Source: Microbispora bryophytorum (GTDB lineage: Bacteria > Actinomycetota > Actinomycetes > Streptosporangiales > Streptosporangiaceae). From it: DNA of 64,000 nucleotides. Each line of letters opens with the position of its first letter. Within the stretch, counting starts at the first letter, position 1. The stretch lies in NCBI RefSeq assembly GCF_006874465.1, contig NZ_VIRL01000007.1:1-64000 (forward strand). Reading direction: 5' to 3'. Shown in pieces: positions 1 to 64,000 of this stretch. A model generated the notes under the pieces. The model searched no databases and was not told where the DNA came from. It saw nothing but the letters and a program-made list of their open reading frames with translations. A program made the position numbers and the translations under genes.

Positions 1-376
1 CCAACTGCGGCTGATGCACATGCACCAGCCCCTCCGCCGCCATGTCCGCGATCACCACGCGAACCACACCCAGCGGAATCCGCAGCAACGCCGACACCTC
101 GGCCACCGACCGCACCTGACGGCACAGCGTGCTGATCGCCTGGCGTTCCGGGGTGAGCATGGAAAGGTCCTGGTGCATCACCGTGGCGGAGGACACGAGT
201 GCCTCCATGGCGAGCTGGAGCCGCGGTGCCGTACGCCCGCCGGTGACGGCGTACGGCCGCACCAGGGAGCTCTGCTCCGTGGGCGCCGGCGTCGGCGGGG
301 GGTTCATGCCGCCGTACTGCCGGTGGGAGTCGTCCACCGGCGGATAGGCCTCGTTGTTCCAGCCGCCGCCTGCCAC
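1..376 (-). CDS. DUF742 protein of conservon 1 (CvnC-like), 3' end beyond window
   Basis: Third gene of the first conservon. It resembles the complete DUF742 protein at 5107-5466: both have a RPYAVTGGR motif, an LSPEQ/LTPERQ segment, CRxVRSVAE and a winged-helix-like stretch LGVxRVxIADMAxEGLV. The start is a GTG at 376, with AGGAGG five bases upstream; the first codons give VAGGGWNNEAYPPVDDS. The frame is open to base 1, where the protein reads about HVHQPQL, so roughly the last 20-25 residues and the GTPase gene expected next are outside. DUF742 proteins are the CvnC component of actinobacterial conservons, thought to form membrane-associated complexes with the kinase-like, roadblock and GTPase partners. 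It is 118 bases after the roadblock gene, in the same orientation. Confidence 0.9.
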   Translation of the reverse strand, partial: MAGGGWNNEAYPPVDDSHRQYGGMNPPPTPAPTEQSSLVRPYAVTGGRTAPRLQLAMEALVSSATVMHQDLSMLTPERQAISTLCRQVRSVAEVSALLRIPLGVVRVVIADMAAEGLVHVHQPQL

Positions 377-494
377 AGCGTCCTCCTGACCTTTCCGCTC
401 GCGCACCGGAAGCCGGCGGCCGTCCCGGCCGCCCGCTCAGGGCGTCTTCCCCGATCTGTCCTCCACCGCGTGCCTCACTTCGCGGGGGCTTCCG

Positions 495-917
495 TCACCG
501 CGGATGAGACGACTGGAGCTCGGCGCGGACCGCGGGGGTCAGCACCTGGCCCGCCCGCTCCACCAGCAACGTCATCTGATAGGCCACCAGACCCAGATCG
601 GAATCCGCCGCCGCCAGCACCGCCAGACAGGACCCGTCACTGATCGACATGATCAGCAACAACCCCCGCTGCATCTCCACGACCGTCTGCGTCACCGGGC
701 CACCCTCGAACACCCGCGAGGCACCCTGCGTCAGACTGATCAACCCGGCCGCAACCGCCGCCAGCTGATCCGCCCGGTCCTTGGGAAACCCGTCCGAGAA
801 CGCCAGAGGCAACCCGTCCGCCGACACCACCACGGTGTGCGCCACACCCGGCACGTTGTTCACGAAGTCCGTGATCAACCAGTTGATGCCGCGCGCGGCC
901 TGGCTCATTTCCCTCAT
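495..917 (-). CDS. Roadblock/LC7 domain protein of conservon 1 (CvnB-like)
   Basis: A 140-residue roadblock/LC7 protein, the usual length for CvnB. It is nearly all one domain: INWLITDFVNNVPGVAHTVVVSADG at the start, then DRADQLAAVAAGLISLT, and an EMQRGLLLIMSISDGSCLAVLA core. The paralogue at 5482-5901 matches over its whole length. In conservons the roadblock protein is thought to act on the partner small GTPase. The start ATG shares its A with the stop of the kinase gene (TGATG), after AAGGAGG, so the two are translationally coupled. A second in-frame ATG three codons on (MSQAARG) is a possible alternative start. Confidence 0.93.
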   Translation of the reverse strand: MREMSQAARGINWLITDFVNNVPGVAHTVVVSADGLPLAFSDGFPKDRADQLAAVAAGLISLTQGASRVFEGGPVTQTVVEMQRGLLLIMSISDGSCLAVLAAADSDLGLVAYQMTLLVERAGQVLTPAVRAELQSSHPR

Positions 918-3900
918 CAGTCCTCCTTCTCACTGTCCTGGGCATCGGGCGTGCCCAGGGCCGCCGCCCCGGGATATCCCTGGTCCTCTCCGGCCTCCCC
1001 GCGGGCGACCGCCCGGCCCTGCCGGATGCCCTGCTGGAAGCTGGAGAGCCTGTTGCGCACCCGCTCGGGCGAGAGCACGGGCGGGGGCGGCGGCGGGGTG
1101 GCCGCCGCTGCCGCGGCGGGTTCCGCGGAAGGGGTGGAAGCCGTCGCCGAGCCGGGCACCAGGTTGGCCTTGGGCACCCGCTTGGGCAGGCCGGACGAGG
1201 TGACCCCGCCCAGGGCCGGCTCACTGGCCGCCTTGGCCGCCTGCCAGCCGACGTCCGCCGGGGACGACCAGGTCCTGGTGTCCGCATCGACCTCGTCGTC
1301 CGAGTCGCTCTTCTCCGCCGGAACGTCGACCTTCTTGAACCAGTCCGACTCGACCGCGGCGAAGATCGGCAGGAACTCCTCCTCCGACTCCAGCGGCGAG
1401 GTCCGCACCACCGGCAGCGGGCCGGTGTTGTCGTCGCCTTCGAAGGCGCCGTGTCCGGTGCGTCCGGGCCAGCCGGCGCCGGTGTCCTGCGGAGTGCCGG
1501 GCCAGGAGCCGCCTCCCGGCGGGGGCAGGTGGCCGGGCCAGGGCGTGTCCACGGGAGCCTCGCCGACGTGACCCCGGCTGAAGGGGTTGGTGTCGAAGGG
1601 GCTGGACTCGAACGGTCCTGAGTCGAAGTTCGTGGTCTCGAACGGGTCTCGCTCCGACGAGGTCTGCTCGGACGGCGCCTTGTCGAACGGCGTCTTGTCG
1701 AAGGCCGCCCGGTCGAACGGTCCGGACTCGAACGGGCTGCGGGAGAACGGGTCGGGCTGCCCGCCCTGACCGAAGCCGCCGGTGTCGAAGGGGTTGCGGG
1801 CGAAGGGATCGGACTCGCCCGGCCGCCCCGCACCGCCCGTCTCGAACGGGTTGCGCGCGAACGGGTCGCCGTCGGCGCCACGGTCCTGCGGCGGCTCGAA
1901 GGGGTTGCGGGCGAACGGGTCGGGGTCGAAGCCGACGGTCTCCCGCGGGAAGGACTCGAAGGGCCCGCGCTCGAAGGGGTCCGCGCCGGGGGCGCCGACA
2001 CCGGGCGCGTCCGCGCCGAACACCGGGGTGCGCGGCGGGTTCTCGAACGGCGTCGGGCTGGCGAGGGCGGGCGCGTTGCCGAACATGGCGGCGCCGAACT
2101 GCGGCCCGGTTCCGACCGCCTGCATGGGGCTGGTCAGCTCGGGCTGCGGCATCCCCGGCACGCCGGGGAATGCCGGGCCGGCGTTGGCCAGCAGCGCCTC
2201 GGGCAGCAGCACCATGGCCGTCAGGCCACCGGTGTCCTGCTGGCGCAGCTGCACGCGGATGCCGTGACGCAGCGCCAGGCGGCCGACCACGAACAGGCCC
2301 ATGCGGCGGGACACCGAGACGTCCACGACCGGCGGGTTGGCGAGCCGGTAGTTGGTCTGGGCCAGCTCCTCGGGGGTCATGCCGATGCCCTGGTCGCTGA
2401 CGGAGATGATCAGGCCGCCGCCGTCGATGCGGTTGCTCGACACCGTGACCTTGGTGTCGCGGGGCGAGAAGGAGATGGCGTTCTCCACCAGCTCGGCCAC
2501 GAGGTGGACGACGTCGTTGACCGACTGACCGACGACCGACGCTCCGCCCTGCACCTGGAGGTCGACGCGCTCGTAGTTCTCGACCTCCGACAGCGAGGCG
2601 CGCACGACGTCGACGATGGCCACCGGCTGGCCCCAGCGGCGTGCGGGCTCCTGCCCGGCGAGAACCAGGAGGTTCTCACTGTTGCGGCGCATGCGGGTCG
2701 CCAGGTGGTCGAGCTTGAACAGGTTCCCGAGCCGCTGCTCGTCCTGCTCGCCCTGCTCCAGTCCGTCGATGAGGGACAGCTGGCGTTCCACCAGCGTCTG
2801 CGTGCGCCGCGACAGGTTCACGAACATCGCGTTGACGTTGCTGCGCAGCCGGGCCTCGTCACCCGCCAGCCGGATGGCCTCACGGTGGACCTCGTCGAAG
2901 GCCCGCGCGACTTCGCCGATCTCGTCGCGGCCGACCACCCGCATCGGGGTGATGGGCGGGACCTCGGCGGCGTCGCCGGCCTCCCGCAGCTTCTGGACCG
3001 TGTCGGGGAGGCGGCTGCCGGCGATCTCCAGCGCCTCGCTGCGCAGCCGCCGCAGCGGGCGTACGAGCGAGCGGGCGACACCGGTGGTGACGAGCAGAAC
3101 CGCGATCAGCAGGAGGGCGACGGCGACGGCCACGATGATGGCCCGCTGCTGCTCGTTGTCCTTGAGCGACTGGCTGCGCGCCACGATGGAGGAGGTCAGC
3201 TTGGCCTCGACGGTGCGCATCCGGTTGATGGGCTGCGACATCGCGTCGTACCAGAGGCGGGTGTCGTCGCGCACCGACTGGTCAAAGCCCTTGAGCGGGA
3301 AGCCCGCGTTGGCACGGTCGAGCACCAGCGTGCGGATGAACTCCGCCTGGTCGACCTTGCCGCCGGTGACGGTGTTGTCGTAGTCGGCGCGCTCGCCGGC
3401 GGTGGCGCTCCTGCGGAAGGCGCGCAGCTCGCTCTCCTCGGCGGACACGGCACCGAGGAAGTTCTGCAGCTGGGCCTGCTCGAAGCGGGCGTTGGGCAGC
3501 ACCGTGGTCAGCAGGCCGCGCTGCAGGGAGTCGTTCTCCTTCGCGCGGGCGAGCGCAGCCAGCGTGACGGACGAGGCGGCGAGCCGGTCGTCCTGGGTGC
3601 TCTTGGCCAGCTCGTCCTGCACGGCCATCAGCGTCTCGATGACGAGGGTGTACTGGTCGAGCACCGCGCTGGGTTGCAGGTTCCCCTGCATGGCCTGGCT
3701 CCGCAGGACCTCCACGCCGTCGAGCTTGCCGAGGATGTGGTCGATCTCGTCGGAGGCGCGGCTGCTCACCTTCGTCCTGACCTCGTTCGCCAGGTCCCGG
3801 ACGGCGGTGGCCGCCTTGTTGGTGAGAAGGGTCTGCGCCTTGACCGCGGCGGTCGCCTTCGCCGGGTGGCCGAGCGTCGCGTTCCAGGCGGCGCGGTCGC

Positions 3901-4174
3901 GTTCCGACTGCAGCTCGTGGGTGAGGCCCGCGACCTTGTCCACGAGCCGCGCCAGGTCGCTGATCTGCTGGTACTCGGACGCCGTGTTGACCGAGGTGAC
4001 GACACGCAGGCCGCCCAGCAGCAGCGCCGCCAGCGTCGGGATGAGGATCAGCGCCACAAGCCGGGAGCGCACGCGCCAGTTGCGCAGGAGAAATCGACTC
4101 CCCTCGTCGGGCTCCTGCTCAGCCGGAACCCCGGTCCCGGGGCTCTCGTCGGTCCGGGGGTCTTGTGTCCTCAC
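917..4174 (-). CDS. Nitrate/nitrite-sensor-type membrane histidine kinase of conservon 1 (CvnA-like)
   Basis: A 1085-residue sensor. A basic N-terminus (RNWRVRSRLV) leads into a first membrane helix near residues 38-58. An extracytoplasmic NIT-type helical domain follows, then a second membrane helix (AVAVALLLIAVLLVTTGVA, about 346-366), HAMP, and an H-box-like LDHLATRMRRNSENLL. The GHKL ATPase has N-box HLVAELVENAISFSPR and G-box SDQGIGM. The last 400 residues are a low-complexity tail with many NPFE/NPFD-type repeats, ending in conserved islands: EEFLPIFAAVESDWF, GLPKRVPKANLVPGS and RNRLSSFQQGIRQGRA. The start is a GTG, with GAGAGG about 11 bases upstream. It probably senses an extracellular signal and feeds the roadblock/DUF742/GTPase partners; the signal is unknown. 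Confidence 0.92.
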   Translation of the reverse strand: MRTQDPRTDESPGTGVPAEQEPDEGSRFLLRNWRVRSRLVALILIPTLAALLLGGLRVVTSVNTASEYQQISDLARLVDKVAGLTHELQSERDRAAWNATLGHPAKATAAVKAQTLLTNKAATAVRDLANEVRTKVSSRASDEIDHILGKLDGVEVLRSQAMQGNLQPSAVLDQYTLVIETLMAVQDELAKSTQDDRLAASSVTLAALARAKENDSLQRGLLTTVLPNARFEQAQLQNFLGAVSAEESELRAFRRSATAGERADYDNTVTGGKVDQAEFIRTLVLDRANAGFPLKGFDQSVRDDTRLWYDAMSQPINRMRTVEAKLTSSIVARSQSLKDNEQQRAIIVAVAVALLLIAVLLVTTGVARSLVRPLRRLRSEALEIAGSRLPDTVQKLREAGDAAEVPPITPMRVVGRDEIGEVARAFDEVHREAIRLAGDEARLRSNVNAMFVNLSRRTQTLVERQLSLIDGLEQGEQDEQRLGNLFKLDHLATRMRRNSENLLVLAGQEPARRWGQPVAIVDVVRASLSEVENYERVDLQVQGGASVVGQSVNDVVHLVAELVENAISFSPRDTKVTVSSNRIDGGGLIISVSDQGIGMTPEELAQTNYRLANPPVVDVSVSRRMGLFVVGRLALRHGIRVQLRQQDTGGLTAMVLLPEALLANAGPAFPGVPGMPQPELTSPMQAVGTGPQFGAAMFGNAPALASPTPFENPPRTPVFGADAPGVGAPGADPFERGPFESFPRETVGFDPDPFARNPFEPPQDRGADGDPFARNPFETGGAGRPGESDPFARNPFDTGGFGQGGQPDPFSRSPFESGPFDRAAFDKTPFDKAPSEQTSSERDPFETTNFDSGPFESSPFDTNPFSRGHVGEAPVDTPWPGHLPPPGGGSWPGTPQDTGAGWPGRTGHGAFEGDDNTGPLPVVRTSPLESEEEFLPIFAAVESDWFKKVDVPAEKSDSDDEVDADTRTWSSPADVGWQAAKAASEPALGGVTSSGLPKRVPKANLVPGSATASTPSAEPAAAAAATPPPPPPVLSPERVRNRLSSFQQGIRQGRAVARGEAGEDQGYPGAAALGTPDAQDSEKED

Positions 4175-4457
4175 AGGCTTTGCAACCTCTCGCCGTATGT
4201 GCGCACAGGGGGGAATGTCTCAGCACGGATGTGGCTGGCGTGACGTGGGAGACGTCCTGCAGGCGAGGGTAATTGCAGCACACCGACACCAGGGAGGCCA
4301 ACCGAACACCCGTGCACAAATAGCCTAGACAGGCATGTACATGACGTTATTTCGTTAAATATCGGGTCAGCATCAATACCGAATTGTGCCCCGCCGGGTA
4401 GGCGGGGATCTCGGTGATCGGACCTTCGGAGGCGCGGATCGCCGTCGGCCGGACGCC
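4175..4457. other. Intergenic region upstream of conservon 1
   Basis: No convincing gene. Bases 4320-4385 are AT-rich compared with the surroundings (runs such as TTATTTCGTTAAATAT) and most likely hold the promoter of the kinase gene transcribed leftward from 4174. I could not assign clean -35/-10 hexamers. Confidence 0.4.
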
Positions 4458-4491
4458 GCGAGGGCGGCACCCTCCGGGGTGCCGCCCTCGC
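4458..4491 (-). terminator. GC-rich hairpin ending conservon 2
   Basis: A perfect 15-bp stem (GCGAGGGCGGCACCC paired with its complement) around a TCCG loop, about 50 bases after the stop of the GTPase gene. There is no U-tract, which is common for actinobacterial terminators. It separates conservon 2 from the promoter region of conservon 1. Confidence 0.7.
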
Positions 4492-4541
4492 CGTCCCCGT
4501 CTGCGGGGCGCGGCCTGTCGGGAACACGACGTTTCCCAAGC

Positions 4542-5126
4542 TCAGTACTGTCTGCCGTACGCGGCCCGCACGGTCAGCACGTACTCGACCAGGCTGATGA
4601 GCGTGGACTTGACGGCCTCCCGCGAGCGCGCGTCCGTACGGACGACCGGGACGTGCGGAGCCAGCGACAGCGCCTCACGAACCTCCTCCTCCGAGTGGAG
4701 GAACTGCCCCTCCCAGCCGTTCATCGCGACCAGGAAGGGAAGCTGCGCCTCCTCGAAGTAGTCGATGGCCGGGAAGCAGTCGGCGAGCCTGCGGCTGTCG
4801 ACGAGCACGACCGCGCCGATGGCACCGCGGACGAGGTCGTCCCACATGAACCAGAAGCGGTGCTGACCCGGCGTGCCGAACAGGTAGAGGATGAGGTCCT
4901 GGTCGAGCGAGAGCCGGCCGAAGTCCATGGCGACCGTCGTGGTCGTCTTGTTCGGTGTGAGCCCGAGGTCGTCGATGCCCGCACTGGCGTCGGTCATCAC
5001 GGCCTCGGTCGTCAGCGGCAGGATCTCGGAGACGGCACCGACGAAGGTCGTCTTCCCGACGCCGAACCCACCCGCCACGACGATCTTCGTCGAGGTAAGA
5101 CCACGGCTAGAGCCTGCGTAGTCCAC
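4542..5126 (-). CDS. Small GTP-binding protein of conservon 2 (CvnD-like)
   Basis: A 194-residue GTPase of the actinobacterial conservon type, related to Ras/MglA-like small GTPases. The P-loop is GGFGVGKTT (about residues 19-27). The TTTTVAMDFGR stretch supplies switch I, and LYLFGTPGQHRFWFMWDDL is a switch-II region in which the usual DxxG is replaced by FGTPGQ. There is no clear NKxD; the corresponding place reads VAMNGWEG. It is the last gene of its operon. Its start overlaps the DUF742 gene by 20 bases, so the two are probably translated together. It is presumed to cycle nucleotides under control of the roadblock partner. Confidence 0.93.
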   Translation of the reverse strand: MDYAGSSRGLTSTKIVVAGGFGVGKTTFVGAVSEILPLTTEAVMTDASAGIDDLGLTPNKTTTTVAMDFGRLSLDQDLILYLFGTPGQHRFWFMWDDLVRGAIGAVVLVDSRRLADCFPAIDYFEEAQLPFLVAMNGWEGQFLHSEEEVREALSLAPHVPVVRTDARSREAVKSTLISLVEYVLTVRAAYGRQY

Positions 5127-5466
5127 TGAGCACCCTTTCGAGCAGGTTAAGGTCTGGCTGTCCCTGGTTCAGCTGCGGCATGTGCAGGCGGACCAGACCC
5201 TCGTCGGCCATGTCGGCGATCAGCACACGGGCCACGCCTAGCGGGACCCGGAGCAGTGCCGAGATCTCCGCGACCGATCGTACAGAACGACATAGCATCA
5301 TGATCGATTCCTGCTCTGGACTGAGCAGGGCATAGTCATTGCTCTTCAAGGTCACCGATGATACGAGGGTTTCCATCGCCATGTGGTAACGCGGCTCGGA
5401 TCGGCCACCGGTGACGGCGTACGGACGGAACAGAGGCTCGTCCTCTGACCCGTCACGATCGCGCAT
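5107..5466 (-). CDS. DUF742 protein of conservon 2 (CvnC-like)
   Basis: A complete 119-residue DUF742 protein: RPYAVTGGR at residues 14-22, a central helix pair, and a winged-helix-like segment LRVPLGVARVLIADMADEGLVRLH, ending in an LLERVLSGLRRL tail. The family is found almost only in conservon operons. The gene begins 15 bases after the roadblock gene and overlaps the GTPase gene by 20 bases. The whole protein allows the truncated paralogue at 1-376 to be identified. Confidence 0.92.
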   Translation of the reverse strand: MRDRDGSEDEPLFRPYAVTGGRSEPRYHMAMETLVSSVTLKSNDYALLSPEQESIMMLCRSVRSVAEISALLRVPLGVARVLIADMADEGLVRLHMPQLNQGQPDLNLLERVLSGLRRL

Positions 5467-5481
5467 CGCCCTCTCCTCTGA

Positions 5482-5901
5482 TCATCGCCGCGACGTCTGC
5501 AACTCGGCACGCAGCGCCGGAGTGAGCACCTGTCCCGCCCGCTCCACGAGCAGGGTCATCTGGTAGGCCACCAGGCCCATGTCGCAGTCAGGCGCGGCGA
5601 GCACGGCCAGGCAGGAGCCGTCGCTGATCGCCATCACGAGCAGCAGTCCCCGCTGCATCTCGACGACGGTCTGCGACACCGTGCCCCCCTCGAACACCCG
5701 CGCGGCGCCGGCGGTGAGGCTGAGCAGGCCTGCGGCGACCGCCGCGAGCTGGTCGGCGCGGTCGGGGGGAAAGCCGTCCGATTGGGCCAGCCGCAGGCCG
5801 TCCGACGACACCACCACCGCGTGCGCCACGCCAGGCGTGCTGCCGACGAACTCGGTGATCAGCCAGTCGAACCTGCGTGCATCCACGCTCAGCTCAGTCA
5901 C
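5482..5901 (-). CDS. Roadblock/LC7 domain protein of conservon 2 (CvnB-like)
   Basis: A 139-residue roadblock/LC7 protein closely similar to the one at 495-917 (DWLITEFVGSTPGVAHAVVVSSDG, DRADQLAAVAAGLLSLT, EMQRGLLLVMAISDGSCLAVLA). The open frame extends far upstream, but only because it runs antiparallel-free through the kinase tail. The real start is the GTG at 5901 (VTELSVDARRFDW), which overlaps the kinase stop as GTGA and follows a strong AGGAGGAGG. Likely a GTPase-regulating subunit of the complex. Confidence 0.92.
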   Translation of the reverse strand: MTELSVDARRFDWLITEFVGSTPGVAHAVVVSSDGLRLAQSDGFPPDRADQLAAVAAGLLSLTAGAARVFEGGTVSQTVVEMQRGLLLVMAISDGSCLAVLAAPDCDMGLVAYQMTLLVERAGQVLTPALRAELQTSRR

Positions 5902-8900
5902 GAGCCCTCCTCCTCTTGACCCGACCCTTCGGCGAAGCCTCCGGCCGTCTGGGCCCGGCCTCGCCTTACACCCTGCTGGAAGCTGGACAGGCGGTTGCGC
6001 ACCGCCTCGGCCGAGACCGGGGGGCGCGGGGCGGCGGAGGCAGGGCCGTCCGCGCCCACCGAGCCGGGAACCAGATTGGCCTTCGGCGTGCGCTTCGGCA
6101 AGCCCGCCGCGGTCACGCCGCCCAGCAGGGGGTCCCGGGCGCTCGCCGCGGCATGGAAGCCGCCGTCGGCCCGGGATCGCCACCCGCCGGGACCTCCGCT
6201 CTGCGCCTGGGGGGCGGAGACGGGTCCGGAGGCGGTCGCGGAGGCGGTGGCGGAGGTGGCGGCGGAGCGCGGCACCCTCGCGATCTCTCCGGTGCTCTCG
6301 CCGGGCTTCTCGCCGGCCTTCCCCGCGTCCGGCTCCGCGCCGGTCCGCGTCGAGGGCGCGGACTGCGGCCCGGTGTCCGAGGGACGCCGGAACCACGCCG
6401 ACTCGACCGAGGCGAAGATCGGCAGGAACTCCTCACCCTGCTCCAGCGGCGACTCCTCCACCGACGGCAGCGGCCCGGCCGACGACCCCGGCTCCCCGGC
6501 GGTTCCCGCGGGCGGCGTGGCGCCGGCGAAGGCGGCCGGCCCGGTGCCGGACAGAGACGGCATGAACGCCGTCGGCCCCGTGTCCGACGAGGAGCCGGTG
6601 CTCGGCGGGGAGAACGCGGTCGGCCCGGTGTTGGACGAGGAGCCGGTGTCCGACGGAGAGAACGCCGTCGGTGCGGTGTTGGACGGGGAGAACGCGGTCG
6701 GACCGGTGCTGGACGGAGATGCCGTGAACGCAGTCGGCCCGGTGTCCGACAAGGAGCCCGCGTCCGACAAGGAGCCCGTGTCCGACGAGGAGCCGGTGTC
6801 CCACGAGGAGCCCGTGTCCGACGGAGAGAACGCCGAGGGTCCCGGAGAGCCGCCCCGCTGCGGGAGTCCCGTCGGTCCGGTGGGCAGCGACGGCCACGAC
6901 GGCTCGGACCGCTCACCGAACGCCGGCCGGCGGGGGTCGCCGTCCGGCGCCCTCCCGGGCAGGCCCGGCACCGAATGCGGCCCCGACTGCTCGGTGAACG
7001 CGCCTTCCCCGTACGGGTGATCCGCGGGCGTGGGCGGCGCATCCGCCGTCGGCGCGCCGAACGGGGCGAACCCGCCCGTGCCGGTGCCGCCCGTGCCGGT
7101 GCCGCCGAACCCGTTCCCGCCCGGAGCGTGTCCACTGGCCGCCGAGGACCTGCGGGCCCCGAGGCCGCCGCCCGCCGCGTCGTTGCCGGAGTTCCAGGGT
7201 TCGAACGAACCGCCTCCCGGCGTGGGAGCGAGCGGGTCCGGCTCGGCGAACGCCTGCCGGGCCGGCAGTCCGGCCGCCGTCTGCTCGGCCGGGACGGAGG
7301 GACGCGGCACCACGGGCTGGTCCGCGTTGGAGATGAGCTGGACGGGGAACAGCACCATCGCGATGACTCCCGCGCCGTCACCCCGGCGCAGCTGCACCCG
7401 GATGCCGTGACGCAACGCGAGGCGGCCGACCACGAACAGGCCCATCCGGCGCGACACCGAGACGTCGATCGTGGGCGGTTCCGCGAGGCGGCGGTTGATC
7501 TCCACGAGCTCCTCGGGCGACATGCCGATACCCGCGTCGGTGACGCCGAGCATCACGGCGCCGCCCTCGACGGGGCTGCTGGAGACGACGACCTTGGTGT
7601 TGCGCGGCGAGAAGGCGATGGCGTTCTCGACCAGCTCCGCCAGCAGGTGGACGACGTCGTTCGCGGCGTGCCCGGCGATCGCGATCGTCCGGGGAATCCG
7701 GACGACGACCCGCTCGTAGTCCTCGACCTCCGACAGCGAGGCGCGGACCACGTCGACCAGCCGGGCGGGCTGGCTCCGTTTCCGCGGCGGCTCGTGACCG
7801 GCGAGGACCAGGAGGTTCTCACTGTTGCGGCGCATGCGCGTGGCCAGGTGGTCCAGCTTGAACAGGTCGGCCAGGCGCCGGCCGTCCTCCTCGCCCCGCT
7901 CCAGGCCGTCGATCAGCGAGATCTGCCGCTCCACCAGCGTCTGCGTACGGCGGGAGAGGTTCACGAACATCGCGTTGACGTTGGTGCGCAGGCGGGACTC
8001 CTCCGCGGCCAGGCGCACGGCCTGGGTGTGGACCTCGTCGAAGGCCTGCGCCACCTCGCCGATCTCGTCGGTGCTGTCGACCGCGATCGGCTGCACCTGG
8101 GACTCGCGTCCGGTCTCCTCGGACTCGCGCATCTGCCGCACGATCTCCGGCAGCCTCCGGCCGGCGATGTCGAGCGCCTCCGCCCGCAGGCGGCGCAGCG
8201 GCCGGACCATCGACCGCGCGATGAGCACGGTCGTGACGAGCACGAGCACGAGGAGCGCGAGGATCAGGCCACCGGCGATGAGGGCGTTGCGCTGCTCGGC
8301 CGACTGAAGGTCGCGGGCGCGGCTCTGCACCAGACCGGACACGCGGCCCTCGACGGCCGCCATCTGCTCGATCGCTCTCGTGCTGTCCTGGAACCACTGC
8401 TGAGCCGTCCGGTCCCTGCCCTGGTAGCGGTTGAGGGACTGGTTGTGCAGGCCGAGCGTGAGCGCCCACGACTTGGTCAGCTCGCCGTTGACCACGTCCT
8501 TGTCGCCGAAGAGGGTGACCAGGCGGCTCGCCTCGGCCGCCGGGGCCTCGGTGTAGTACGTCGCCAGGTAGCTCTGCTGACGCGACTGGGAGGCCAGGAA
8601 GTCCTGCAGCTCGAACGTGGTGAAGGTCTGGTTGCGCTCCAGCAGCTCACGGGTGAGGGTGGCGCGCTGCAGCGCCGCCTCCTCCTTGGCGTGGGCGAGA
8701 GCGTTGAGAGCGCGGACGTTGCCCACGATCGCGGGGTTGTCATCGTTGTTGCCCAGTTCGTCCTGCAGGCGCAGAACGTTGGCGATCAGGGCGCTGTAGT
8801 CCTCCGGCGCGCCGTTCTCGCGGATGCCCTTGAGGCTCGAAAGGCGGCTCGAGAGCTGCTGCGCCTGTTCCACCGCACGCGTGCCGTAGTCGGTGTCGAG

Positions 8901-9284
8901 GTCGTTGAGGTCGGCCTTCACCTGCTGGATCAGCGGGTCGACCGCGGCGCGCTGCTGGGTGCGGGTGACCTCGGTCTCCCCGTCGACGTTGAACGCGCGC
9001 CTGCTGTTGCCGCCCCAGACGAACAGGTCGCGTTCGAGAGCCAGTTGCTCGGCCAGGTCCCGCAGGTGCACCGAGTATTCCGCCGCCGACCTGGTCCGCT
9101 GGTAGGCCGTCAGGCTGTCGATCGAACCCACGACACGGATGCCGCCGAGGAGGACGGCCACGATCGTCGGGGCGACGATCAGCGCGGTCAGACGTGTTGG
9201 CACTCGCCAGTTGCGCGGCGAGAGACGACTCCGCCGCCTGCGGTTATCGGTTTTCGACTGCTCCATGCTCACCGGCCCCGCCAT
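5898..9284 (-). CDS. Nitrate/nitrite-sensor-type membrane histidine kinase of conservon 2 (CvnA-like)
   Basis: The second large sensor, about 1128 residues. Order: basic RNWRVPTRL segment, membrane helix (LTALIVAPTIVAVLLGGI), NIT-like sensor domain, membrane helix (LILALLVLVLVTTVLIA), HAMP, H-box-like LDHLATRMRRNSENLL, and GHKL ATPase (HLLAELVENAIAFSPR, TDAGIGM). A 400-residue tail rich in Ser/Thr/Gly/Pro holds repeats of the type SDTGS and GPTAFSPS. The tail ends with the same islands as conservon 1: EEFLPIFASVESAWF, GLPKRTPKANLVPGS, RNRLSSFQQGVRRGRA. The frame is open to 9401, but a promoter at 9331-9358 puts transcription start near 9324. I take ATG 9284 (MAGPVSMEQS); ATG 9266 is possible. 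Confidence 0.88.
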   Translation of the reverse strand: MAGPVSMEQSKTDNRRRRSRLSPRNWRVPTRLTALIVAPTIVAVLLGGIRVVGSIDSLTAYQRTRSAAEYSVHLRDLAEQLALERDLFVWGGNSRRAFNVDGETEVTRTQQRAAVDPLIQQVKADLNDLDTDYGTRAVEQAQQLSSRLSSLKGIRENGAPEDYSALIANVLRLQDELGNNDDNPAIVGNVRALNALAHAKEEAALQRATLTRELLERNQTFTTFELQDFLASQSRQQSYLATYYTEAPAAEASRLVTLFGDKDVVNGELTKSWALTLGLHNQSLNRYQGRDRTAQQWFQDSTRAIEQMAAVEGRVSGLVQSRARDLQSAEQRNALIAGGLILALLVLVLVTTVLIARSMVRPLRRLRAEALDIAGRRLPEIVRQMRESEETGRESQVQPIAVDSTDEIGEVAQAFDEVHTQAVRLAAEESRLRTNVNAMFVNLSRRTQTLVERQISLIDGLERGEEDGRRLADLFKLDHLATRMRRNSENLLVLAGHEPPRKRSQPARLVDVVRASLSEVEDYERVVVRIPRTIAIAGHAANDVVHLLAELVENAIAFSPRNTKVVVSSSPVEGGAVMLGVTDAGIGMSPEELVEINRRLAEPPTIDVSVSRRMGLFVVGRLALRHGIRVQLRRGDGAGVIAMVLFPVQLISNADQPVVPRPSVPAEQTAAGLPARQAFAEPDPLAPTPGGGSFEPWNSGNDAAGGGLGARRSSAASGHAPGGNGFGGTGTGGTGTGGFAPFGAPTADAPPTPADHPYGEGAFTEQSGPHSVPGLPGRAPDGDPRRPAFGERSEPSWPSLPTGPTGLPQRGGSPGPSAFSPSDTGSSWDTGSSSDTGSLSDAGSLSDTGPTAFTASPSSTGPTAFSPSNTAPTAFSPSDTGSSSNTGPTAFSPPSTGSSSDTGPTAFMPSLSGTGPAAFAGATPPAGTAGEPGSSAGPLPSVEESPLEQGEEFLPIFASVESAWFRRPSDTGPQSAPSTRTGAEPDAGKAGEKPGESTGEIARVPRSAATSATASATASGPVSAPQAQSGGPGGWRSRADGGFHAAASARDPLLGGVTAAGLPKRTPKANLVPGSVGADGPASAAPRPPVSAEAVRNRLSSFQQGVRRGRAQTAGGFAEGSGQEEEGS

Positions 9285-9330
9285 CGTTCGGCCTGCCTTC
9301 ACGCGTCTGGACAGCATGAAGTGACACAGC

Positions 9331-9358
9331 TGTATAAGCGGGGACAATTCGACCACAA
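9331..9358 (-). promoter_or_regulatory. Probable promoter of conservon 2
   Basis: Read leftward: TTGTGG (9358-9353), a 16-base spacer, then TATACA (9336-9331). This predicts a start of transcription near 9324, about 40 bases before the chosen ATG of the kinase gene, and argues against the upstream start at 9401. Confidence 0.55.
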
Positions 9359-9431
9359 GGTCACGATGGTGAGCGGCCCTACCCCTGCCCAAGCGTCCCA
9401 ATTGTTACCAAGAGGTGAGGATCGTTACCCC

Positions 9432-11783
9432 TTATCTGAGGGCCGCGAGCACGTGCTCTCGCACCTGGATGCGCTGCTGCTCATCGAGGAGGGGGCGGCC
9501 CGTGCGATCCGCCACATAGAAGACGTCCACCGCTTCCGCGCCCAGCGTCTCCACCCGCGCGGCCCGTACGTCAAGGCCGCACTCGCCGAACGCGCGGCCG
9601 ATCCGCCACAGCAGGCCGGGCCTGTCGTGCGCCCGCACCTCCACCACGCTCGCGGTGAGGGACGCGTCGTCCACCAGGGTGACCCGGGGCGGCGCCACCG
9701 GCACCCGGGACGGCCGCATCGACCTCGCCCGCCGTGCCAGGCGCTGCTCGATGTCGAGTCGTCCGGCCAGGACGAGGCGCAGGTCGGCCTCCAGCGTCGC
9801 GGGGTCGGGCGGCGTGCCGTACTCGGGGACGACCACGAACTCGATGACGGCCGTCGACCCTGCGGACGCGGCGGAGGCGGAGCGGACCGCCATGCGGTGC
9901 GCCGCGAGCACCCCGGCCGCCCGCCACAGCAGACCCGGCCGGTCGGGCGCGACCACGGTGACCGCGCTTCCGTTCACGCGCACCGCGCCGCCGCCGTGCC
10001 GGGCGAGCGCCGTCTGCTCGGGGGAAAGGGCCGGCGCGGGCGCCGGCGGCGCGCCGGACAGCACCGACCGCACCCGCCGGACCAGTTCGGAGACCAGGGA
10101 CGCCTTCCAGGAGTTCCACGCGGCCGGGCCGGTGGCGTTGCCGTCGGCCACCGCCAGCGCGGACAGCAGTTCGAGCACCTCCCTGGACCCGACGGCCTCC
10201 GCGACCCTGGAGATGGTGACCGGGTCGTCCAGGTCCCGCCGGGTGGCGGTCTCCGGCAGCAGCAGATGGTGCCGCACCACGGTCGCGAGAATCTCCACGT
10301 CGGCCGGGGGCAGGCCCATGCGGGCGCCGATGTCCCTGGCGACGATCTCGCCCGTGGTGGAGTGGTCGCCCGGCCAGCCCTTGCCGACGTCGTGCAGGAG
10401 CGCCGAGATCAGCAGCAGGTCGGGGCGGGACACCTCCCGGGTGAAGGCCGCGGCCCCGGCCGCGGTCTCGATGAGGTGCCGGTCCACGGTGTAGCGGTGG
10501 ACGGGGTTGCGCTGGGGGCGGTGCCGTACGCGCTCCCAGTCGGGGATGAGCTTCACGAGCACGCCGGCCTGGTCGAGCTCCTCCCAGACCGGTACGGCCG
10601 CGCGCCCCGCGCCGAGCAGCGCGACCAGCGCGCCGCGCGCCTCCGGGGGCCACGGCACGGGCAGCGGCGGCGACTGGGCGGCGAGCATGGAGACCGTCGC
10701 GGGCGCGAGCGGCAGCCCGGCCTCGGCGGCGGCCGCGGCCGCGCGCAGCACGAGCGTGGGGTCGGTGCGCGGGTTGGCGCCGCGGGCCAGCACGACCTCG
10801 CCGCCGTGCTCCACGACACCGTCGGCGAGCGGCCTGCGGCCCCGGGGCGCGGGACCGGTGAGCAGCCGGTCGACCGTCCGCCAGGTGGCGTCGAAGGCGT
10901 GGGAGACGGTCCGGCCCGCCTCGGCCAGGCGGCGCATCAACGCCTCGGCGTCCAGCAGGCCCAGCGTGCCGGCGACCGCGTCCTGCTCCTGGAGCACCAG
11001 GCGGTCGGTACCGCGCGCGGTGACGAGGTGCAGCCCGTGCCTGATGTCCAGCAGCAGTTCGTAGGCCTCGCGGACCCGCGGGCCGGGCGCCGAGGCGACC
11101 CATGCGGCGGCCACGGCCTGCATCGCCTGCACGTCGCGCAGGCCGCCTCTGGCGTCCTTGAGGTCGGGTTCGAGCAGGAAGGCCAGCTCGCCGCCGGACT
11201 CGGCGCGCTTGTCGGCCGACGCGCGCAGCTCGGCCAGCCTGCGCCGGGAGTCCGCCCGCCACTCGGCGAGCACGGCCTCCCGCACGGCCCTGGTCAGCTC
11301 GGGGTCCCCGACCACATGCCGCGCCTGGATCAGGCCCAGCACTGCCTTGAGGTCCTCCCTCGCGACCTTCACCGCCTCGTCCACCGTACGGACCGAGTGG
11401 TCCAGGCCGATCCCGGAGTCCCAGATGGGGTACCAGATGCGGTCGGCAATCCTCGCCACATCGTCGCGGCCGTTGTGCAGCAGGACCATGTCGAGGTCGC
11501 TGCCCGGGGCGAGCTCGCCCCGCCCCAGGCTGCCGACCGCGACCAAGGCGACCCCGCCGATCCCGTTGAGGCCGGCCCCGCCCTGCCCGATACCACTGGG
11601 GCCGGCCCCGGGGGAGGCGGCGGGGCCGCGCTCGTCGAGGAGGCCGCCCTTCCCTCCCGATCCCCCCTCCCGCGCGTACGGCCGTGTGGCCGCCGTGCGG
11701 AACAGATCGGTGAGCCATCTGTCGATGTCCGCGGCCCGGTCCTTGCGGACCGCGGCGAACGAGCGCGCCTCCCCTCTCATCAT
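9432..11783 (-). CDS. glnD: [Protein-PII] uridylyl/adenylyltransferase GlnD
   Basis: A 783-residue bifunctional nucleotidyltransferase of the GlnD family. The N-terminal nucleotidyltransferase domain has VGSLGRGELAPGSDLDMVLLH (G-S-x(n)-DxD signature, about residues 85-105). A GlnE/GlnD helical domain and an HD hydrolase domain (LLHDVGKG, about residues 450-460) follow, then two ACT domains; the second reads VVEVRAHDRPGLLWRIGRAF near the C-terminus. It modifies the PII protein according to nitrogen status; in studied actinomycetes the modification is adenylylation of a T-loop tyrosine. It is the third gene of an amtB-glnB-glnD operon, four bases after glnB. The start ATG is one of two adjacent Met codons. 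Confidence 0.95.
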   Translation of the reverse strand: MMRGEARSFAAVRKDRAADIDRWLTDLFRTAATRPYAREGGSGGKGGLLDERGPAASPGAGPSGIGQGGAGLNGIGGVALVAVGSLGRGELAPGSDLDMVLLHNGRDDVARIADRIWYPIWDSGIGLDHSVRTVDEAVKVAREDLKAVLGLIQARHVVGDPELTRAVREAVLAEWRADSRRRLAELRASADKRAESGGELAFLLEPDLKDARGGLRDVQAMQAVAAAWVASAPGPRVREAYELLLDIRHGLHLVTARGTDRLVLQEQDAVAGTLGLLDAEALMRRLAEAGRTVSHAFDATWRTVDRLLTGPAPRGRRPLADGVVEHGGEVVLARGANPRTDPTLVLRAAAAAAEAGLPLAPATVSMLAAQSPPLPVPWPPEARGALVALLGAGRAAVPVWEELDQAGVLVKLIPDWERVRHRPQRNPVHRYTVDRHLIETAAGAAAFTREVSRPDLLLISALLHDVGKGWPGDHSTTGEIVARDIGARMGLPPADVEILATVVRHHLLLPETATRRDLDDPVTISRVAEAVGSREVLELLSALAVADGNATGPAAWNSWKASLVSELVRRVRSVLSGAPPAPAPALSPEQTALARHGGGAVRVNGSAVTVVAPDRPGLLWRAAGVLAAHRMAVRSASAASAGSTAVIEFVVVPEYGTPPDPATLEADLRLVLAGRLDIEQRLARRARSMRPSRVPVAPPRVTLVDDASLTASVVEVRAHDRPGLLWRIGRAFGECGLDVRAARVETLGAEAVDVFYVADRTGRPLLDEQQRIQVREHVLAALR

Positions 11784-11787
11784 CCGG

Positions 11788-13439
<1,652 letters not shown>

Positions 13440-13578
13440 CGACGCGGCCCTCCTTACAATTTGGCGTGTGGCCGGTTATCTCTCCCGCAGTGACTTCCTC
13501 CCGGGCGACCTTGGCCGGCTGGTGCACTGACGTTGGCGACAGCGTGTTCTTCCGCCGTTTCAGCCCACGACCATGCGT

Positions 13579-13596
13579 GTTTCACATGTGTGAAAC
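13579..13596. promoter_or_regulatory. GlnR-like palindrome upstream of amtB
   Basis: A perfect inverted repeat GTTTCACA-TG-TGTGAAAC. On either strand it reads TTCAC-N6-GAAAC, close to the GlnR half-site pattern GTnAC-N6-GAAAC known from Streptomyces nitrogen genes. A further GAAAC-N6-GAAAC pair lies a few bases away, around 13610-13626 on the minus strand. Position and target suit nitrogen control of amtB-glnB-glnD. Binding by GlnR is inferred. Confidence 0.55.
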
Positions 13597-13643
13597 TCGC
13601 CGCCACCGTGTTTCGGGCCGGTTTCGAACATGCCGGGAACGAC

Positions 13644-13670
13644 AAAACGCGCACCCGAAACGGGTGCGCG
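13644..13670 (-). terminator. Rho-independent-like terminator between marR and amtB
   Basis: A perfect 10-bp stem (CGCGCACCCG and complement, 13648-13670) with a 3-base loop, followed on the minus strand by TTTTG. It lies downstream of the MarR gene and upstream of the amtB promoter, so it isolates the nitrogen operon from leftward read-through. Confidence 0.7.
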
Positions 13671-13825
13671 TCGTCGGCCTTCCGCTCCGTTCGATGCGAC
13701 CGGCCGCGAAGTGGCCGAGGGTGCGTTCTATCCGTGCCCGTCCACGTTCGACGCCGCGGCGGAGACCGATGAGACGCCGCCACCGGCCCCGGCCGGACCG
13801 CCGTCCCGGATTCCGAACGCCCTGA

Positions 13826-14245
13826 TCACAGTAGGTCTCGGGCCGAATCGTAGATCTTGGCCAGCGCGGTCGTCAGCTGGCGGAGCTCGGTCTCGGTGAG
13901 ACCGGCGGTGATCTTCTCTTCCAGGCTGCGGCGCTCGGCCTCGACCGGCCCCCGAAGCGCTCGGCCCGCGTCGGTCAGCCAGAGCCGCACGAGCCTGTTG
14001 TCATGTTCGTCGCGGCGGCGGACGAGCAGGCCGACGGCGCTCATCCGGGTGGCCATCTTGACGACGGTGGGCGTGGTGACGTGCAACGCGGCCGCGATCT
14101 CACCGGGTGTGCTGCCGTCGCGCTCCCACAGGGCCGCCAGCAGGTGATCCTGCCCCTGATGCAGGCCATGGCGGCGCATGGCCGTCTCGGCCAGCGCACG
14201 CAGCGCCTTCGTCGTTTTGCTGTGCAGGTCGAGGAACTCTGCCAC
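13826..14245 (-). CDS. MarR family transcriptional regulator
   Basis: A 139-residue MarR-type winged-helix regulator: dimerisation helices, then helix-turn-helix GEIAAALHVTTPTVVKMATRM and wing RRRDEHDNRLVRLWLTDAGRAL. The start is GTG 14245 (VAEFLDLHSK), which has GGAGG five bases upstream; an ATG at 14284 is in frame but lies inside the divergent operator region and has no ribosome site. It is divergent from an NAD(P)-binding reductase gene and shares with it a pair of related inverted sites, so it probably represses both genes until a ligand binds. Confidence 0.88.
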   Translation of the reverse strand: MAEFLDLHSKTTKALRALAETAMRRHGLHQGQDHLLAALWERDGSTPGEIAAALHVTTPTVVKMATRMSAVGLLVRRRDEHDNRLVRLWLTDAGRALRGPVEAERRSLEEKITAGLTETELRQLTTALAKIYDSARDLL

Positions 14246-14277
14246 CGCCACCTCCGGACGACAGATCGATTGACGGC

Positions 14278-14334
14278 TAATCATTTACCGGCTAACGTTC
14301 CGTCGCACAGTAATCGCTAGACGGCAAACGATTA
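14278..14334. promoter_or_regulatory. Paired operator half-sites between marR and the NmrA-like gene
   Basis: TAATCATTTACCGGCT at 14278-14293 is matched in inverted orientation by AGACGGCAAACGATTA at 14319-14334 (13 of 16 positions). The two sites flank the start regions of the divergent genes, as expected for an autoregulating MarR protein. Confidence 0.55.
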
Positions 14335-14342
14335 GGAGTGCC

Positions 14343-15209
14343 ATGTTACTGGTCACCGGAGCCACCGGCAGAATCGGGCGCGCGCTGGTCCGCGAGCTGG
14401 ACGCGAGGAACGCGGAGTTTCGCATCCTCGTCCGCGACCCTGCCCGGGCGGCCGACTTGCCCGCAAGCGCCGAGCGCGTGCTCGGCGACCTGGACGAGCC
14501 CTCGACGCTCACCCCCGCCTTCCACGGCATCGACCGGCTCTTCCTGCTCACCCCGGGCATCGGCGTGGACCAGGCCGTGAACGCCGTCACCGCCGCACGC
14601 GACTCCGGAGTGCGTCACATCGTGCTGTTGTCGTCGATCTGGGTCTTCGGAGATCCGGTGCCCGCCATGGGCCGCTGGCACCACGAACGCGAGCAACTGC
14701 TGCGGGCATCCGGCATACCCGCCACGATCCTGCGTCCTGGCGGCTTCATGACCAATGCCCTGGAATGGGGACCGTCCATCAGGGAGGAGGGGGTCGTCCT
14801 CGATGCGATCGGGCCGGGCCGGGCCGCGCCGATCGATCCGGCCGACATCGCAGCCGTCGCCGCCCTCGTGCTTACCGAGAACGGCCATGAAGGCCAGACC
14901 TATACCCTCACCGGCGACGAGACGCTCACCATCGCCGAGCAGGTCCAGATCATCGCCGCCACCATCGGCCGCCGCATAGAGGTCCGTACGGCCGCCACCC
15001 CCGAGGAGATCGTCCGGTCCCGCTACCCCAACGGCGCGCCGAAGCCCCTTGCCGACGCGGTCCTCGAAGCCGCGGCGGTCATGCGCGCGGACACGACCGG
15101 AGTCCGCACCGACACCGTGCGCCACCTGCTTGGCCGCCGCCCCCGCACCTTCTCCGACTGGTGCGTCCGAAACGCTCACGCGCTACGGCTCGACGGCGAA
15201 CCCGAGTAG
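14343..15209 (+). CDS. NAD(P)-binding NmrA-type reductase (atypical SDR)
   Basis: A 288-residue NmrA/HSCARG-like atypical short-chain dehydrogenase. The N-terminal dinucleotide motif is VTGATGRIGRALVREL (residues 4-19). It continues with DLDEPSTLTPAFHGIDRLFLLTP and LRPGGFMTNALEW, typical of the family that includes quinone oxidoreductase 2 and NmrA-like sensors. There is no canonical Tyr-x3-Lys pair, as usual in this group. The ATG has AGGAG five bases upstream. Divergent from and probably controlled by the MarR gene; together they look like a redox or quinone-responsive pair. Substrate unknown. Confidence 0.88.
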   Translation: MLLVTGATGRIGRALVRELDARNAEFRILVRDPARAADLPASAERVLGDLDEPSTLTPAFHGIDRLFLLTPGIGVDQAVNAVTAARDSGVRHIVLLSSIWVFGDPVPAMGRWHHEREQLLRASGIPATILRPGGFMTNALEWGPSIREEGVVLDAIGPGRAAPIDPADIAAVAALVLTENGHEGQTYTLTGDETLTIAEQVQIIAATIGRRIEVRTAATPEEIVRSRYPNGAPKPLADAVLEAAAVMRADTTGVRTDTVRHLLGRRPRTFSDWCVRNAHALRLDGEPE

Positions 15210-15303
15210 CGGCGGCCCGGCGGACGGGGCGCCCCCTCGCTGCAACGCGCACGGACGACTGCGGACACCCGCCTTCGTCACTTGGCCGAGGGCGGGCCGC
15301 CGG

Positions 15304-16236
15304 CTACGCGGCGCTGGCCATCTTGCGCAGCCGCACCAATGCGTCGCGCTCGATGCGCCTGGCGCGGTCACGGCCGATGCCGTAGCGCTCCCCCACCTCG
15401 GTGAGGGTGTGCTCGCGACCGTCCACCAGGCCGTAACGCCAGCGCAGCATCTCCCGCATCTGGCCCTCCAGGCCGGTCAGCCACTGCTCCAGGCGCTCCT
15501 TCTCCAGCGTGGCCATGGCCTGCTGCTCGGGGTCCGCCCAGGTCTCGTCGGCGATCATGTCACCGAGCTCGGTCTCGTCCTCGTCGCCGACGCCGAGCTG
15601 GAGGGAGACCGGGTCGGAGGCCCAGCGGCGCAGCTCCTGCACCCGCTCGACGGGCAGGTCGAGCACCTCGGCGAGGTCGGCGTCGGTCGGCTCGGCGTCG
15701 GACTCCGCGAGCATGTCCCTGCGCACCCGCATGAGCCGCGTCATCTGCTCACCCGCGTGGGTGGGCAGCCGCACCGGCCGCGCCTGCTCGTGAATCGAGC
15801 GGCCCACCGACTGCCGGATCCACCAGGTGGCGTACGTCGAGAACTTGTACCCCCGCCGGTAGTCGAATTTCTCCACGGCGCGGACCAGCCCGAGATTTCC
15901 CTCCTGCACCAGGTCGATAAGCGGCATCCCCCGGCCGGAATACTTCCGCGCGACCGCCACCACGAGACGCAGGTTGGCCTGGATGAACTCGTCCTTCGCC
16001 CGCCGCCCCGAGATCGCGATGCGCTCCAGCTCCTCGTCGGCCGCGTCCGCGATCTTCGGCTCGCGCCGCCCGCTGTCGAGCAACTGCTCGGCGAACAGCC
16101 CCGCCTCGATGCGCTTGGCCAGCTCGACCTCCTGCTCCGCGGTCAGCAGCGGGACACGGCCGATCTCGGCCAGATACGTCCCCAGCAGATCCCGGTCAGA
16201 GACGTGCTGTTCCTGCGTCCGATTCCCCGTCGCCAT
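15304..16236 (-). CDS. RNA polymerase sigma factor, sigma-70 group 1/2 (Hrd-like)
   Basis: A 310-residue sigma-70 protein with regions 1.2-4.2: LLGTYLAEIGRVPLLTAEQEVELAKRIEAG (1.2), FIQANLRLVVAVARKYSGRGMPLIDLVQEGNLGLVRAVEKFD (2.1-2.2), YKFSTYATWWIRQSVGRSI (2.3-2.4), region 3, and region 4.2 TLTEVGERYGIGRDRARRIERDAL. It is too short to be the principal HrdB, which carries a long N-terminal extension, so it is probably a non-essential group 2 factor such as HrdA/HrdD. The frame is open much further upstream through hutI, but ATG 16236 (MATGNRTQEQHVSD), with GAGG in front, fits the family. Confidence 0.9.
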   Translation of the reverse strand: MATGNRTQEQHVSDRDLLGTYLAEIGRVPLLTAEQEVELAKRIEAGLFAEQLLDSGRREPKIADAADEELERIAISGRRAKDEFIQANLRLVVAVARKYSGRGMPLIDLVQEGNLGLVRAVEKFDYRRGYKFSTYATWWIRQSVGRSIHEQARPVRLPTHAGEQMTRLMRVRRDMLAESDAEPTDADLAEVLDLPVERVQELRRWASDPVSLQLGVGDEDETELGDMIADETWADPEQQAMATLEKERLEQWLTGLEGQMREMLRWRYGLVDGREHTLTEVGERYGIGRDRARRIERDALVRLRKMASAA

Positions 16237-16460
16237 CCGATGGCACCTCGTTCCGCCGCCGCGATATGCAATATGTGAGCCGACAAACCGGACGTGTCCG
16301 CCCCGCTCGGCACGGCCCCCGGTTTTCAGCTCCTGCCCCGCACAACGGCCGGTCCATGGCAAAGATTCCCCATGTGGATACGACCCGGGAATGGTTTCGT
16401 TTTCCTCCCCAAGGAGGATGCGAGGCCGGAAAAGAGTGCGATTACCCAGGTTATGAGGGT

Positions 16461-17609
16461 CTAAACGAGGCGGCGCCCCGTCCGCCACACCTGCGCCACC
16501 AGCGGCACTCCCGGCCGGTACGCGAGGTGGACGTACGACGGCGCCTCCAGGATGACGAGGTCCGCGCGCGAGCCGACGCCCAGGGTGCCGACGTCGGTGC
16601 GCCACAGCGCCCGCGCGCCGCCGCGAGTGGCCGCCCGTACGGCCTCCAGCGGCGTCATGCCCATCTCGCGCACGGCCAGGGCGACGCAGAACGGCATCGA
16701 AGTGGTGAACGAGGAGCCCGGGTTGCAGTCGGTCGCCAGGGCCACCGTGACGCCCGCGTCGAGCAGCCGCCGCGCGTCCGGATAGGGCGACCGGGTGGAG
16801 AACTCCGCGCCCGGCAGCAGGGTGGCGACCACCCCGGTCGCGGCGAGCGCGTCCACGTCGGCATCGGTGAGATGGGTGCAGTGGTCGGCCGAGGCCGCCC
16901 CCATCTCGCAGGCCAGCCGCACCCCCGGCCCCGGTCCGAGCTGGTTGGCGTGCACCCTGAGCCGCAACCCGGCCTTGCGGCCCGCCGCGAGCACCTCCCT
17001 GCTGTGCTCCTCGCCGAACGCGCCGCGCTCGCAGAACACGTCCACCCATTTGGCGTAGGGCGCGCACGCCTCCAGCATCGGGCCGGTCACGAGCCGGACG
17101 TAGTCGTCGGCGGTCGTCTCAGGCGGGACGACGTGCGCTCCGAGGAACGTGGTCTCCTCGGTGAACTGGCACGCGATCTCCAGGCTGCGGCGCTCGTCCT
17201 CCACGGTGAGGCCGTAGCCGCTCTTGATCTCGAACGTCGTCGCGCCCTGCATGACCATCTCCGAGACCAGCAGCGCGGTGGTGGACACGAGTTCGGGGAT
17301 GGTGGCCCGGCGGGTGGCGGCGACGGTCGAGCGGATGCCGCCCGCGGTGTAGGGCCGTCCGGCCATCCGCGCGGCGAACTCCTCGGTGCGGTCGCCGGCG
17401 AAGACCAGGTGCGCGTGGCTGTCCACGAATCCCGGGATGACGGCGCGCCCCTCCACGTCGACCCGCTCGTCGGCGGGCGGGGCGTCGGCGGAACGGCCGA
17501 TCCACCGGACCAGGCCGTCGTCCACGACCAGCGCGGCGTCCTCGATCTCCTCTCGCTCGGGGTCTGCCGTGTACAGCAGCCCGATCCCCGTGAAAACGAC
17601 TGATGTCAT
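16461..17609 (-). CDS. hutI: Imidazolonepropionase HutI
   Basis: A 382-residue amidohydrolase that converts imidazolone-5-propionate to N-formimino-glutamate in histidine breakdown. Metal-binding signature [19 protein letters not shown] near residue 60, [30 protein letters not shown] and ATDCNPGSS are in the usual order. The start is ATG 17609 ([17 protein letters not shown]). It lies 53 bases after hutF in the same orientation. hutH, hutU and hutG are not in the window. Confidence 0.95.
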
Positions 17610-17662
17610 GCCGCTCGGCCCCACGTCACCTGATCCTCGCCACCCCGCGAACGGCGCAAACC

Positions 17663-19006
17663 TCACCGGTGCAGCGGGGCGAGCGCGTCGCGCAGCAGCG
17701 CCCCGACGTCGCCGAGCACGTGCCGCCCGTCCTCCACGATCCGCCGCCCCCCGGCGACCACCGAGTGCACGTCGGCCGAGGTGCCGGCGAACACCACGGA
17801 CTCCACCGCCGACGCCTTGGTCGCGCCGGCCGTACGGACCGAGTCGAGCCGGACGGAGACGAGGTCGGCCCAGGCCCCGGCCACCAGGCACCCGGCGTCG
17901 GGGAAGCCCAGCGACGCCTGCCCGGTGGCGGTCGCGGCGTGCAGGAGCTGCGCGGCGGGCCAGTGCCCGCGCTCGCCGGTGACCAGCCGCTCGTCCATCT
18001 CCACCGCCCTGGCCTCTTCGAACAGGTCGATGACCGCCTGGCTGTCGGTGCCCAGCGTGATGGGCGCTCCGGCCTCCAGGAGCCGGCGGGCGGGGCCGAC
18101 GCCGTCGGCGAGGTCGCGTTCGGTGGTGGGACACATGCACACGTGGGTGGTGGAGCCGCCGAGCAGCGCCACGTCCACGTCGGACAGGTGGGTGGCGTGG
18201 ACGGCGGTCGAGCGCGGGCCCAGCGCGCCGTGGTCGTGCAGCACCTGGACGGGCGTCGCCGAGTAGACCTCGACGCACGCCTCATTCTCGGCCTGCTGCT
18301 CCGACACGTGCGCGTGCAGCGGCCCGGTGTGCCGGTGGGCGAAGTCGACGACGACGTGCATCTGCTCGGGGGGCACCGCGCGCACCGAGTGGATGGCCGC
18401 GCCGATCTCCACGTCCTGCTCGCCCTCGTGCGCCTGGGCGAGATCGTCGGCCCTGGCCGCCCAGCGCTCGGCGTCCCCGTCGCCGAAACGCAGCTGGGTG
18501 CCGGTGAGGGCCTCGCCGATGCCGCCGGTCAGATAGCAGGTGTCGAGCAGGGTGATGCGCAGCCCGGCCGTCCTGGCCGCCTCGACCAGCGCGTGGCCCA
18601 TCGCGTTCGGGTCCGCGTAGGGCCTGCCCCCGGCCCCGTGGTGCAGGTAGTGGAACTCGGCCACGGTGGTGATGCCGGCGAGTGCCATCTCGGCGTACGT
18701 CGCGGTGGCCAGGGCGAGGTAGCGGTCCGGGTCGAGCGCCTCGGCGACCGCGTACATCCGCTCGCGCCAGGTCCAGAAGCTGCCGCGGCCGGTCTGGGTG
18801 TGGCCGCGCAGGGCGCGGTGGAAGGCGTGCGAGTGACAGTTTGCCAGGCCGGGCAGCGTGAGCCCGGCCAGCCGTTCGGCTCCCGGGGGAGGCGCCACCT
18901 CGGGCCTGATCTCCACGATGCGGTGGCCCTCGACACCGACGACCACGCTCTCGACGACCTCGCCGGGCGGCAGCCACGCCATCTCGCACCAGTAAGTCAC
19001 GTGCAC
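17663..19006 (-). CDS. hutF: Formimidoylglutamate deiminase HutF
   Basis: A 447-residue amidohydrolase that removes the imino group of N-formimino-glutamate to give N-formylglutamate. Motifs: [18 protein letters not shown] (metal histidines, about residues 50-67), [43 protein letters not shown] and [10 protein letters not shown]. The frame is open upstream into the SDR gene, but a GGAGG site marks the start at GTG 19006 (VHVTYW) or two codons later at 19000. Followed by hutI; the pair implies the five-step route through formylglutamate. Confidence 0.93.
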
Positions 19007-19080
19007 CGGTCCTCCAGATGGGCGGCGTGGCGGTAGTGCCACTGTAATGAACTCCCGTCCCCCCGCGCCTCGTGCGGCCG

Positions 19081-19767
19081 TCAGCGGGTCGGTCCCCCGG
19101 ACGGCCGTACGGTGATCTCGGTGACATGGGCGTCGGGCGTGGCCGTCAGCGCCACCAGCACGGCCCGCGCCACCGACTCCGGCTCCAGGTATTTTCCCGG
19201 CTCGTACGGCCCTGCCTCCTGGGCGCGGACGTCCCTTTGCATGTCCGTGTCCACCCGCCCGGGAAAGATCGTGGTGACCTGGACGCCGTTGGCCTGTTCC
19301 TCCTCGCGCAGCACGTCCGCGTACGCGCGCAGGGCGAACTTGCTCGCGGCGTAGGCGCCCCAGTTGGGGTTGGCCCGCTGCCCCGCGCCCGAATTGATCA
19401 GCACGACGTGCCCGTGGGCCGCGCGCAGCGCGGGCAGCAGCAGCCGGGTCAGCTCGGCGACCGCGATGACGTTGACGTCCATCGTCCGCCGCCAGACCTC
19501 GGCCGGGGTGTCGGCGAGGTGACCGAGCCTGGCGATGCCCGCGCTGTGGACCAGCAGGTCGATCCGGTCGATCCCCTCGACGTCGGCCGGGGTGAGCTCG
19601 GTGAGCTCCACCGCCCATGGGCGGGCCGCCGGCAGTTCCGCGCACAGCGCGTCGAGCGCCGTGCCGTCCCGCCCGCCCAGGAAGAGCTCGTAGTCGGGGG
19701 CGAGAGCACGGGCGATCGCCGCCCCCACGCCCCGCGAGGCGCCGGTGATCAGAGCCGTGGGTCGCAT
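19081..19767 (-). CDS. Short-chain dehydrogenase/reductase (classical SDR)
   Basis: A 228-residue classical SDR. Cofactor motif TALITGASRGVGAAIARAL at the start, NAG-equivalent HSAGIARLG, the active-site Ser in VVLINSGAG, and catalytic YAASKFALRAYA (Tyr-x3-Lys). Substrate unknown. Start taken as ATG 19767 (MRPTALITG), preceded by AAGGTGAGG; a GTG three codons earlier (19776) is also in frame. The IS200/IS605 element ends about 20 bases upstream, so the native promoter may have been separated from the gene. Confidence 0.9.
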   Translation of the reverse strand: MRPTALITGASRGVGAAIARALAPDYELFLGGRDGTALDALCAELPAARPWAVELTELTPADVEGIDRIDLLVHSAGIARLGHLADTPAEVWRRTMDVNVIAVAELTRLLLPALRAAHGHVVLINSGAGQRANPNWGAYAASKFALRAYADVLREEEQANGVQVTTIFPGRVDTDMQRDVRAQEAGPYEPGKYLEPESVARAVLVALTATPDAHVTEITVRPSGGPTR

Positions 19768-19790
19768 GCACCTCACCTTAGCGTCAGCTT

Positions 19791-19810
19791 CTCGGCCCTG
19801 AAGGGCCGAG
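19791..19810. repeat. Subterminal hairpin, tnpB-side end of the IS
   Basis: CTCGGCCC-TGAA-GGGCCGAG, a perfect 8-bp stem with a 4-base loop. It lies about 35 bases after the tnpB stop, where TnpB elements encode the 3' part of their guide (omega) RNA. Confidence 0.75.
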
Positions 19811-19844
19811 CTTGCAGCTCCTCACCGTGCATGGGGTGCACGGG

Positions 19845-21001
19845 TCAGGCCGCGTCGTCGGCAGCGTGACTCACTGCCCAGCCCGCGACACCACGCACGG
19901 CGATGTTGCGGGCTGCGTTCACGTCAGCGTGCTCAGCGAAGCCGCACGACGTGCAGGCGAAGGTGGCCTGGTCGGGCCGGTTCTTCTTCGAGATGTGGCC
20001 GCACGCCGAGCACCCCTGGGAGGTGTAGGCCGGGTCCACGTACACCACCGGCACCCCGGCGCGGGCCGCTTTATAGGAGACGAACCGCCCGAGCTGGTGG
20101 AACGCCCACGAGTGGAGCGTGACCCGCTGGGGCTTGCGGAGCCGTACCCTCGCGCCGATGCCGCCCAGGTCTTCCAGGGCGACCCCGCGCGAGGTGCGTT
20201 CAGCCTCGGTCACGATCTGCTTGGCGATGCGGTGGTTGCTGTCGGCGGCGAAGCGTGCCTCGCGGCCGGAGAGTTTACCCAGAAGGCGTTTGGCGGACGT
20301 GGTGCCCTTGGACTGCAGGCGGGAGCGCAAGCGCCGGTTGCGGTGCCGTACCTGGTTCAACTGCCTGCCCGCGTAGCGGACGCCATCGGAGGTGGTGGCG
20401 ATGTTCGCGATACCCAGGTCCACGCCGAGGAACCCGTCCGGGTCGAAGGTTTCGGGTTCGGGAACCTCGCAGGTGGCGTACAGGTACCAGGACCCGCCCC
20501 GGAATACCAGGTCGGACTCGCCCCGCCGATACCGGCGCAGCATGTCAAGCTGTGCCGGGGAGCAGGCGAACGGGAGCGCCCGGACCGGCCTCGCACGGTC
20601 CAGATGGACACCGTGAGGGCGTCGGGTTGCCAGGACAGGCACCGGTCGTCGAACGGCTGGGCGGCGTCCTTGCGGAACCGCACCGGGCTGTTTTCGACCT
20701 TGGCCCGCCGCTTGGAGCCCTGCGGGCCGTAGTTCCCGGCCTTCAGGTTGGCCTTCACTGTGGCGTAGGCCCCGGCGACCTTACGGGCGGCGTGAATGGC
20801 CGGCTGCGCGGACAAGCCCATCTCTTTCAGGTCGCCGTAGACGAGCCGCTGAAGCGAGGTCTTGCCCTTGATGTTGGTGTCGAACGCTCGCCGGGAGACG
20901 TAGTTCGCGGCCCGGTTGCACAGGTTCAGCGTCTCCCGCAGCGCCGCGTCGGTGGCGGCGTCGGGGAGGAGTTTTACCTGCACTACCAGTTTCACACCCA
21001 C
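19845..21001 (-). pseudogene. tnpB: tnpB (RuvC-like RNA-guided nuclease of IS200/IS605), frameshifted
   Basis: Two overlapping frames together make one TnpB of about 385 residues. The N-terminal part (from 21001, MGVKLVVQVKLLPDAATDAALRE...) reads to SIWTVRGR near 20590. The rest continues in another frame as VRALPFACSPAQLDMLRR and runs to 19845. Restoring one G in a CGGTCC stretch would join them. The C-terminal part retains the RuvC acidic residues (GVDLGIANIAT, LEDLGGIG, HADVNAARN) and the zinc ribbon CSACG...CTSCG, so the lesion is recent or a sequencing error. Confidence 0.85.
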
Positions 21002-21012
21002 AGTTCAACGTC

Positions 21013-21446
21013 GTGTCTTTGTCACCACGATGGGAGCCGAATCCCGATGTCAGACGGGGTCGTAGCGTCGTCCACAACCTTCACGTACATCTTGTCTTCG
21101 TCACCAAATACCAGCGTGACGTGCTCGACAACGCGATGCTCGCCCGCTGTGAAGAGGTCATGCGGGACGTATGTGAGCAGCTCGGCGCATCCCTGCGAGA
21201 GTTCAACGGCGAAGACGATCACGTGCACCTACTCGTGCACTACCCGCCGAAACTGCCGATCTCGACCCTGGTCAACCGGCTCAAGGGCGTATCGGCTCAC
21301 CACTGCACAAGGAGTTCACCGGCCGGATCGACCGGCACATCATGCACAGACACTTGTGGTCGCCGTCGTACTTCGCCGCCTCCTGTGGCGGCGCACCGCT
21401 GGAGATCCTCCGGGAGTACGTCGAGAACCAGAAACGCCCGGACTAG
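21013..21446 (+). pseudogene. tnpA: tnpA (Y1 single-strand transposase of IS200/IS605), frameshifted
   Basis: The frame from GTG 21013 gives NLHVHLVFVTKYQRDVLD and the HUH motif in DDHVHLLVHYPP, then LVNRLKGVSAH near 21300. There it leaves the family pattern. Shifting by one base restores LHKEFTGRIDRHIMHRHLWSPSYFAAS (seen only across the shift) and ends in ENQKRPD-stop at 21446. One missing base in the CACCACTGC stretch explains it. The catalytic tyrosine region is expected in the second part, after the shift. Confidence 0.8.
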
Positions 21447-21476
21447 CGTCCGGGCGCAGGTAGGGAAGCCATTCCT

Positions 21477-21496
21477 CCCGGCCCTGAAGGGCCGGG
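21477..21496. repeat. Subterminal hairpin, tnpA-side end of the IS
   Basis: CCCGGCCC-TGAA-GGGCCGGG, an 8-bp stem with the same core and loop as the other end of the element, about 30 bases after the tnpA stop. Confidence 0.75.
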
Positions 21497-21670
21497 ATTC
21501 CTGGCTAGATCTTGGTGACGTTCACCCCTTCCCGTTCCGGTGCTCGGGTGACGCGCGTTTGGTGGTCCTGCCCACGCCGCGGTGGCGGGCGAGAGCCGGT
21601 TCTCCGGGCCCGCGGGCTCGCCTCCGCCACGGCCGCGGAGCATGGCGACCCCGGGGTGTCTGAAGCCAGG

Positions 21671-21712
21671 CCGAAGGCCGGACGGAACGACGGTGTTCCG
21701 CCCGGCCTTCGG
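21671..21712 (-). terminator. Long hairpin ending the VWA-protein gene
   Basis: Arms of 18 bases (21671-21688 and 21695-21712) pair with a single mismatch that is a G-U wobble on the minus strand, around a 6-base loop. It starts 25 bases after the stop of the secreted-protein gene. No U-tract follows. Confidence 0.75.
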
Positions 21713-21736
21713 GTTGATCGGTTCAGGTGGGCGGGG

Positions 21737-23899
21737 TTACGGGCAGTTGCCGATGTCGCTTTCGGCGGAGGCCAGGACGACGTTGGTCTTGGCCAGGCCG
21801 AGGGCGTTGACGGTGACGTGGACGGCGTTGACGGTCAGGCCCTTGTCGGGGGTGGTGAAGGAGGTCTGCTCGTTGAGGACCAGCTTGACGACGCCGACGT
21901 TGACCGTGGTGTTGGGCTGGATGTTGGTGGGTTCCGCGATGACCACCGTGTTGCCGACCTTGAGGGAGGCGATCGTGGTGGTTCCGGTCGATCCGGCGCA
22001 GGTGGTGGTGGAGCTGGATTTGATGGTCTTGACGGTGATCACCGGGATGCCGGTGATCCCGATGGTGGTGTCGTCGATGGAGGCGGTGGCCACGGATTTG
22101 CCGGGGAACTCGGTGGTGGCCACCTGGGCGCACAGGGCGTGCGCGCTGATCAGCCCGCTGAGGGTGGCGGTGCAGGGCACCGAGGTGGTGCCGGTCGAGG
22201 TGGTGGAGACGGGGCCGGTGTCGGGGGTGCGTGCGATGTTGACCAGTTGGATGCCGGCCAGGGAGGCGCCGGCGGTCAGGCCGTAGGCCCGCCCGGTCAG
22301 CCGCTGCGGCGTCACGGTGACCTGTTCCTCGCTGCACGGCGAGGTGACGGAGTTGTTGTCGGCGTCGCCGCCGTAGGTGGCGGTCCACCGGTAGGTTCCG
22401 CCCGCGCCGACGGTCACGTTGCCGGACGCGGCGGTGCCGCTGCCGGACAGGTCGCCGGTGCGGGTGGCGATCGGCGTCGTGCAGTCGGTGTCACCGGGGG
22501 CGTACAGCTTGAATGTGACTTGGCCGTCGGGGTGGAACCCGCCGGAGAGGTTGGCGGTGTCGGACACGGCGCCGCCGGCCGGCACGGACCCCGATGGGGT
22601 GGTGGCGATGCCCGGGGTGGCCTTGACGACCTCGACCTCTTCGTCGCCGCACGCGGAGGTGACCGGGTTGTTCGCGTCGTCGCCGCTGTAGGAGGCCACC
22701 CACCGGTAGGTGCCCACCCCGCCCGCGGCGATGTCCCCGGACGCGGCGGTGCCGCCCGACACCGTCCCGGAGCGGGTCGCGATGGGCGTCTCGCAGTCGG
22801 TGTCGCCGGGCCCGAACAGCTGGAACTCGACGGTGCCCGTCGGATGGAACCCACCGGACAGGGTCGCCGTGTCAGAGACGTTCCCGCCCGCGGGCACCTG
22901 GCCCGACGGCGTCGTGGCGATCGACGGAGTCACCTTGGGGACGTGTTCGGTGATCGTCTCGGTGAAGCCCGGCGACAGGACGTCGTTCAGCAGGAAGTCC
23001 ACCTTGCAGGTGAGCGTGCTGCCCGGTTCGGCTCCGGCGCCGACGGAGACGGTCTCGGTGAAGGTGGTGTCATCGCCGCTGGTCACCGTCCGGCTGCCCG
23101 GGGTCAGGGACACCGACAGGTTCGGATCGCAGTCGCTCAACTGGTGGGTGACCGTGACCGGCAGGTTGTGCAGGGCCGCCAGGATGGTGTCGCTGACCTC
23201 CGAGGCGTCGAGGCCGGAGAACAGCTGACCGTCCGTGGCGTCGGTGATCGCGGTCGCCTGCCCGGTCGAGTCCAGCCCGGCCAGGTCGAACGCGAGCACC
23301 GTGATGTCGGCCGCCTGCAGGGCGCTGATCGCGTTGGCCAGCGTATGGCCGCTGCTGGGGTCGTGGCTGGGTGCGTCCCCGATCAGCAACACGATCCGGG
23401 AGCTGTTCGGACGGAAGCCGACCGCCCCGGACGCGACCTGGAACAGACCGTTGATGCCGTCCTCGGGGAAGTCGCCGCCACCCGTCGCGGCCAGCGAGTT
23501 GAGGCCGTTGGCGACATCGGTCTGGTTGGCGGTGAGGTTCTGCGCCACCCGGAACGGCGTCGTGTCCGCCGCGTCCTTGTACTCGGCGACCGCGAACTGC
23601 GCGTCCGGCTGCGCCGAGGCGATGGTGGTCAAGATGGTGTTCGCATTGGTCCGCACGTTCGAGATGACCCCGCCCATGCTTCCTGTCGTGTCGATCAGGA
23701 ACGTGATATCCGGCTTGGGCGGGACCGCCGGAGTGGACACGGTCTTGGCGATCGTCGTCGATCCCCCCGGGTCCAGGTTCAGCGTCACGTCCGCCGGGGT
23801 GACCCCGGGCGCGGCGGACGCCGTCCCCACCCCGGCCACCAGCGTCACACCGGCCGCCACCACGCACACGGCGGCCCGTAATCTTCGCGTCATTCTCAC
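21737..23899 (-). CDS. Secreted von Willebrand factor A / Ig-like repeat protein
   Basis: A 720-residue exported protein. A signal peptide (RRLRAAVCVVAAGVTLVAG...ASAAP) ends near residue 31. A VWA domain spans about residues 60-250, with a MIDAS-type DTTGSMG. Then come a Cys-containing domain and two Ig-like repeats that both begin TPSIATTPSG/TPGIATTPSG and contain ATLSGGFHP...FKLYAPGDTDCTTPIATRTG and a YRWxAxYxGD motif. The last 190 residues (LTGRAYGLTAGASL...) resemble a choice-of-anchor-type secreted domain rich in Thr/Val; it has no LPXTG or membrane anchor. GTG start with AAGGAA seven bases upstream. Probably a cell-surface or extracellular adhesive protein; ligand unknown. Confidence 0.85.
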   Translation of the reverse strand: MRMTRRLRAAVCVVAAGVTLVAGVGTASAAPGVTPADVTLNLDPGGSTTIAKTVSTPAVPPKPDITFLIDTTGSMGGVISNVRTNANTILTTIASAQPDAQFAVAEYKDAADTTPFRVAQNLTANQTDVANGLNSLAATGGGDFPEDGINGLFQVASGAVGFRPNSSRIVLLIGDAPSHDPSSGHTLANAISALQAADITVLAFDLAGLDSTGQATAITDATDGQLFSGLDASEVSDTILAALHNLPVTVTHQLSDCDPNLSVSLTPGSRTVTSGDDTTFTETVSVGAGAEPGSTLTCKVDFLLNDVLSPGFTETITEHVPKVTPSIATTPSGQVPAGGNVSDTATLSGGFHPTGTVEFQLFGPGDTDCETPIATRSGTVSGGTAASGDIAAGGVGTYRWVASYSGDDANNPVTSACGDEEVEVVKATPGIATTPSGSVPAGGAVSDTANLSGGFHPDGQVTFKLYAPGDTDCTTPIATRTGDLSGSGTAASGNVTVGAGGTYRWTATYGGDADNNSVTSPCSEEQVTVTPQRLTGRAYGLTAGASLAGIQLVNIARTPDTGPVSTTSTGTTSVPCTATLSGLISAHALCAQVATTEFPGKSVATASIDDTTIGITGIPVITVKTIKSSSTTTCAGSTGTTTIASLKVGNTVVIAEPTNIQPNTTVNVGVVKLVLNEQTSFTTPDKGLTVNAVHVTVNALGLAKTNVVLASAESDIGNCP

Positions 23900-24449
23900 G
23901 GTTGCATTCCTTCTGATGTGGCGTCATGCCCTGACGAATTCGAAATCGCTGGCCATTCAGAAATTGCCATGATTGCGCCAGCCGGGACGTCCTCCCCTCA
24001 TGTGTTGGCGCGAGCGAATACGAAATCGCATCGCCTGACGACCTCGGTGACCTTTTCAGCGCCAGCCGCTGATCAACGAGGGGGTGTGGCCACGGTCATA
24101 TGGTGACCGGTCGGCGAATAGATGTAAATAGGCCACTTACGGCAAGTTCCCGAGTGGCCACAGTCGGCCACTTCCAGCCGATGGGAGGCACCCGCGAGCA
24201 GCGGTTCCTACCGAGGTCTTCTTTGGGTACGCCCGGGGAAATGAGAGATTTTCAGTTTTTCCGCTTCGAAAAAGAACGGCCGTTTCCAGCCCTCCGGACC
24301 GCCTGAATCACGGTTATGCGCATCGCCGCAGAGCCGGCCGACAGTCCTCCACGCTCATTCAAAATCGACCGAATCCGACAAATACGACGACTTCCGGTCA
24401 CGACTCGGCACCCCGGCGAAGCACAACCGCACGCAGCCGAAAACGCGCC
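23900..24449. other. 550-base intergenic region with short repeats
   Basis: No convincing gene on either strand. It holds a 15-base near-direct repeat (CGAATTCGAAATCGC at 23935, CGAATACGAAATCGC at 24015), 80 bases apart. A palindrome AGTGGCC-N6-GGCCACT lies at 24153-24172, with a third GGCCACTT at 24131. GC is lower than in the flanking genes. It should contain the promoter of the secreted-protein gene; the GGCCACTT copies are candidate regulator sites. Confidence 0.4.
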
Positions 24450-24797
24450 TCACCGCTGCGGGCGCAGCGTCTCGGAAGTGGGGCGCTCCAGGGTCAGGGC
24501 GTAGCGGTGGTGCGGGTAGCGGTGGTCGGCCGGGCGCACCCGCACCTCGCCTGCGGCGGCCTCAAGGATCACGCAGCGGTACCACTCGCCGTCCTCCAGG
24601 AACTCCCACTGCCCGGCGAGCACGTCGAGCCCGGTACGGCGCACCTCCTCCTCGGCCCGCTCGTACGGCCCTGCCGCGCCGATGGGGTAGCCGAAGACGG
24701 TCAGCGGCTCCCATTCCTCGCCGATCCGCTGGACGTAGCCGAGCAGGGCGCCGTCGTCGTCCCTGCGGATCTCGTGCCTGTCTGTGTCGGGGTTCAT
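24450..24797 (-). CDS. Conserved hypothetical protein, 115 residues
   Basis: Not recognised as a named family. It is acidic, with several Trp residues (EEWEPLTVFGYPIG, GQWEFLEDGEWYRCVILEAA), and has a compact beta-rich look without a signal peptide or membrane helix. Codon use is like that of its neighbours. Its ATG start (24797) lies at the edge of the PadR operator, so it may be co-regulated with the divergent padR gene. Confidence 0.7.
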   Translation of the reverse strand: MNPDTDRHEIRRDDDGALLGYVQRIGEEWEPLTVFGYPIGAAGPYERAEEEVRRTGLDVLAGQWEFLEDGEWYRCVILEAAAGEVRVRPADHRYPHHRYALTLERPTSETLRPQR

Positions 24798-24799
24798 GG

Positions 24800-24834
24800 T
24801 TGACCACCATACTCAAACTTGTATACAAATTTGA
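24800..24834 (+). promoter_or_regulatory. padR promoter with overlapping PadR-type operator
   Basis: TTGACC (24800-24805), 16-base spacer, TATACA (24822-24827). Over the -10 lies a near-perfect 22-base palindrome at 24813-24834, centred on TTGTATACAA, with flanks TCAAAC and ATTTGA. Transcription would start at or just before the ATG at 24837, and there is no Shine-Dalgarno, so the message is probably leaderless. Confidence 0.65.
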
Positions 24835-24836
24835 AT

Positions 24837-25379
24837 ATGACATCGACGCGTGTGATGATCCTGGGCGTGCTGCTGGACGGGCCGCTGCACGGATACGAGG
24901 TGCGCAAGACGCTCGAACTGTGGGGCACCCAGCACTGGGCCAACATCGCCTTCGGCTCGATCTACCACGCGCTGGGGAAGATGGCCCAGGAGGGCCTGCT
25001 GGAGGTGGCCGGCGACAGCGGACCCCCCGACGGGCGCGGGCGCACGGTCTACGCCATCACTCCCCAGGGACGGGCCGAGTTCGACCGGCGACTGCGCGAG
25101 CACTGGTCGGAGATCATGCCGATCGTCGACCCGTTCCAGGTCGCGCTGACGTTCATGGACCGGCTGCCGAAGGCCGACCTGCTGGCGGTCGTACGGGAGA
25201 GGACCGAGAGGCTGCGTGCGGGGTTCGCGAGCTTCGAGCGGGCCCGCAACGCCAAGCGCGCGGCGGACGCCCCGCGGCACGTGGACGAGTGCCTGGCGTT
25301 GAGCGCGGCCGAATATCGCGCCCAACTGGAGTGGCTGGAACAGGCCGTCGCTCGCATCGAACGCGACGACATCCCCTGA
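24837..25379 (+). CDS. PadR family transcriptional regulator
   Basis: A 180-residue PadR regulator. The N-terminal winged helix is MILGVLLDGPLHGYEVRKTLE...FGSIYHALGKMAQEGLLEV, with wing GRGRTVYAITPQGRAEF. It is followed by a C-terminal helical (VirR-like) dimerisation domain. The start is set at ATG 24837 (MTSTRVMILG), next to the promoter; the frame also opens at a TTG 18 bases upstream inside the operator. Such genes often control an adjacent DrrAB-type exporter; here only remnants of that exporter remain downstream. Confidence 0.9.
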   Translation: MTSTRVMILGVLLDGPLHGYEVRKTLELWGTQHWANIAFGSIYHALGKMAQEGLLEVAGDSGPPDGRGRTVYAITPQGRAEFDRRLREHWSEIMPIVDPFQVALTFMDRLPKADLLAVVRERTERLRAGFASFERARNAKRAADAPRHVDECLALSAAEYRAQLEWLEQAVARIERDDIP

Positions 25380-25395
25380 CCGGCGAGGAGACGAA

Positions 25396-25690
25396 ATGAT
25401 CACCCGCGATCCGCATGCCGGCGACGCTGGTCACGCCCACCGCCGGCACCGCGACGGTGGCCGGGCACGACCTGCCGACCTCCCCCGGGCAGGTGCGGCG
25501 CCGCATCGGGTACGTCGGCCAGGCCGGCGGCGTGGACGAGAACGGCATGTCGCAGATCCTGCAGTTCTTCGCGCTGCCGCTGATCCTGTTCACCGGCATC
25601 CTGCTGCCGATGTCACTCGCCCCGAGTGGATGCGGACTGTGGCCCAGGTCAACCCGCTTCACCACGCGGTCGAGGCCGGGCGGGCGCCGG
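25396..25690 (+). pseudogene. Remnant of a DrrA/DrrB-type ABC exporter
   Basis: A ribosome site (GAGGAG) and ATG at 25396 are followed, after a frame change, by an ATPase fragment LVTPTAGTATVAGHDLPTSPGQVRRRIGYVGQ. Walker A before it and the signature after it are missing. This is fused directly to a permease fragment FALPLILFTGILLPMSLAP. Another frame change gives EWMRTVAQVNPLHHAVEAGRA, the typical end of an ABC-2 permease. At least one large internal deletion and two frameshifts separate it from a working drrAB pair. Confidence 0.75.
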
Positions 25691-26515
25691 CTAACCGTTC
25701 TTGAGGAAGGCCAGCAGGTCGTCGTTCAGGGCGTCCTTGTGGGTCACGAACAGCCCATGCCCGCCGGTGGGGTACTCCTTGTAGACCGCCCCGGGAACGA
25801 GGGCGGCCGTACGGCGGCCGGTCGTCTCGACCCGCGCCGACATGTCCGCGGCGCCGTGCACGACGAGCGCGGGAACGGTGATCGCGCGCAGCCCGTCCCG
25901 GTGGTCGGCGTGGTAGATCGCCTCGAACAGCCGCGCGGTCGCCCACGGCGAGGTCGACAGGCACTGCGCGAGCGTCCAGTCGACGAGCGCCGGGGAGACG
26001 TCGTTGCCGAGGTGCGTGGCGAACCACACCTGCGCCTGCCGGGCGAACCACTTCGGCCGGTCGGTGGCGAACTGGGCGAGCGTGGCCCGCAGCCCCTCCT
26101 CGGGGGCGCCCTCCGGGTTGTCCGCGGTCCGCTTGAGGAACGGCAGGACGGCGGAGACGAACGCGACCCGGGCCACCCTGTCCTCACCGTGCCTGGCCAG
26201 GTAACGAGCGATCTCGGAGCCCCCTGCCGAGTGCCCGACCAGGGTCACGCGGCGCAGTCCGAGGTGCTCGATCAGCGCAGCCACGTCGTCAGCGAGGGTG
26301 TCCAGGTCGTAGCCCGTCGAGGGGCGGTCGGAGCGGCCGTGCCCGCGCCGGTCAAGCGTCACGCACCGGTAGCCGTGCTCGACGAAGAACGGAAGCTGGT
26401 ACTCCCACATGTCGCTGTGCAGCACCCAGCTCGCCAGGAAAAGGATCGGCTCACCCTGCCCGTAGTCCTCGTAGGCCAGTCGCGTGCCGTCAGCGGTCTC
26501 GAAGAACATCCGCAC
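25691..26515 (-). CDS. Alpha/beta hydrolase (haloperoxidase-like)
   Basis: A 274-residue alpha/beta-hydrolase of the non-haem haloperoxidase/esterase type. The oxyanion motif is LASWVLHSDMW, the nucleophile elbow VGHSAGGSE (Ser near residue 95), an acid in VVHGAADMSA, and the catalytic His in PTGGHGLFVTH. It is cytosolic, with no signal peptide. Substrate unknown. Convergent with the exporter remnant, whose last bases abut its stop. Confidence 0.88.
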   Translation of the reverse strand: MRMFFETADGTRLAYEDYGQGEPILFLASWVLHSDMWEYQLPFFVEHGYRCVTLDRRGHGRSDRPSTGYDLDTLADDVAALIEHLGLRRVTLVGHSAGGSEIARYLARHGEDRVARVAFVSAVLPFLKRTADNPEGAPEEGLRATLAQFATDRPKWFARQAQVWFATHLGNDVSPALVDWTLAQCLSTSPWATARLFEAIYHADHRDGLRAITVPALVVHGAADMSARVETTGRRTAALVPGAVYKEYPTGGHGLFVTHKDALNDDLLAFLKNG

Positions 26516-26588
26516 TCCTCAGGTCTCGGTCGAACACGTCCGAGCCTGACGGGTCGCAGCGCGAAGATCGATTACGTGAGAGGTAAGC

Positions 26589-26625
26589 GGCGGGGCGCCC
26601 TGCCGAACCGGCCGGGCGCCCCGCC
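26589..26625 (-). terminator. Hairpin downstream of the ABC exporter
   Basis: A perfect 12-bp stem (GGCGGGGCGCCC and complement) with a 13-base loop, about 180 bases after the stop of the ABC gene and before the start region of the hydrolase gene. The remaining bases of 26516-26804 show no gene. Confidence 0.55.
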
Positions 26626-26804
26626 TCCGACCCGGGTCACCGGACGCGCCCGCACGCGCGATGGCACCGGCAACCGGGCGGTGGTGAAGGAGAGGTTACG
26701 CACCTGCGACGTTCCCGGTTCCCGGTCGAAAGAAGCTGTGGCCCGGTGTAAGGGCTGCTCACGGCTTCGCCATGGCGTGTGCGGACGGATCGCGGGCCGC
26801 CCGG

Positions 26805-28592
26805 TCAGGACGAGACGAGGAACTGCGTGGCGGCGAGCTCGCGGTAGAGCTCGTCGGCCGCGACCAGCTCGTCGTGGGTGCCCCAGGCCCGCACGCGACC
26901 GGCCTCCATCACCACGATCCGGTCGGCCCCGGTCACGGTGGACAGGCGGTGGGCGATCACCAGGACCGTCGTATCGCGCGCCACCTCCGCCACGACCTCC
27001 CGCAGCCGCATCTCGTTGACCGCGTCGAGCTGGGAGGTCGCCTCGTCGAGCAGCAGCAGCCTGGGCCTGCGCAGCAGTGCCCTGGCGATGGCGACCCGCT
27101 GCCGCTCGCCGCCCGACAGCAGGATGCCGCGATGCCCGACCGGCGTCCGCAGTCCCTCGGGCAGCCGCTCGACCAGGTCGTCCAGGCGCGTACGGGCGAG
27201 GGCGCGGGCCACCTCCTCGTCGGTCACGCCGGGCGCGCCGAAGGCGAGGTTCTCCCGCAACGTCCCCGCGAGCACGGGGGCGTCCTGCTCGACGTACCCG
27301 AGCATGGCCCGCAGCTCGCCGAGCGGCCAGTCGCGGATGTCGCGCCCGCCGACGGCGATCGTCCCCTCCTGCGGCTCGTAGAACCGCTCGATGAGGCCGA
27401 ACACCGTCGACTTGCCCGCGCCGGAGGGGCCGACCAGCGCGGTCATGCCGCCGGCCGGCACTTCGAACGTCACGCCGTTGTGGACCACCGGCCGGTCCTC
27501 GCCGTACCGGAAGACGACCCCGGAGAAGGTCACCCCGACGGGCTCGCCGCCGGCCCGCGCCACGGGTGCGGCGGCGGGCTCGGTGCGCATCGCGGCGATC
27601 TCCTGGATGCGGGTCACCGCGGCCAGGCCGTTCTGGATCTGGGTGAGGCTCTGGATGATCTGGCCGATCGGGGAGACCAGGTAGAACAGGTACAGCAGGA
27701 AGGCGATCAGGGCGGAGATCTCCATCTCCCCCGACGCGACCCGCGCGCCGCCCACCCCCAGCACCGCGAGGAACGCGAGCTGGACCGACATCCAGGCGCC
27801 GATCCCGGCCAGCGAGGTCCACGCGGCGGCGGCCACGCCACGGTCGCGCGCCTCGACGGCCGCCGCGCCCACCACCGCGGTCTCCCGCGCCTCCGCGCCG
27901 CTGGCCTTGACCGTACGGAACGCCTGGAGGGCGCGGTCGAGCATCGAGCTCATCTCGCCGAGCGCCACCTGCGCCTGGAGCGAGGCCCGCCGGATGCGCG
28001 GCGCGATGGCCACGCCCATGACCGCGACCAGGCCGACGACGGCGAGCGTGACCCCGAGCAGCAGGCCGTCCATGATCGCCATCATCACGGCGGCGCCGAG
28101 GAACATGAAGACCGCCCCGACCAGGGACGCGAGCGCGTCCGTGCACACGGCCCGCAGCAGGGTGGTGTCGGAGCTGACCCGCGACAGCAGATCGCCGGGC
28201 TTGAGCCGGTCCACGTCGGAGACCGTGAGCCGCAGGATGCGGTCCACCAGGCCCCGTCGCGAGTCGAGCACGATCGTCTCGCCCATCCGCTCCAGCAGGA
28301 ACCGCCCGGCCGCCGAGATCAGCGCGCCGACCAGGACCGCGGCCGACAGCCCGAGCACCGGACCCGCCAGCGCGCCGCCCGCGCCGAACGCGTCGATCAC
28401 CCGCTTGGCCATGACCGGCATGGCGAGCCCGGCGAGGCTGCCCACGAGGCTGAGCAGGCCGCCCAGCAGGAGCACCCGCCGGTGGGGGCGCACCTGGCCG
28501 AGCAGCAGCCGCCAGGAGGCGCGTTCCCCCAGGGACGCCTTCGGCCGTGGCGCGGGCTGACCACCGTCAGGGCCGTCGCCCTCCATCCCCAC
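26805..28592 (-). CDS. ABC transporter, fused permease and ATPase (type IV exporter)
   Basis: A 595-residue half-transporter. Six membrane helices span residues 35-330, followed by a nucleotide-binding domain with Walker A LVGPSGAGKSTVF, Q-loop GYVEQDAPV, signature ILLSGGERQRVAIARALL, Walker B LLLLDEATSQLD and the switch His in VIAHRLSTV. It would work as a homodimer, probably a multidrug or lipid-type exporter (MsbA/LmrA group). GTG start (28592) with AAGGGGG in front; ATG two codons later is an alternative. No partner half-transporter is adjacent. Confidence 0.93.
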   Translation of the reverse strand: MGMEGDGPDGGQPAPRPKASLGERASWRLLLGQVRPHRRVLLLGGLLSLVGSLAGLAMPVMAKRVIDAFGAGGALAGPVLGLSAAVLVGALISAAGRFLLERMGETIVLDSRRGLVDRILRLTVSDVDRLKPGDLLSRVSSDTTLLRAVCTDALASLVGAVFMFLGAAVMMAIMDGLLLGVTLAVVGLVAVMGVAIAPRIRRASLQAQVALGEMSSMLDRALQAFRTVKASGAEARETAVVGAAAVEARDRGVAAAAWTSLAGIGAWMSVQLAFLAVLGVGGARVASGEMEISALIAFLLYLFYLVSPIGQIIQSLTQIQNGLAAVTRIQEIAAMRTEPAAAPVARAGGEPVGVTFSGVVFRYGEDRPVVHNGVTFEVPAGGMTALVGPSGAGKSTVFGLIERFYEPQEGTIAVGGRDIRDWPLGELRAMLGYVEQDAPVLAGTLRENLAFGAPGVTDEEVARALARTRLDDLVERLPEGLRTPVGHRGILLSGGERQRVAIARALLRRPRLLLLDEATSQLDAVNEMRLREVVAEVARDTTVLVIAHRLSTVTGADRIVVMEAGRVRAWGTHDELVAADELYRELAATQFLVSS

Positions 28593-28704
28593 TGGAGCCC
28601 CCTTCGCGCGAACCCGGCGTGCGATCTTCCGGAGACCCTAGTTCACCGGAAACGCCGGTGTGCGCGCGGGGATTTCGGGCCGATGTCGGCGGGACGGTCG
28701 CGCA

Positions 28705-28752
28705 GCGGCTCACGGAGCGGCTCACGGAGCGGCTCACTGAGCGGCTCACGGG
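28705..28752. repeat. Four tandem copies of a 12-base unit
   Basis: GCGGCTCACGGA repeated four times; the third copy has CTGA and the last CGGG at its end. It lies in the gap between the exporter gene and the small gene at 28886. The rest of 28593-28885 holds only a short CACCGG/CCGGTG hairpin (28644-28660) and no gene I can support. Confidence 0.85.
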
Positions 28753-28885
28753 GCAGGGCGACCTCGCACGACTGGCCGGACGGGCCGCGCGTCCTCGACG
28801 AGGCGCAGGTGGAACGGCGGCGCCGGTAAGGGGGAAGACGCGGTCACCGTCGCAGTATCGCCCGAGCATCCACCGTGACGGTCCG

Positions 28886-29080
28886 TCATCCGGGCACTCC
28901 GTAGAGCAGGCGGATCTCCCGGACGGTGTCCATGATCTCGTACCACGTGAGACACAGGTCGGCCTCGGCCTCCTCGCCACGCGCCTCGGCGGCCATCAAC
29001 CGGTCCCCCGTGAGTAGCGCCGTCTCCCGTTTGAGCTGGGCCGCCATCCGTTGGAACACGAACCGCTCGCGAGACTCCAT
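28886..29080 (-). CDS. Small hypothetical protein, 64 residues
   Basis: MESRERFVFQRMAAQLKRE... Strongly helical, with alternating charge (LMAAEARGEEAEADLCLTWYEIMDTVREIRLL), and no membrane segment. Accepted as real because the ATG has GGAGG at ideal distance (six bases), codon use is good, and it ends cleanly. No family recognised. Possibly a small regulatory or complex-associated protein. Confidence 0.65.
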   Translation of the reverse strand: MESRERFVFQRMAAQLKRETALLTGDRLMAAEARGEEAEADLCLTWYEIMDTVREIRLLYGVPG

Positions 29081-29186
29081 TACCGTCCTCCCGCCCCCCA
29101 ACAGTTCTTACACAGGGTGAAATACCCACAGAACCGGCCGAAATACTCAGGGGGGATCCGCGCACGTCGCACGGGTTCCGGCGGGG

Positions 29187-30047
29187 TCAGCGGGGGCGAG
29201 GCCGGCCCGACCGCCAGGGGCGCCCGGGGTGGTCCGCCCCCGCCCGGGGTCGCGGGGAGACGACCCGCCGCCGGTGGTGCGGGGCGGGCAGCGCGGGCGC
29301 GGGCAGGTCGTGGCGGCCGCAGACGAACTCCTGCACCGCGATCTTCACCCGGATGACCGGGCGGCGCCAGCGCTCCTCCCGGTGGATCGCCTTGGCCATC
29401 AGGCGCGGCCGGGGCCGCCTCGCCCGCTCCGAGTAGCACCAGCGGGCCCAGGGCGAGCCGGGACGGGCCACCCGCACCGCCCCCACGTACAGCAGCGGCG
29501 GCACGAACAGTCCCAGCAGGCCGCTCCAGATCTTCCCCTTGAGCAGGGTGATCATGGCGAAGACGAGGTTGACGAAGAGGAACGCCGAAGCCGTCCAGCC
29601 GCCTCGGCCGTCCGTGCCGCTCCAGGCGAGCGGCCGCAGCCCGAGCAGCAGCAGGCCGGTGGCCGCGATCGCCACGAAGACCGCGTCCACGGAGGTGCGG
29701 CCCTCCTCCTGCCAGTAGACGTCGCGCAGGTGCAGGATCAGTGCGAACTCGTCGAGCACGAGGGCGGCGCCCACGCCGAACACGGCGGCGGAGAAGGCAT
29801 ACCAGCCGGTGGACACGTCCGACAGGACCAGCCCGGCCACCCCGCCGAGCAGCGAGAGCACCACGCCGAACACCACGTGGTGGATGTGCATCTCGCCCAC
29901 GCTCACGTTGCCGAGCCACCGCACCCGCGCCCTGATCAGCCGTGCGTTCACCCGCGTGAAGACGAACGCCGTGATCAGCGCGACGAAGAAGCAGAACAGC
30001 GGCAGACGGTGCACCTCGACGATGCGTTCGTGAAACCAGTAGGCCAT
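29187..30047 (-). CDS. Integral membrane protein with HIHH motif
   Basis: A 286-residue protein with about six membrane helices in residues 15-200. The first is LPLFCFFVALITAFVFTRV. The motif GEMHIHHVVFGVVLSLLGG (about residues 50-68) and the LDEFALILHLRDVYW segment contain His, Glu and Asp that could bind metal. The C-terminal 80 residues are cytoplasmic, very rich in Arg and Pro. Similar conserved hypothetical membrane proteins occur in actinomycetes; function unknown. Confidence 0.8.
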   Translation of the reverse strand: MAYWFHERIVEVHRLPLFCFFVALITAFVFTRVNARLIRARVRWLGNVSVGEMHIHHVVFGVVLSLLGGVAGLVLSDVSTGWYAFSAAVFGVGAALVLDEFALILHLRDVYWQEEGRTSVDAVFVAIAATGLLLLGLRPLAWSGTDGRGGWTASAFLFVNLVFAMITLLKGKIWSGLLGLFVPPLLYVGAVRVARPGSPWARWCYSERARRPRPRLMAKAIHREERWRRPVIRVKIAVQEFVCGRHDLPAPALPAPHHRRRVVSPRPRAGADHPGRPWRSGRPRPR

Positions 30048-30090
30048 GAAGCGATCCCCCGGCCTCGATGCTACGTGGCGGGGGAAGCGG

Positions 30091-30894
30091 TCAGGCGAGA
30101 AAGCCGCGCAGCAGGGCCGCCGTGCCCTCCAGGTGCTCGGCCACCGCCCGTTCGGCGGCCTCGGGGTCGCCGTCCACGATCGCGGCGGCGATGGCGGCGT
30201 GCTGGACGGCCGCGTGCTCGATGTTGGGCCGCAGCACGGGGATCGCGTTGAGCAGATCGGTCACCCGCAGCCGGGCGTCGGCGCAGGCGGCGGCCAGCAG
30301 CGGCGAGCCGCTCAGCTCCGCGATCGCCAGGTGGAACGCGATGTCCATCCGGCGGTAGTCGTCCGGCGCCGCGTCGTTCACCCCGGACAGCCGGGCGGCC
30401 AGCGTCTCCCGCTGCCGCGGGGTCAGGTCGGCGGTCGCGAGCACCCGGGCCGCCCCGCACTCGACGGCCATCCGGAACGTCAGCGCGTCTTCGAGATCGT
30501 CCTCGCCCATGCGGGTGACGGCCCTGCGCAGGTCGCCCTTGCGCGGGCTCGGCGGCCGGTAGACGACGAAGGCCCCGCCGTACCGGCCGCGCCGCACGTC
30601 GAGGTAGCCGGCCTCCTGCAGCGCGCGGATCGCCTCGCGCAGCGTGACCCTGCTGATGCCGAGCCGGGTGGCCAGCTCGCGCTCCGGCGGCAGCTTCTCG
30701 CCGTGCGGGACGACGCCGAGCTTGATGGCCTGCAGCAGGCGCTCGACGGTCTCCTCGAACGCGTTGCCCGCCCGCACCGGCCGCAGCAGCGACACCACGC
30801 CGGTGATCCCCACGGTCGCGTCCCGCGACGCGGACGCGACCGGAGCCCGGGGGCCGGAGACGGACGCGTCCGCCGGGGTGCTCTCCATGCGCAT
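30091..30894 (-). CDS. GntR/FadR family transcriptional regulator (FCD domain)
   Basis: A 267-residue FadR-subfamily regulator. A winged helix follows an N-terminal stretch of about 40 residues (KLPPERELATRLGISRVTLREAIRALQEAGYLDVRRGRYGG). The FCD ligand domain has metal-binding His/Asp residues (DIAFHLAIAELSG, HAAIAAAIVDGD, AVAEHLEG). ATG 30894 (MRMESTPAD) has GGAGG four bases upstream; the frame is open to 30978 but that lies in the intergenic promoter. Divergent from the gamma-glutamylation operon and probably its repressor. Confidence 0.9.
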   Translation of the reverse strand: MRMESTPADASVSGPRAPVASASRDATVGITGVVSLLRPVRAGNAFEETVERLLQAIKLGVVPHGEKLPPERELATRLGISRVTLREAIRALQEAGYLDVRRGRYGGAFVVYRPPSPRKGDLRRAVTRMGEDDLEDALTFRMAVECGAARVLATADLTPRQRETLAARLSGVNDAAPDDYRRMDIAFHLAIAELSGSPLLAAACADARLRVTDLLNAIPVLRPNIEHAAVQHAAIAAAIVDGDPEAAERAVAEHLEGTAALLRGFLA

Positions 30895-30999
30895 CGTCCC
30901 TCCACCCGTCACCGCGGGTCCCCCGTCTCTGTGACCGAGGGTAAACCCCCCGGACATTGTTGACGACGAGGGGAACATGGTGCTTGCATGCCCTCAATG

Positions 31000-31013
31000 G
31001 TCTGATTCCAGAC
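31000..31013. promoter_or_regulatory. Candidate GntR operator before the glutamine-synthetase-like gene
   Basis: GTCTG-ATTC-CAGAC, a perfect 5-bp inverted repeat within TGGTCTGATTCCAGACTT, 18 bases before the ligase start codon. A TTGACG hexamer lies upstream at 30960, but no good -10 follows. Size and place suit a FadR-type operator. Confidence 0.4.
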
Positions 31014-31031
31014 TTTTGGACGGGAGGCACC

Positions 31032-32378
31032 GTGCTCAGCGTGGAGCGACTCCGCGATGACGTCGAAGCGGGCCGCGTGGACACGGTCCTGCTCGCGGTC
31101 ACCGACATGCAGGGGCGGCTGCAGGGCAAGCGGCTGTCGGCGCGGTACTTCCTGGAGGAGGTGCTGGACCACTCCGCGGAGGGCTGCAACTACCTGCTCG
31201 CCGTCGACGTCGACATGAACACCGTGGGCGGATACGCCATGTCGTCCTGGGAGCGCGGCTACGGCGACTTCGTCATGCGGCCGGACCTGTCGACGCTGCG
31301 CCGCGTGCCCTGGCACGAGGGCACCGTGCTGCTGCTGGCCGACCTCGTGTGGGAGGACGGCGCGGACGTCGTGCCCTCCCCCCGGCAGATCCTGCGCCGC
31401 CAGCTCGCCCGGCTCGCCGAACGCGGCTGGACCGCCTACGTCGGCACCGAGCTGGAGTTCGTCGTCTACGACGACAGCTACGAGCAGGCCTGGCAGCGGG
31501 GCTACCGCGACCTGACCCCGGCCAACCTCTACAACGTCGACTACTCGCTGCTCGGCACCTCCCGGATCGAGCCGCTGCTGCGCAGGATCAGGCTCGGCAT
31601 GGAGGGCGCCGGGTTGTACGTCGAGTCCGCCAAGGGCGAGTGCAACCTCGGCCAGCACGAGATCGCCTTCCGGTACGCCGACGCGCTGTCCACCTGCGAC
31701 AACCACGTGTTCTACAAGAACGGCGCCAAGGAGATCGCCGCCCAGGAGGGCAGGTCGATCACATTCATGGCCAAGCCGAACCAGCGCGAGGGCAACTCCT
31801 GCCACATCCACATCTCGCTGCGCGACGCCGGCGGCACGCCCGTGATGGCGGGCGGCGAGTCGTACGGGCTGTCGGAGACGGGCCGGCGCTTCGTCGCCGG
31901 GCAGCTCGCGGCGATGCGGGAGCTGACGCTGCTCTACGCGCCCAACGTCAACTCCTACAAGCGCTTCGTGCCCGGCAGCTTCGCTCCCACCGCCGTCAAG
32001 TGGGGCGTGGACAACCGCACCTGCTCGCTGCGGCTGGTCGGCCACGGCCCCTCCCTGCGGATCGAGAACCGGGTGCCGGGCGGCGACGTCAATCCCTACC
32101 TCGCGGTCGCGGCCATGATCGCGGCGGGGCTGCGCGGCATCGACGCCGGGCTGGAGCTGGACGAGCCGTTCGGCGGGAACGCCTACGACTCCGGGGCCGA
32201 GCGGGTGCCCGCCACGCTCCGCGACGCGCTGACGCTGTGGGAGGGCTCGCCGATCGCCGAGGAGGCGTTTGGCAAGGACGTGGTCGAGCACTACGCCAAC
32301 AACGCGAGGGTCGAGCTGGCCGCCTTCGACGCGGCGGTCACCGACTGGGAGCTCTATCGGGGGTTCGAACGGCTGTGA
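31032..32378 (+). CDS. Glutamine-synthetase-like gamma-glutamyl amine ligase (GlnA3/GlnA4/PuuA type)
   Basis: A 448-residue glutamine-synthetase fold protein. Visible active-site pieces: GTELEFVVYDDSYEQAW, KGECNLGQHEIAF, FMAKPNQREGNSCHIHISL, PNVNSYKRFVPGSFAP and ENRVPGGDVNPYLAVAA. The sequence is of the type called GlnA-like rather than true GlnA: it lacks the adenylylation-site loop of GSI. The neighbours (aldehyde dehydrogenase, SDR, gamma-glutamyl hydrolase) point to gamma-glutamylation of an amine such as a polyamine or ethanolamine. GTG start with GGGAGG four bases upstream; its stop overlaps the next gene as GTGA. Confidence 0.88.
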   Translation: MLSVERLRDDVEAGRVDTVLLAVTDMQGRLQGKRLSARYFLEEVLDHSAEGCNYLLAVDVDMNTVGGYAMSSWERGYGDFVMRPDLSTLRRVPWHEGTVLLLADLVWEDGADVVPSPRQILRRQLARLAERGWTAYVGTELEFVVYDDSYEQAWQRGYRDLTPANLYNVDYSLLGTSRIEPLLRRIRLGMEGAGLYVESAKGECNLGQHEIAFRYADALSTCDNHVFYKNGAKEIAAQEGRSITFMAKPNQREGNSCHIHISLRDAGGTPVMAGGESYGLSETGRRFVAGQLAAMRELTLLYAPNVNSYKRFVPGSFAPTAVKWGVDNRTCSLRLVGHGPSLRIENRVPGGDVNPYLAVAAMIAAGLRGIDAGLELDEPFGGNAYDSGAERVPATLRDALTLWEGSPIAEEAFGKDVVEHYANNARVELAAFDAAVTDWELYRGFERL

Positions 32379-33730
32379 AGATAGTCAATCCGGCGACCGA
32401 GGACGTGATCGCCGAAGTCGAGATGGCGGACGCCGCCGAGGTGGACCGCGCGGTCGAGCGGGCCGTCCGGGCCTTCCCGGCCTGGCGCGCGGTCGCCCCG
32501 GGCGAGCGGGCCCGGCTGCTGCGCCGCTTCGCGCAGGTCGTGGAGGACCACGCGGAGGAGCTGGCGCGGCTGGAGATCACCGGCGCCGGCCACACGGTGG
32601 GCAACGCCCGCTGGGAGGCGGGCAACGTCCGCGACGTGCTGAACTTCTACGCGGGCGCGCCCGAGCGCGACCACGGCAGGCAGATCCCGGTGCCCGGCGG
32701 GGTGGACGTCACGTTCGCCGAGCCGCTGGGCGTGGTCGGGATCATCGTGCCGTGGAACTTCCCGATGGTCGTCATGACCTGGGGAGCCGCCCCTGCCCTC
32801 GCCGCCGGAAACACGGTGATCGTGAAGCCGGCCGAGTGGACCCCGCTGACCGCGCTGCGGCTGGCCGAGCTCGCCCTGGAGGCCGGGCTGCCCGAGGGCG
32901 TGCTCCAGGTCGTCCCCGGCGAGGGTGAGGTCGCCGGGGCCCGTCTCGTCGAGCACCCCGACGTGCGGAAGATCGTGTTCACCGGCTCGACCGAGGTCGG
33001 GAGACTGATCGGCGCCAAGGCGGCCGAGCAGGTCAAGCGGGTGACGCTGGAGCTGGGCGGCAAGAGCGCCAACATCGTCTTCGCCGACGCCGACCTCGAC
33101 AAGGCCGCGGCCTCGGCGCCCATGGCGGTCTTCGACAACTCCGGCCAGGACTGCTGCGCCCGCTCGCGCATCCTGGTGGAGCGCTCCGTCTACGACGGCT
33201 TCCTCGTGCGCCTGTCGCAGGCGGTGCGGGAGGTGAAGGTCGGCGACCCGAACGACCCGGCGAGCCAGATGGGCCCGCTGATCAGCGCCGAGCACCGGGA
33301 GCGCGTCGCGTCGTTCGTCGACCGGGCCGACGTGTACGCCGCCGGGTCCTGCCCGAGCGGACCCGGCTACTGGTTCCCGCCCACCCTGCTGGCCGGGTCG
33401 TCCTCGGAGTCCTTCCGCAGGGCGTTCACCGAGGAGATCTTCGGACCCGTGGTGACCGTCGTGCCGTTCGAGGACGAGGCCGACGCCGTACGGATCGCCA
33501 ACGACACGGCGTACGGCCTGTCGGGGTCGATCTGGACCCGCGACGTTGGCCGGGCGCTGCGGGTGGCGCGGGCCGTCGAGGCGGGCAACCTGTCGGTCAA
33601 CTCGCACTCCAGCGTCCGCTACTGGACCCCGTTCGGCGGCTTCAAGCAGTCGGGCCTCGGCCGGGAGCTCGGCCCCGACGCCCTGTCGGCCTTCACCGAG
33701 ACCAAGAACGTCTTCATCTCCACGGAGTAG
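32375..33730 (+). CDS. Aldehyde dehydrogenase (gamma-glutamyl aminoaldehyde type)
   Basis: A 451-residue NAD(P)-dependent aldehyde dehydrogenase. Motifs: IIVPWNFPMVVMTW, KPAEWTPLTALRLAE, FTGSTEVGRLIG, the general-base Glu in LELGGKSANIV, the catalytic Cys in DNSGQDCCARSR, and EEIFGPVV. In this operon it would oxidise a gamma-glutamylated aldehyde. GTG start overlaps the ligase stop, so the two are translationally coupled. The long open frame upstream of 32375 is a shadow of the ligase gene. Confidence 0.93.
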   Translation: MKIVNPATEDVIAEVEMADAAEVDRAVERAVRAFPAWRAVAPGERARLLRRFAQVVEDHAEELARLEITGAGHTVGNARWEAGNVRDVLNFYAGAPERDHGRQIPVPGGVDVTFAEPLGVVGIIVPWNFPMVVMTWGAAPALAAGNTVIVKPAEWTPLTALRLAELALEAGLPEGVLQVVPGEGEVAGARLVEHPDVRKIVFTGSTEVGRLIGAKAAEQVKRVTLELGGKSANIVFADADLDKAAASAPMAVFDNSGQDCCARSRILVERSVYDGFLVRLSQAVREVKVGDPNDPASQMGPLISAEHRERVASFVDRADVYAAGSCPSGPGYWFPPTLLAGSSSESFRRAFTEEIFGPVVTVVPFEDEADAVRIANDTAYGLSGSIWTRDVGRALRVARAVEAGNLSVNSHSSVRYWTPFGGFKQSGLGRELGPDALSAFTETKNVFISTE

Positions 33731-33734
33731 AACA

Positions 33735-34499
33735 ATGCAGCGTTTGCAGGACCGCGTCGCCGTCATCACCGGGGCGGGCAGCGGCATCGGGCTGGCCACG
33801 GCCCACCGGTTCGCCCAAGAGGGCGCCAAGGTCGTGGTGGCCGACCTCGACGAGGAGGCCGGCGCGAAGGCCGCCGGTGAGGTCGGCGGCCTGTTCGTCA
33901 AGGCCGACGTGGCGAACGAGGACGACGTGGCCCGGATGTACCGGACCGCGTTCGAGGAGTTCGGCAGCGTCGACATCGCGTTCAACAACGCGGGCATCTC
34001 GCCGCCGGACGACGACTCCATCCTGGAGACCGGCATCGACGCCTGGCGCCGGGTGCAGGAGGTCAACCTCACCAGCGTCTACCTGTGCTGCAGGCACGCG
34101 ATCCCGTACATGCAGCGGCAGGGCAAGGGCTCGATCATCAACACCGCGTCGTTCGTCGCGGTGATGGGCTCGGCCACCTCGCAGATCTCCTACACCGCCT
34201 CCAAGGGCGGCGTGCTCGCGATGAGCCGGGAGCTGGGCGTCCAGTTCGCCCGCGAGGGCATCCGGGTCAACGCGCTGTGCCCCGGACCGGTGGACACCCC
34301 GCTGCTGCGGGAGCTGTTCGCCAAGGACCCCGAGCGCGCCCAGCGCCGCCTGGTCCACGTGCCGATCGGCCGCTTCGCCCGGGCCGAGGAGATCGCCGCG
34401 GCGGTCGCGTTCCTCGCCTCCGACGACGCGTCGTTCATCACCGCCTCGGAGTTCCTGGTCGACGGCGGCATCTCCGGCGCGTACGTCACTCCGCTGTAA
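33735..34499 (+). CDS. Short-chain dehydrogenase/reductase in the gamma-glutamyl amine operon
   Basis: A 254-residue classical SDR. TGAGSGIGLATAHRF (Rossmann), DVANEDDVARMYR, NNAGISPP, the Ser in IINTASFVAVMGS, catalytic YTASKGGVLAMSREL, and C-terminal FLVDGGISGAYVTPL. It probably acts on an alcohol or keto intermediate of the same pathway; an alcohol of a gamma-glutamyl ethanolamide-type compound is one candidate. Starts four bases after the aldehyde dehydrogenase stop. Confidence 0.9.
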   Translation: MQRLQDRVAVITGAGSGIGLATAHRFAQEGAKVVVADLDEEAGAKAAGEVGGLFVKADVANEDDVARMYRTAFEEFGSVDIAFNNAGISPPDDDSILETGIDAWRRVQEVNLTSVYLCCRHAIPYMQRQGKGSIINTASFVAVMGSATSQISYTASKGGVLAMSRELGVQFAREGIRVNALCPGPVDTPLLRELFAKDPERAQRRLVHVPIGRFARAEEIAAAVAFLASDDASFITASEFLVDGGISGAYVTPL

Positions 34500-34510
34500 G
34501 GGGTAAGCCC

Positions 34511-35218
34511 ATGGCTCGTCCCGTGATCGGCGTGACGTGCTACGTCGAGCCGGCGAGGTTCACCGTCTGGGAGATGACGGCGGCGCTGCTGCCGTACATG
34601 TACGTCGACCACATCGCGCGGGCGGGCGGCCAGCCGGTCATCCTGCCGCCCGCCGGGGAGCCGGCCGCGCTGGCCGGGCGGCTGGACGGGCTGATCATCG
34701 CGGGCGGGGGCGACATCGACCCCGCCCGCTACGGCGCGCCGCCCGCCGAACAGACCGGATATGTCCGGGAGTTCCGCGACGAGGCGGAGTTCGGGCTGAT
34801 GGAGGCCGCCCTGCGCACCGGCCTGCCGTTCCTCGGCATCTGCCGGGGCCTGCAGGTGCTCAACGTGGCGCTGGGCGGCACCCTCCACCAGCACCTGCCC
34901 GACGTGGTCGGGCACACCGCCCACTCCCCCGCCCCCGGGACGTTCGGCCGCCTCCCTGTACGGCTCTCGCCGGGGTTGGCCGAGATCTACGGCGGCGAGG
35001 ACCTCACCCCCGCCCACTATCACCACCAGGCGATCGACCGCCTGGCCGGCGGGCTGGAGGTCACCGCCCGCTCCGACGACGGCACGATCGAGGCCGTCGC
35101 GGTCACGGACGCGGCGTTCGCCTTGGCCGTCCAGTGGCACCCGGAGGCCGACGAGGACGGCCCGCTGTTCCACGCCCTGGTCACCGCCGCCGGCCGGCGC
35201 CGCCCCGGTCGCGCATAG
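34511..35218 (+). CDS. Class I amidotransferase-like gamma-glutamyl hydrolase (PuuD-type, peptidase C26)
   Basis: A 235-residue glutamine-amidotransferase-fold hydrolase. DGLIIAGGGDIDPARYG, the nucleophile in FLGICRGLQVLNVALGG (Cys near residue 115), and His/Glu in LAVQWHPEAD make the triad. PuuD proteins release glutamate from gamma-glutamyl-GABA; here it would close the pathway by freeing the carried acid. ATG 34511 after AAGGGG. Last gene of the operon; its stop lies inside a 19-base tandem repeat. Confidence 0.9.
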   Translation: MARPVIGVTCYVEPARFTVWEMTAALLPYMYVDHIARAGGQPVILPPAGEPAALAGRLDGLIIAGGGDIDPARYGAPPAEQTGYVREFRDEAEFGLMEAALRTGLPFLGICRGLQVLNVALGGTLHQHLPDVVGHTAHSPAPGTFGRLPVRLSPGLAEIYGGEDLTPAHYHHQAIDRLAGGLEVTARSDDGTIEAVAVTDAAFALAVQWHPEADEDGPLFHALVTAAGRRRPGRA

Positions 35219-35258
35219 GCGGTCCGGTCGCGCATAGGCGGTCCGGTCGCGCTTGAGC
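35202..35258. repeat. Three tandem copies of a 19-base unit at a gene end
   Basis: GGTCCGGTCGCGCATAGGC: the second copy (35221-35239) is exact, the first differs at its 5' end, and the third ends TTGAGC. The first copy contains the stop codon of the PuuD-type gene. Confidence 0.8.
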
Positions 35259-35538
35259 GGCCCGGCCACCCGCCCGGCGTACCGAGGCCGGGCCCCGCGT
35301 GCTCCCGCGGCCGGAGGCGGCGCCGCGACGACCCGATGAGCGCCGGAACCGATCATTGAACTTCGCGTAATCGGCGTCGCACTCTCACTCCGCCGGCATG
35401 GACAGTCGGCGAGAGCATGATCTGAAACCGATTTCATTTGGGTTATCGGGCGTATCGGCGCGCACGGGGCAGGGCATTGCGGCCGTGAGAGCGGAGTTTA
35501 TGGGGTTCCGCAGCGGCCGACATAGAAACGGCGTATTT

Positions 35539-35568
35539 TTGACGAAAGCCGCCGGGGAGAGATATGGT
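35539..35568 (+). promoter_or_regulatory. Probable SARP-gene promoter
   Basis: TTGACG (35539-35544), an 18-base spacer, then TATGGT (35563-35568); predicted start about 55 bases before the GTG at 35629. The surrounding 35259-35628 shows no other gene I can support and is less GC-rich than its flanks. Confidence 0.55.
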
Positions 35569-35628
35569 CAAATGGCGATCAAAGCCGCATCGTCGGCGCG
35601 TTCACGCTGCTTTCAGGCGAGGGGAACC

Positions 35629-36444
35629 GTGTTTTACGCCGTGCTCGGACCGTTCCTGGCCATGAAACATTCAGGGGATGTCATCGCCGGGCTCGCTCCG
35701 AGGCACCGGCAACTCCTCGCATTGTTCCTGCTCAATCCCAATACCGCGGTTCACCGGGACCGGCTCATCGATCTGTTGTGGAATGGCCGCCCCACTAAAT
35801 CAGCGCCGCGGAATCTTACCACCTACATCGCACAGGTGCGGCGACGCCTCTCGCCGCGCGACCCCGACCTTTCTCCGCTGCACACCCTGGACGGCGGCTA
35901 CCTTCTTTCCGTCCCGTCGGGATCCGTGGATGCTGCAGTATTCAACCATTTCGCGGAACAGGCCAGAATCGCTCGCGAGAATGGCGATTACCACAATGCG
36001 GCGAGGATGTTCGAGAACGCGCTGAGCCTCTGGCGGGGCGACGCCCTGCCCGCGATGCGGCACGTGGACGAGCTGTCCGCCTGGGCCGAACGGCTCGACG
36101 AGGACCGGCGCGCGGTGACTGAAGACCTCTTCGACGTACGGCTGGCGCTCGGGCACCATCACGAGATCGTCGGCGGCCTGGCCCAGTGGGCGCGGCGCCA
36201 CCCGCTGCGCGAACGGCCGCACCGGCAGCTCATGCTGGCGCTGCATCGCTCGGGCCGCACCCACGACGCCTCGGCGTCCTATCAGCGACTGCGCCGGACC
36301 CTGGTCGACCGCCTCGGCACCGAGCCGTCCCCCGACACCCAGGCCCTCCACCAGCGGATCCTCACCGGCGACGACCTTCCGTCCGCTCTGACGCGTCTGT
36401 GCGCGGCGCATCGGCCGTCACGCGAGTGCGATCGCAGGTCGTGA
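35629..36444 (+). CDS. AfsR/SARP family transcriptional regulator (BTAD)
   Basis: A 271-residue SARP. An OmpR-like winged helix at residues 1-95 (FYAVLGPFLAM, PRHRQLLALFLLNPNTAVHRDRLIDLLW, YIAQVRRRL) is followed by a bacterial transcriptional activation domain at about 100-250 (FNHFAEQARIARENGDY, LSLWRGDAL, LRERPHRQLMLALHRSGRTHDASASYQRLRRTLVDRLGTEPSP). No ATPase or TPR extension, so a small SARP. The start is GTG 35629 with GAGGGGA in front; the frame opens at 35398 but without a ribosome site. The first 370 bases are less GC-rich than the rest. SARPs usually activate secondary-metabolite clusters; none is visible here. Confidence 0.85.
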   Translation: MFYAVLGPFLAMKHSGDVIAGLAPRHRQLLALFLLNPNTAVHRDRLIDLLWNGRPTKSAPRNLTTYIAQVRRRLSPRDPDLSPLHTLDGGYLLSVPSGSVDAAVFNHFAEQARIARENGDYHNAARMFENALSLWRGDALPAMRHVDELSAWAERLDEDRRAVTEDLFDVRLALGHHHEIVGGLAQWARRHPLRERPHRQLMLALHRSGRTHDASASYQRLRRTLVDRLGTEPSPDTQALHQRILTGDDLPSALTRLCAAHRPSRECDRRS

Positions 36445-36547
36445 CGAGAGCCCCGCGAGGACCGGATACCCCGATCGGGGAAATCGGGGCGAACCTGCCG
36501 GTTACGGGGATGGCGGCGAACCACTAGGCTTGCAGGACACCAGTGAT

Positions 36548-36736
36548 CCCGCGCGGGAGAGCGTCCTGGCATCCGGTCAGGGCCCCTGAAGGAGCAAGCC
36601 CTCCCCGCGAACCTCTCAAGGCAAAGGACCGTGCGGGCCAGGTGACCTCTGGAAAGAAGGCCGGAAGGCCTCGCCGAAGGTGAAAGTCCGGTAAAGATCG
36701 GACGAAGCTCTCAGGCGCCGATGACAGAGGGGGAGG
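36548..36736 (+). ncRNA. Tandem glycine riboswitch (gcvT motif)
   Basis: Two consecutive aptamers ahead of gcvT. The first (about 36548-36637) has GGGAGAG, CCTGAAGGAGCAAGCC and ACCTCTCAAGGCAAAGGACC. The second (about 36640-36736) has CTCGCCGAAGGTGAAAGTCC and GCTCTCAGGCGCCGATGACAGAGGGGG. These are the conserved elements of the glycine riboswitch in their usual order and spacing. Glycine binding would switch on the downstream gcvT-gcvH-sdaA operon. Confidence 0.93.
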
Positions 36737-36778
36737 ATGCCCGATGTCAAACGCAGCATCCGTCCTTCCGAGGTGCGC

Positions 36779-37870
36779 ATGTCCCGATCCACCCCGCTGC
36801 GCGGGGTCCACGAAAGTCTGGGCGCGACCCTGACCGACTTCGCGGGCTGGCAGATGCCCCTGCGATACGGCAGTGAGTCGGCCGAGCACAACGCGGTGCG
36901 CACGGCCGCAGGGCTGTTCGACCTGTCCCACATGGGAGAGATCTTCGTCGTCGGCGCACAGGCGGGCGAGGCGCTCGACCGCGCCCTCGTGGGCCACCTC
37001 AGCGTCCTCGCGCCCGGCCGCGCCCGCTACACGATGATCGTGAACGAGACCGGCGGCATCCTCGACGATCTCATCGTCTACCGCCTCGACGAGGACCGGT
37101 ACATGGTCGTCGCCAACGCCTCCAACTACGCCCTCGTCGCCCGTGAGCTCGCCGACCGCGTCCGCGGCCACAACGCGCGGGTGACCGACCGGTCGGACGA
37201 GTACGCGCTGGTCGCCGTGCAGGGCCCGCGCGCCGCCGGGATCCTGGCCGCGCTGACCGACGCCGACCTCGACGATCTGAAGTACTACGCCATCGTCCCC
37301 GGCGTCGTCGCGGGCGCGCCCGCCCTGATCGCGCGCACCGGATACACCGGCGAGGACGGCTTCGAGCTCTTCGTGGCGAACGAGCACGCCGTGCCGCTGT
37401 GGAACGCCCTCGCCGAGGCGGGCAAGGACGCCGGGCTGGTCCCCGCAGGGCTTTCGGCCCGCGACACGCTGCGCCTGGAAGCCGGCATGCCGCTCTACGG
37501 CAACGAGCTGAGCGCCGCGATCACGCCGTTCGACGCCGGCCTCGGCCGGGTCGTCCGCTTCGACAAACCCGGCGACTTCGTGGGCAAGGCCGCCCTCGAA
37601 CGGGCAGCGGAGAACGGCACCAGGCGGCGCCTGGTCGGGCTCGCCGCGCTCGGCCGCCGCGTGCCCCGCCACGGCTACCCCGTCACCCGGGAGGGCGCCG
37701 TCGTCGGCGAGGTGACCAGCGGCGCTCCGTCGCAGTCCCTCGGCCGCCCGATCGCCATGGCGTACGTCGACGAGGGCGCCCTGGACAAGGGTGGCCTGGC
37801 CGTGGACATCCGGGGCAGCCAAGAACCGGTCGACGTCGTCGATCTGCCTTTCTACAGGAGGAGCAAGTGA
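36779..37870 (+). CDS. gcvT: Aminomethyltransferase GcvT (glycine cleavage T protein)
   Basis: A 363-residue T protein, which transfers the aminomethyl carbon from lipoyl-H protein to tetrahydrofolate and releases ammonia. Motifs: [72 protein letters not shown], and [17 protein letters not shown] 36779 (MSRSTPLRG) has GAGG five bases upstream. The ATG at 36737 touches the riboswitch's GGAGG without spacing, so I reject it. The stop overlaps gcvH as GTGA. Confidence 0.95.
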
Positions 37871-38259
37871 GCACCATTCCGGACGACCTGAGCTACACCA
37901 AGGAACACGAGTGGGTGGCCGGGATCGAGGACGGCCTCACCGTGACGGTGGGCATCACCGCGTACGCCGCCGAGCAGCTCGGCGACGTGGTTTTCGTGGA
38001 GGTGCACGCGGAGGCCGGCTCGACGGTCGCGGCCGGCGACACGGTCGGCGAGGTGGAGTCCACCAAGTCCGTGAGCGACATCTTCGCGCCGGTCGGCGGT
38101 GAGGTCGTCGAGATCAACCCCGCCGTCGTGGACGACCCCTCGCTGGTCAACTCCGACCCGTACGGCGAGGGCTGGCTGTTCCGCGTGCGCGTGGAGCAGG
38201 AGCCGGACGACCTGCTGTCGGCCGCGGAGTACACCGCGCTGACCTCCGGCGAGTCCTGA
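37867..38259 (+). CDS. gcvH: Glycine cleavage system H protein GcvH
   Basis: A 130-residue lipoyl carrier. YTKEHEWV at the start; the lipoylated Lys lies in [20 protein letters not shown] (about residue 66); the [14 protein letters not shown] motif is complete. GTG start with AGGAGG five bases upstream, overlapping the gcvT stop. gcvP and the lipoamide dehydrogenase are elsewhere. Confidence 0.97.
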
Positions 38260-38292
38260 CGGCCACCGGAGACGTGTGAAAGGCGACGGTCA

Positions 38293-39666
38293 ATGGCGAT
38301 CAGCGTCTTCGACCTGTTCAAGGTGGGGATCGGGCCGTCCAGCTCGCACACGGGCGGCCCGATGGCGGCGGCGCACAGGTTCGCCCGCGGGCTGCACCGG
38401 GACGGGCTGCTGGAGAAGGTCACCCGGGTCGAGGCCGTCCTGTACGGCTCGCTCGGGCTGACCGGCAAGGGCCACGGCAGTGACAAGGCGGTCCTGCTGG
38501 GCCTATCCGGCGACAAGCCCGAACTGGTCGACGTCGACACCGTCGACGAACGGCTGGCGGCGATGCGGGCGAGCGGCACGGTCACCCTGTACGGCGTGCA
38601 GGAGATCCCGTTCGTGGTCGGCGAGCACCTCGTCTTCGAGCGCAGGCTGTCGCTCCCCCACCACCCGAACGGCATGCGGTTCACGGCGTACGCCGGCGAC
38701 GCGGTGCTGCGCGAGAAGGTGTACTACTCGGTCGGCGGCGGCTTCGTGGTGGACGAGAACGCCACCGGCGCCGACCGGATCAAGCCCGACGACACGGCGC
38801 TGCCGTACGCCTTCACGACCGCGCACGAACTGCTCGCGCACTGCGCGGAGACCGGCCTGTCGATCTCCGGGCTGATGATGGAGAACGAGAAGGCCTTCGG
38901 CCGTACGGAGGCGGAGATCCGGGCCCGCCTGCTGCACCTGTGGGCGGTCATGGCCGAGTGCGTACGGCGCGGCACCAGCCGCGAGGGCGTCCTGCCGGGC
39001 GGCCTCAAGGTCCGCCGCCGGGCCCATCAGCTACACCGGCGGCTGCAGGGCGAAACCGACGGGACCGACCCGCTGCGGGCGATGGACTGGGTCACGCTGT
39101 TCGCGCTGGCCGTCAACGAGGAGAACGCCGCGGGCGGCCGGATCGTCACCGCGCCGACCAATGGCGCCGCCGGTATCGTCCCGGCCGTTCTGTCGTACTA
39201 CATGCGTTTCCTCCCGGGTTCCGGCGAGGACGGCGTCGTCCGCTTCCTTCTCACCGCGGGCGCGATCGGCGTCCTGTTCAAGGAGAACGCCTCCATCTCC
39301 GGCGCGGAGGTGGGCTGCCAGGGCGAGGTCGGCTCGGCCTGCTCGATGGCGGCGGCGGGCCTCACCGAGGCGCTCGGCGGGACGCCGGAGCAGGTCGAGA
39401 ACGCCGCCGAGATCGGCATCGAGCACAACCTCGGCCTGACCTGCGACCCGATCGGCGGGCTCGTCCAGATCCCGTGCATCGAGCGCAACGCCGTCGCCTC
39501 GATCAAGGCGATCGCCGCCGCCCGCATCGCGCTGCGCGGCGACGGCCGCCACTTCGTGTCGCTGGACAAGGCGATCAAGACGATGCGCGACACCGGCAGG
39601 GACATGCTCGACAAATACAAGGAGACCTCGCGCGGCGGCCTCGCCGTCAACGTCATCGAGTGCTGA
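38293..39666 (+). CDS. sdaA: L-serine ammonia-lyase (iron-sulfur type)
   Basis: A 457-residue one-chain L-serine dehydratase. The beta-domain begins [24 protein letters not shown]. The alpha-domain has [26 protein letters not shown], and cysteines for the 4Fe-4S cluster in [14 protein letters not shown] and [17 protein letters not shown]. It converts serine to pyruvate and ammonia. Directly after gcvH under the glycine riboswitch, it would drain the serine made from glycine via GlyA. The stop is followed by 13 Cs and then the 53-nt-period repeat array. Confidence 0.95.
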
Positions 39667-39677
39667 CCCCCCCCCCC

Positions 39678-39799
39678 CCGCCGTGATCTTGTAATTTGTC
39701 GCAGGCGATGCCCCTCACCTGCACCGGAGCCCTTCGTGATCATGCAGAAAATCGGCGAGCACCCTCCTGACCTGCCGTGGAACCGTTCGTGATCATGCA
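39678..39799 (+). repeat. 53-nt-period repeat array after sdaA (three cores)
   Basis: A 26-nt anchor (39678-39703; starts CCGCCGTGATCTTGTA) begins 11 bases after the sdaA stop, just behind a run of 13 Cs (39667-39679). The core TGATCWTGYA occurs at 39684, 39737 and 39790, exactly 53 bases apart. Copies two and three are each preceded by TTCG. The sequence between cores is not conserved. The same anchor and period recur at 63309-63567. The remaining bases up to 39865 hold nothing else but the ribosome site of the next gene. Confidence 0.8.
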
Positions 39800-39865
39800 C
39801 GCGGGCAGAACGTCGGCCGGAGCCAATAAGGTGGTGACTTCCCCGGCGAGGAGGAGGGCCGTCAC

Positions 39866-41329
39866 GTGAGGTGGCGCGAGGCGCTGCGCCCGCATCGGGC
39901 GTTCCTGGTCGTGCTGGTGGCGGGCGTCGCACTGCGCGCGCTCGCCGTGCTCGGCTACCGGCCCGCGTTGTGGTTCTGGGCCGATTCCTTCGCCTACCTC
40001 AGCTCGGCCCTCGACCTGCGGCCGCTGCCCTCGCGGCCGTCCGGCTACTCGCTTTTCCTGGCGGCGCTGAGCCCGCTGGGAAGTATCACCGCCGTCGTGA
40101 TCGTCCAGCACCTGCTCGGTCTCGGCATGGCCGTCTGCGTCTACGCGGTGCTGCGCCGGCGGACACGGCTGCCGGGCTGGGGAGCGGCGCTGGCGGCGGC
40201 GCCGGTGCTGCTCGACGTCCACCAGATCCAGCTCGAACACCTCATCATGGCGGACCTGCTGTTCACCGCACTGGTCGTGGCCGCCGTGACGATCCTGTTG
40301 TGGCGCCCTCGCCCGGGCGCGTGGTCCGTCGTCGCGGCGCTGCTGCTGCTCGGATGCGCCACGGTCACCCGCACCCTCGGGCTGCCCCTGATCGCGCTGG
40401 CGCTACTGCCGGTGCTGTTCGCCGGACGCTGGAGGACCGCCCTCGCCGGACTCGCCGCCGCGTCCGCCGTGCTCGGCGGGTACGCCGTCTGGTTCCACGA
40501 CGCCCACGGGTCGTACGGGATGGGCGGCAGCAGCACGTGGTTGTGGTCGCGCACGATGACCTTCGCCGACTGCTCGGTGATGAAGCCGCCGAAGGAACTG
40601 GCGGTGCTGTGCCCGTCGGAGCCCAGGCTCGCCGCGCCCGCCTACATCTGGGCCGCCGACTCGCCCATCCAGCGGGTGAAGAAGGACAAGGACCGGCTGG
40701 CGAGCGAGTTCGCCTCGCTGGCGATCCGCAGCCAGCCCCTCGACTTCCTGGCGACCGGGCTGCACGACGCCATGTGGGCGTTCGAATGGGACCGGAAGGT
40801 CTACCCCGCCCCGGGCACGCAGAGCGCGTACGTGTTCCCCGCCTCGGTGAAGCCGTTCACCTCCAAGGTGGCCTCCGGCGGCCGTACGGCGGGCGCGCTG
40901 ACCACCGCCTACCAGGGGAGCTCCGGGGACACGACCGTGGTCGAGCCGTTCGCGGGGTGGCTGCGCGCCTACCAGGAGCAGGGCTTCCTACGCGGGCCGC
41001 TGCTGGCGGCGATCCTGCTGGCCGGGCTCGCCGGGCTGGTGACCAGGCGGTGGTCGGCGCTGCTGCCCTGGGCCGCGGCGGCGGCCCTGCTTCTGCTGCC
41101 GCCCCTGATCGCCGCCTTCGACCACCGCTATGTGGTGCCCGTCGTGCCGCTCGCCTGCCTGGCCGCCGGGCTCGCCCTCGGCACGGGCGCGACCGCCGCG
41201 CCGTGGCGCGCGGAGGGCAGATCAGGGGACAAATCAGGGGGACGGTCAGCGAGGCGGTCAGCGGCGGCGGACATGCAGGCGAACGACCGCAAGCGCGTCG
41301 TCGCGGCCGACCGCGCGGCGAACGCGTGA
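39866..41329 (+). CDS. Polytopic membrane protein, GT-C glycosyltransferase-like
   Basis: A 487-residue protein with about ten membrane helices. An acidic residue follows the first helix in [10 protein letters not shown], as in GT-C fold transferases that use lipid-linked sugars. Between helices, a periplasmic segment of about 130 residues ([20 protein letters not shown] ... [10 protein letters not shown]) precedes the last three helices. The C-terminal tail from about residue 450 is low-complexity and lies antisense to the AmaP-like gene. GTG start after GGAGGAGGG. Likely a mannosyl- or arabinosyl-type transferase of unknown substrate. Confidence 0.75.
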
Positions 41330-41749
41330 GATCGCCGACTCGTCCAGCCGCCTGATCACCTGCCGCACGTCGGCCGACCGCCGCAGCGACACCGAAATCC
41401 GCACCCTGCCGTCGCGTACGAGCCTGACCGAGATGTGGCCGATCCCGTCGATCCCCTTCAGCGCCACGCCGAGCATGGCGATGCCGGCGCCGGTGCGGCT
41501 GCCGACCCGGCCCCAGCCGAGCGCCAGGAAGAGCCAGCGGGTCGCGACCAGCGCGAGCACCATGGCCGCCCCGGCCAGCAGGGGCAGCGCCCACGGCTTC
41601 CCGTCGGCCACCCTCCCGTCGACCACGCTCGCGTCGATCAGGGCCACGCCCGGCCGCCCGCGCACGGCGGTCAGCAGGCCGAGACCCCCCGCGACCAGCG
41701 CGAGGCCCACCAGCAGGAGCCCGACGCGGTTTCCCCAACGCGGACGCAC
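41258..41749 (-). CDS. AmaP-like alkaline shock response membrane-anchor protein
   Basis: A 163-residue protein with two membrane helices ([20 protein letters not shown], about residues 10-30, and [24 protein letters not shown], about 50-75). A cytoplasmic domain ([39 protein letters not shown]) follows, resembling Asp23-associated AmaP proteins. GTG 41749 two bases after the stop of the DUF6286 gene. No Asp23/Gls24 gene is next to it. The last 72 bases overlap the end of the convergent GT-C gene. Confidence 0.75.
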
Positions 41750-41750
41750 C

Positions 41751-42467
41751 TCAGCCCCCTCTCCTGCGCAGCCGTACGACCACCTCCTGGCGGGACCGGA
41801 CGCCGAGGCCCGACAGCCGGTCCCCGACCGCCGCGCCGACCTCGCGCAGCAGGGCGCCGGTCGTGTCCGCGTCGGCCACCACGGCGACCTCGATCCGCCT
41901 GCGGAGGATGTGGACGCCGGCCCGCCGGACGTGCTCGACCTCACGGGCCGAGGCGGCGAGCGTCCGGCGCAGACCGGCGCGGGTCAGTCCCATCGCGAGC
42001 AGCGGATCCCGGCATTCCAGGGGCATGAGCCGGGGACGGCCGGGAACGAGCGCGAGGGCCACCAGTCCCGCCCCGCACACGACCATGCCGATCGCGGCGG
42101 CGGGGACGACCGGGTCGCCCGTCGTGAGGTTCAGCAGCCGGGACGGCAGCCGCCAGGGCGGCAGCATGCCAAGCATGACGGCGACGACCACGGCGGTGAG
42201 CACCCAGCCGAGCAGGGCGATCACCACGGCGACCACGACGGCGGCCGGAGTCCGGGCCGGCCGCAGGACGCGCACCGCGCTCCGCCGACCCGTCGCAGCG
42301 CCCCTGCCGCCTGTGTCGCCTGTGTCGCTTCCGGCGCCCTCGACATCCGCGCCCCTGGCGCCCTTGCCGCCGCTGCCACCCTTGGTGCCCTTGGCGCCCG
42401 AGTCGCTTCCGGCGCCCTGCGCGCTCCTCGCCGACGAACCCGCCAGGATTCCCTGCACGACGCTCAT
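41751..42467 (-). CDS. DUF6286-type membrane protein
   Basis: A 238-residue protein. A Gly/Ser/Asp-rich N-terminus of about 60 residues is followed by membrane helices at about 75-100 (AAVVVAVVIALLGWVLTAVVVAVMLG) and 120-140. A C-terminal domain (LTRAGLRRTLAASAREVEHVRRAGVHILRRRIEVAVVADADTTG) has the alternating basic pattern of Asp23-cluster proteins. Pairs of DUF6286 and AmaP genes are usual in actinomycete Asp23 clusters. ATG 42467 (MSVVQGI) is preferred to the GTG at 42491, which lacks a ribosome site. Confidence 0.65.
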   Translation of the reverse strand: MSVVQGILAGSSARSAQGAGSDSGAKGTKGGSGGKGARGADVEGAGSDTGDTGGRGAATGRRSAVRVLRPARTPAAVVVAVVIALLGWVLTAVVVAVMLGMLPPWRLPSRLLNLTTGDPVVPAAAIGMVVCGAGLVALALVPGRPRLMPLECRDPLLAMGLTRAGLRRTLAASAREVEHVRRAGVHILRRRIEVAVVADADTTGALLREVGAAVGDRLSGLGVRSRQEVVVRLRRRGG

Positions 42468-42668
42468 CAGCCGTTCACCCTTCCCGCTCACCGTGCCGGG
42501 TCCGCTCGGTAGTCACCTCACCATGGGTACACGGAGCGGTGACGGGACGGGCGGGTCACCCGCCGCCTTGCGCGATCATGGCGGCGCCACGGCGGAGTTT
42601 TTGCCCAGGCCCGGTTAACGTGAACCGCGCTCATGTGTTTCCGGGCGGCGCCGTACTAGGCTGCGCCC

Positions 42669-43844
42669 ATGGACGACCGACAGCGTCTCGACCAGGCGAC
42701 GGCCCACCTTGAGCCGCCCTTCGCCGTCCTCGACATGGACGCGCTCCGGTCGAACGCGGCCACCATGGTGCGCCGGGCCCGGGGCAAGCCGATCCGGGTG
42801 GCCAGCAAGTCGATCCGCTGCCGGGCCGTGCTCGAACGGATCCTGGCCATGGACGGCGTCTCCGGCGTCATGGCCTTCACGCTGCCCGAGGCGCTGTGGC
42901 TGGTCTCCACCGGCCTGCGGGACGTGCTCGTGGCCTACCCCACCGCGGACAGGACCGCGCTGCGCGCCCTCGGATCGGACGAGGTGGCGGCACGGGAGAT
43001 CACCGTCATGGTGGACTCGCCCGAGCACCTCGACCTCATCGAGAGCCTGCGACTCCCCCACCGGATCCGGGTCTGCCTGGACATCGACGCGGGGTTCGTG
43101 ACCCTCGGCGGCGCGTTCCGGGCGGGCGCGCTGCGCTCGCCGATCCGCGAGCCCGAGCAGGCCGCCGAGATCGCCGCGCACATCGCCAAACGTCCCGGCG
43201 TGCGGCTGACCGGGCTCATGGCGTACGAGGCCCAGATCGCCGGGATGGGCGACGACGTTCCGGGACCGTACGGCCGAGCGGTGCGCTGGATGCAGGAGCG
43301 GTCGCGCCGCGAGCTGATCGTGCGGCGCGGCCGGATCGTGCAGGCCCTGCGCCAGGTCGCCGACCTGGAGTTCGTCAACGGCGGCGGAACGGGAAGCATC
43401 GAGAAGACCGTCGCCGAGCGGGCGATCACCGAGGTCGCGGCGGGCTCGGGATTCTTCCATCCCCGGCTGTTCGACTTCTACCGGGGCTTCACCGGCCGTC
43501 CGGCGGCGCTGTTCGCCCTGCCCGTCGTGCGCAAGCCGGCTCCCGACGTCGCGACCGTGCTCGGAGGGGGCTATCCCGCCTCCGGGGCCCCCGGGCCCAC
43601 CCGGCTGCCCCAGCCGTACCTGCCGGCGGGGCTCAGATATCACTCGGACGAGGGGGCGGGCGAGGTGCAGACGCCGCTTCTGGGCGAGGCCGCGGCCGAC
43701 CTACGCCTCGGCGACCGCGTCTGGTTCCGCCACGCGAAGGCCGGGGAGCTGTGCGAGCGCTTCGCCGCCTTGCACCTCGTGGAGGGCGACCGGGTGGCCG
43801 AGGAGGTCCCGACCTACCGCGGCGAGGGCAGGACCTTCCTGTGA
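42669..43844 (+). CDS. PLP-dependent D-amino-acid deaminase/aldolase (alanine-racemase N-domain fold)
   Basis: A 391-residue fold-type III PLP enzyme. The cofactor Lys is in GKPIRVASKSIRCRAVL (about residue 42). Barrel motifs include CLDIDAGFVTLGG, GVRLTGLMAYEAQIAG and EFVNGGGTGSIEKT. The C-terminal beta domain has the metal-type HAKAGELCERF. The arrangement resembles D-threonine aldolase / D-serine dehydratase-like proteins ('amino acid deaminase/aldolase'). The substrate cannot be told from sequence alone. It stands alone, convergent with the DUF3618 gene. Confidence 0.88.
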   Translation: MDDRQRLDQATAHLEPPFAVLDMDALRSNAATMVRRARGKPIRVASKSIRCRAVLERILAMDGVSGVMAFTLPEALWLVSTGLRDVLVAYPTADRTALRALGSDEVAAREITVMVDSPEHLDLIESLRLPHRIRVCLDIDAGFVTLGGAFRAGALRSPIREPEQAAEIAAHIAKRPGVRLTGLMAYEAQIAGMGDDVPGPYGRAVRWMQERSRRELIVRRGRIVQALRQVADLEFVNGGGTGSIEKTVAERAITEVAAGSGFFHPRLFDFYRGFTGRPAALFALPVVRKPAPDVATVLGGGYPASGAPGPTRLPQPYLPAGLRYHSDEGAGEVQTPLLGEAAADLRLGDRVWFRHAKAGELCERFAALHLVEGDRVAEEVPTYRGEGRTFL

Positions 43845-43884
43845 CCGCGGGCCCGGCCTCGTGATCGTTCCCGCGGGGACGCGA

Positions 43885-43914
43885 ACGCCGCCGTGAACCG
43901 CGTCACGGCGGCGT
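43885..43914. terminator. Bidirectional hairpin between convergent genes
   Basis: A perfect 12-bp stem (ACGCCGCCGTGA and complement) with a 6-base loop, 40 bases after the PLP-enzyme stop and 14 bases after the DUF3618 stop on the other strand. Confidence 0.7.
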
Positions 43915-43928
43915 CGTCGGGCGGCGGG

Positions 43929-44264
43929 TCAGCGGGAGCGGCGGGAGCGGCGGCGCAGCAGCACGACGGCCGCGCCCACGACGACGACCACGCCGATCCC
44001 GATCAGCACCGGGGCGATGCCGGGCGCCGGATACTCCGCGGGCTGCTCGCCCTCGCCGTCGGCCGGGGCGTACGTGCGCGGTCCCAGGACCATGTCCTCC
44101 ACGGACGTGACGAAGTCACGCGCGTTGGCCTTCGCCTTCTCGACGCCGCGCTCCGCGACCCGCTTCGGGCTCACCCGGTCCGCGATGGCGTCGACCGTGC
44201 GAGCGAGCTCCGCCCGCGTGCGCTCGATCTTCCGTTCCAGCGCATCGGGATCGGTGTCCGCCAT
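43929..44264 (-). CDS. DUF3618 domain protein with C-terminal membrane helix
   Basis: A 111-residue protein. The DUF3618 helix is at the start (DPDALERKIERTRAELARTVDAIADRVSPKRVAERGVEK). A single membrane helix is near the end (APVLIGIGVVVVVGAAVVLL, residues 84-104) with a basic RRRSRRSR tail. Start ATG 44264 with AGGAGG; the frame is open far upstream but that is a shadow of the peroxiredoxin gene. The family is a common actinobacterial membrane-associated protein of unknown role. Confidence 0.9.
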   Translation of the reverse strand: MADTDPDALERKIERTRAELARTVDAIADRVSPKRVAERGVEKAKANARDFVTSVEDMVLGPRTYAPADGEGEQPAEYPAPGIAPVLIGIGVVVVVGAAVVLLRRRSRRSR

Positions 44265-44399
44265 GCGATCCCCCTCCTGTGGTATTCGTGTGTGATCAGT
44301 CTGCCAGGTCCGGCGGTCGCCCCGCACAGGGGCTGAGCCGGTAGTTTGGTGGACGCTTGCCCGCCGATCGCCGCGGGTCACCTTTTTCCGGAGGACGAG

Positions 44400-44867
44400 A
44401 TGAGCAAGCTCCAGCCCGGCGACGCCGCGCCGGACTTCACCCTGACCGACGCCGACGACAACGAGGTCTCGCTGGAGTCGTTCCGCGGCAGGCGGGTCAT
44501 CCTGTACTTCTACCCGGCGGCGATGACCCCCGGGTGCACCAAGCAGGCCTGCGACTTCCGCGACAACCTCGGCGCGCTGACCGAGCAGGGCTTCGTGGTG
44601 CTGGGCGTTTCCAAGGACAAGCCCGCCAAGCTGCGGCAGTTCCGCGAGCGCGACGCGCTGACCTTCCCGCTGCTGTCCGACACCGGTCTGGACGTGCACA
44701 AGGCGTACGGCGCGTACGGCGAGAAGACGAACTACGGCAAGACCGTGATGGGCGTCATCCGCTCCACATTCGTCGTCGACCCCGACGGAAAGATCGAGAA
44801 GGCCCTCTACAACGTGAAGGCCACCGGTCACGTCGCCCGGCTCACGAAAGAGCTGGGGATTTCCTGA
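44400..44867 (+). CDS. bcp: Thioredoxin-dependent peroxiredoxin, BCP type
   Basis: A 155-residue atypical 2-Cys/1-Cys peroxiredoxin. GDAAPDFTLTDADDNEVSLESFRGRRVILYFYPAAMTPGCTKQACDFRD has the peroxidatic Cys (TPGCT) and the second Cys five residues on. VIRSTFVVDPDGKI completes the fold. It reduces hydroperoxides with thioredoxin. ATG 44400 with GGAGG seven bases upstream; an in-frame start 54 bases earlier is not needed. A hairpin follows the stop. Confidence 0.95.
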   Translation: MSKLQPGDAAPDFTLTDADDNEVSLESFRGRRVILYFYPAAMTPGCTKQACDFRDNLGALTEQGFVVLGVSKDKPAKLRQFRERDALTFPLLSDTGLDVHKAYGAYGEKTNYGKTVMGVIRSTFVVDPDGKIEKALYNVKATGHVARLTKELGIS

Positions 44868-44888
44868 AATATCCCTTTCGTTGCCCTC

Positions 44889-44921
44889 CCGGAATTGTCG
44901 GCGGCGGCCGATAAATTCCGG
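44889..44921 (+). terminator. Hairpin after bcp
   Basis: CCGGAATT at 44889-44896 pairs with AATTCCGG at 44914-44921, and inner TCGG pairs with CCGA. It lies 21 bases after the bcp stop and reaches to within a few bases of the HNH-gene ATG, so it could also mask that gene's ribosome site. Confidence 0.55.
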
Positions 44922-44924
44922 GGC

Positions 44925-45560
44925 ATGGCGAAGTACAAGTACACCCCTGAATTGCTCGCCGCCGCGGCCGCCGGCGCGAGCAGCATCGCCGACGTGCTGC
45001 GCCACCTCGGCATCCCGTGGTCGGGCGGCGCCCACGCGCACATCAGTCGCCGCCTCAAGCACTTCGGCATCGACACATCCCACTTCCTCGGCCAAGCCCA
45101 CAGGCGAGGACAGACATCTCCCCGACGTAGCCTTCCGGCGGAAGTGCTGGTCCTGAACCCCCCGGGCGCCACCCGGGAGAAGCCCACCAAGCTCCGGCGG
45201 GTGCTGCGCGAAGTAGGAGTCCCCTACCGCTGCGCAGACTGTAAGATAGGCGGCACTTGGCAGGGCCGGCCGTTGACATTGCACATCGACCACATCAACG
45301 GCAACTGGCTGGACAACAGAAAAGAGAATCTGAGGTTCCTCTGCCCGAACTGCCATTCTCAGACAGAGAATCTCGCAGGAAAGGGAAGAGGAAAAGGGGT
45401 CGTAGTCCAACGGCAGGAGACCGCGGCTTTAGGTGCCGTACAGTGCGGGTTCGAATCCCGCCGACCCCACAATCAATCATTTGAGAATAACGGCGCATCG
45501 AATACCGTCAAAGAAATTAGTCTTTCAGACAAGAGAAGGCGTCTGCGAAGATGGCCGTGA
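44925..45560 (+). CDS. HNH endonuclease whose frame reads through a tRNA gene
   Basis: From ATG 44925: a helical N-terminal DNA-recognition part (KYTPELLAAAAAGASSIADVLRHLGIPWSGGAHAHISRRLKHFGID), then the HNH nuclease CADCKIGGTWQGRPLTLHIDHINGNWLDNRKENLRFLCPNCHSQTENLAGK. It has the CxxC...HIDHINGN...N...H pattern and a second CxxC. The nuclease core ends near 45385. The frame continues without a stop through the tRNA at 45396-45469 and on to 45560, so the last 58 residues are tRNA-encoded or filler. Similar proteins are common in actinomycetes and phages; homing-type activity is inferred. Confidence 0.85.
   Translation: MAKYKYTPELLAAAAAGASSIADVLRHLGIPWSGGAHAHISRRLKHFGIDTSHFLGQAHRRGQTSPRRSLPAEVLVLNPPGATREKPTKLRRVLREVGVPYRCADCKIGGTWQGRPLTLHIDHINGNWLDNRKENLRFLCPNCHSQTENLAGKGRGKGVVVQRQETAALGAVQCGFESRRPHNQSFENNGASNTVKEISLSDKRRRLRRWP
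45396..45469 (+). tRNA. tRNA gene with UAG anticodon, no long variable arm
   Basis: A full cloverleaf can be folded. Acceptor GGGGTCG/CGACCCC (7 bp); U8 and A9; D-arm stem GTC/GAC with a loop containing GG. Anticodon stem GCGGC/GCCGT with loop TTTAGGT, so the anticodon is TAG (45430-45432). Variable loop ACAGT (5 bases); T-arm GCGGG-TTCGAAT-CCCGC; discriminator A; CCA not encoded. UAG would read the Leu codon CUA, but bacterial tRNA-Leu is class II with a long variable arm, which this lacks. The amino-acid identity is therefore uncertain. Confidence 0.88.
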
Positions 45561-45682
45561 TGGTCACCGCGGACGACCTCGCCTTTCTCGAGCGTCTCAT
45601 GGCGACGCAGGGTGCCCCGTCGCGGTCCTCCGTCATCCGGACGGCGATCGCGCTGCTCCGCGCTCAGAGCGAGCGGGAGTGA
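45551..45682 (+). CDS. Small ribbon-helix-helix-like protein, 43 residues
   Basis: MAVMVTADDLAFLERLMATQ... then SRSSVIRTAIALLRAQSERE. The beta-strand, helix and SxSxVIRxAI pattern is that of CopG/Arc-type ribbon-helix-helix DNA binders and type II antitoxins. No toxin follows: only a 7-codon ORF (MGVRRYP) starts after it at 45689. Weak ribosome site; ATG 45560 is an alternative start. It overlaps the tail of the HNH frame by 10 bases. Confidence 0.5.
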   Translation: MAVMVTADDLAFLERLMATQGAPSRSSVIRTAIALLRAQSERE

Positions 45683-45765
45683 CCGTCATGGGAGTCCGGC
45701 GGTACCCGTAGGTGCGCGCCGGCCCCTCCGCCGGCACGCACCTGTGGGATCTCCGGAAGGAAGTC

Positions 45766-46584
45766 TCAGCCGGGCGCCTGGCAGCGCACTCCGGCGTCGG
45801 TCTGCCTGCACCAGGGCGGCAGGCCGTCCTGGGACTGCGGCGCGTCCTGACCGTTGCCTGGAGGGAAGAAACGCTGCCGGTCGCCTCCGCCGTCCCAGCT
45901 CGTCCCCGCGCCCGCCCGGTCCCAGATCATGCTGGTGACGGCCACGACGCCACCGCCGAGGAGCGCTCCGATAATCGCGGACGCGACGCCGACGGCGACG
46001 AGTTGCCCGGCGTGTCCGCGGGGACGCCGGGCCGCCAGGCGCGCGGGGACGCCGGGCCGCGGGGCGGACGCGAACCGTGGCCGCAGGTCCTGCCAGCCCG
46101 GCGCGTTCCATCCCGCGCCACCGGGGCCGAAGGCATACCCGCTGCCGGGCGGGGGCGCGCCCACGGATCCCGATCCAGGCCTGCTACCGGGACCGGACCA
46201 GGGCGAGCCCGCCCCTGCGGCCCCGGGCATGTTCGACGGGCTGGTCCAGGGTGATGTGGGATTGTTTCGAGGTGGCAGTGGCGCGGTCGGCGCGGTCGGC
46301 GCGGTGGGCCCGTCTGGCGCGGTCGGTGCGGTCGGCCCATTCGGCCCGTTCGGCGACGTGGATCCGGTCGGCGCGGATGTGGCCGGCCCAGCACCGGCCG
46401 ACCCGGTCGGTGCGCCCGGCGTAGCGGGCTCAGCCGATCCGCTGGTCGCGGCCGGCTCACTCGGCCCGGCCGACCCCATCTCCGGCTCCGTCTCCGGCTC
46501 CGTTTCCGACCGCGTTTCCGGCTCCGGGCGCGGGCCGCGCGACTCGTCCCCTGCGCCGCGCGGCGCCGCGTCCTGATCCGCCAT
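45766..46584 (-). CDS. Proline/threonine-rich single-pass membrane protein
   Basis: 272 residues. The first 150 are low-complexity (EPETEPE, NGPNGPTAPTAPDGPTAPTAPTAPLPP) and probably disordered in the cytoplasm. A basic segment then leads to one membrane helix (LVAVGVASAIIGALLGGGVVAVTS, about residues 195-218). A short outer part contains two Cys in WCRQTDAGVRCQAPG, which could form a disulfide. No family recognised. Divergent from the two-component sensor gene. Confidence 0.75.
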   Translation of the reverse strand: MADQDAAPRGAGDESRGPRPEPETRSETEPETEPEMGSAGPSEPAATSGSAEPATPGAPTGSAGAGPATSAPTGSTSPNGPNGPTAPTAPDGPTAPTAPTAPLPPRNNPTSPWTSPSNMPGAAGAGSPWSGPGSRPGSGSVGAPPPGSGYAFGPGGAGWNAPGWQDLRPRFASAPRPGVPARLAARRPRGHAGQLVAVGVASAIIGALLGGGVVAVTSMIWDRAGAGTSWDGGGDRQRFFPPGNGQDAPQSQDGLPPWCRQTDAGVRCQAPG

Positions 46585-46738
46585 CCAAATCTCCCTTTAC
46601 CCGCTTCACAGAAGCGTTCCCGGAAGCAAGCATGCGCCGAGATCCGTAAGAACGGCGTAAACGCGGCGGGCGGCTGCGACCTGAGTCGTACCGCCGTATC
46701 CGCCGCAAGGGTGAGCCGTTCCTGAGCAGCCGATACGT

Positions 46739-47932
46739 ATGGTTGGGTACGTGTTCGGCAGAATGCGCGCCTGGACCCGGCGCCACAGCAAGCTCGTGGA
46801 CACGCTCACGGTCTCTCCACTGGCGTTGTTGAGCCTGATCAGCGTCGAGGTCTTCAGCCGGTCCAGCCCGTTCGGGGCACGGCAGGTCGGCGTGCCGGGG
46901 CTGCTGCTGCTGTCGGCCGCGCTCATCGTTCCGCTGGTGTGGCGCCGCGACCACCCTCGTGAGGTGTTCGCGGTGGTCGCCACCGTCAGCTTCGTCCAGT
47001 GGCTGCTCAACGTCGTCGTCCTGCCCGCCAACATCGCGGTCCTCGTCGCGCTGTACAACGTCGTCTCGCGCCGCACGCTCCGGTGGGCGCTGGCCGCCGG
47101 GGCGGTCGCGGAGCTCGGGCTGCTGCTGGCGATGATCCGCTGGACTCCCGAGGCCGGGCGGGCGTGGCTGTCGTCTTCGGCCTTCATCGTCGCCGTCTGG
47201 CTCGCCGGGATCTACGCCAACACCCGCCGCCGCTATGTGGAGGGCCTGGTCGAACGCGCCGAGCGGGCCGAGCGGGAGCGCGACCAGCAGGCGCGCATCG
47301 CCGCCTCGGCCGAGCGCGCCCGTATCGCCCGCGAGCTGCACGACGTGGTCGCGCACAACGTCAGCGTGATGGTCGTCCAGGCCGACGGCGCGGGATACGC
47401 CATCGACGGCGACCCCGAGCAGGCGCGGCGCGCGCTGCAGGCGATCTCGGCGACCGGGCGGCAGGCGCTGACCGAGATGCGCAGGCTGGTGGGCGTGCTG
47501 CGGCAGGACGCCGGCAGCCCGGCGGAGGAGTACGCTCCACAGCCCGGCGTCGCCCAGCTCGGCGACCTGATCGGGCAGGTCAGGGATTCGGGGCTGCCGA
47601 CGGAGTTCACCGTGTCCGGCACCGCCCCCACCCTGCCGGAGGGTGAGCAGCTCGCCGTCTACAGGATCGTGCAGGAGGCGCTGACGAACGTGCTCAAGCA
47701 CGGCGGTCCGGGCGCGCGGGCCTGGGTGGAGATGACGTACGGCGGGGGCGAGATCGAGCTGAGGATCAGCGACGACGGCAGGGGCGCCGCGGCGCCGCGA
47801 CTGGTCGGCGGGCACGGGCTGATCGGCATGCGGGAGAGGGCGGCGATGTACGGCGGAAGCGTCCAGGCGGCTCCCCGGCCGGGCGGCGGGTTCCGGGTGG
47901 TCGTCCGGATTCCCGTCGGGGTGGCCGCGTGA
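46739..47932 (+). CDS. Sensor histidine kinase, NarL/DesK class (HisKA_3)
   Basis: A 397-residue kinase. Four to six membrane helices span residues 20-155. HisKA_3 has the phospho-acceptor His in ARIARELHDVVAHNVSVMVVQADGA. The ATPase domain has N-box IVQEALTNVLKHG and ISDDGRGAAAPRLVGGHGLIGMRERAAMYGG. It pairs with the response regulator 117 bases downstream. The first ATG (46739) is used; a GTG four codons later also fits. Confidence 0.92.
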   Translation: MVGYVFGRMRAWTRRHSKLVDTLTVSPLALLSLISVEVFSRSSPFGARQVGVPGLLLLSAALIVPLVWRRDHPREVFAVVATVSFVQWLLNVVVLPANIAVLVALYNVVSRRTLRWALAAGAVAELGLLLAMIRWTPEAGRAWLSSSAFIVAVWLAGIYANTRRRYVEGLVERAERAERERDQQARIAASAERARIARELHDVVAHNVSVMVVQADGAGYAIDGDPEQARRALQAISATGRQALTEMRRLVGVLRQDAGSPAEEYAPQPGVAQLGDLIGQVRDSGLPTEFTVSGTAPTLPEGEQLAVYRIVQEALTNVLKHGGPGARAWVEMTYGGGEIELRISDDGRGAAAPRLVGGHGLIGMRERAAMYGGSVQAAPRPGGGFRVVVRIPVGVAA

Positions 47933-48049
47933 CCCGACGCCACCGTCCTCCGCCGCGGTGGCCGGTCCTCACCAGAGCGTGGGAACCGGCCTTCCCAGGA
48001 GCGTGGGGACCCGGCTGTCCCCCGGCCGCGTACGGTTACGGGGATCACG

Positions 48050-48736
48050 GTGACGACGAGCGGAGCGGCAGTGATACGCGTCATGCTGGTGGACGACCAG
48101 GAACTGGTGCGGACCGGGTTCCGGATGGTCCTCGGGGCGCAGCCGGACATCGAGGTCGTGGGCGAGGCGGCGAACGGGCTGGCGGCCGTCGAGGCGCTGC
48201 GCACGGTCGAGGCGGACGTGGTCCTCATGGACGTCCGCATGCCGCGGATGGACGGCGTGGAGGCGGCCCGCGTGATCTGCGCGGCGCCGGACGGCCCCAA
48301 GGTGCTGATCCTGACGACGTTCGACCTCGACGAGTACGCGTTCGCCGCGATCAAGGCGGGAGCGGCGGGGGTCCTGCTGAAGGACGTGCCGCCGGCCGAG
48401 CTGATCAACGCGATCCGGTCGGTCCACTCCGGGGACGCGGTGGTGGCGCCGAGCACGACCCGCCGCCTGCTCGACCGCTTCGCCGTGCTCCTGCCGGAGG
48501 GGGACGCGCGACGGCAGGACGCGGGGGTGCTGACGGCGCGGGAGCGGGAGGTGATGGTCCACGTGGCCCGCGGCCTGTCGAACTCCGAGATCGCGGCGCG
48601 CCTGCATCTCGCGGAGGCGACCGTGAAGACCCACCTCGGCCGCATCCTGGCCAAGCTGGGGCTGCGCGACCGGGCCCAGGTGGTCGTCTACGCGTACGAG
48701 ACCGGCGCGGTCGCCCCCGATCATCCACGGGGCTGA
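48050..48736 (+). CDS. Response regulator, NarL/FixJ class
   Basis: A 228-residue two-domain regulator. The receiver has VMLVDDQELVRTGF, phospho-acceptor Asp in VLMDVRMPRMDGVEA, Thr in ILTTFDLDEY and Lys in VLLKDV. A LuxR-type helix-turn-helix follows at about residues 160-215 (LTAREREVMVHVARGLSNSEIAARLHLAEATVKTHLGRIL). Likely phosphorylated by the upstream kinase and in control of the adjacent ABC transporter. GTG 48050 is used; GTG 48074 is an alternative. Confidence 0.93.
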   Translation: MTTSGAAVIRVMLVDDQELVRTGFRMVLGAQPDIEVVGEAANGLAAVEALRTVEADVVLMDVRMPRMDGVEAARVICAAPDGPKVLILTTFDLDEYAFAAIKAGAAGVLLKDVPPAELINAIRSVHSGDAVVAPSTTRRLLDRFAVLLPEGDARRQDAGVLTAREREVMVHVARGLSNSEIAARLHLAEATVKTHLGRILAKLGLRDRAQVVVYAYETGAVAPDHPRG

Positions 48737-48849
48737 GTCCGGCCTACCTCACAAGTCGCACACGTCCCGGCGGGGCCGTCCCGTGGCCGCACGCCGAGGA
48801 CGTCCGCGAGGCGGAGGAAACGCCCTGATCACGGCCATAGCGTGGCGTC

Positions 48850-49593
48850 ATGACCACAACAACCCAGGTTCGCGCCGCCGTCGTCGCGCGGGGACTGACG
48901 AAGGTGTACGGCGAGGGCGACGCGGCGGTGCACGCGCTGCGCGGCATCGATGTCGGCTTCGCCGCGGAGGCGTTCACCGCGATCATGGGGCCGTCCGGCT
49001 CCGGCAAGTCCACCCTGATGCACTGTCTGGCCGGATTGGACACCGTGACGGACGGACAGGTGATCATCGGCGACGTCGAGATCACCGGTCTGAACGACAA
49101 GCAGCTCACGCTCCTGCGACGCGAGCGCGTGGGTTTCATCTTTCAGGCGTTCAACCTGCTGCCGACGCTGACGGCCGAGCAGAACATCCTGCTCCCCTTG
49201 GAGATCGCGGGCCGCCAGGCCGACCAGGCGTTGTTCGACCGCGTGATCGAGACGGTCGGCCTGCGGGACCGGCTCAGGCACAAGCCGGGCGAGCTGTCGG
49301 GCGGCCAGCAGCAGCGCGTCGCCGTGGCGCGGGCGCTCATCAGCAAGCCCCAGGTGATCTTCGCCGACGAGCCGACCGGCAACCTCGACTCGCGCAGCGG
49401 CGCCGAGGTGCTGGCGTTCCTGCGCAGGTCCGTACGCGAGCTCGGGCAGACGATCGTGATGGTGACGCACGACCCCGTGGCGGCGTCGTACGCCGACCGG
49501 GTGGTCTTCCTGCGCGACGGGCTGCTGGTGAGCGAGGTCGAACGGCCGACGCCGCAGACCGTGCTCGACACGCTGATGGCGCTGGAGGCCTGA
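48850..49593 (+). CDS. ABC transporter ATP-binding protein (MacB/LolD type)
   Basis: A 247-residue ATPase. Walker A MGPSGSGKSTLMH, Q-loop FIFQAFNLLPTLTAEQN, signature ELSGGQQQRVAVARAL, Walker B VIFADEPTGNLDS, switch His in VMVTHDP. The LNDKQLTLLRRERVGF stretch marks the LolD/MacB group. Three bases before the permease gene. With the upstream two-component genes it resembles peptide-antibiotic sensing and resistance modules. Confidence 0.95.
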   Translation: MTTTTQVRAAVVARGLTKVYGEGDAAVHALRGIDVGFAAEAFTAIMGPSGSGKSTLMHCLAGLDTVTDGQVIIGDVEITGLNDKQLTLLRRERVGFIFQAFNLLPTLTAEQNILLPLEIAGRQADQALFDRVIETVGLRDRLRHKPGELSGGQQQRVAVARALISKPQVIFADEPTGNLDSRSGAEVLAFLRRSVRELGQTIVMVTHDPVAASYADRVVFLRDGLLVSEVERPTPQTVLDTLMALEA

Positions 49594-49596
49594 GCC

Positions 49597-52086
49597 GTGT
49601 TCAGGACCACCCTCACCGGGCTCCTGGCGCATCGCCTGCGCCTGGTGCTCACCTCCCTGGCGATCGTGCTCGGGGTCGGCTTCATCGCGGGCACGTTCGT
49701 GCTCACCGACACCATCGACGCCGGGTTCTCCCAGTCGTTCGCCGCGGACGCCGACAAGGTAGACGTGGTGGTGACGCCCAAGGACGGCGCCGAGCCCGAC
49801 GGGAACCTGCCGGAGAGCGCGCTCGCCGCGGTCAAGGCGGTGCAGGGCGTCAAGGACGCCCAGCCGATGGTGTCCGGGGACGCGCCGCTGATCGGCAAGG
49901 ACGGCAAGGTCGTGGGCGACTACCCCACCGCCGGTGTGTCCATTCCGGCGAGCCGCATCAAGATCACCTCTGGGAGGGCGCCCTCCGCCGCCGCAGAGGC
50001 GGTGCTCGACAGGAACACCGCCAAGGCCCAGGGGTTCGCGCCCGGAGCCACCGTCACGGTGCTCGACCAGGCCGGCAAGCGACAGGAGTTCCACCTCGTC
50101 GGGATCTTCGATGTGGGCCTCGACCAGGACCTCGCCTACCGGGGAGCGGTCGCCTTCACCCCCGGCACGGCGCGGCGCGTCACCGGCGCCAAGGGCTTCA
50201 CCGAGATCGACGTCATCTCCTCGGGGCCCTCGCCGGAGCGCCTGCGTACGGCCGTCGCGGCGGCAGTCGGCGACGCGGAGGCCGTGACCGGGCGGGAACA
50301 CGCCGACGAGGTGGCCAAGCGCAACCACGTGGACACGTCCTACATGCGGCTGGGTCTGCTGCTGTTCGGCGCGGTCGCGCTGCTCGTCGCCGCGCTCGTC
50401 ATCTACAACACCTTCAACATCCTGGTCGCGCAGCGGATGCGCGAGATGGCGCTGCTGCGCTGCATCGGCGCGACCAAGCGGCAGGTCTTCGGCTCGATCG
50501 TGCTGGAGTCGGCCGTGGTCGGCCTGCTGTCGTCGGTGCTCGGCCTGCTGACGGGCCTCGGCCTCGGGGCCGGCGCGGTCGCCGTGCTGCGGGCCGTCGG
50601 GACGGACATCCCCACGGGCACCGTGAGCCTGTCCCCGCAGACGATCGCCGTCGGCATGTGCACCGGCGTCGTCGTGACGATGGCCGCCGCCCTGCTCCCG
50701 GCGCGGCAGGCCACCCGCGTGCCGCCCGTCGCGGCGCTGCGCACGCAGGTCGAGGAGCACGCGTTCCGCACCGGGGTCGTACGGGTGGTGTTCGCCGCCC
50801 TGTTCCTGCTGGCCGGGGCCGGCCTCACCGCGGTGGGCGTGCTGCAGAAGCCGGGCCAGGCGGCGCTGCTGGCGGTCATGGCGGGCGGCGTGCTCGTGTT
50901 CTTCGCGGTGCTCATCCTCGGCCCGGTGATCGTACGGCCGCTGAGCGGGCTGGCCGGCTGGGTGCCGGCGCGGCTGTTCGGCGTGCCGGGGCGGCTCGCC
51001 GTGAGCAACTCGCGGCGCAACCCCAAGCGGGCGGCGACCACGACGGTGGCCCTGACCGTCGGCGTGACGCTGATGACGTTCATGGCGGTCCTGACCTCCA
51101 CGATGCGGACCACCGTGAGCGGCCAGCTCGACCAGCAGTTCCCCGCCGACTACATCCTGTCCTCGCAGACGGGCACGATCCCCCGCCAGGTCGCCGACAC
51201 GCTGCGCGCGAGCCGCGACCTGGCGGCGGTGACCGAGTTCCGCGGGAAGAAGGCCAAGGTGAACGGCCGCGAGTTCGAGGTGGGCACGGTCACCCAGTCG
51301 GCCATCGGCACCGCCATCGAGCCGGAGGCGTCGTCCGGCACGATGGACGGCTTCGGCGGGAGCGAGGTCGCGGTGGCCGACTTCGTGGCCCAGGACCTCG
51401 GCGTCAAGGTGGGCGACACCGTGACCGTCGCGTCAGGCGGCCGGAAGACCCCCCTCAAGGTCGTGGCGGTGCTGAAGGCCGACGTGTCCCTGCTGCCGCC
51501 CTTCACCATGGCCGAGCAGGCGTTCGAGCAGCACTTCGGCACGGTGGGCGACGCGCGGATTCTGGTGGACGCCTCCGACGGCGTGGCGCCCGAGCGGGCG
51601 CGCAAGGTCGTGGACGACGCCACGGCGGCCTACCCGGCGGTCAAGGTCGGCAGCACCACCGAGATCCGCGGCCAGTTCGACGAGGCCATCGACTCGATCC
51701 TCATGATCGTCACCGGGCTGCTGGCCCTCGCGATCGTGATCTCACTGCTCGGCATCGCCAACACGCTGTCGCTGTCGGTGCACGAGCGCACCCGCGAGTC
51801 CGCGCTGCTGCGCGCCCTAGGCCTGACCAGGACGCAACTGCGGGGCATGCTTTCGGTCGAGGCGCTGGTCCTCGGCCTGGTGGGCGCGATCGTCGGCGTC
51901 GTGCTCGGCGTCGCGTACGGCTGGGCGGCCACGGCGACGCTCACGGAGAACGTCTCCTTCCGGCTTCCGATCGAGCAGATCCTGATCTTCATCGCCGCTT
52001 CGGGCCTGGCCGGAGTGCTCGCCGCGGTGCTGCCCGCCCGCCGCGCCGCCCGGGCCTCGGTCGTCGGGGCACTTGCCGACTCCTGA
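49597..52086 (+). CDS. FtsX-like ABC transporter permease, two FtsX domains
   Basis: An 829-residue permease. An N-terminal membrane helix ([25 protein letters not shown]) is followed by an extracytoplasmic MacB-like domain of about 200 residues and a first FtsX core ([45 protein letters not shown]). A second, repeated set follows, with core [49 protein letters not shown]. Works with the preceding ATPase, probably in efflux or in removing a peptide or lipid from the membrane. GTG start. Confidence 0.95.
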
Positions 52087-52092
52087 CGATCG

Positions 52093-52716
52093 TCACTCGG
52101 AGACCGGCGGCGAGGAGGGGGTGCCGGGGCCGGCCGCCACCCCGGGCAGGATCCGGCGGAGGTGATGGTCGACGATCGCGGCCGCGTCGTCGACGCCGAA
52201 CTCCCCGAGCAGCACCCCGTCCGCGAGGCCACGCGCGAGACCGAGCAGCGCGTGGGCCTCCGCGCCGGGATCGACGTCCGGTGCCGCGCCGGAGGCCGCC
52301 AGCAACGCGGTGATCTCGCGATGGACGGCGTCGCCGCCGGCACGATAGAGGGCGCGGATCTCCGGGTCGGCGACGGCCATGCTCAAGAACGCGTGCCCGG
52401 CGAGCAGCGGGACCACCGCGGTCACGCCCAGTTCGACGATCGCGAACAGCACGCGCCGCAGCGTGTCCGCCGGGCCTCGAGCGTCCCGGACGGCCTCGCG
52501 GACATGGCGCTCGATCTCTTCCCTCAGGATCTGGGCACTGGCGCGCAGCAGATCGGCTTTCCCGGCGAAGTAGTGCTGCACGAGCCCCTTGGAGACGCCG
52601 GCCTCCTGTGCCACCTGCCCGATGGTCACTCCGGCCAGGCCGTCTCGCGCGCACAGCCGCAGCGCCGCCTGGACGATCTCCTCCCGCCGAGCCGCGTGAT
52701 CGACCTTTTTCGGCAC
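52093..52716 (-). CDS. TetR/AcrR family transcriptional regulator
   Basis: A 207-residue regulator. N-terminal HTH: REEIVQAALRLCARDGLAGVTIGQVAQEAGVSKGLVQHYFAGKADLLRA, then a ligand-binding helical domain of the BetI-like kind. GTG 52716 (VPKKVDHAARR) has AAGGAG six bases upstream; the frame is open to 53046 as a shadow of the divergent gene. A double palindrome lies between the two genes, so it probably represses itself and the hydrolase. Confidence 0.93.
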   Translation of the reverse strand: MPKKVDHAARREEIVQAALRLCARDGLAGVTIGQVAQEAGVSKGLVQHYFAGKADLLRASAQILREEIERHVREAVRDARGPADTLRRVLFAIVELGVTAVVPLLAGHAFLSMAVADPEIRALYRAGGDAVHREITALLAASGAAPDVDPGAEAHALLGLARGLADGVLLGEFGVDDAAAIVDHHLRRILPGVAAGPGTPSSPPVSE

Positions 52717-52734
52717 GGCCCGCTCCTTTTTGAC

Positions 52735-52775
52735 GATACGAACGTATTGTGATTTCGATGCAATACGATCGTATC
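52735..52775. promoter_or_regulatory. Double TetR-type operator
   Basis: GATACGAACGTATTG (52735-52749) and CAATACGATCGTATC (52761-52775) are each near-palindromic (ATACG-N2-CGTAT) and are inverted copies of one another with a single difference, separated by 11 bases. They fill the gap between the divergent TetR and hydrolase genes. Confidence 0.7.
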
Positions 52776-52802
52776 GCCAAGTGTGAACGGGAGGAGCCGT
52801 AC

Positions 52803-53759
52803 GTGACCGACCCCGTGCGGCCCAACATCGGAGCAGAGTTCCGTCGGCGGCGCCTCGGGCACTTCCGGGACGCGCCGGCCTACGCGCGCTACCGGCAGAT
52901 CTACGACCGGGCCATGGCCGGCCTCCCGCCGTACGACGGATTCCAGGACGTACCGACCGGCTTCGGAACCGTCCGCGCCTACCGCTTCGGCGCGGACGGC
53001 GCCGATGCCGGGACGCCGCTCCTCCTGCTGCCGGGACGCACCGCATCCACCCCGATGTGGGCGCCGAACCTCGCCGGTCTCCGCGCCCGTGGCCGTGCCG
53101 TCTACGCGATCGACCTGCTCGGCGAGCCCGGCCTCTCGGTGCAGAGCAGGCCGTTCGCGAACGCGGCCGACCACGGCGTGTGGCTCGCGGAGCTCCTGAC
53201 CGGGCTCGGCCTCGCCCGGACGCACCTACTGGGCGTGTCGATCGGCGGGTGGACCGCCTTCCGGCTCGCCATGCACGCTCCGGAGAAGGTCACCTCCCTG
53301 AGCCTGCTCGATCCCGCCTGCCTGTTCGGCCGGATCACCTGGAAGGCGGTCGCCGTCTCGCTGGGAACGGTCGGGCCGCTCCCGGAACCGTGGCGCATGC
53401 GACTGCTGAGCTGGATCTCCGGAGGAGCCGACGCCTCCGGAGACGAGCCGGTCGCCGCTCTGATCTCCGCCGGGATGCGGGACTTCGCCGCCTTCCTCCC
53501 CCCGCCGACGTACCCTTCGGACGACGAGGTCGCCGCGGTCGACGTACCGACCCTCGCCGTGATCGCCGGGCGCAGCATCATCCACCATCCAGGCAGGGCC
53601 GCGGAACGCGCCCGCCGGCTGCTCGCCCAAGGCGTCGTCGAGCTGTGGCCGGATGCCTCCCACGCCCTCAACGGCGAGTTCCCCGAGCGGGTCGCCGCCC
53701 GGGTCCTCGACTTCGTCGACCGGCTCGACGCGGACGACGCTCTCCACGGCCGTCACTGA
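52803..53759 (+). CDS. Alpha/beta hydrolase
   Basis: A 318-residue alpha/beta-hydrolase. LLLPGRTASTPMWAPN (oxyanion side), nucleophile Ser in LLGVSIGGWTAFRLA (about residue 145), catalytic His in PDASHALNGEFPERV near the C-terminus. The first 60 residues precede the fold. GTG 52803 with GGAGG; an ATG at 52749 in frame lies inside the operator. Likely the target of the divergent TetR regulator. Substrate unknown. Confidence 0.9.
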   Translation: MTDPVRPNIGAEFRRRRLGHFRDAPAYARYRQIYDRAMAGLPPYDGFQDVPTGFGTVRAYRFGADGADAGTPLLLLPGRTASTPMWAPNLAGLRARGRAVYAIDLLGEPGLSVQSRPFANAADHGVWLAELLTGLGLARTHLLGVSIGGWTAFRLAMHAPEKVTSLSLLDPACLFGRITWKAVAVSLGTVGPLPEPWRMRLLSWISGGADASGDEPVAALISAGMRDFAAFLPPPTYPSDDEVAAVDVPTLAVIAGRSIIHHPGRAAERARRLLAQGVVELWPDASHALNGEFPERVAARVLDFVDRLDADDALHGRH

Positions 53760-53786
53760 CCGTCGTCGCCGCCGGGCCCGTGCCCG

Positions 53787-53820
53787 CCGCCAGGGCCGTC
53801 ACAGGCGGCGGCCCTGGCGG
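53787..53820. terminator. Bidirectional hairpin between convergent genes
   Basis: A perfect 11-bp stem (CCGCCAGGGCC and complement) with a 12-base loop, 27 bases after the hydrolase stop; it overlaps the last codons of the convergent gene. Confidence 0.5.
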
Positions 53821-55637
53821 TCGATCACCACCGCGAAGACCCCCGTGACATCCTCGTACGGCGGTTCCACGGCCATGTGACCCCGCTGGGCGTCGATCCA
53901 CAGGACCTCGCCCCGGCAGTTGACGGCGTTCCACGCGTGGCTGCCTCCTCCTGCCCAGCGGGTGATGAGGACGGCGGCGGCACCGTGACCGCCGAAGATC
54001 AGCCGCTGCGCGATCGCCACATATGCCCGGCGGCCGTGGCCCACGTATTCGAAGCGGTGCCCGAGCCACTCCTCGGCCCGGGCGACGCCTCCCGTCTCCC
54101 CGGTCAGCAGCGGGCGCCCCGACCCGTCGTACTCCGGCTGCCTGCGAGCCGCCACGACGGCCTCGCCATGCCAGGTGGACATCACCGACAGCGCGCAGTC
54201 GACGGCGTTGTTGGACCTGAACGCGTCCTCCGTCGGGCCTTCGGCGTTGATCAGGCGGATCCACGTGCCGCGCGGGTCCGGGAAGCGCCCTCTCACCGCC
54301 TGCACGAGGCTCACCTGACCGTCCGGATCCGCCTCGGCCAGGCCACCGGGTTTGCCGTACGAGCGGGTCTCCTCCAGCCGTCGCGGGCGACCCGGGCCGT
54401 CCAGCCAGTCGCGTTCGGTCTCGTCGTGCAGCACGGCCGACCAGAAGTCGTCGGCGTCCGCGAAGTCGCCCGTCGCGGGACCGTCGTCCACGGCCCCGCC
54501 GGGCGTCTCCGCGAGCCACAGGCCCTGGCCCGTCTGAGCACCGGCGTCAGGTCCCGTCCCGGGCGGCGGCTCGCCCGGCCGATCGCCCTCGAACGCCACG
54601 GCCGTCGAGGTCTCGCCCGACTCCGCATCGTCGTGCGTCCCGGCGACGGCGATCTCCAGGTGATCTCCGGGCACGGCCGGGTCCTCGACGTCGTCCTCGT
54701 GCTCGACCCCGGCTTCGACGTCGGCTTCGACGTCGTCCGCCTCAGTTCCGGCGGTCCGGCGCTGCTCCACATGCGCGAAATCGCCCCAGTCGTGCGAGCC
54801 GGACTCCCCGAGGCCGGGCTCTTCCGCGTCCGCCTCTCCCGAGCCCAGCCCTTCCGAACCCGACCCTTCCGAACCAGCCTCTTCCGCGCCCGACCCTTCC
54901 GAGCCCGGCCCTTCCGGGCCCGGCCCTTCTGTGGGCGATGGCGAGCCGTCGAGTGCGGCGTCGGCGGCGGTCCCCGCGGTGGCCTCCCCGGCGGTCTCCC
55001 CCGTGGCCTCCTCGGTGGCCTCCCCGTCTGTCGCCTCGGCCGCCGCCTCTCCCGCCGCTTCCGGAGCCTCCCCCGGGTCCTCGAACCCCTCGAGGTCTTC
55101 GGCGTCCGCTAATCCTTCGAAGCCCTCGGAATCCTCGGAATCCTCGGCGTCATCCGACTCTCCAATGCCTCTCCGGTCCCGGATGTCGCCGGCATCTCTC
55201 CCGTCTCCGGCGTCGCCGGTGTCCTCGGTGTTCCCGGTGTTCCCGGTGTTCCCGGTGTTCCCGGCGTCTGTGGGCGTCGCGGCGGGGAAGTCGTCCCCGC
55301 TGTCAGACGACCTTGGTTCCCAAGGGTCCGGCGACCCTGTTTCCCTGACGTCTGGCGACCCCGCACGCCGTCCGGTCGGCGACCCCAGGCCATGTCCCCC
55401 GCGTCCCCCGATCTCGCCGTTCCTTGCGGCCGGCACCACTGGCATGGTCACGGTGTCCGCGCCCAGCGGCAGCGCCGCGAGCCGAACTTCCAGGCGGCGG
55501 TCCTCCAGCGAAGGCGCAGGCGCCTCGGCGGCCTGCTCGTAGTCCCGCCATCGCCGGCCGTCGGCCGACACGACCGGGTTGTACACACCGGACGGCAGCC
55601 GCCACCTCGCATGCCGGCGCGTCCTTTCCTGGCTCAC
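53799..55637 (-). CDS. Putative papain-fold (glutamine deamidase-like) effector protein
   Basis: About 612 residues. The N-terminal 60 (VSQERTRRHARWRLPSGVYNPVVSADGRRW) look ordered. Residues about 75-440 are acidic and low-complexity (GNTGNTGNTGNTEDTGDAGD; runs of EGSGSEE type). The C-terminal 150 residues fit a Tox-PL / glutamine-deamidase papain fold: Cys in RSNNAVDCALSVMSTWHGE, His in GGGSHAWNAVNC, Asp in VLWIDAQRG. No signal peptide or membrane helix, and no immunity gene beside it. The start is uncertain: GTG 55637 taken, ATG 55664 or 55736 possible. Confidence 0.7.
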   Translation of the reverse strand: MSQERTRRHARWRLPSGVYNPVVSADGRRWRDYEQAAEAPAPSLEDRRLEVRLAALPLGADTVTMPVVPAARNGEIGGRGGHGLGSPTGRRAGSPDVRETGSPDPWEPRSSDSGDDFPAATPTDAGNTGNTGNTGNTEDTGDAGDGRDAGDIRDRRGIGESDDAEDSEDSEGFEGLADAEDLEGFEDPGEAPEAAGEAAAEATDGEATEEATGETAGEATAGTAADAALDGSPSPTEGPGPEGPGSEGSGAEEAGSEGSGSEGLGSGEADAEEPGLGESGSHDWGDFAHVEQRRTAGTEADDVEADVEAGVEHEDDVEDPAVPGDHLEIAVAGTHDDAESGETSTAVAFEGDRPGEPPPGTGPDAGAQTGQGLWLAETPGGAVDDGPATGDFADADDFWSAVLHDETERDWLDGPGRPRRLEETRSYGKPGGLAEADPDGQVSLVQAVRGRFPDPRGTWIRLINAEGPTEDAFRSNNAVDCALSVMSTWHGEAVVAARRQPEYDGSGRPLLTGETGGVARAEEWLGHRFEYVGHGRRAYVAIAQRLIFGGHGAAAVLITRWAGGGSHAWNAVNCRGEVLWIDAQRGHMAVEPPYEDVTGVFAVVIDRQGRRL

Positions 55638-55757
55638 GCGCTTGGCCCCCCTCCTCGCGCACATCAGGGTGCCGATGGTAGGGGCGGGCCGTCCGAAGCA
55701 CGGCGGGTTTTCCCAACTCCAGACCCGGCTCTGCACCGGGAGACGTGCGGGGGACGG

Positions 55758-57500
55758 TCAGCGGGCCGTCACGGTGATCGTGTGGTAGCCGGTGGCGCCG
55801 TCGGGGGCGGGTGGGAGCTCGTCCGCTGTCTGGGTGTAGCCGGTCGCGTCGGTGGCCCGCACGGAGATCGTGTGGCGGCCCGGCGTCAGGTCCAGGTCGA
55901 GCGACCACTGCCTCCAGGTGTCGAGACCCGGGACGTCGGCGAGCCTCGCCTGCCGCCACGCGCCGCCGTCCACCCCCACCTCGACCGCGTCGACGCCGCG
56001 GTGCTGCGCCCAGGCGACGCCCGCCACGGTCGTACGGCCCGTCGTGACCTTGTCCCCGTCATGGGGCAGGTCGATCCTGGACTGGGTCTTGATCGGGCCT
56101 CGTGGGGCCCAGCCGCGCGGCGTCCAGTAGCCCTCCTCCTGGTCGAAGCGGGTAGCCCTGATCTCGGTGACCCACTTCGTCGCCGACACGTACCCGTACA
56201 GTCCGGGCACGACCTGACGGACCGGGAAGCCGTGGGCCTCCGGGAGCACCTCGCCGTTCATGGCGACGGCGAGCAGCGCGTCGCGGCCGTCCATGACCAC
56301 GTCGACCGGTGTGCCGCAGGTCCAGCCGTCGTCGGAGACGCTGAGCAGCATGTCGGCCTCGCGGCGGACCCCGGCCTCGCGCAGCACGTCGGCGAGCCGG
56401 GCGCCGAGCCAGCGGGCGTTGCCGGCGTACGGCCCGCCGACCTCGTTGGACACGCAGGTCAGCGTGACGTCCGCCTCGGTCAGGGGGCGTTTGAGCAGGT
56501 CGGCGAAGGTCAGCTCGACCGGCCTGTCCACCAGTCCATGGATCTTCAGGGTCCAGCGGGCCGGGTCCACCGACGGCACGACGAGCGCGGTGTCGACACG
56601 GTAGAACTCCGCGTTGGGCGTGACGAACGGCGTGAGGCCGGGAATCCGCAGGTCCGCCCCGGCGGGGATCGGCGCGGCCGGGCGCGCCGCGCGCGGCAGC
56701 ATCTTGGCCACGCCACGCCGGGCCAGTTCGGCGTCCTTGGAGCCCGACAGCAGCCGTCCGCCGAGACCGGCGACGCCCGCCACCGCGACCCCCGCGGCCG
56801 CCCCGGTCAGAAGCCTGCGCCGGTCGAAGGTGTACAGCGCGGAGCCCGATCCCGTGCCCGGGCCACCTCCTGCCCGCATGACGGGCGGCAGGGCGGGGCG
56901 CTCCTCCCCCACGGTCGCGGCTCTCGTGCGCTCACCCGACGACGGTCCTGCCGGCGCGTGCGCCGCCAGGACCGTGGCGCCCGTCGCCTGGTCTGCGGCC
57001 CGGCCGGTGGCCCGGCTGGCGGCCCGGCTGGCGGCGACGTACTCCTCCTCGTCGCCGCCCATGGCGCGGCGCATCAGGCGCGACAGGGTCCAGGCCGCGG
57101 CCGCGGCGCCCGCGATCGAGGGCAGGACGTGCACCACCCCCGCGTCCGGCCGCGACAGCGCCGCGGCGGCGCCGACGAGGCCGAACAGGGCCAGCCCCAG
57201 CGTGCCGTACGCCGTGCGGCGGCGGGCGAGCAGACCGAGACCGGCGGCGATAAGCGCGAGCACGACGACGATGCCGCCGAGCAGGACCGGCTTGTCGTTG
57301 GATCCGAAGGTGCGGATCGCCCATTCCTTGAGGCCGGCGGGCGTGGCGTCGACCATCGCACCGCCCACGGCGACGACCGGCGCGGCGCCGGGATCGATCA
57401 GGCCGGCGACGATCTGGGCCACCCCGAGCGCCACCGCGCCGGCGACGAGGCCGGACAGCGCGGCCGCCCAGGCGGGCATGCGGATGCCTGCTGCGTTCAC
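55758..57500 (-). CDS. Membrane-anchored molybdopterin oxidoreductase (sulfite-oxidase family)
   Basis: 580 residues. Four membrane helices (residues 10-150), a variable linker, a further RRRLLTGAAAGVAVAGVAGL segment resembling a Tat-type signal (residues about 240-260), then an SUOX-type molybdopterin domain with the Mo-binding Cys in EADVTLTCVSNEVGG, plus motifs LRIPGLTPFVTPNAEFYRVD and RQVVPGLYGYVSATKWVTEI. A C-terminal Mo-co dimerisation domain ends the protein. Probably an extracytoplasmic oxidoreductase; electron partner and substrate unknown. Confidence 0.92.
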   Translation of the reverse strand: MNAAGIRMPAWAAALSGLVAGAVALGVAQIVAGLIDPGAAPVVAVGGAMVDATPAGLKEWAIRTFGSNDKPVLLGGIVVVLALIAAGLGLLARRRTAYGTLGLALFGLVGAAAALSRPDAGVVHVLPSIAGAAAAAWTLSRLMRRAMGGDEEEYVAASRAASRATGRAADQATGATVLAAHAPAGPSSGERTRAATVGEERPALPPVMRAGGGPGTGSGSALYTFDRRRLLTGAAAGVAVAGVAGLGGRLLSGSKDAELARRGVAKMLPRAARPAAPIPAGADLRIPGLTPFVTPNAEFYRVDTALVVPSVDPARWTLKIHGLVDRPVELTFADLLKRPLTEADVTLTCVSNEVGGPYAGNARWLGARLADVLREAGVRREADMLLSVSDDGWTCGTPVDVVMDGRDALLAVAMNGEVLPEAHGFPVRQVVPGLYGYVSATKWVTEIRATRFDQEEGYWTPRGWAPRGPIKTQSRIDLPHDGDKVTTGRTTVAGVAWAQHRGVDAVEVGVDGGAWRQARLADVPGLDTWRQWSLDLDLTPGRHTISVRATDATGYTQTADELPPAPDGATGYHTITVTAR

Positions 57501-57546
57501 GTTCCGAACGGTACGCCTACCGGCTCGCCGGGGTCTTACGACGGTA

Positions 57547-58149
57547 TTACGAGACGACCTCGGCGATCACCGGGACGATCGCCCGGAACGCCTTGCCCCG
57601 GTGGCTGATCGCGTCCTTCTCCTCGGCCGACATCTCGGACGTCGTGCGGGTGTCGCCGTCCGGCACGAAGATCGGGTCGTAGCCGAAGCCGCCCGTGCCG
57701 CGCCGTTCGCGGATGAGGTGGCCGTGCACGGCCCCCTCCACCACGTGCTCCTCCCCCGTCGGCAGCGCGAGCGCGGCCGTGCAGGCGAAGTGGGCCCGGC
57801 GGCGGCCGTCCGGCACGTCGGCGATCTGCGCGAGCAGCAGGTCGAGGTTGGCGTCGTCGTCGCCGTGGCGGCCCGACCAGCGGGCGGAGAAGATGCCCGG
57901 CATGCCGTTCAGCGCCTCGACGCACAGGCCGGAGTCGTCGGAGATGGCGGGCAGCCCGCTCTGCGCGGCGACCGCGTGCGCCTTGAGCAGCGCGTTCTCC
58001 GCGAACGTGAGGCCGGTCTCCGCCACGTCGCCGATGTGCGGGAACGCCTCCAGGCCGACGAGTTCGACCGGCACACCGGCGTCGGCGAGGATCCGCCGCA
58101 GTTCGACGATCTTCCCGGCGTTCCGGGTGGCCAGAACCACCTTGTTCAT
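57547..58149 (-). CDS. rdgB: XTP/dITP pyrophosphatase (RdgB/HAM1)
   Basis: A 200-residue HAM1-family enzyme that removes non-canonical purine nucleoside triphosphates. VLATRNAGKIVELRRIL at the start, ETGLTFAENALLKAHAVA, ISDDSGLCVEALNGMPGIFSARW, and GFGYDPIFVPDGDTRT near the end. Directly follows rph, as in mycobacteria. Confidence 0.96.
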   Translation of the reverse strand: MNKVVLATRNAGKIVELRRILADAGVPVELVGLEAFPHIGDVAETGLTFAENALLKAHAVAAQSGLPAISDDSGLCVEALNGMPGIFSARWSGRHGDDDANLDLLLAQIADVPDGRRRAHFACTAALALPTGEEHVVEGAVHGHLIRERRGTGGFGYDPIFVPDGDTRTTSEMSAEEKDAISHRGKAFRAIVPVIAEVVS

Positions 58150-58168
58150 GCTGTCGTTCTCCCGTTGA

Positions 58169-58885
<717 letters not shown>

Positions 58886-58890
58886 ACGGG

Positions 58891-59643
58891 TCACCCTAGG
58901 TCATACACGGCCCCGCTCCGCGCCAACTCCATCGGGCCGGCGAAGCCGCCGCGCGAGGCGTCCTCCAGGATGCGGGACTTGTCGTACCAGGGGACGAGAT
59001 GGGTGAGGACGAGCGCGCCGGCCTCGGCGCGGGCGGCGTGCTCGGCCGCCTGCCTGCCGCTCAGGTGGAGGCCGGGGGTCAGGCCCGGTTCGTCGAGGAA
59101 GGACGCCTCGCACAGCAGCACGTCGGCCTCGTGGGCCAGCTTGACCAGTTCGGCCGACTCACCGGTGTCCGCCGAGTAGGCGACGGAACGGCCCTGGTGG
59201 GTGACCCGGAAGCCGTAGGTCTCCACCGGGTGGTTCATCGGGGCGGCCGTCACCTCGAACGGCCCGACGTGCCGGATGCCGGGCGACAGCCGGACGAAGT
59301 CGAAGGAGTTCTCCAGCACGGGCTCGTCCGGCATCGCGTACGCCGCGTTGAGCCGCTTGGAGGCGTCGGCGGGGGCGTGGACGGGCACCTTCGGCAGCGG
59401 GCCGTCCGGGGTGTACGTGCGCACGACGTGGTAGGCGCACAGGTCGAGGCAGTGGTCGGCGTGCAGGTGGGACAGGAGGATGGCGTCGACGTCGTAGAGC
59501 CCGGCGTGCCGCTGCAGCGCGCCCAGCGATCCGTTGCCGAAGTCGAGCAGTAGCCGGAAGCCCTCGGCCTCCAGCAGATAGCAGGAGGACGGGCTGTCGG
59601 GGCCGGGGAAGCTGCCCGAGCACCCGATGATCGTCAACTTCAT
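58891..59643 (-). CDS. MBL-fold hydrolase, Rv1339-like (cyclic-nucleotide phosphodiesterase group)
   Basis: A 250-residue metallo-beta-lactamase-fold protein. [21 protein letters not shown], metal motif [32 protein letters not shown], and LVLTHLVPW. Its place between murI and rph matches mycobacterial Rv1339, reported as an atypical cAMP phosphodiesterase. ATG overlaps the murI stop (ATGA). Function by synteny is inferred. Confidence 0.9.
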
Positions 59644-60476
59644 CGCGAACTCCCTACGCCGCTGACGTCGCCGATGCCGGAGACGGTCCGCTCCACCGAC
59701 TGGAGCTCTGGACCGAGGAAGCGCTGCCCGAGCCGTTCGAACAGCTCGGTGTCGCCGGTCGCCCGGAAGCGGTGCCCCGGCTCGCCCGCCCCGTTGGACA
59801 GCCCGCGGTCGTGCAGGATGCGGTAGACGTCCTTGGCCGTCTCCTCGGCGCTGGACACCAGCGTGACCCCGTCCCCGGCGACGTACGACAGGGCGCCGGT
59901 GAGCAGCGGGTAGTGCGTGCAGCCGAGGATGAGCGTGTCGCAGCCCGCGTCCTGGATCGGCTTGAGGTAGCCCCTGACCACCTCGATGAGCTCCTCGCTC
60001 ATCGTCTCGCCCCGTTCGACGAACTCCACGAGCAGGGGCGCGGCCACCGCGACCAGCTCCACGTCGGGGGCGGCGGCGAAGGCGTCGTGGTAGGCCATCG
60101 AATCCACGGTGGCCCGCGTGGCGATCACCCCGACCCTGCCGTTCCTCGTGGCCCGCACGGCCCGCCGGGTGGCGGGCTGGATCACCTCGACGACCGGGAC
60201 GTCATAGCGCTCCCTGGCGTCCCTGAGCACGGCCGAACTCGCGCTGTTGCACGCGATGACCAGCATCTTCACGTCGTGCTCGACAAGGTGGTCCATGACC
60301 TCCAACGCGTATGCGCGGAGCTCGGCGATGCTCTTGGGCCCGTACGGCTGGTGGGCCGTGTCGGCCACGTAGAAGATCGATTCGTGGGGCAGCTGGTCGA
60401 TGATCGCCCGGGCGACGGTCAGGCCGCCCACTCCGCTGTCAAAGATCCCGATCGCCCTGGTGTTGTCCTCCGGCAC
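59640..60476 (-). CDS. murI: Glutamate racemase
   Basis: A 278-residue racemase providing D-glutamate for peptidoglycan. [32 protein letters not shown], and the two catalytic cysteines in [14 protein letters not shown] and [15 protein letters not shown]. Start at GTG 60476; a TTG nine bases earlier is also in frame. First of the murI / MBL / rph / rdgB group. Confidence 0.96.
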
Positions 60477-60560
60477 GCTTCCCAAGGTTAGGGGACTGAT
60501 CCCCGCCGCCGACGGTAAGAATGCTCACACCGCGCGCCGGGCGGCGGGGAGGCGCGGCAC

Positions 60561-60653
60561 GCGGACAGCGCATACCGGAGGTACGGCAGGCGGACAGCGC
60601 GTGCCGGAGACGCGTGCCGGAGACGCGGCAGGTGACGCGGCAGGTGACGCGGC
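60561..60653. repeat. Nested short tandem repeats after the thioesterase gene
   Basis: Two imperfect copies of a 20-base unit (60561-60580, 60590-60609). Then two copies of GCGTGCCGGAGAC (60599-60611, 60612-60624), followed by two of GCGGCAGGTGAC (60625-60636, 60637-60648), up to the thioesterase stop. The rest of 60486-60653 holds no gene. Confidence 0.8.
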
Positions 60654-61448
60654 TCAGCCACGGCCCAGACGCGCGATCTGGCGAGACTGGGCGACCAGCC
60701 GGCCCGCCGAGTCCCACACCTCGACCTCCTCGTCGAACCAGCCGTCGCTGATCAGCCGTCCGCCGCCGATCAGCGTCAGCCATCCCGGCGCGGGCAGGGC
60801 ACGCAGGTGCCACGTCAGCTCCACGGTCGGGGCCCATCCCCGCGCCCCCGCCGAGAACACGACCGGCGGCAGCGCGTCCACCGCCAGCGCCAGCACGTAC
60901 GGGTCGGGGTCCTGCGGCTCGGCCAGCCGGAAGTACGCCCGCGACTCGGGCCGTCCGGTCGGCGCGCCGGTGAGCCAGCCGATCGTGGGCGGGTCGAACG
61001 CGAGCTCCATCTGGGCGCTGAAGTTCATGTTCGACTCGGGCTTGGGGTCGGGCAGGCGTACGCAGTCCGCCAGGTCCGGCATGACGGCCGAAGGGCCGTC
61101 CGCCCAGTCGGGGGCCGCCTCCCCGTCCAAAGTCGCGGTCGTGACGAGCATCTCGATGAACGGCGCGTCGTCCTGGACGAGCCGCGCCCTGGTCATCGCC
61201 GCCGTACGGCCCGTCTTGAGCGGTTCGAGCAGCACCCGGGCCGGGCCCGGCCGGGCCACCCGCAGGAACTGGGCGCTCGTGGAGACCGGGTGCGCGTGCG
61301 GCGAGGCGTCCACCACGGCGTGCAGCATCGCGGCCATGAGGTAGCCGCCGTTCAGCGGCCCCCCGATGGAGTATCCGTCGTCGAGACACACGTCATAGGT
61401 GGTGTCGTCGACCCGGATGGCCTGCGTCGCCTCGTCGAACTTGGTCAT
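60654..61448 (-). CDS. Acyl-CoA thioesterase family protein (double hotdog)
   Basis: A 264-residue TesB/4HBT_3-like double-hotdog protein. IGGPLNGGYLMAAMLHAVVDAS in the first hotdog, VSTSAQFLRVARPGPARVLLEPLKTGRTAAMTRARL, and DALPPVVFSAGARGWAPTVELTWHLRALPAPGWLTL in the second. It probably hydrolyses acyl-CoA thioesters; substrate unknown. Codirectional with murI. Confidence 0.88.
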   Translation of the reverse strand: MTKFDEATQAIRVDDTTYDVCLDDGYSIGGPLNGGYLMAAMLHAVVDASPHAHPVSTSAQFLRVARPGPARVLLEPLKTGRTAAMTRARLVQDDAPFIEMLVTTATLDGEAAPDWADGPSAVMPDLADCVRLPDPKPESNMNFSAQMELAFDPPTIGWLTGAPTGRPESRAYFRLAEPQDPDPYVLALAVDALPPVVFSAGARGWAPTVELTWHLRALPAPGWLTLIGGGRLISDGWFDEEVEVWDSAGRLVAQSRQIARLGRG

Positions 61449-61665
61449 GCGCCCCTCGCCGCTCTACCGAATATTATTCTGCTCATTACTCTAGCGTGGC
61501 GCTCCCGCGAAGCGCGCGGTGGGCTCACGGGGCCCGCACAGGACGGCATCGGGACGGCATCGGGGCGGGCACCCGGTTCGCGGTCAAGTGGGCTGCAAGC
61601 GCGGCGCTACCGGCCGGGCCTAGCGTCGCGGCATACCCCGACGACGACGCAGGTGAGTGAGCCCC

Positions 61666-63288
61666 ATGTCCCCCGACACCTCCCCGAACGCCCCGAGCCC
61701 CTGGCGGCCGGGTGACGAACCCGACCTCGACCGCACCATCGCCTATCGCGTTCCCCGCACCGCCGCGAACGAGGCGCACACCGTGCGGCTGCCGTCCTGG
61801 ACGGAGCCGGAGGAGATCGGCTCCGCCACCGTATCCGGGCCGGCGGCGCCTCCTGCGGGCCGGGGCCGCCGGGGGCGTGGCTGGATCCTCGCGCTGGTGG
61901 CCGCCGTGCTCGTCGGGGTGGTCGGCGGCGGCGGCGTATGGGCCGCCTCGAAGCTCAGCGGCGGCGGCGCGCAGCCGCAGGACGTGCTGCCCGCGAACGC
62001 GATCGCCTACGTCCGGATCGACCTCGACCCGTCGGCCGGGCAGAAGCTCGCGTTGTTCGGCATCGCCCGCAAGTTCTCGGCCACCCGCGACGCCTTCGGC
62101 GGGGACGACCCGCGCGAGGCCCTGGTCAGCGCGCTGCAGAAGGGCGAGCCGGGTCTCTCCGAGGCCGACTACGCCAGGGACGTCGAACCCTGGCTCGGTG
62201 ACCGCGTCGGCCTCGCCGTGCTCCCCGCCGACGGCGGCGGCGACCCCGTCGGAGCACTCGCCGTACAGGTGAAGGACGAGGCGGCGGCCCGGACGGGCAT
62301 CGCCAAGATGGGCCTCGACGGCGGCAAGGGCGGCCTGGCGTTCCGCGAGGGGTACGCGATCATCGCCATGAGCCAGAAGCTGGCCGACGAGTACGTCAAG
62401 GCGGCGCCGCTGTCCGGCGAGCCGCGCTTCGCCGCCGACCTCGACGCGCTGGGCGAGCCGGGCGTGCTGTCGTTCTGGATGGACGCGGAGAAGGTCGCCG
62501 ACGCCGGCTGGAGCGAGGTCGCGGTGACGCCCGTGCTGCGGCAGATCAGGGGCATGCGGTTCGCCGGCGCCCTCCGGTTCTCCGGCGACTACGCCGAGCT
62601 GGCCGGGGTCACCCGCGGCGGCACGGCCGCACCGGGACGGCCCGAGCCGGTGAAGATCGGCGAGCTGCCCGCCTCCACGGTCGCGGCTGCCTCGATCTCC
62701 GGCCTGGGCGACCTGCTGCGCGAGCAGTGGCCGTCCGTCGAGCAGAGTGCGAGCGGCTCGGGCGGCGAGATGGTCCGGCAGGCCCTCGCCGAGGCGCGGA
62801 CGCAGTACGGCCTGTCCCTGCCGGACGACCTCGCGACGCTGCTGGGCCGCTCCCTCACGCTCGCTTTGGACGAGCAGGACCTCGACGGCGCGCAGCCCCG
62901 GGTGGGCGCCGTGCTCACGACGGACACCGCCAAGGCGCGTGACGTGGTGGACCGGCTCAAGGGCCACCTGAACGGCATGGAGAGGTCCGCCGACATCGCC
63001 ACCGCCGAGGGCGACGGGCGGTTCGTGATCGCGAGCACCCAGGAGTACGCCGACGCGCTGAACGGCGGCGGCACGCTCGGCGAGAGCGAGACGTTCCGCC
63101 TGGCCGTCCCGGACGCCGCGAACGCGACCTACGCCGTGTACGCCGACCTCGACCGGCTGGAGAAGCTGTATCTGGACGGCCTGAACGAGCAGGGGCGCGC
63201 CGACGCCGAGAAGCTGCGGGCGGTCGGCCTGAGCGGCACCCACGGCGAGGACGGCTCGACCTTCGCCCTCCGCCTGGTCTTCAACTAA
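61666..63288 (+). CDS. DUF3352 domain membrane protein
   Basis: A 540-residue protein. A cytoplasmic N-terminus of about 75 residues (DRTIAYRVPRTAANEAHTVRLPSW), one membrane helix (GWILALVAAVLVGVVGGGGVWAAS), then a DUF3352 extracytoplasmic domain (LPANAIAYVRIDLDPSAGQKLALFGIARKF...) to the end, with repeated alpha-beta units. The gene lies between the murI group and cysM. ATG 61666 chosen over a GTG nine bases earlier. Function unknown. The 53-nt-period repeat begins 20 bases after its stop. Confidence 0.85.
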   Translation: MSPDTSPNAPSPWRPGDEPDLDRTIAYRVPRTAANEAHTVRLPSWTEPEEIGSATVSGPAAPPAGRGRRGRGWILALVAAVLVGVVGGGGVWAASKLSGGGAQPQDVLPANAIAYVRIDLDPSAGQKLALFGIARKFSATRDAFGGDDPREALVSALQKGEPGLSEADYARDVEPWLGDRVGLAVLPADGGGDPVGALAVQVKDEAAARTGIAKMGLDGGKGGLAFREGYAIIAMSQKLADEYVKAAPLSGEPRFAADLDALGEPGVLSFWMDAEKVADAGWSEVAVTPVLRQIRGMRFAGALRFSGDYAELAGVTRGGTAAPGRPEPVKIGELPASTVAAASISGLGDLLREQWPSVEQSASGSGGEMVRQALAEARTQYGLSLPDDLATLLGRSLTLALDEQDLDGAQPRVGAVLTTDTAKARDVVDRLKGHLNGMERSADIATAEGDGRFVIASTQEYADALNGGGTLGESETFRLAVPDAANATYAVYADLDRLEKLYLDGLNEQGRADAEKLRAVGLSGTHGEDGSTFALRLVFN

Positions 63289-63308
63289 CCCCCACCTCAC
63301 CCTCTCCC

Positions 63309-63567
63309 CCGCCGTGATCTTGTAGTTTGTCGCACCAACGGCGGGTGAGCTACGGGTATCAGCATCTTGATCTTGCAGCGATCGATGCCAGAGCCGCCTT
63401 ACCAGGCAAAACACGATTCGTGATCTTGCACTTCTCGTCGAAATGCAAGATCACGAATCGTGTTTGCGCTGATCCCGCAACCGCAGGCCAATCCTGCGCA
63501 AGATCACGAAAGGTCCCTTCGCATGTCACAGGCGTGCGTGCGACTAACTACAAGATCACGTCGGCGG
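63309..63567. repeat. 259-bp palindromic 53-nt-period repeat between convergent genes
   Basis: Two opposed arms. The plus arm has the core TGATCTTGYA at 63315, 63368 and 63421 (period 53). The minus arm, read leftward, has it from 63558, 63506 and 63453 (periods 52 and 53). The arms meet in a perfect 22-bp hairpin (63409-63430 with 63444-63465, 13-base loop). Each arm starts with the anchor seen at 39678: 25 of 26 bases identical for the plus arm, and a 3-base insertion plus one further change for the minus arm. The anchors start 20 and 9 bases after the stops of the DUF3352 gene and cysM. Confidence 0.85.
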
Positions 63568-63576
63568 GTGGGGCGG

Positions 63577-64000
<424 letters not shown>

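Follow-up and report, generated by a model that had tools for sequence, protein, structure and literature searches.

Phased arrays of a 53-base unit at gene ends in Microbispora, Planotetraspora and related actinobacteria

Arrays in which a ten-base core, TGATCWTGYA, recurs about every 53 bases between changing filler are found in some soil actinobacteria (Microbispora, Planotetraspora and relatives), their number ranging from a few to hundreds per genome. These arrays are real, constrained at the DNA level, phased, symmetric about a centre and located mainly at gene ends. Very probably they are bound by protein as DNA and are neither RNA elements nor decayed tandem repeats; of the three options that a sequence-only reading of this DNA had offered, the phased protein-binding array fits best. 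Their job is perhaps that of a terminator or insulator at the gene end, a reading that we prefer with reserve.

Results

Arrays in the window

The window is the whole stretch of 64,000 nucleotides analysed on contig C115 of the 7.85-Mb Microbispora bryophytorum genome (G000). Exact cores are found on the plus strand at 39684, 39737 and 39790, so that the 53-base recurrence claimed beforehand is exact here, and at a second site at 63315, 63368 and 63421 (plus strand) and at 63444 and 63549 (minus strand), together with a one-mismatch core at 63497 (minus strand). If up to one mismatch is allowed, the window holds 14 core matches compared with 2.76 expected, a count reached by none of 100 shuffles. 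A 21-base anchor pattern occurs three times (39683 plus, 63314 plus and 63539 minus; 0.00 expected), in agreement with the earlier statement that one anchor opens all three arms.

The first site is a lone arm on the plus strand. A C-rich tract ending in GCCG (39667..39683) leads into it directly 3' of the stop codon (39664-39666) of a serine dehydratase gene, identified by its Pfam SDH_alpha/SDH_beta match. The outer unit (39684..39736) consists of the core TGATCTTGTA, a TTTGTCGCA block, an ACCTG block and a CTTCG end; the second unit (39737..39789) has the core TGATCATGCA, a GACCTG block and a GTTCG end. The third core (39790..39799) closes the arm, which has no facing arm in the window.

The second site (63309-63567), likewise exact, had been read as a further instance of the same rule; it is corrected here to two arms that face each other across a 13-base gap. 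On the plus strand, a C-rich tract with GCCG (63289..63314) lies 3' of the stop codon (63286-63288) of a DUF3352 gene and is followed by the left arm (63315..63430), which carries the three plus-strand cores. The 13-base centre (63431..63443) separates the innermost cores, and the right, facing arm (63444..63558, minus strand) has its cores at 63444-63453, 63497-63506 (the one with a mismatch) and 63549-63558. The outer C-rich flank of the right arm (63559..63576, minus strand; G-rich on the plus strand) extends to the stop codon (63579-63577) of a PALP-family gene, which we take to be cysteine-synthase-like. By eye, the middle of the element forms a palindrome with two 22-base halves (63409..63465), so that a hairpin is possible in RNA of either strand; the centre (L055) folds at -44.7 kcal/mol (z -11.1).

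Unit architecture and spacing

The pair pattern TGATCWTGYA-N40..46-TGATCWTGYA, i.e. the rule read from the window, matched the source genome 61 times (30 + 31) and its reversed control not once; the anchor search revealed three further places. Facing cores on both strands, usually three per arm, were present in 22 of the 25 stretches examined in this genome. The other stretches (L051, L053 and L054, the last being the window arm at 39684) are one-armed only, and in L037 and L050 the arms are widely parted (2.5 kb and 1.1 kb, respectively). The usual element consists of two facing arms with two to six cores each.

The unit consensus was derived from units of exactly 53 bases: 36 first and 32 middle units in G000, and 177 and 337 in the 116-locus set (stretches from a scan of the named genomes, in which at least 116 such stretches exist). 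In this consensus the core, TGATC(A/T)TG(C/T)A, is followed by a second block and then by a stretch with little conservation; (T)GACCTG(C) stands at about +32, and the unit ends in (TT)CG. The second block is GTTTGTCGCA in the outer Microbispora units and CAGGTTCG in the 116-locus set. This architecture is common to Microbispora and Planotetraspora; 3' of the innermost core, no conserved sequence was found in the 116-locus set. The filler had been described as unrelated apart from a TTCG before the later cores: the CG or TTCG ending was recovered (the core at 63368 is preceded by ATCT), but GACCTG at about +32 and the weaker blocks contradict the remainder of that description.

The next core on the same strand within 160 bp lay at 52-54 bases in 277 of 287 cases at the Microbispora loci (G000, M. 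rosea G187 and Microbispora sp. H11081 G178) and in 565 of 602 cases in the 116-locus set. The strict 53-base spacing of the earlier reading thus holds for most cores, but 52 and 54 occur too. Other core distances were 62-64 (five cases) and 42 (two cases); at the rel/DUF349 locus of G051 (L364), two minus-strand cores are 41 bases apart, about one helical turn below 53. As a unit of 53 bp corresponds to five helical turns, successive cores would lie on the same face of the DNA. The inner gap between facing arms measured 2 bases in 30 and 13 bases in 8 of 56 Microbispora elements and fits a period of about 10.6 bp (R 0.89, n 56, a value inflated by orthologues and by the 30 gaps of 2); a phasing of 10.5-10.6 bp fails in the 116-locus set (R 0.12-0.14, n 75), and the AT wave of the filler does not separate 10.6 from 9.6 bp.

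Position at gene ends

Arms have a gene 3' end as their outer neighbour in 36 of 46 cases in G000, as the sequence-only reading had anticipated, in 47 of 63 in G178 and in 137 of 204 in the 116-locus set; the share of 3' ends in the local gene gaps is 0.48, 0.62 and 0.46, respectively. The other arms adjoin gene starts (10/46, 16/63 and 67/204). Neighbours were assigned with a simple home-made codon-usage gene caller, arms without a called neighbour being left out. The median distance from the outer end of the arm is 10-19 nt to a stop codon and 113-124 nt to a start codon, and the TGA of a core itself doubles as the stop codon in 11 (G000), 15 (G178) and 28 (116-locus set) arms.

The 20 nt outside the arms contain C at 0.53 and G at 0.19 at gene ends (174 flanks) and C at 0.47 and G at 0.21 at gene starts (70 flanks), compared with C 0.36 and G 0.33 behind 793 other stops. 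Since the C-rich tract is present whatever the direction of the neighbouring gene, it appears to be part of the element. Some facing arms bracket whole genes, among them, in three loci (L090 of P. mira, L134 of P. kaengkrachanensis, and L164), a GTPase gene that is presumably typA-like; arms also occur in tandem or divergent gene gaps.

Distribution

The pair pattern is present in 14 of 200 family genomes (the source genome and 13 of the 199 others), which belong to 6 of 68 genera, and reversed controls gave 0. The spacing is thus not confined to the window, nor are the copies indifferent to gene 3' ends, the two outcomes that the sequence-only reading had named as speaking against it. The pair counts are 740 in G077 and 486 in G022 (both Planotetraspora), 444 in G144 (P. 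kaengkrachanensis), 389 in G125, 371 in G059 (Planotetraspora sp. A-T 1434), 202 in G178, 161 in G084, 98 in G104 (P. phitsanulokensis), 61 in G000, 34 in G034, 30 in G187, 3 in G194, 2 in G051 and 1 in G050; the single G050 pair may be a chance match. Ten Microbispora genomes range from 0 to 202 pairs, six of them having none. Among the 80 loci listed from the 116-locus set, Planotetraspora, Sphaerimonospora and Microbispora are represented. A viral or plasmid home was rejected: viral contigs gave no match to two array patterns, and plasmids gave none to window positions 63280-63585.

Orthologous loci in relatives

At the convergent DUF3352/PALP junction (63286-63579), elements are found in G000, G178 and G059, and no element in ten other genomes; G022 has one arm, whose TGA is the stop of the gene, plus a separate hairpin. 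Eight of the ten element-free genomes have a fold here that lies at least about 5 sd below its shuffles; G119 reaches 2.8 and G065 2.0 sd (scores are for the best window of many and against mononucleotide shuffles).

The element between rel and the DUF349 gene, a second convergent pair, is present in G000, G178, G187, G059, G034, G084, G022, G077, G104 and G144 (one arm within the stretch read in the last), and the G125 contig ends inside it; G194 holds a decayed and G051 a reduced form, and in G168 one pair of cores makes up the stem of a hairpin. The element is thus at the same place in four genera and reduced in a fifth. G097, G139, G155, G119 and G065 are without it: strong hairpins were seen in two of these five (G155 and G139), and no fold clearly beyond shuffles in G097, G119 and G065 (by eye, G097 has a 10-bp stem). 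Strong folds exist also in G168 and G051, where cores lie inside the stems.

Behind the serine dehydratase gene, G178, G187 and G059 have the lone arm, G194 has it in a reduced form, and the same five genomes (G097, G139, G155, G119 and G065) lack it; inspection by eye revealed no consistent hairpin at this locus in the arm-free relatives. Element-free relatives carry a different sequence at the site, with no clean empty site discernible by eye. The loci suit vertical inheritance with losses and, in part, an exchange with hairpin terminators.

These data bear on a reading in which the arrays are chromosome-organising sites (anchors for a nucleoid protein, topoisomerase or condensin) that occupy the free space at gene ends and have no role in termination. 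The phasing, the dyad symmetry and the copy number of tens to hundreds would be well suited to such a role, as would arms that bracket genes or sit in tandem or divergent gaps, and BIMEs are described in PMC2817692 as binding gyrase and IHF. Such a role is nevertheless rather unlikely: The arms hug stop codons tightly and are oriented along the gene, some of the relatives carry hairpins at these sites, and the spread of 0 to 202 pairs among ten Microbispora genomes suits a dispensable function.

Selection on the cores

Where intact, the cores evolve far slower than the filler. Comparison of 81 pairs of orthologous 53-bp units between G000, G178 and G187 (orthology by filler similarity; 9 of 90 unit pairs with a filler identity under 0.55 left out) gave the lowest number of substitutions per site for the core (2.7%), followed by GACCTG (7%), the second block and the unit end (13-14%) and the filler (17-19%). 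Orthologous spacing was the same in 108 of 126 pairs and off by one in the rest (only the range of 51-55 being visible). Selection on a constant spacing with changing filler, as proposed from the window, is borne out by the slow cores and by a spacing kept at 52-54. Under strict flank-based orthology in the Microbispora triple (6 elements, 27 cores; unique core changes counted by hand, counts small), unique core versus filler changes were 2 versus 165 in G178, 0 versus 27 in G000 and 3 versus 22 in G187. Gapped cores were set aside in the strict test (15 in Planotetraspora, and one each in Microbispora and G194), and two core deviations of L036 common to G000 and G187 were left unpolarised.

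In the nearly array-free G194, two elements show 10 deviations in 8 cores versus 48 in 235 filler sites. Over eight elements, P. phitsanulokensis has 24 core deviations versus 7 in P. kaengkrachanensis (p 0.003), or 10 versus 1 if the badly aligned rel element is omitted. The facing cores of G059 are intact (0.15 mismatches per core; 0.08-0.27 in four other Planotetraspora species). Arms without a remaining facing arm were 3 of 3 in P. phitsanulokensis, 1 of 1 in M. rosea and 5 of 20 in G059. By these small counts, the constraint on the cores seems relaxed in some lineages, as would be expected if a reader protein had been lost there.

Copy relations and mobility

Among the matches listed (at most eight per genome, filler of equal length only), unit pairs of at least 0.84 identity are, with one exception, neighbours in one arm or facing-arm partners, i.e. 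members of the same element; otherwise, units of different loci reach at most 0.83 there, and the filler identity between units is mostly 0.3-0.7. Since close copies are almost restricted to single elements, the arrays seem to grow locally. The exceptional pair results from a segmental duplication in G178: the copy spans about 350 bp next to a tRNA-Lys gene (L149, 5026-5375; tRNA-Lys at 4905-4981), comprises an array and part of the adjoining gene region and is 82-83% identical to the DUF3352/PALP element. In G059, the arrays at C1:270760, C1:352078 and C1:450350 have partly common filler, possibly by copying between loci.

The mobile 3'-end cassette that had been considered for the window found no support in this comparison, as the listed units of different loci are not close copies (with one clear exception) and the rel/DUF349 element keeps its place in four genera. 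Arms as the ends of one cargo-bearing transposon were rejected: The enclosed genes differ and look ordinary, and the nuclease locus described below is the same across the genera compared.

A candidate reader protein

One arm pair of G000 encloses a gene for a protein of 323 aa (C137:244597-245565), which matches AbiEi models over about residues 3-180 and, in addition, REase_MTES_1575. Orthologues (56-90% identity) lie between facing arms in G178, G077, G022, G125 and G144, at one and the same P450/GDP-mannose dehydratase locus; in P. phitsanulokensis (G104), the P450 gene adjoins the dehydratase gene at this locus, and two decayed cores 54 apart are found. Among 26 genomes searched, full-length orthologues of at least 56% identity are restricted to six array-rich genomes (G000 included); distant homologues exist in 121 of 200 family genomes (E 0.001). 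Between G000 and G178, the gene shows a dN of 0.062 and a dS of 0.395. Arrays are commoner in genomes with than without a copy of the gene (6 versus 12 genomes, one-sided p 0.0013, kinship uncorrected, G050 and G051 left out). This AbiEi/PD-(D/E)XK protein is a tentative candidate for the array reader, against which some genomes argue: G059, with its 371 pairs, possesses only a homologue of 36% identity that is not flanked by arms, G084 combines 161 pairs with a truncated gene, and in G025 a 51% homologue occupies this locus in a genome free of arrays.

The same protein could be the agent of a selfish, REP/RAYT-like system, in which it recognises and cuts the cores and drives their local copying, the arrays being a by-product and not terminators of the host. 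The position of its gene between inward arms in G000, G178, G077, G022, G125 and G144 would agree with this, as would the higher array counts of genomes with a gene copy (phylogenetically non-independent), the larger core change in lineages without the protein (G187, G194 and P. phitsanulokensis) and the duplication of units in tandem and between the facing arms of one element. G059 (array-rich and with intact cores), G084 and G025 are at odds with it; other genes are bracketed too, and the strict branch counts are small. We regard such a selfish system as unlikely.

Palindromic centre and RNA pairing

At the Microbispora loci (G000 and G178 orthologues counted apart), the innermost facing cores resemble each other beyond what permuted partners show (z 5.4 in 44 elements; 0 of 2000 permutations), and no likeness beyond chance was detected for the second (44 elements, z -0.4) and outermost (42 elements, z 0.8) facing cores. 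In consequence, a hairpin of the whole element fails. Of 48 inner regions from Microbispora loci, a few of which are not true centres, 39 fold with z below -3; the lone arm has neither a facing core nor a central hairpin. Covariation of paired positions within the units was not convincing, either in the Microbispora set (174 units) or in the other set (511 units): single pairs of positions peaked at z 4.3-4.4 (3.3 expected) and three-pair stems at z 3.9 and 3.5, and the peaks differ in place between the two sets, so that no shared stem is seen. Rfam gave no family at gathering score for the lone arm and only two sub-threshold matches for the two-armed element. The palindrome at 63401-63473 matched an unrelated microRNA family on both strands with 35 bits against a cut-off of 100, probably a chance match of a palindrome.

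An RNA element, be it a 3'-UTR structure or a small RNA processed in 53-nt pieces as had been suggested from the window, is accordingly improbable. Its location behind stop codons and the well-folding centres would fit; however, the units lack convincing covariation, the second and outer facing cores lack matched changes, RNA pairing needs no exact equal spacing, and Rfam offered nothing at gathering score for the lone arm, so that an RNA processing unit was rejected. Tandem and inverted copies do occur within single elements, but a functionless, decayed ordinary tandem repeat is hardly credible, as the filler differs while cores and spacing stay, with core change several-fold below that of filler in the array-rich lineages.

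Discussion

Proposed function

According to the reading that we prefer, i.e. protein-bound arrays at gene ends, a protein or oligomer would contact the core and the conserved blocks of each unit and line up along the arm, the two arms facing each other across the palindromic centre, usually within about 20 bases of a stop codon. Outgoing transcription would meet the C-rich stretch, then the loaded array and then the central hairpin. We infer both the binding of protein and that this binding blocks or terminates RNA polymerase; the array would thereby end transcription and insulate the neighbouring genes from each other, lone arms being one-way versions. More speculatively, and with considerable doubt, a domesticated AbiEi-type PD-(D/E)XK nuclease might be an independently evolved counterpart of REP-RAYT, its gene framed by its own sites, with arrays that replace hairpin terminators and decay where the protein is lost.

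If the preferred reading is correct, bacteria would mark gene ends by means of DNA phase and a reader protein dedicated to it, a system gained or lost between sister species. Gene-end insulation and the exchange with hairpin terminators would then be testable in natural comparisons, and the phased arrays would provide a direct bait for the reader protein.

Comparison with known systems

Judging by the literature search, in which no description of a 53-base phased array family was found, the arrays look like an undescribed family. Among the closest parallels are REPs and BIMEs, which PMC2817692 and PMC3733652 describe as extragenic and inverted, with many copies, situated 3' of genes and between convergent genes and linked to termination and DNA-binding proteins; there, two REPs in inverted orientation flank a rayt gene, and REP numbers correlate with the presence of this gene. 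The arrays resemble this system in their many extragenic copies, gene-end location, inverted arrangement and bracketed gene. In these papers, however, REPs are palindromes of 20-40 bp tagged GTAG or CGTC, whereas the array unit is a directional 53-bp sequence repeated head to tail in fixed phase in two facing arms; it is not palindromic, and beyond chance only the centre of the element is. Array units at different loci, unlike REPs, are not close copies among the matches listed, apart from one segmental duplication, and the bracketed gene encodes an AbiEi/PD-(D/E)XK protein instead of a RAYT. Membership in the RAYT/REP system was rejected, as Y1_Tnp (PF01797) had 0 matches in the array-bearing G178, G022, G104, G125, G144 and G059 (and likewise in the array-free G168); it occurs in 11 of the 18 genomes, some of them array-free. 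The window itself contains a Y1_Tnp (IS200-like) gene at 21070-21431 in two frames (G000:C115:21070-21321 and 21303-21431), which is apparently broken.

Intrinsic bidirectional terminators have the same place between convergent genes and a palindromic centre, and a hairpin stands there instead in part of the relatives; the arrays add phased arms with constrained, non-palindromic units, and lone arms are free of a hairpin. The MIRUs of mycobacteria, also actinobacterial, are intergenic too, similar in length and in contact with stop codons, but they are near-identical direct repeats, whereas the filler of the arrays mostly differs between units (identity 0.3-0.7) and the arms face each other. 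From CRISPR, by the repeat/spacer criterion, the arrays differ in their filler, which contains conserved blocks and is passed on together with the locus. AbiEi antitoxins of the AbiE system bind repeats at their own promoter; the bracketed protein matches AbiEi models in its first 180 residues and differs from these antitoxins in its fusion to a nuclease-type domain.
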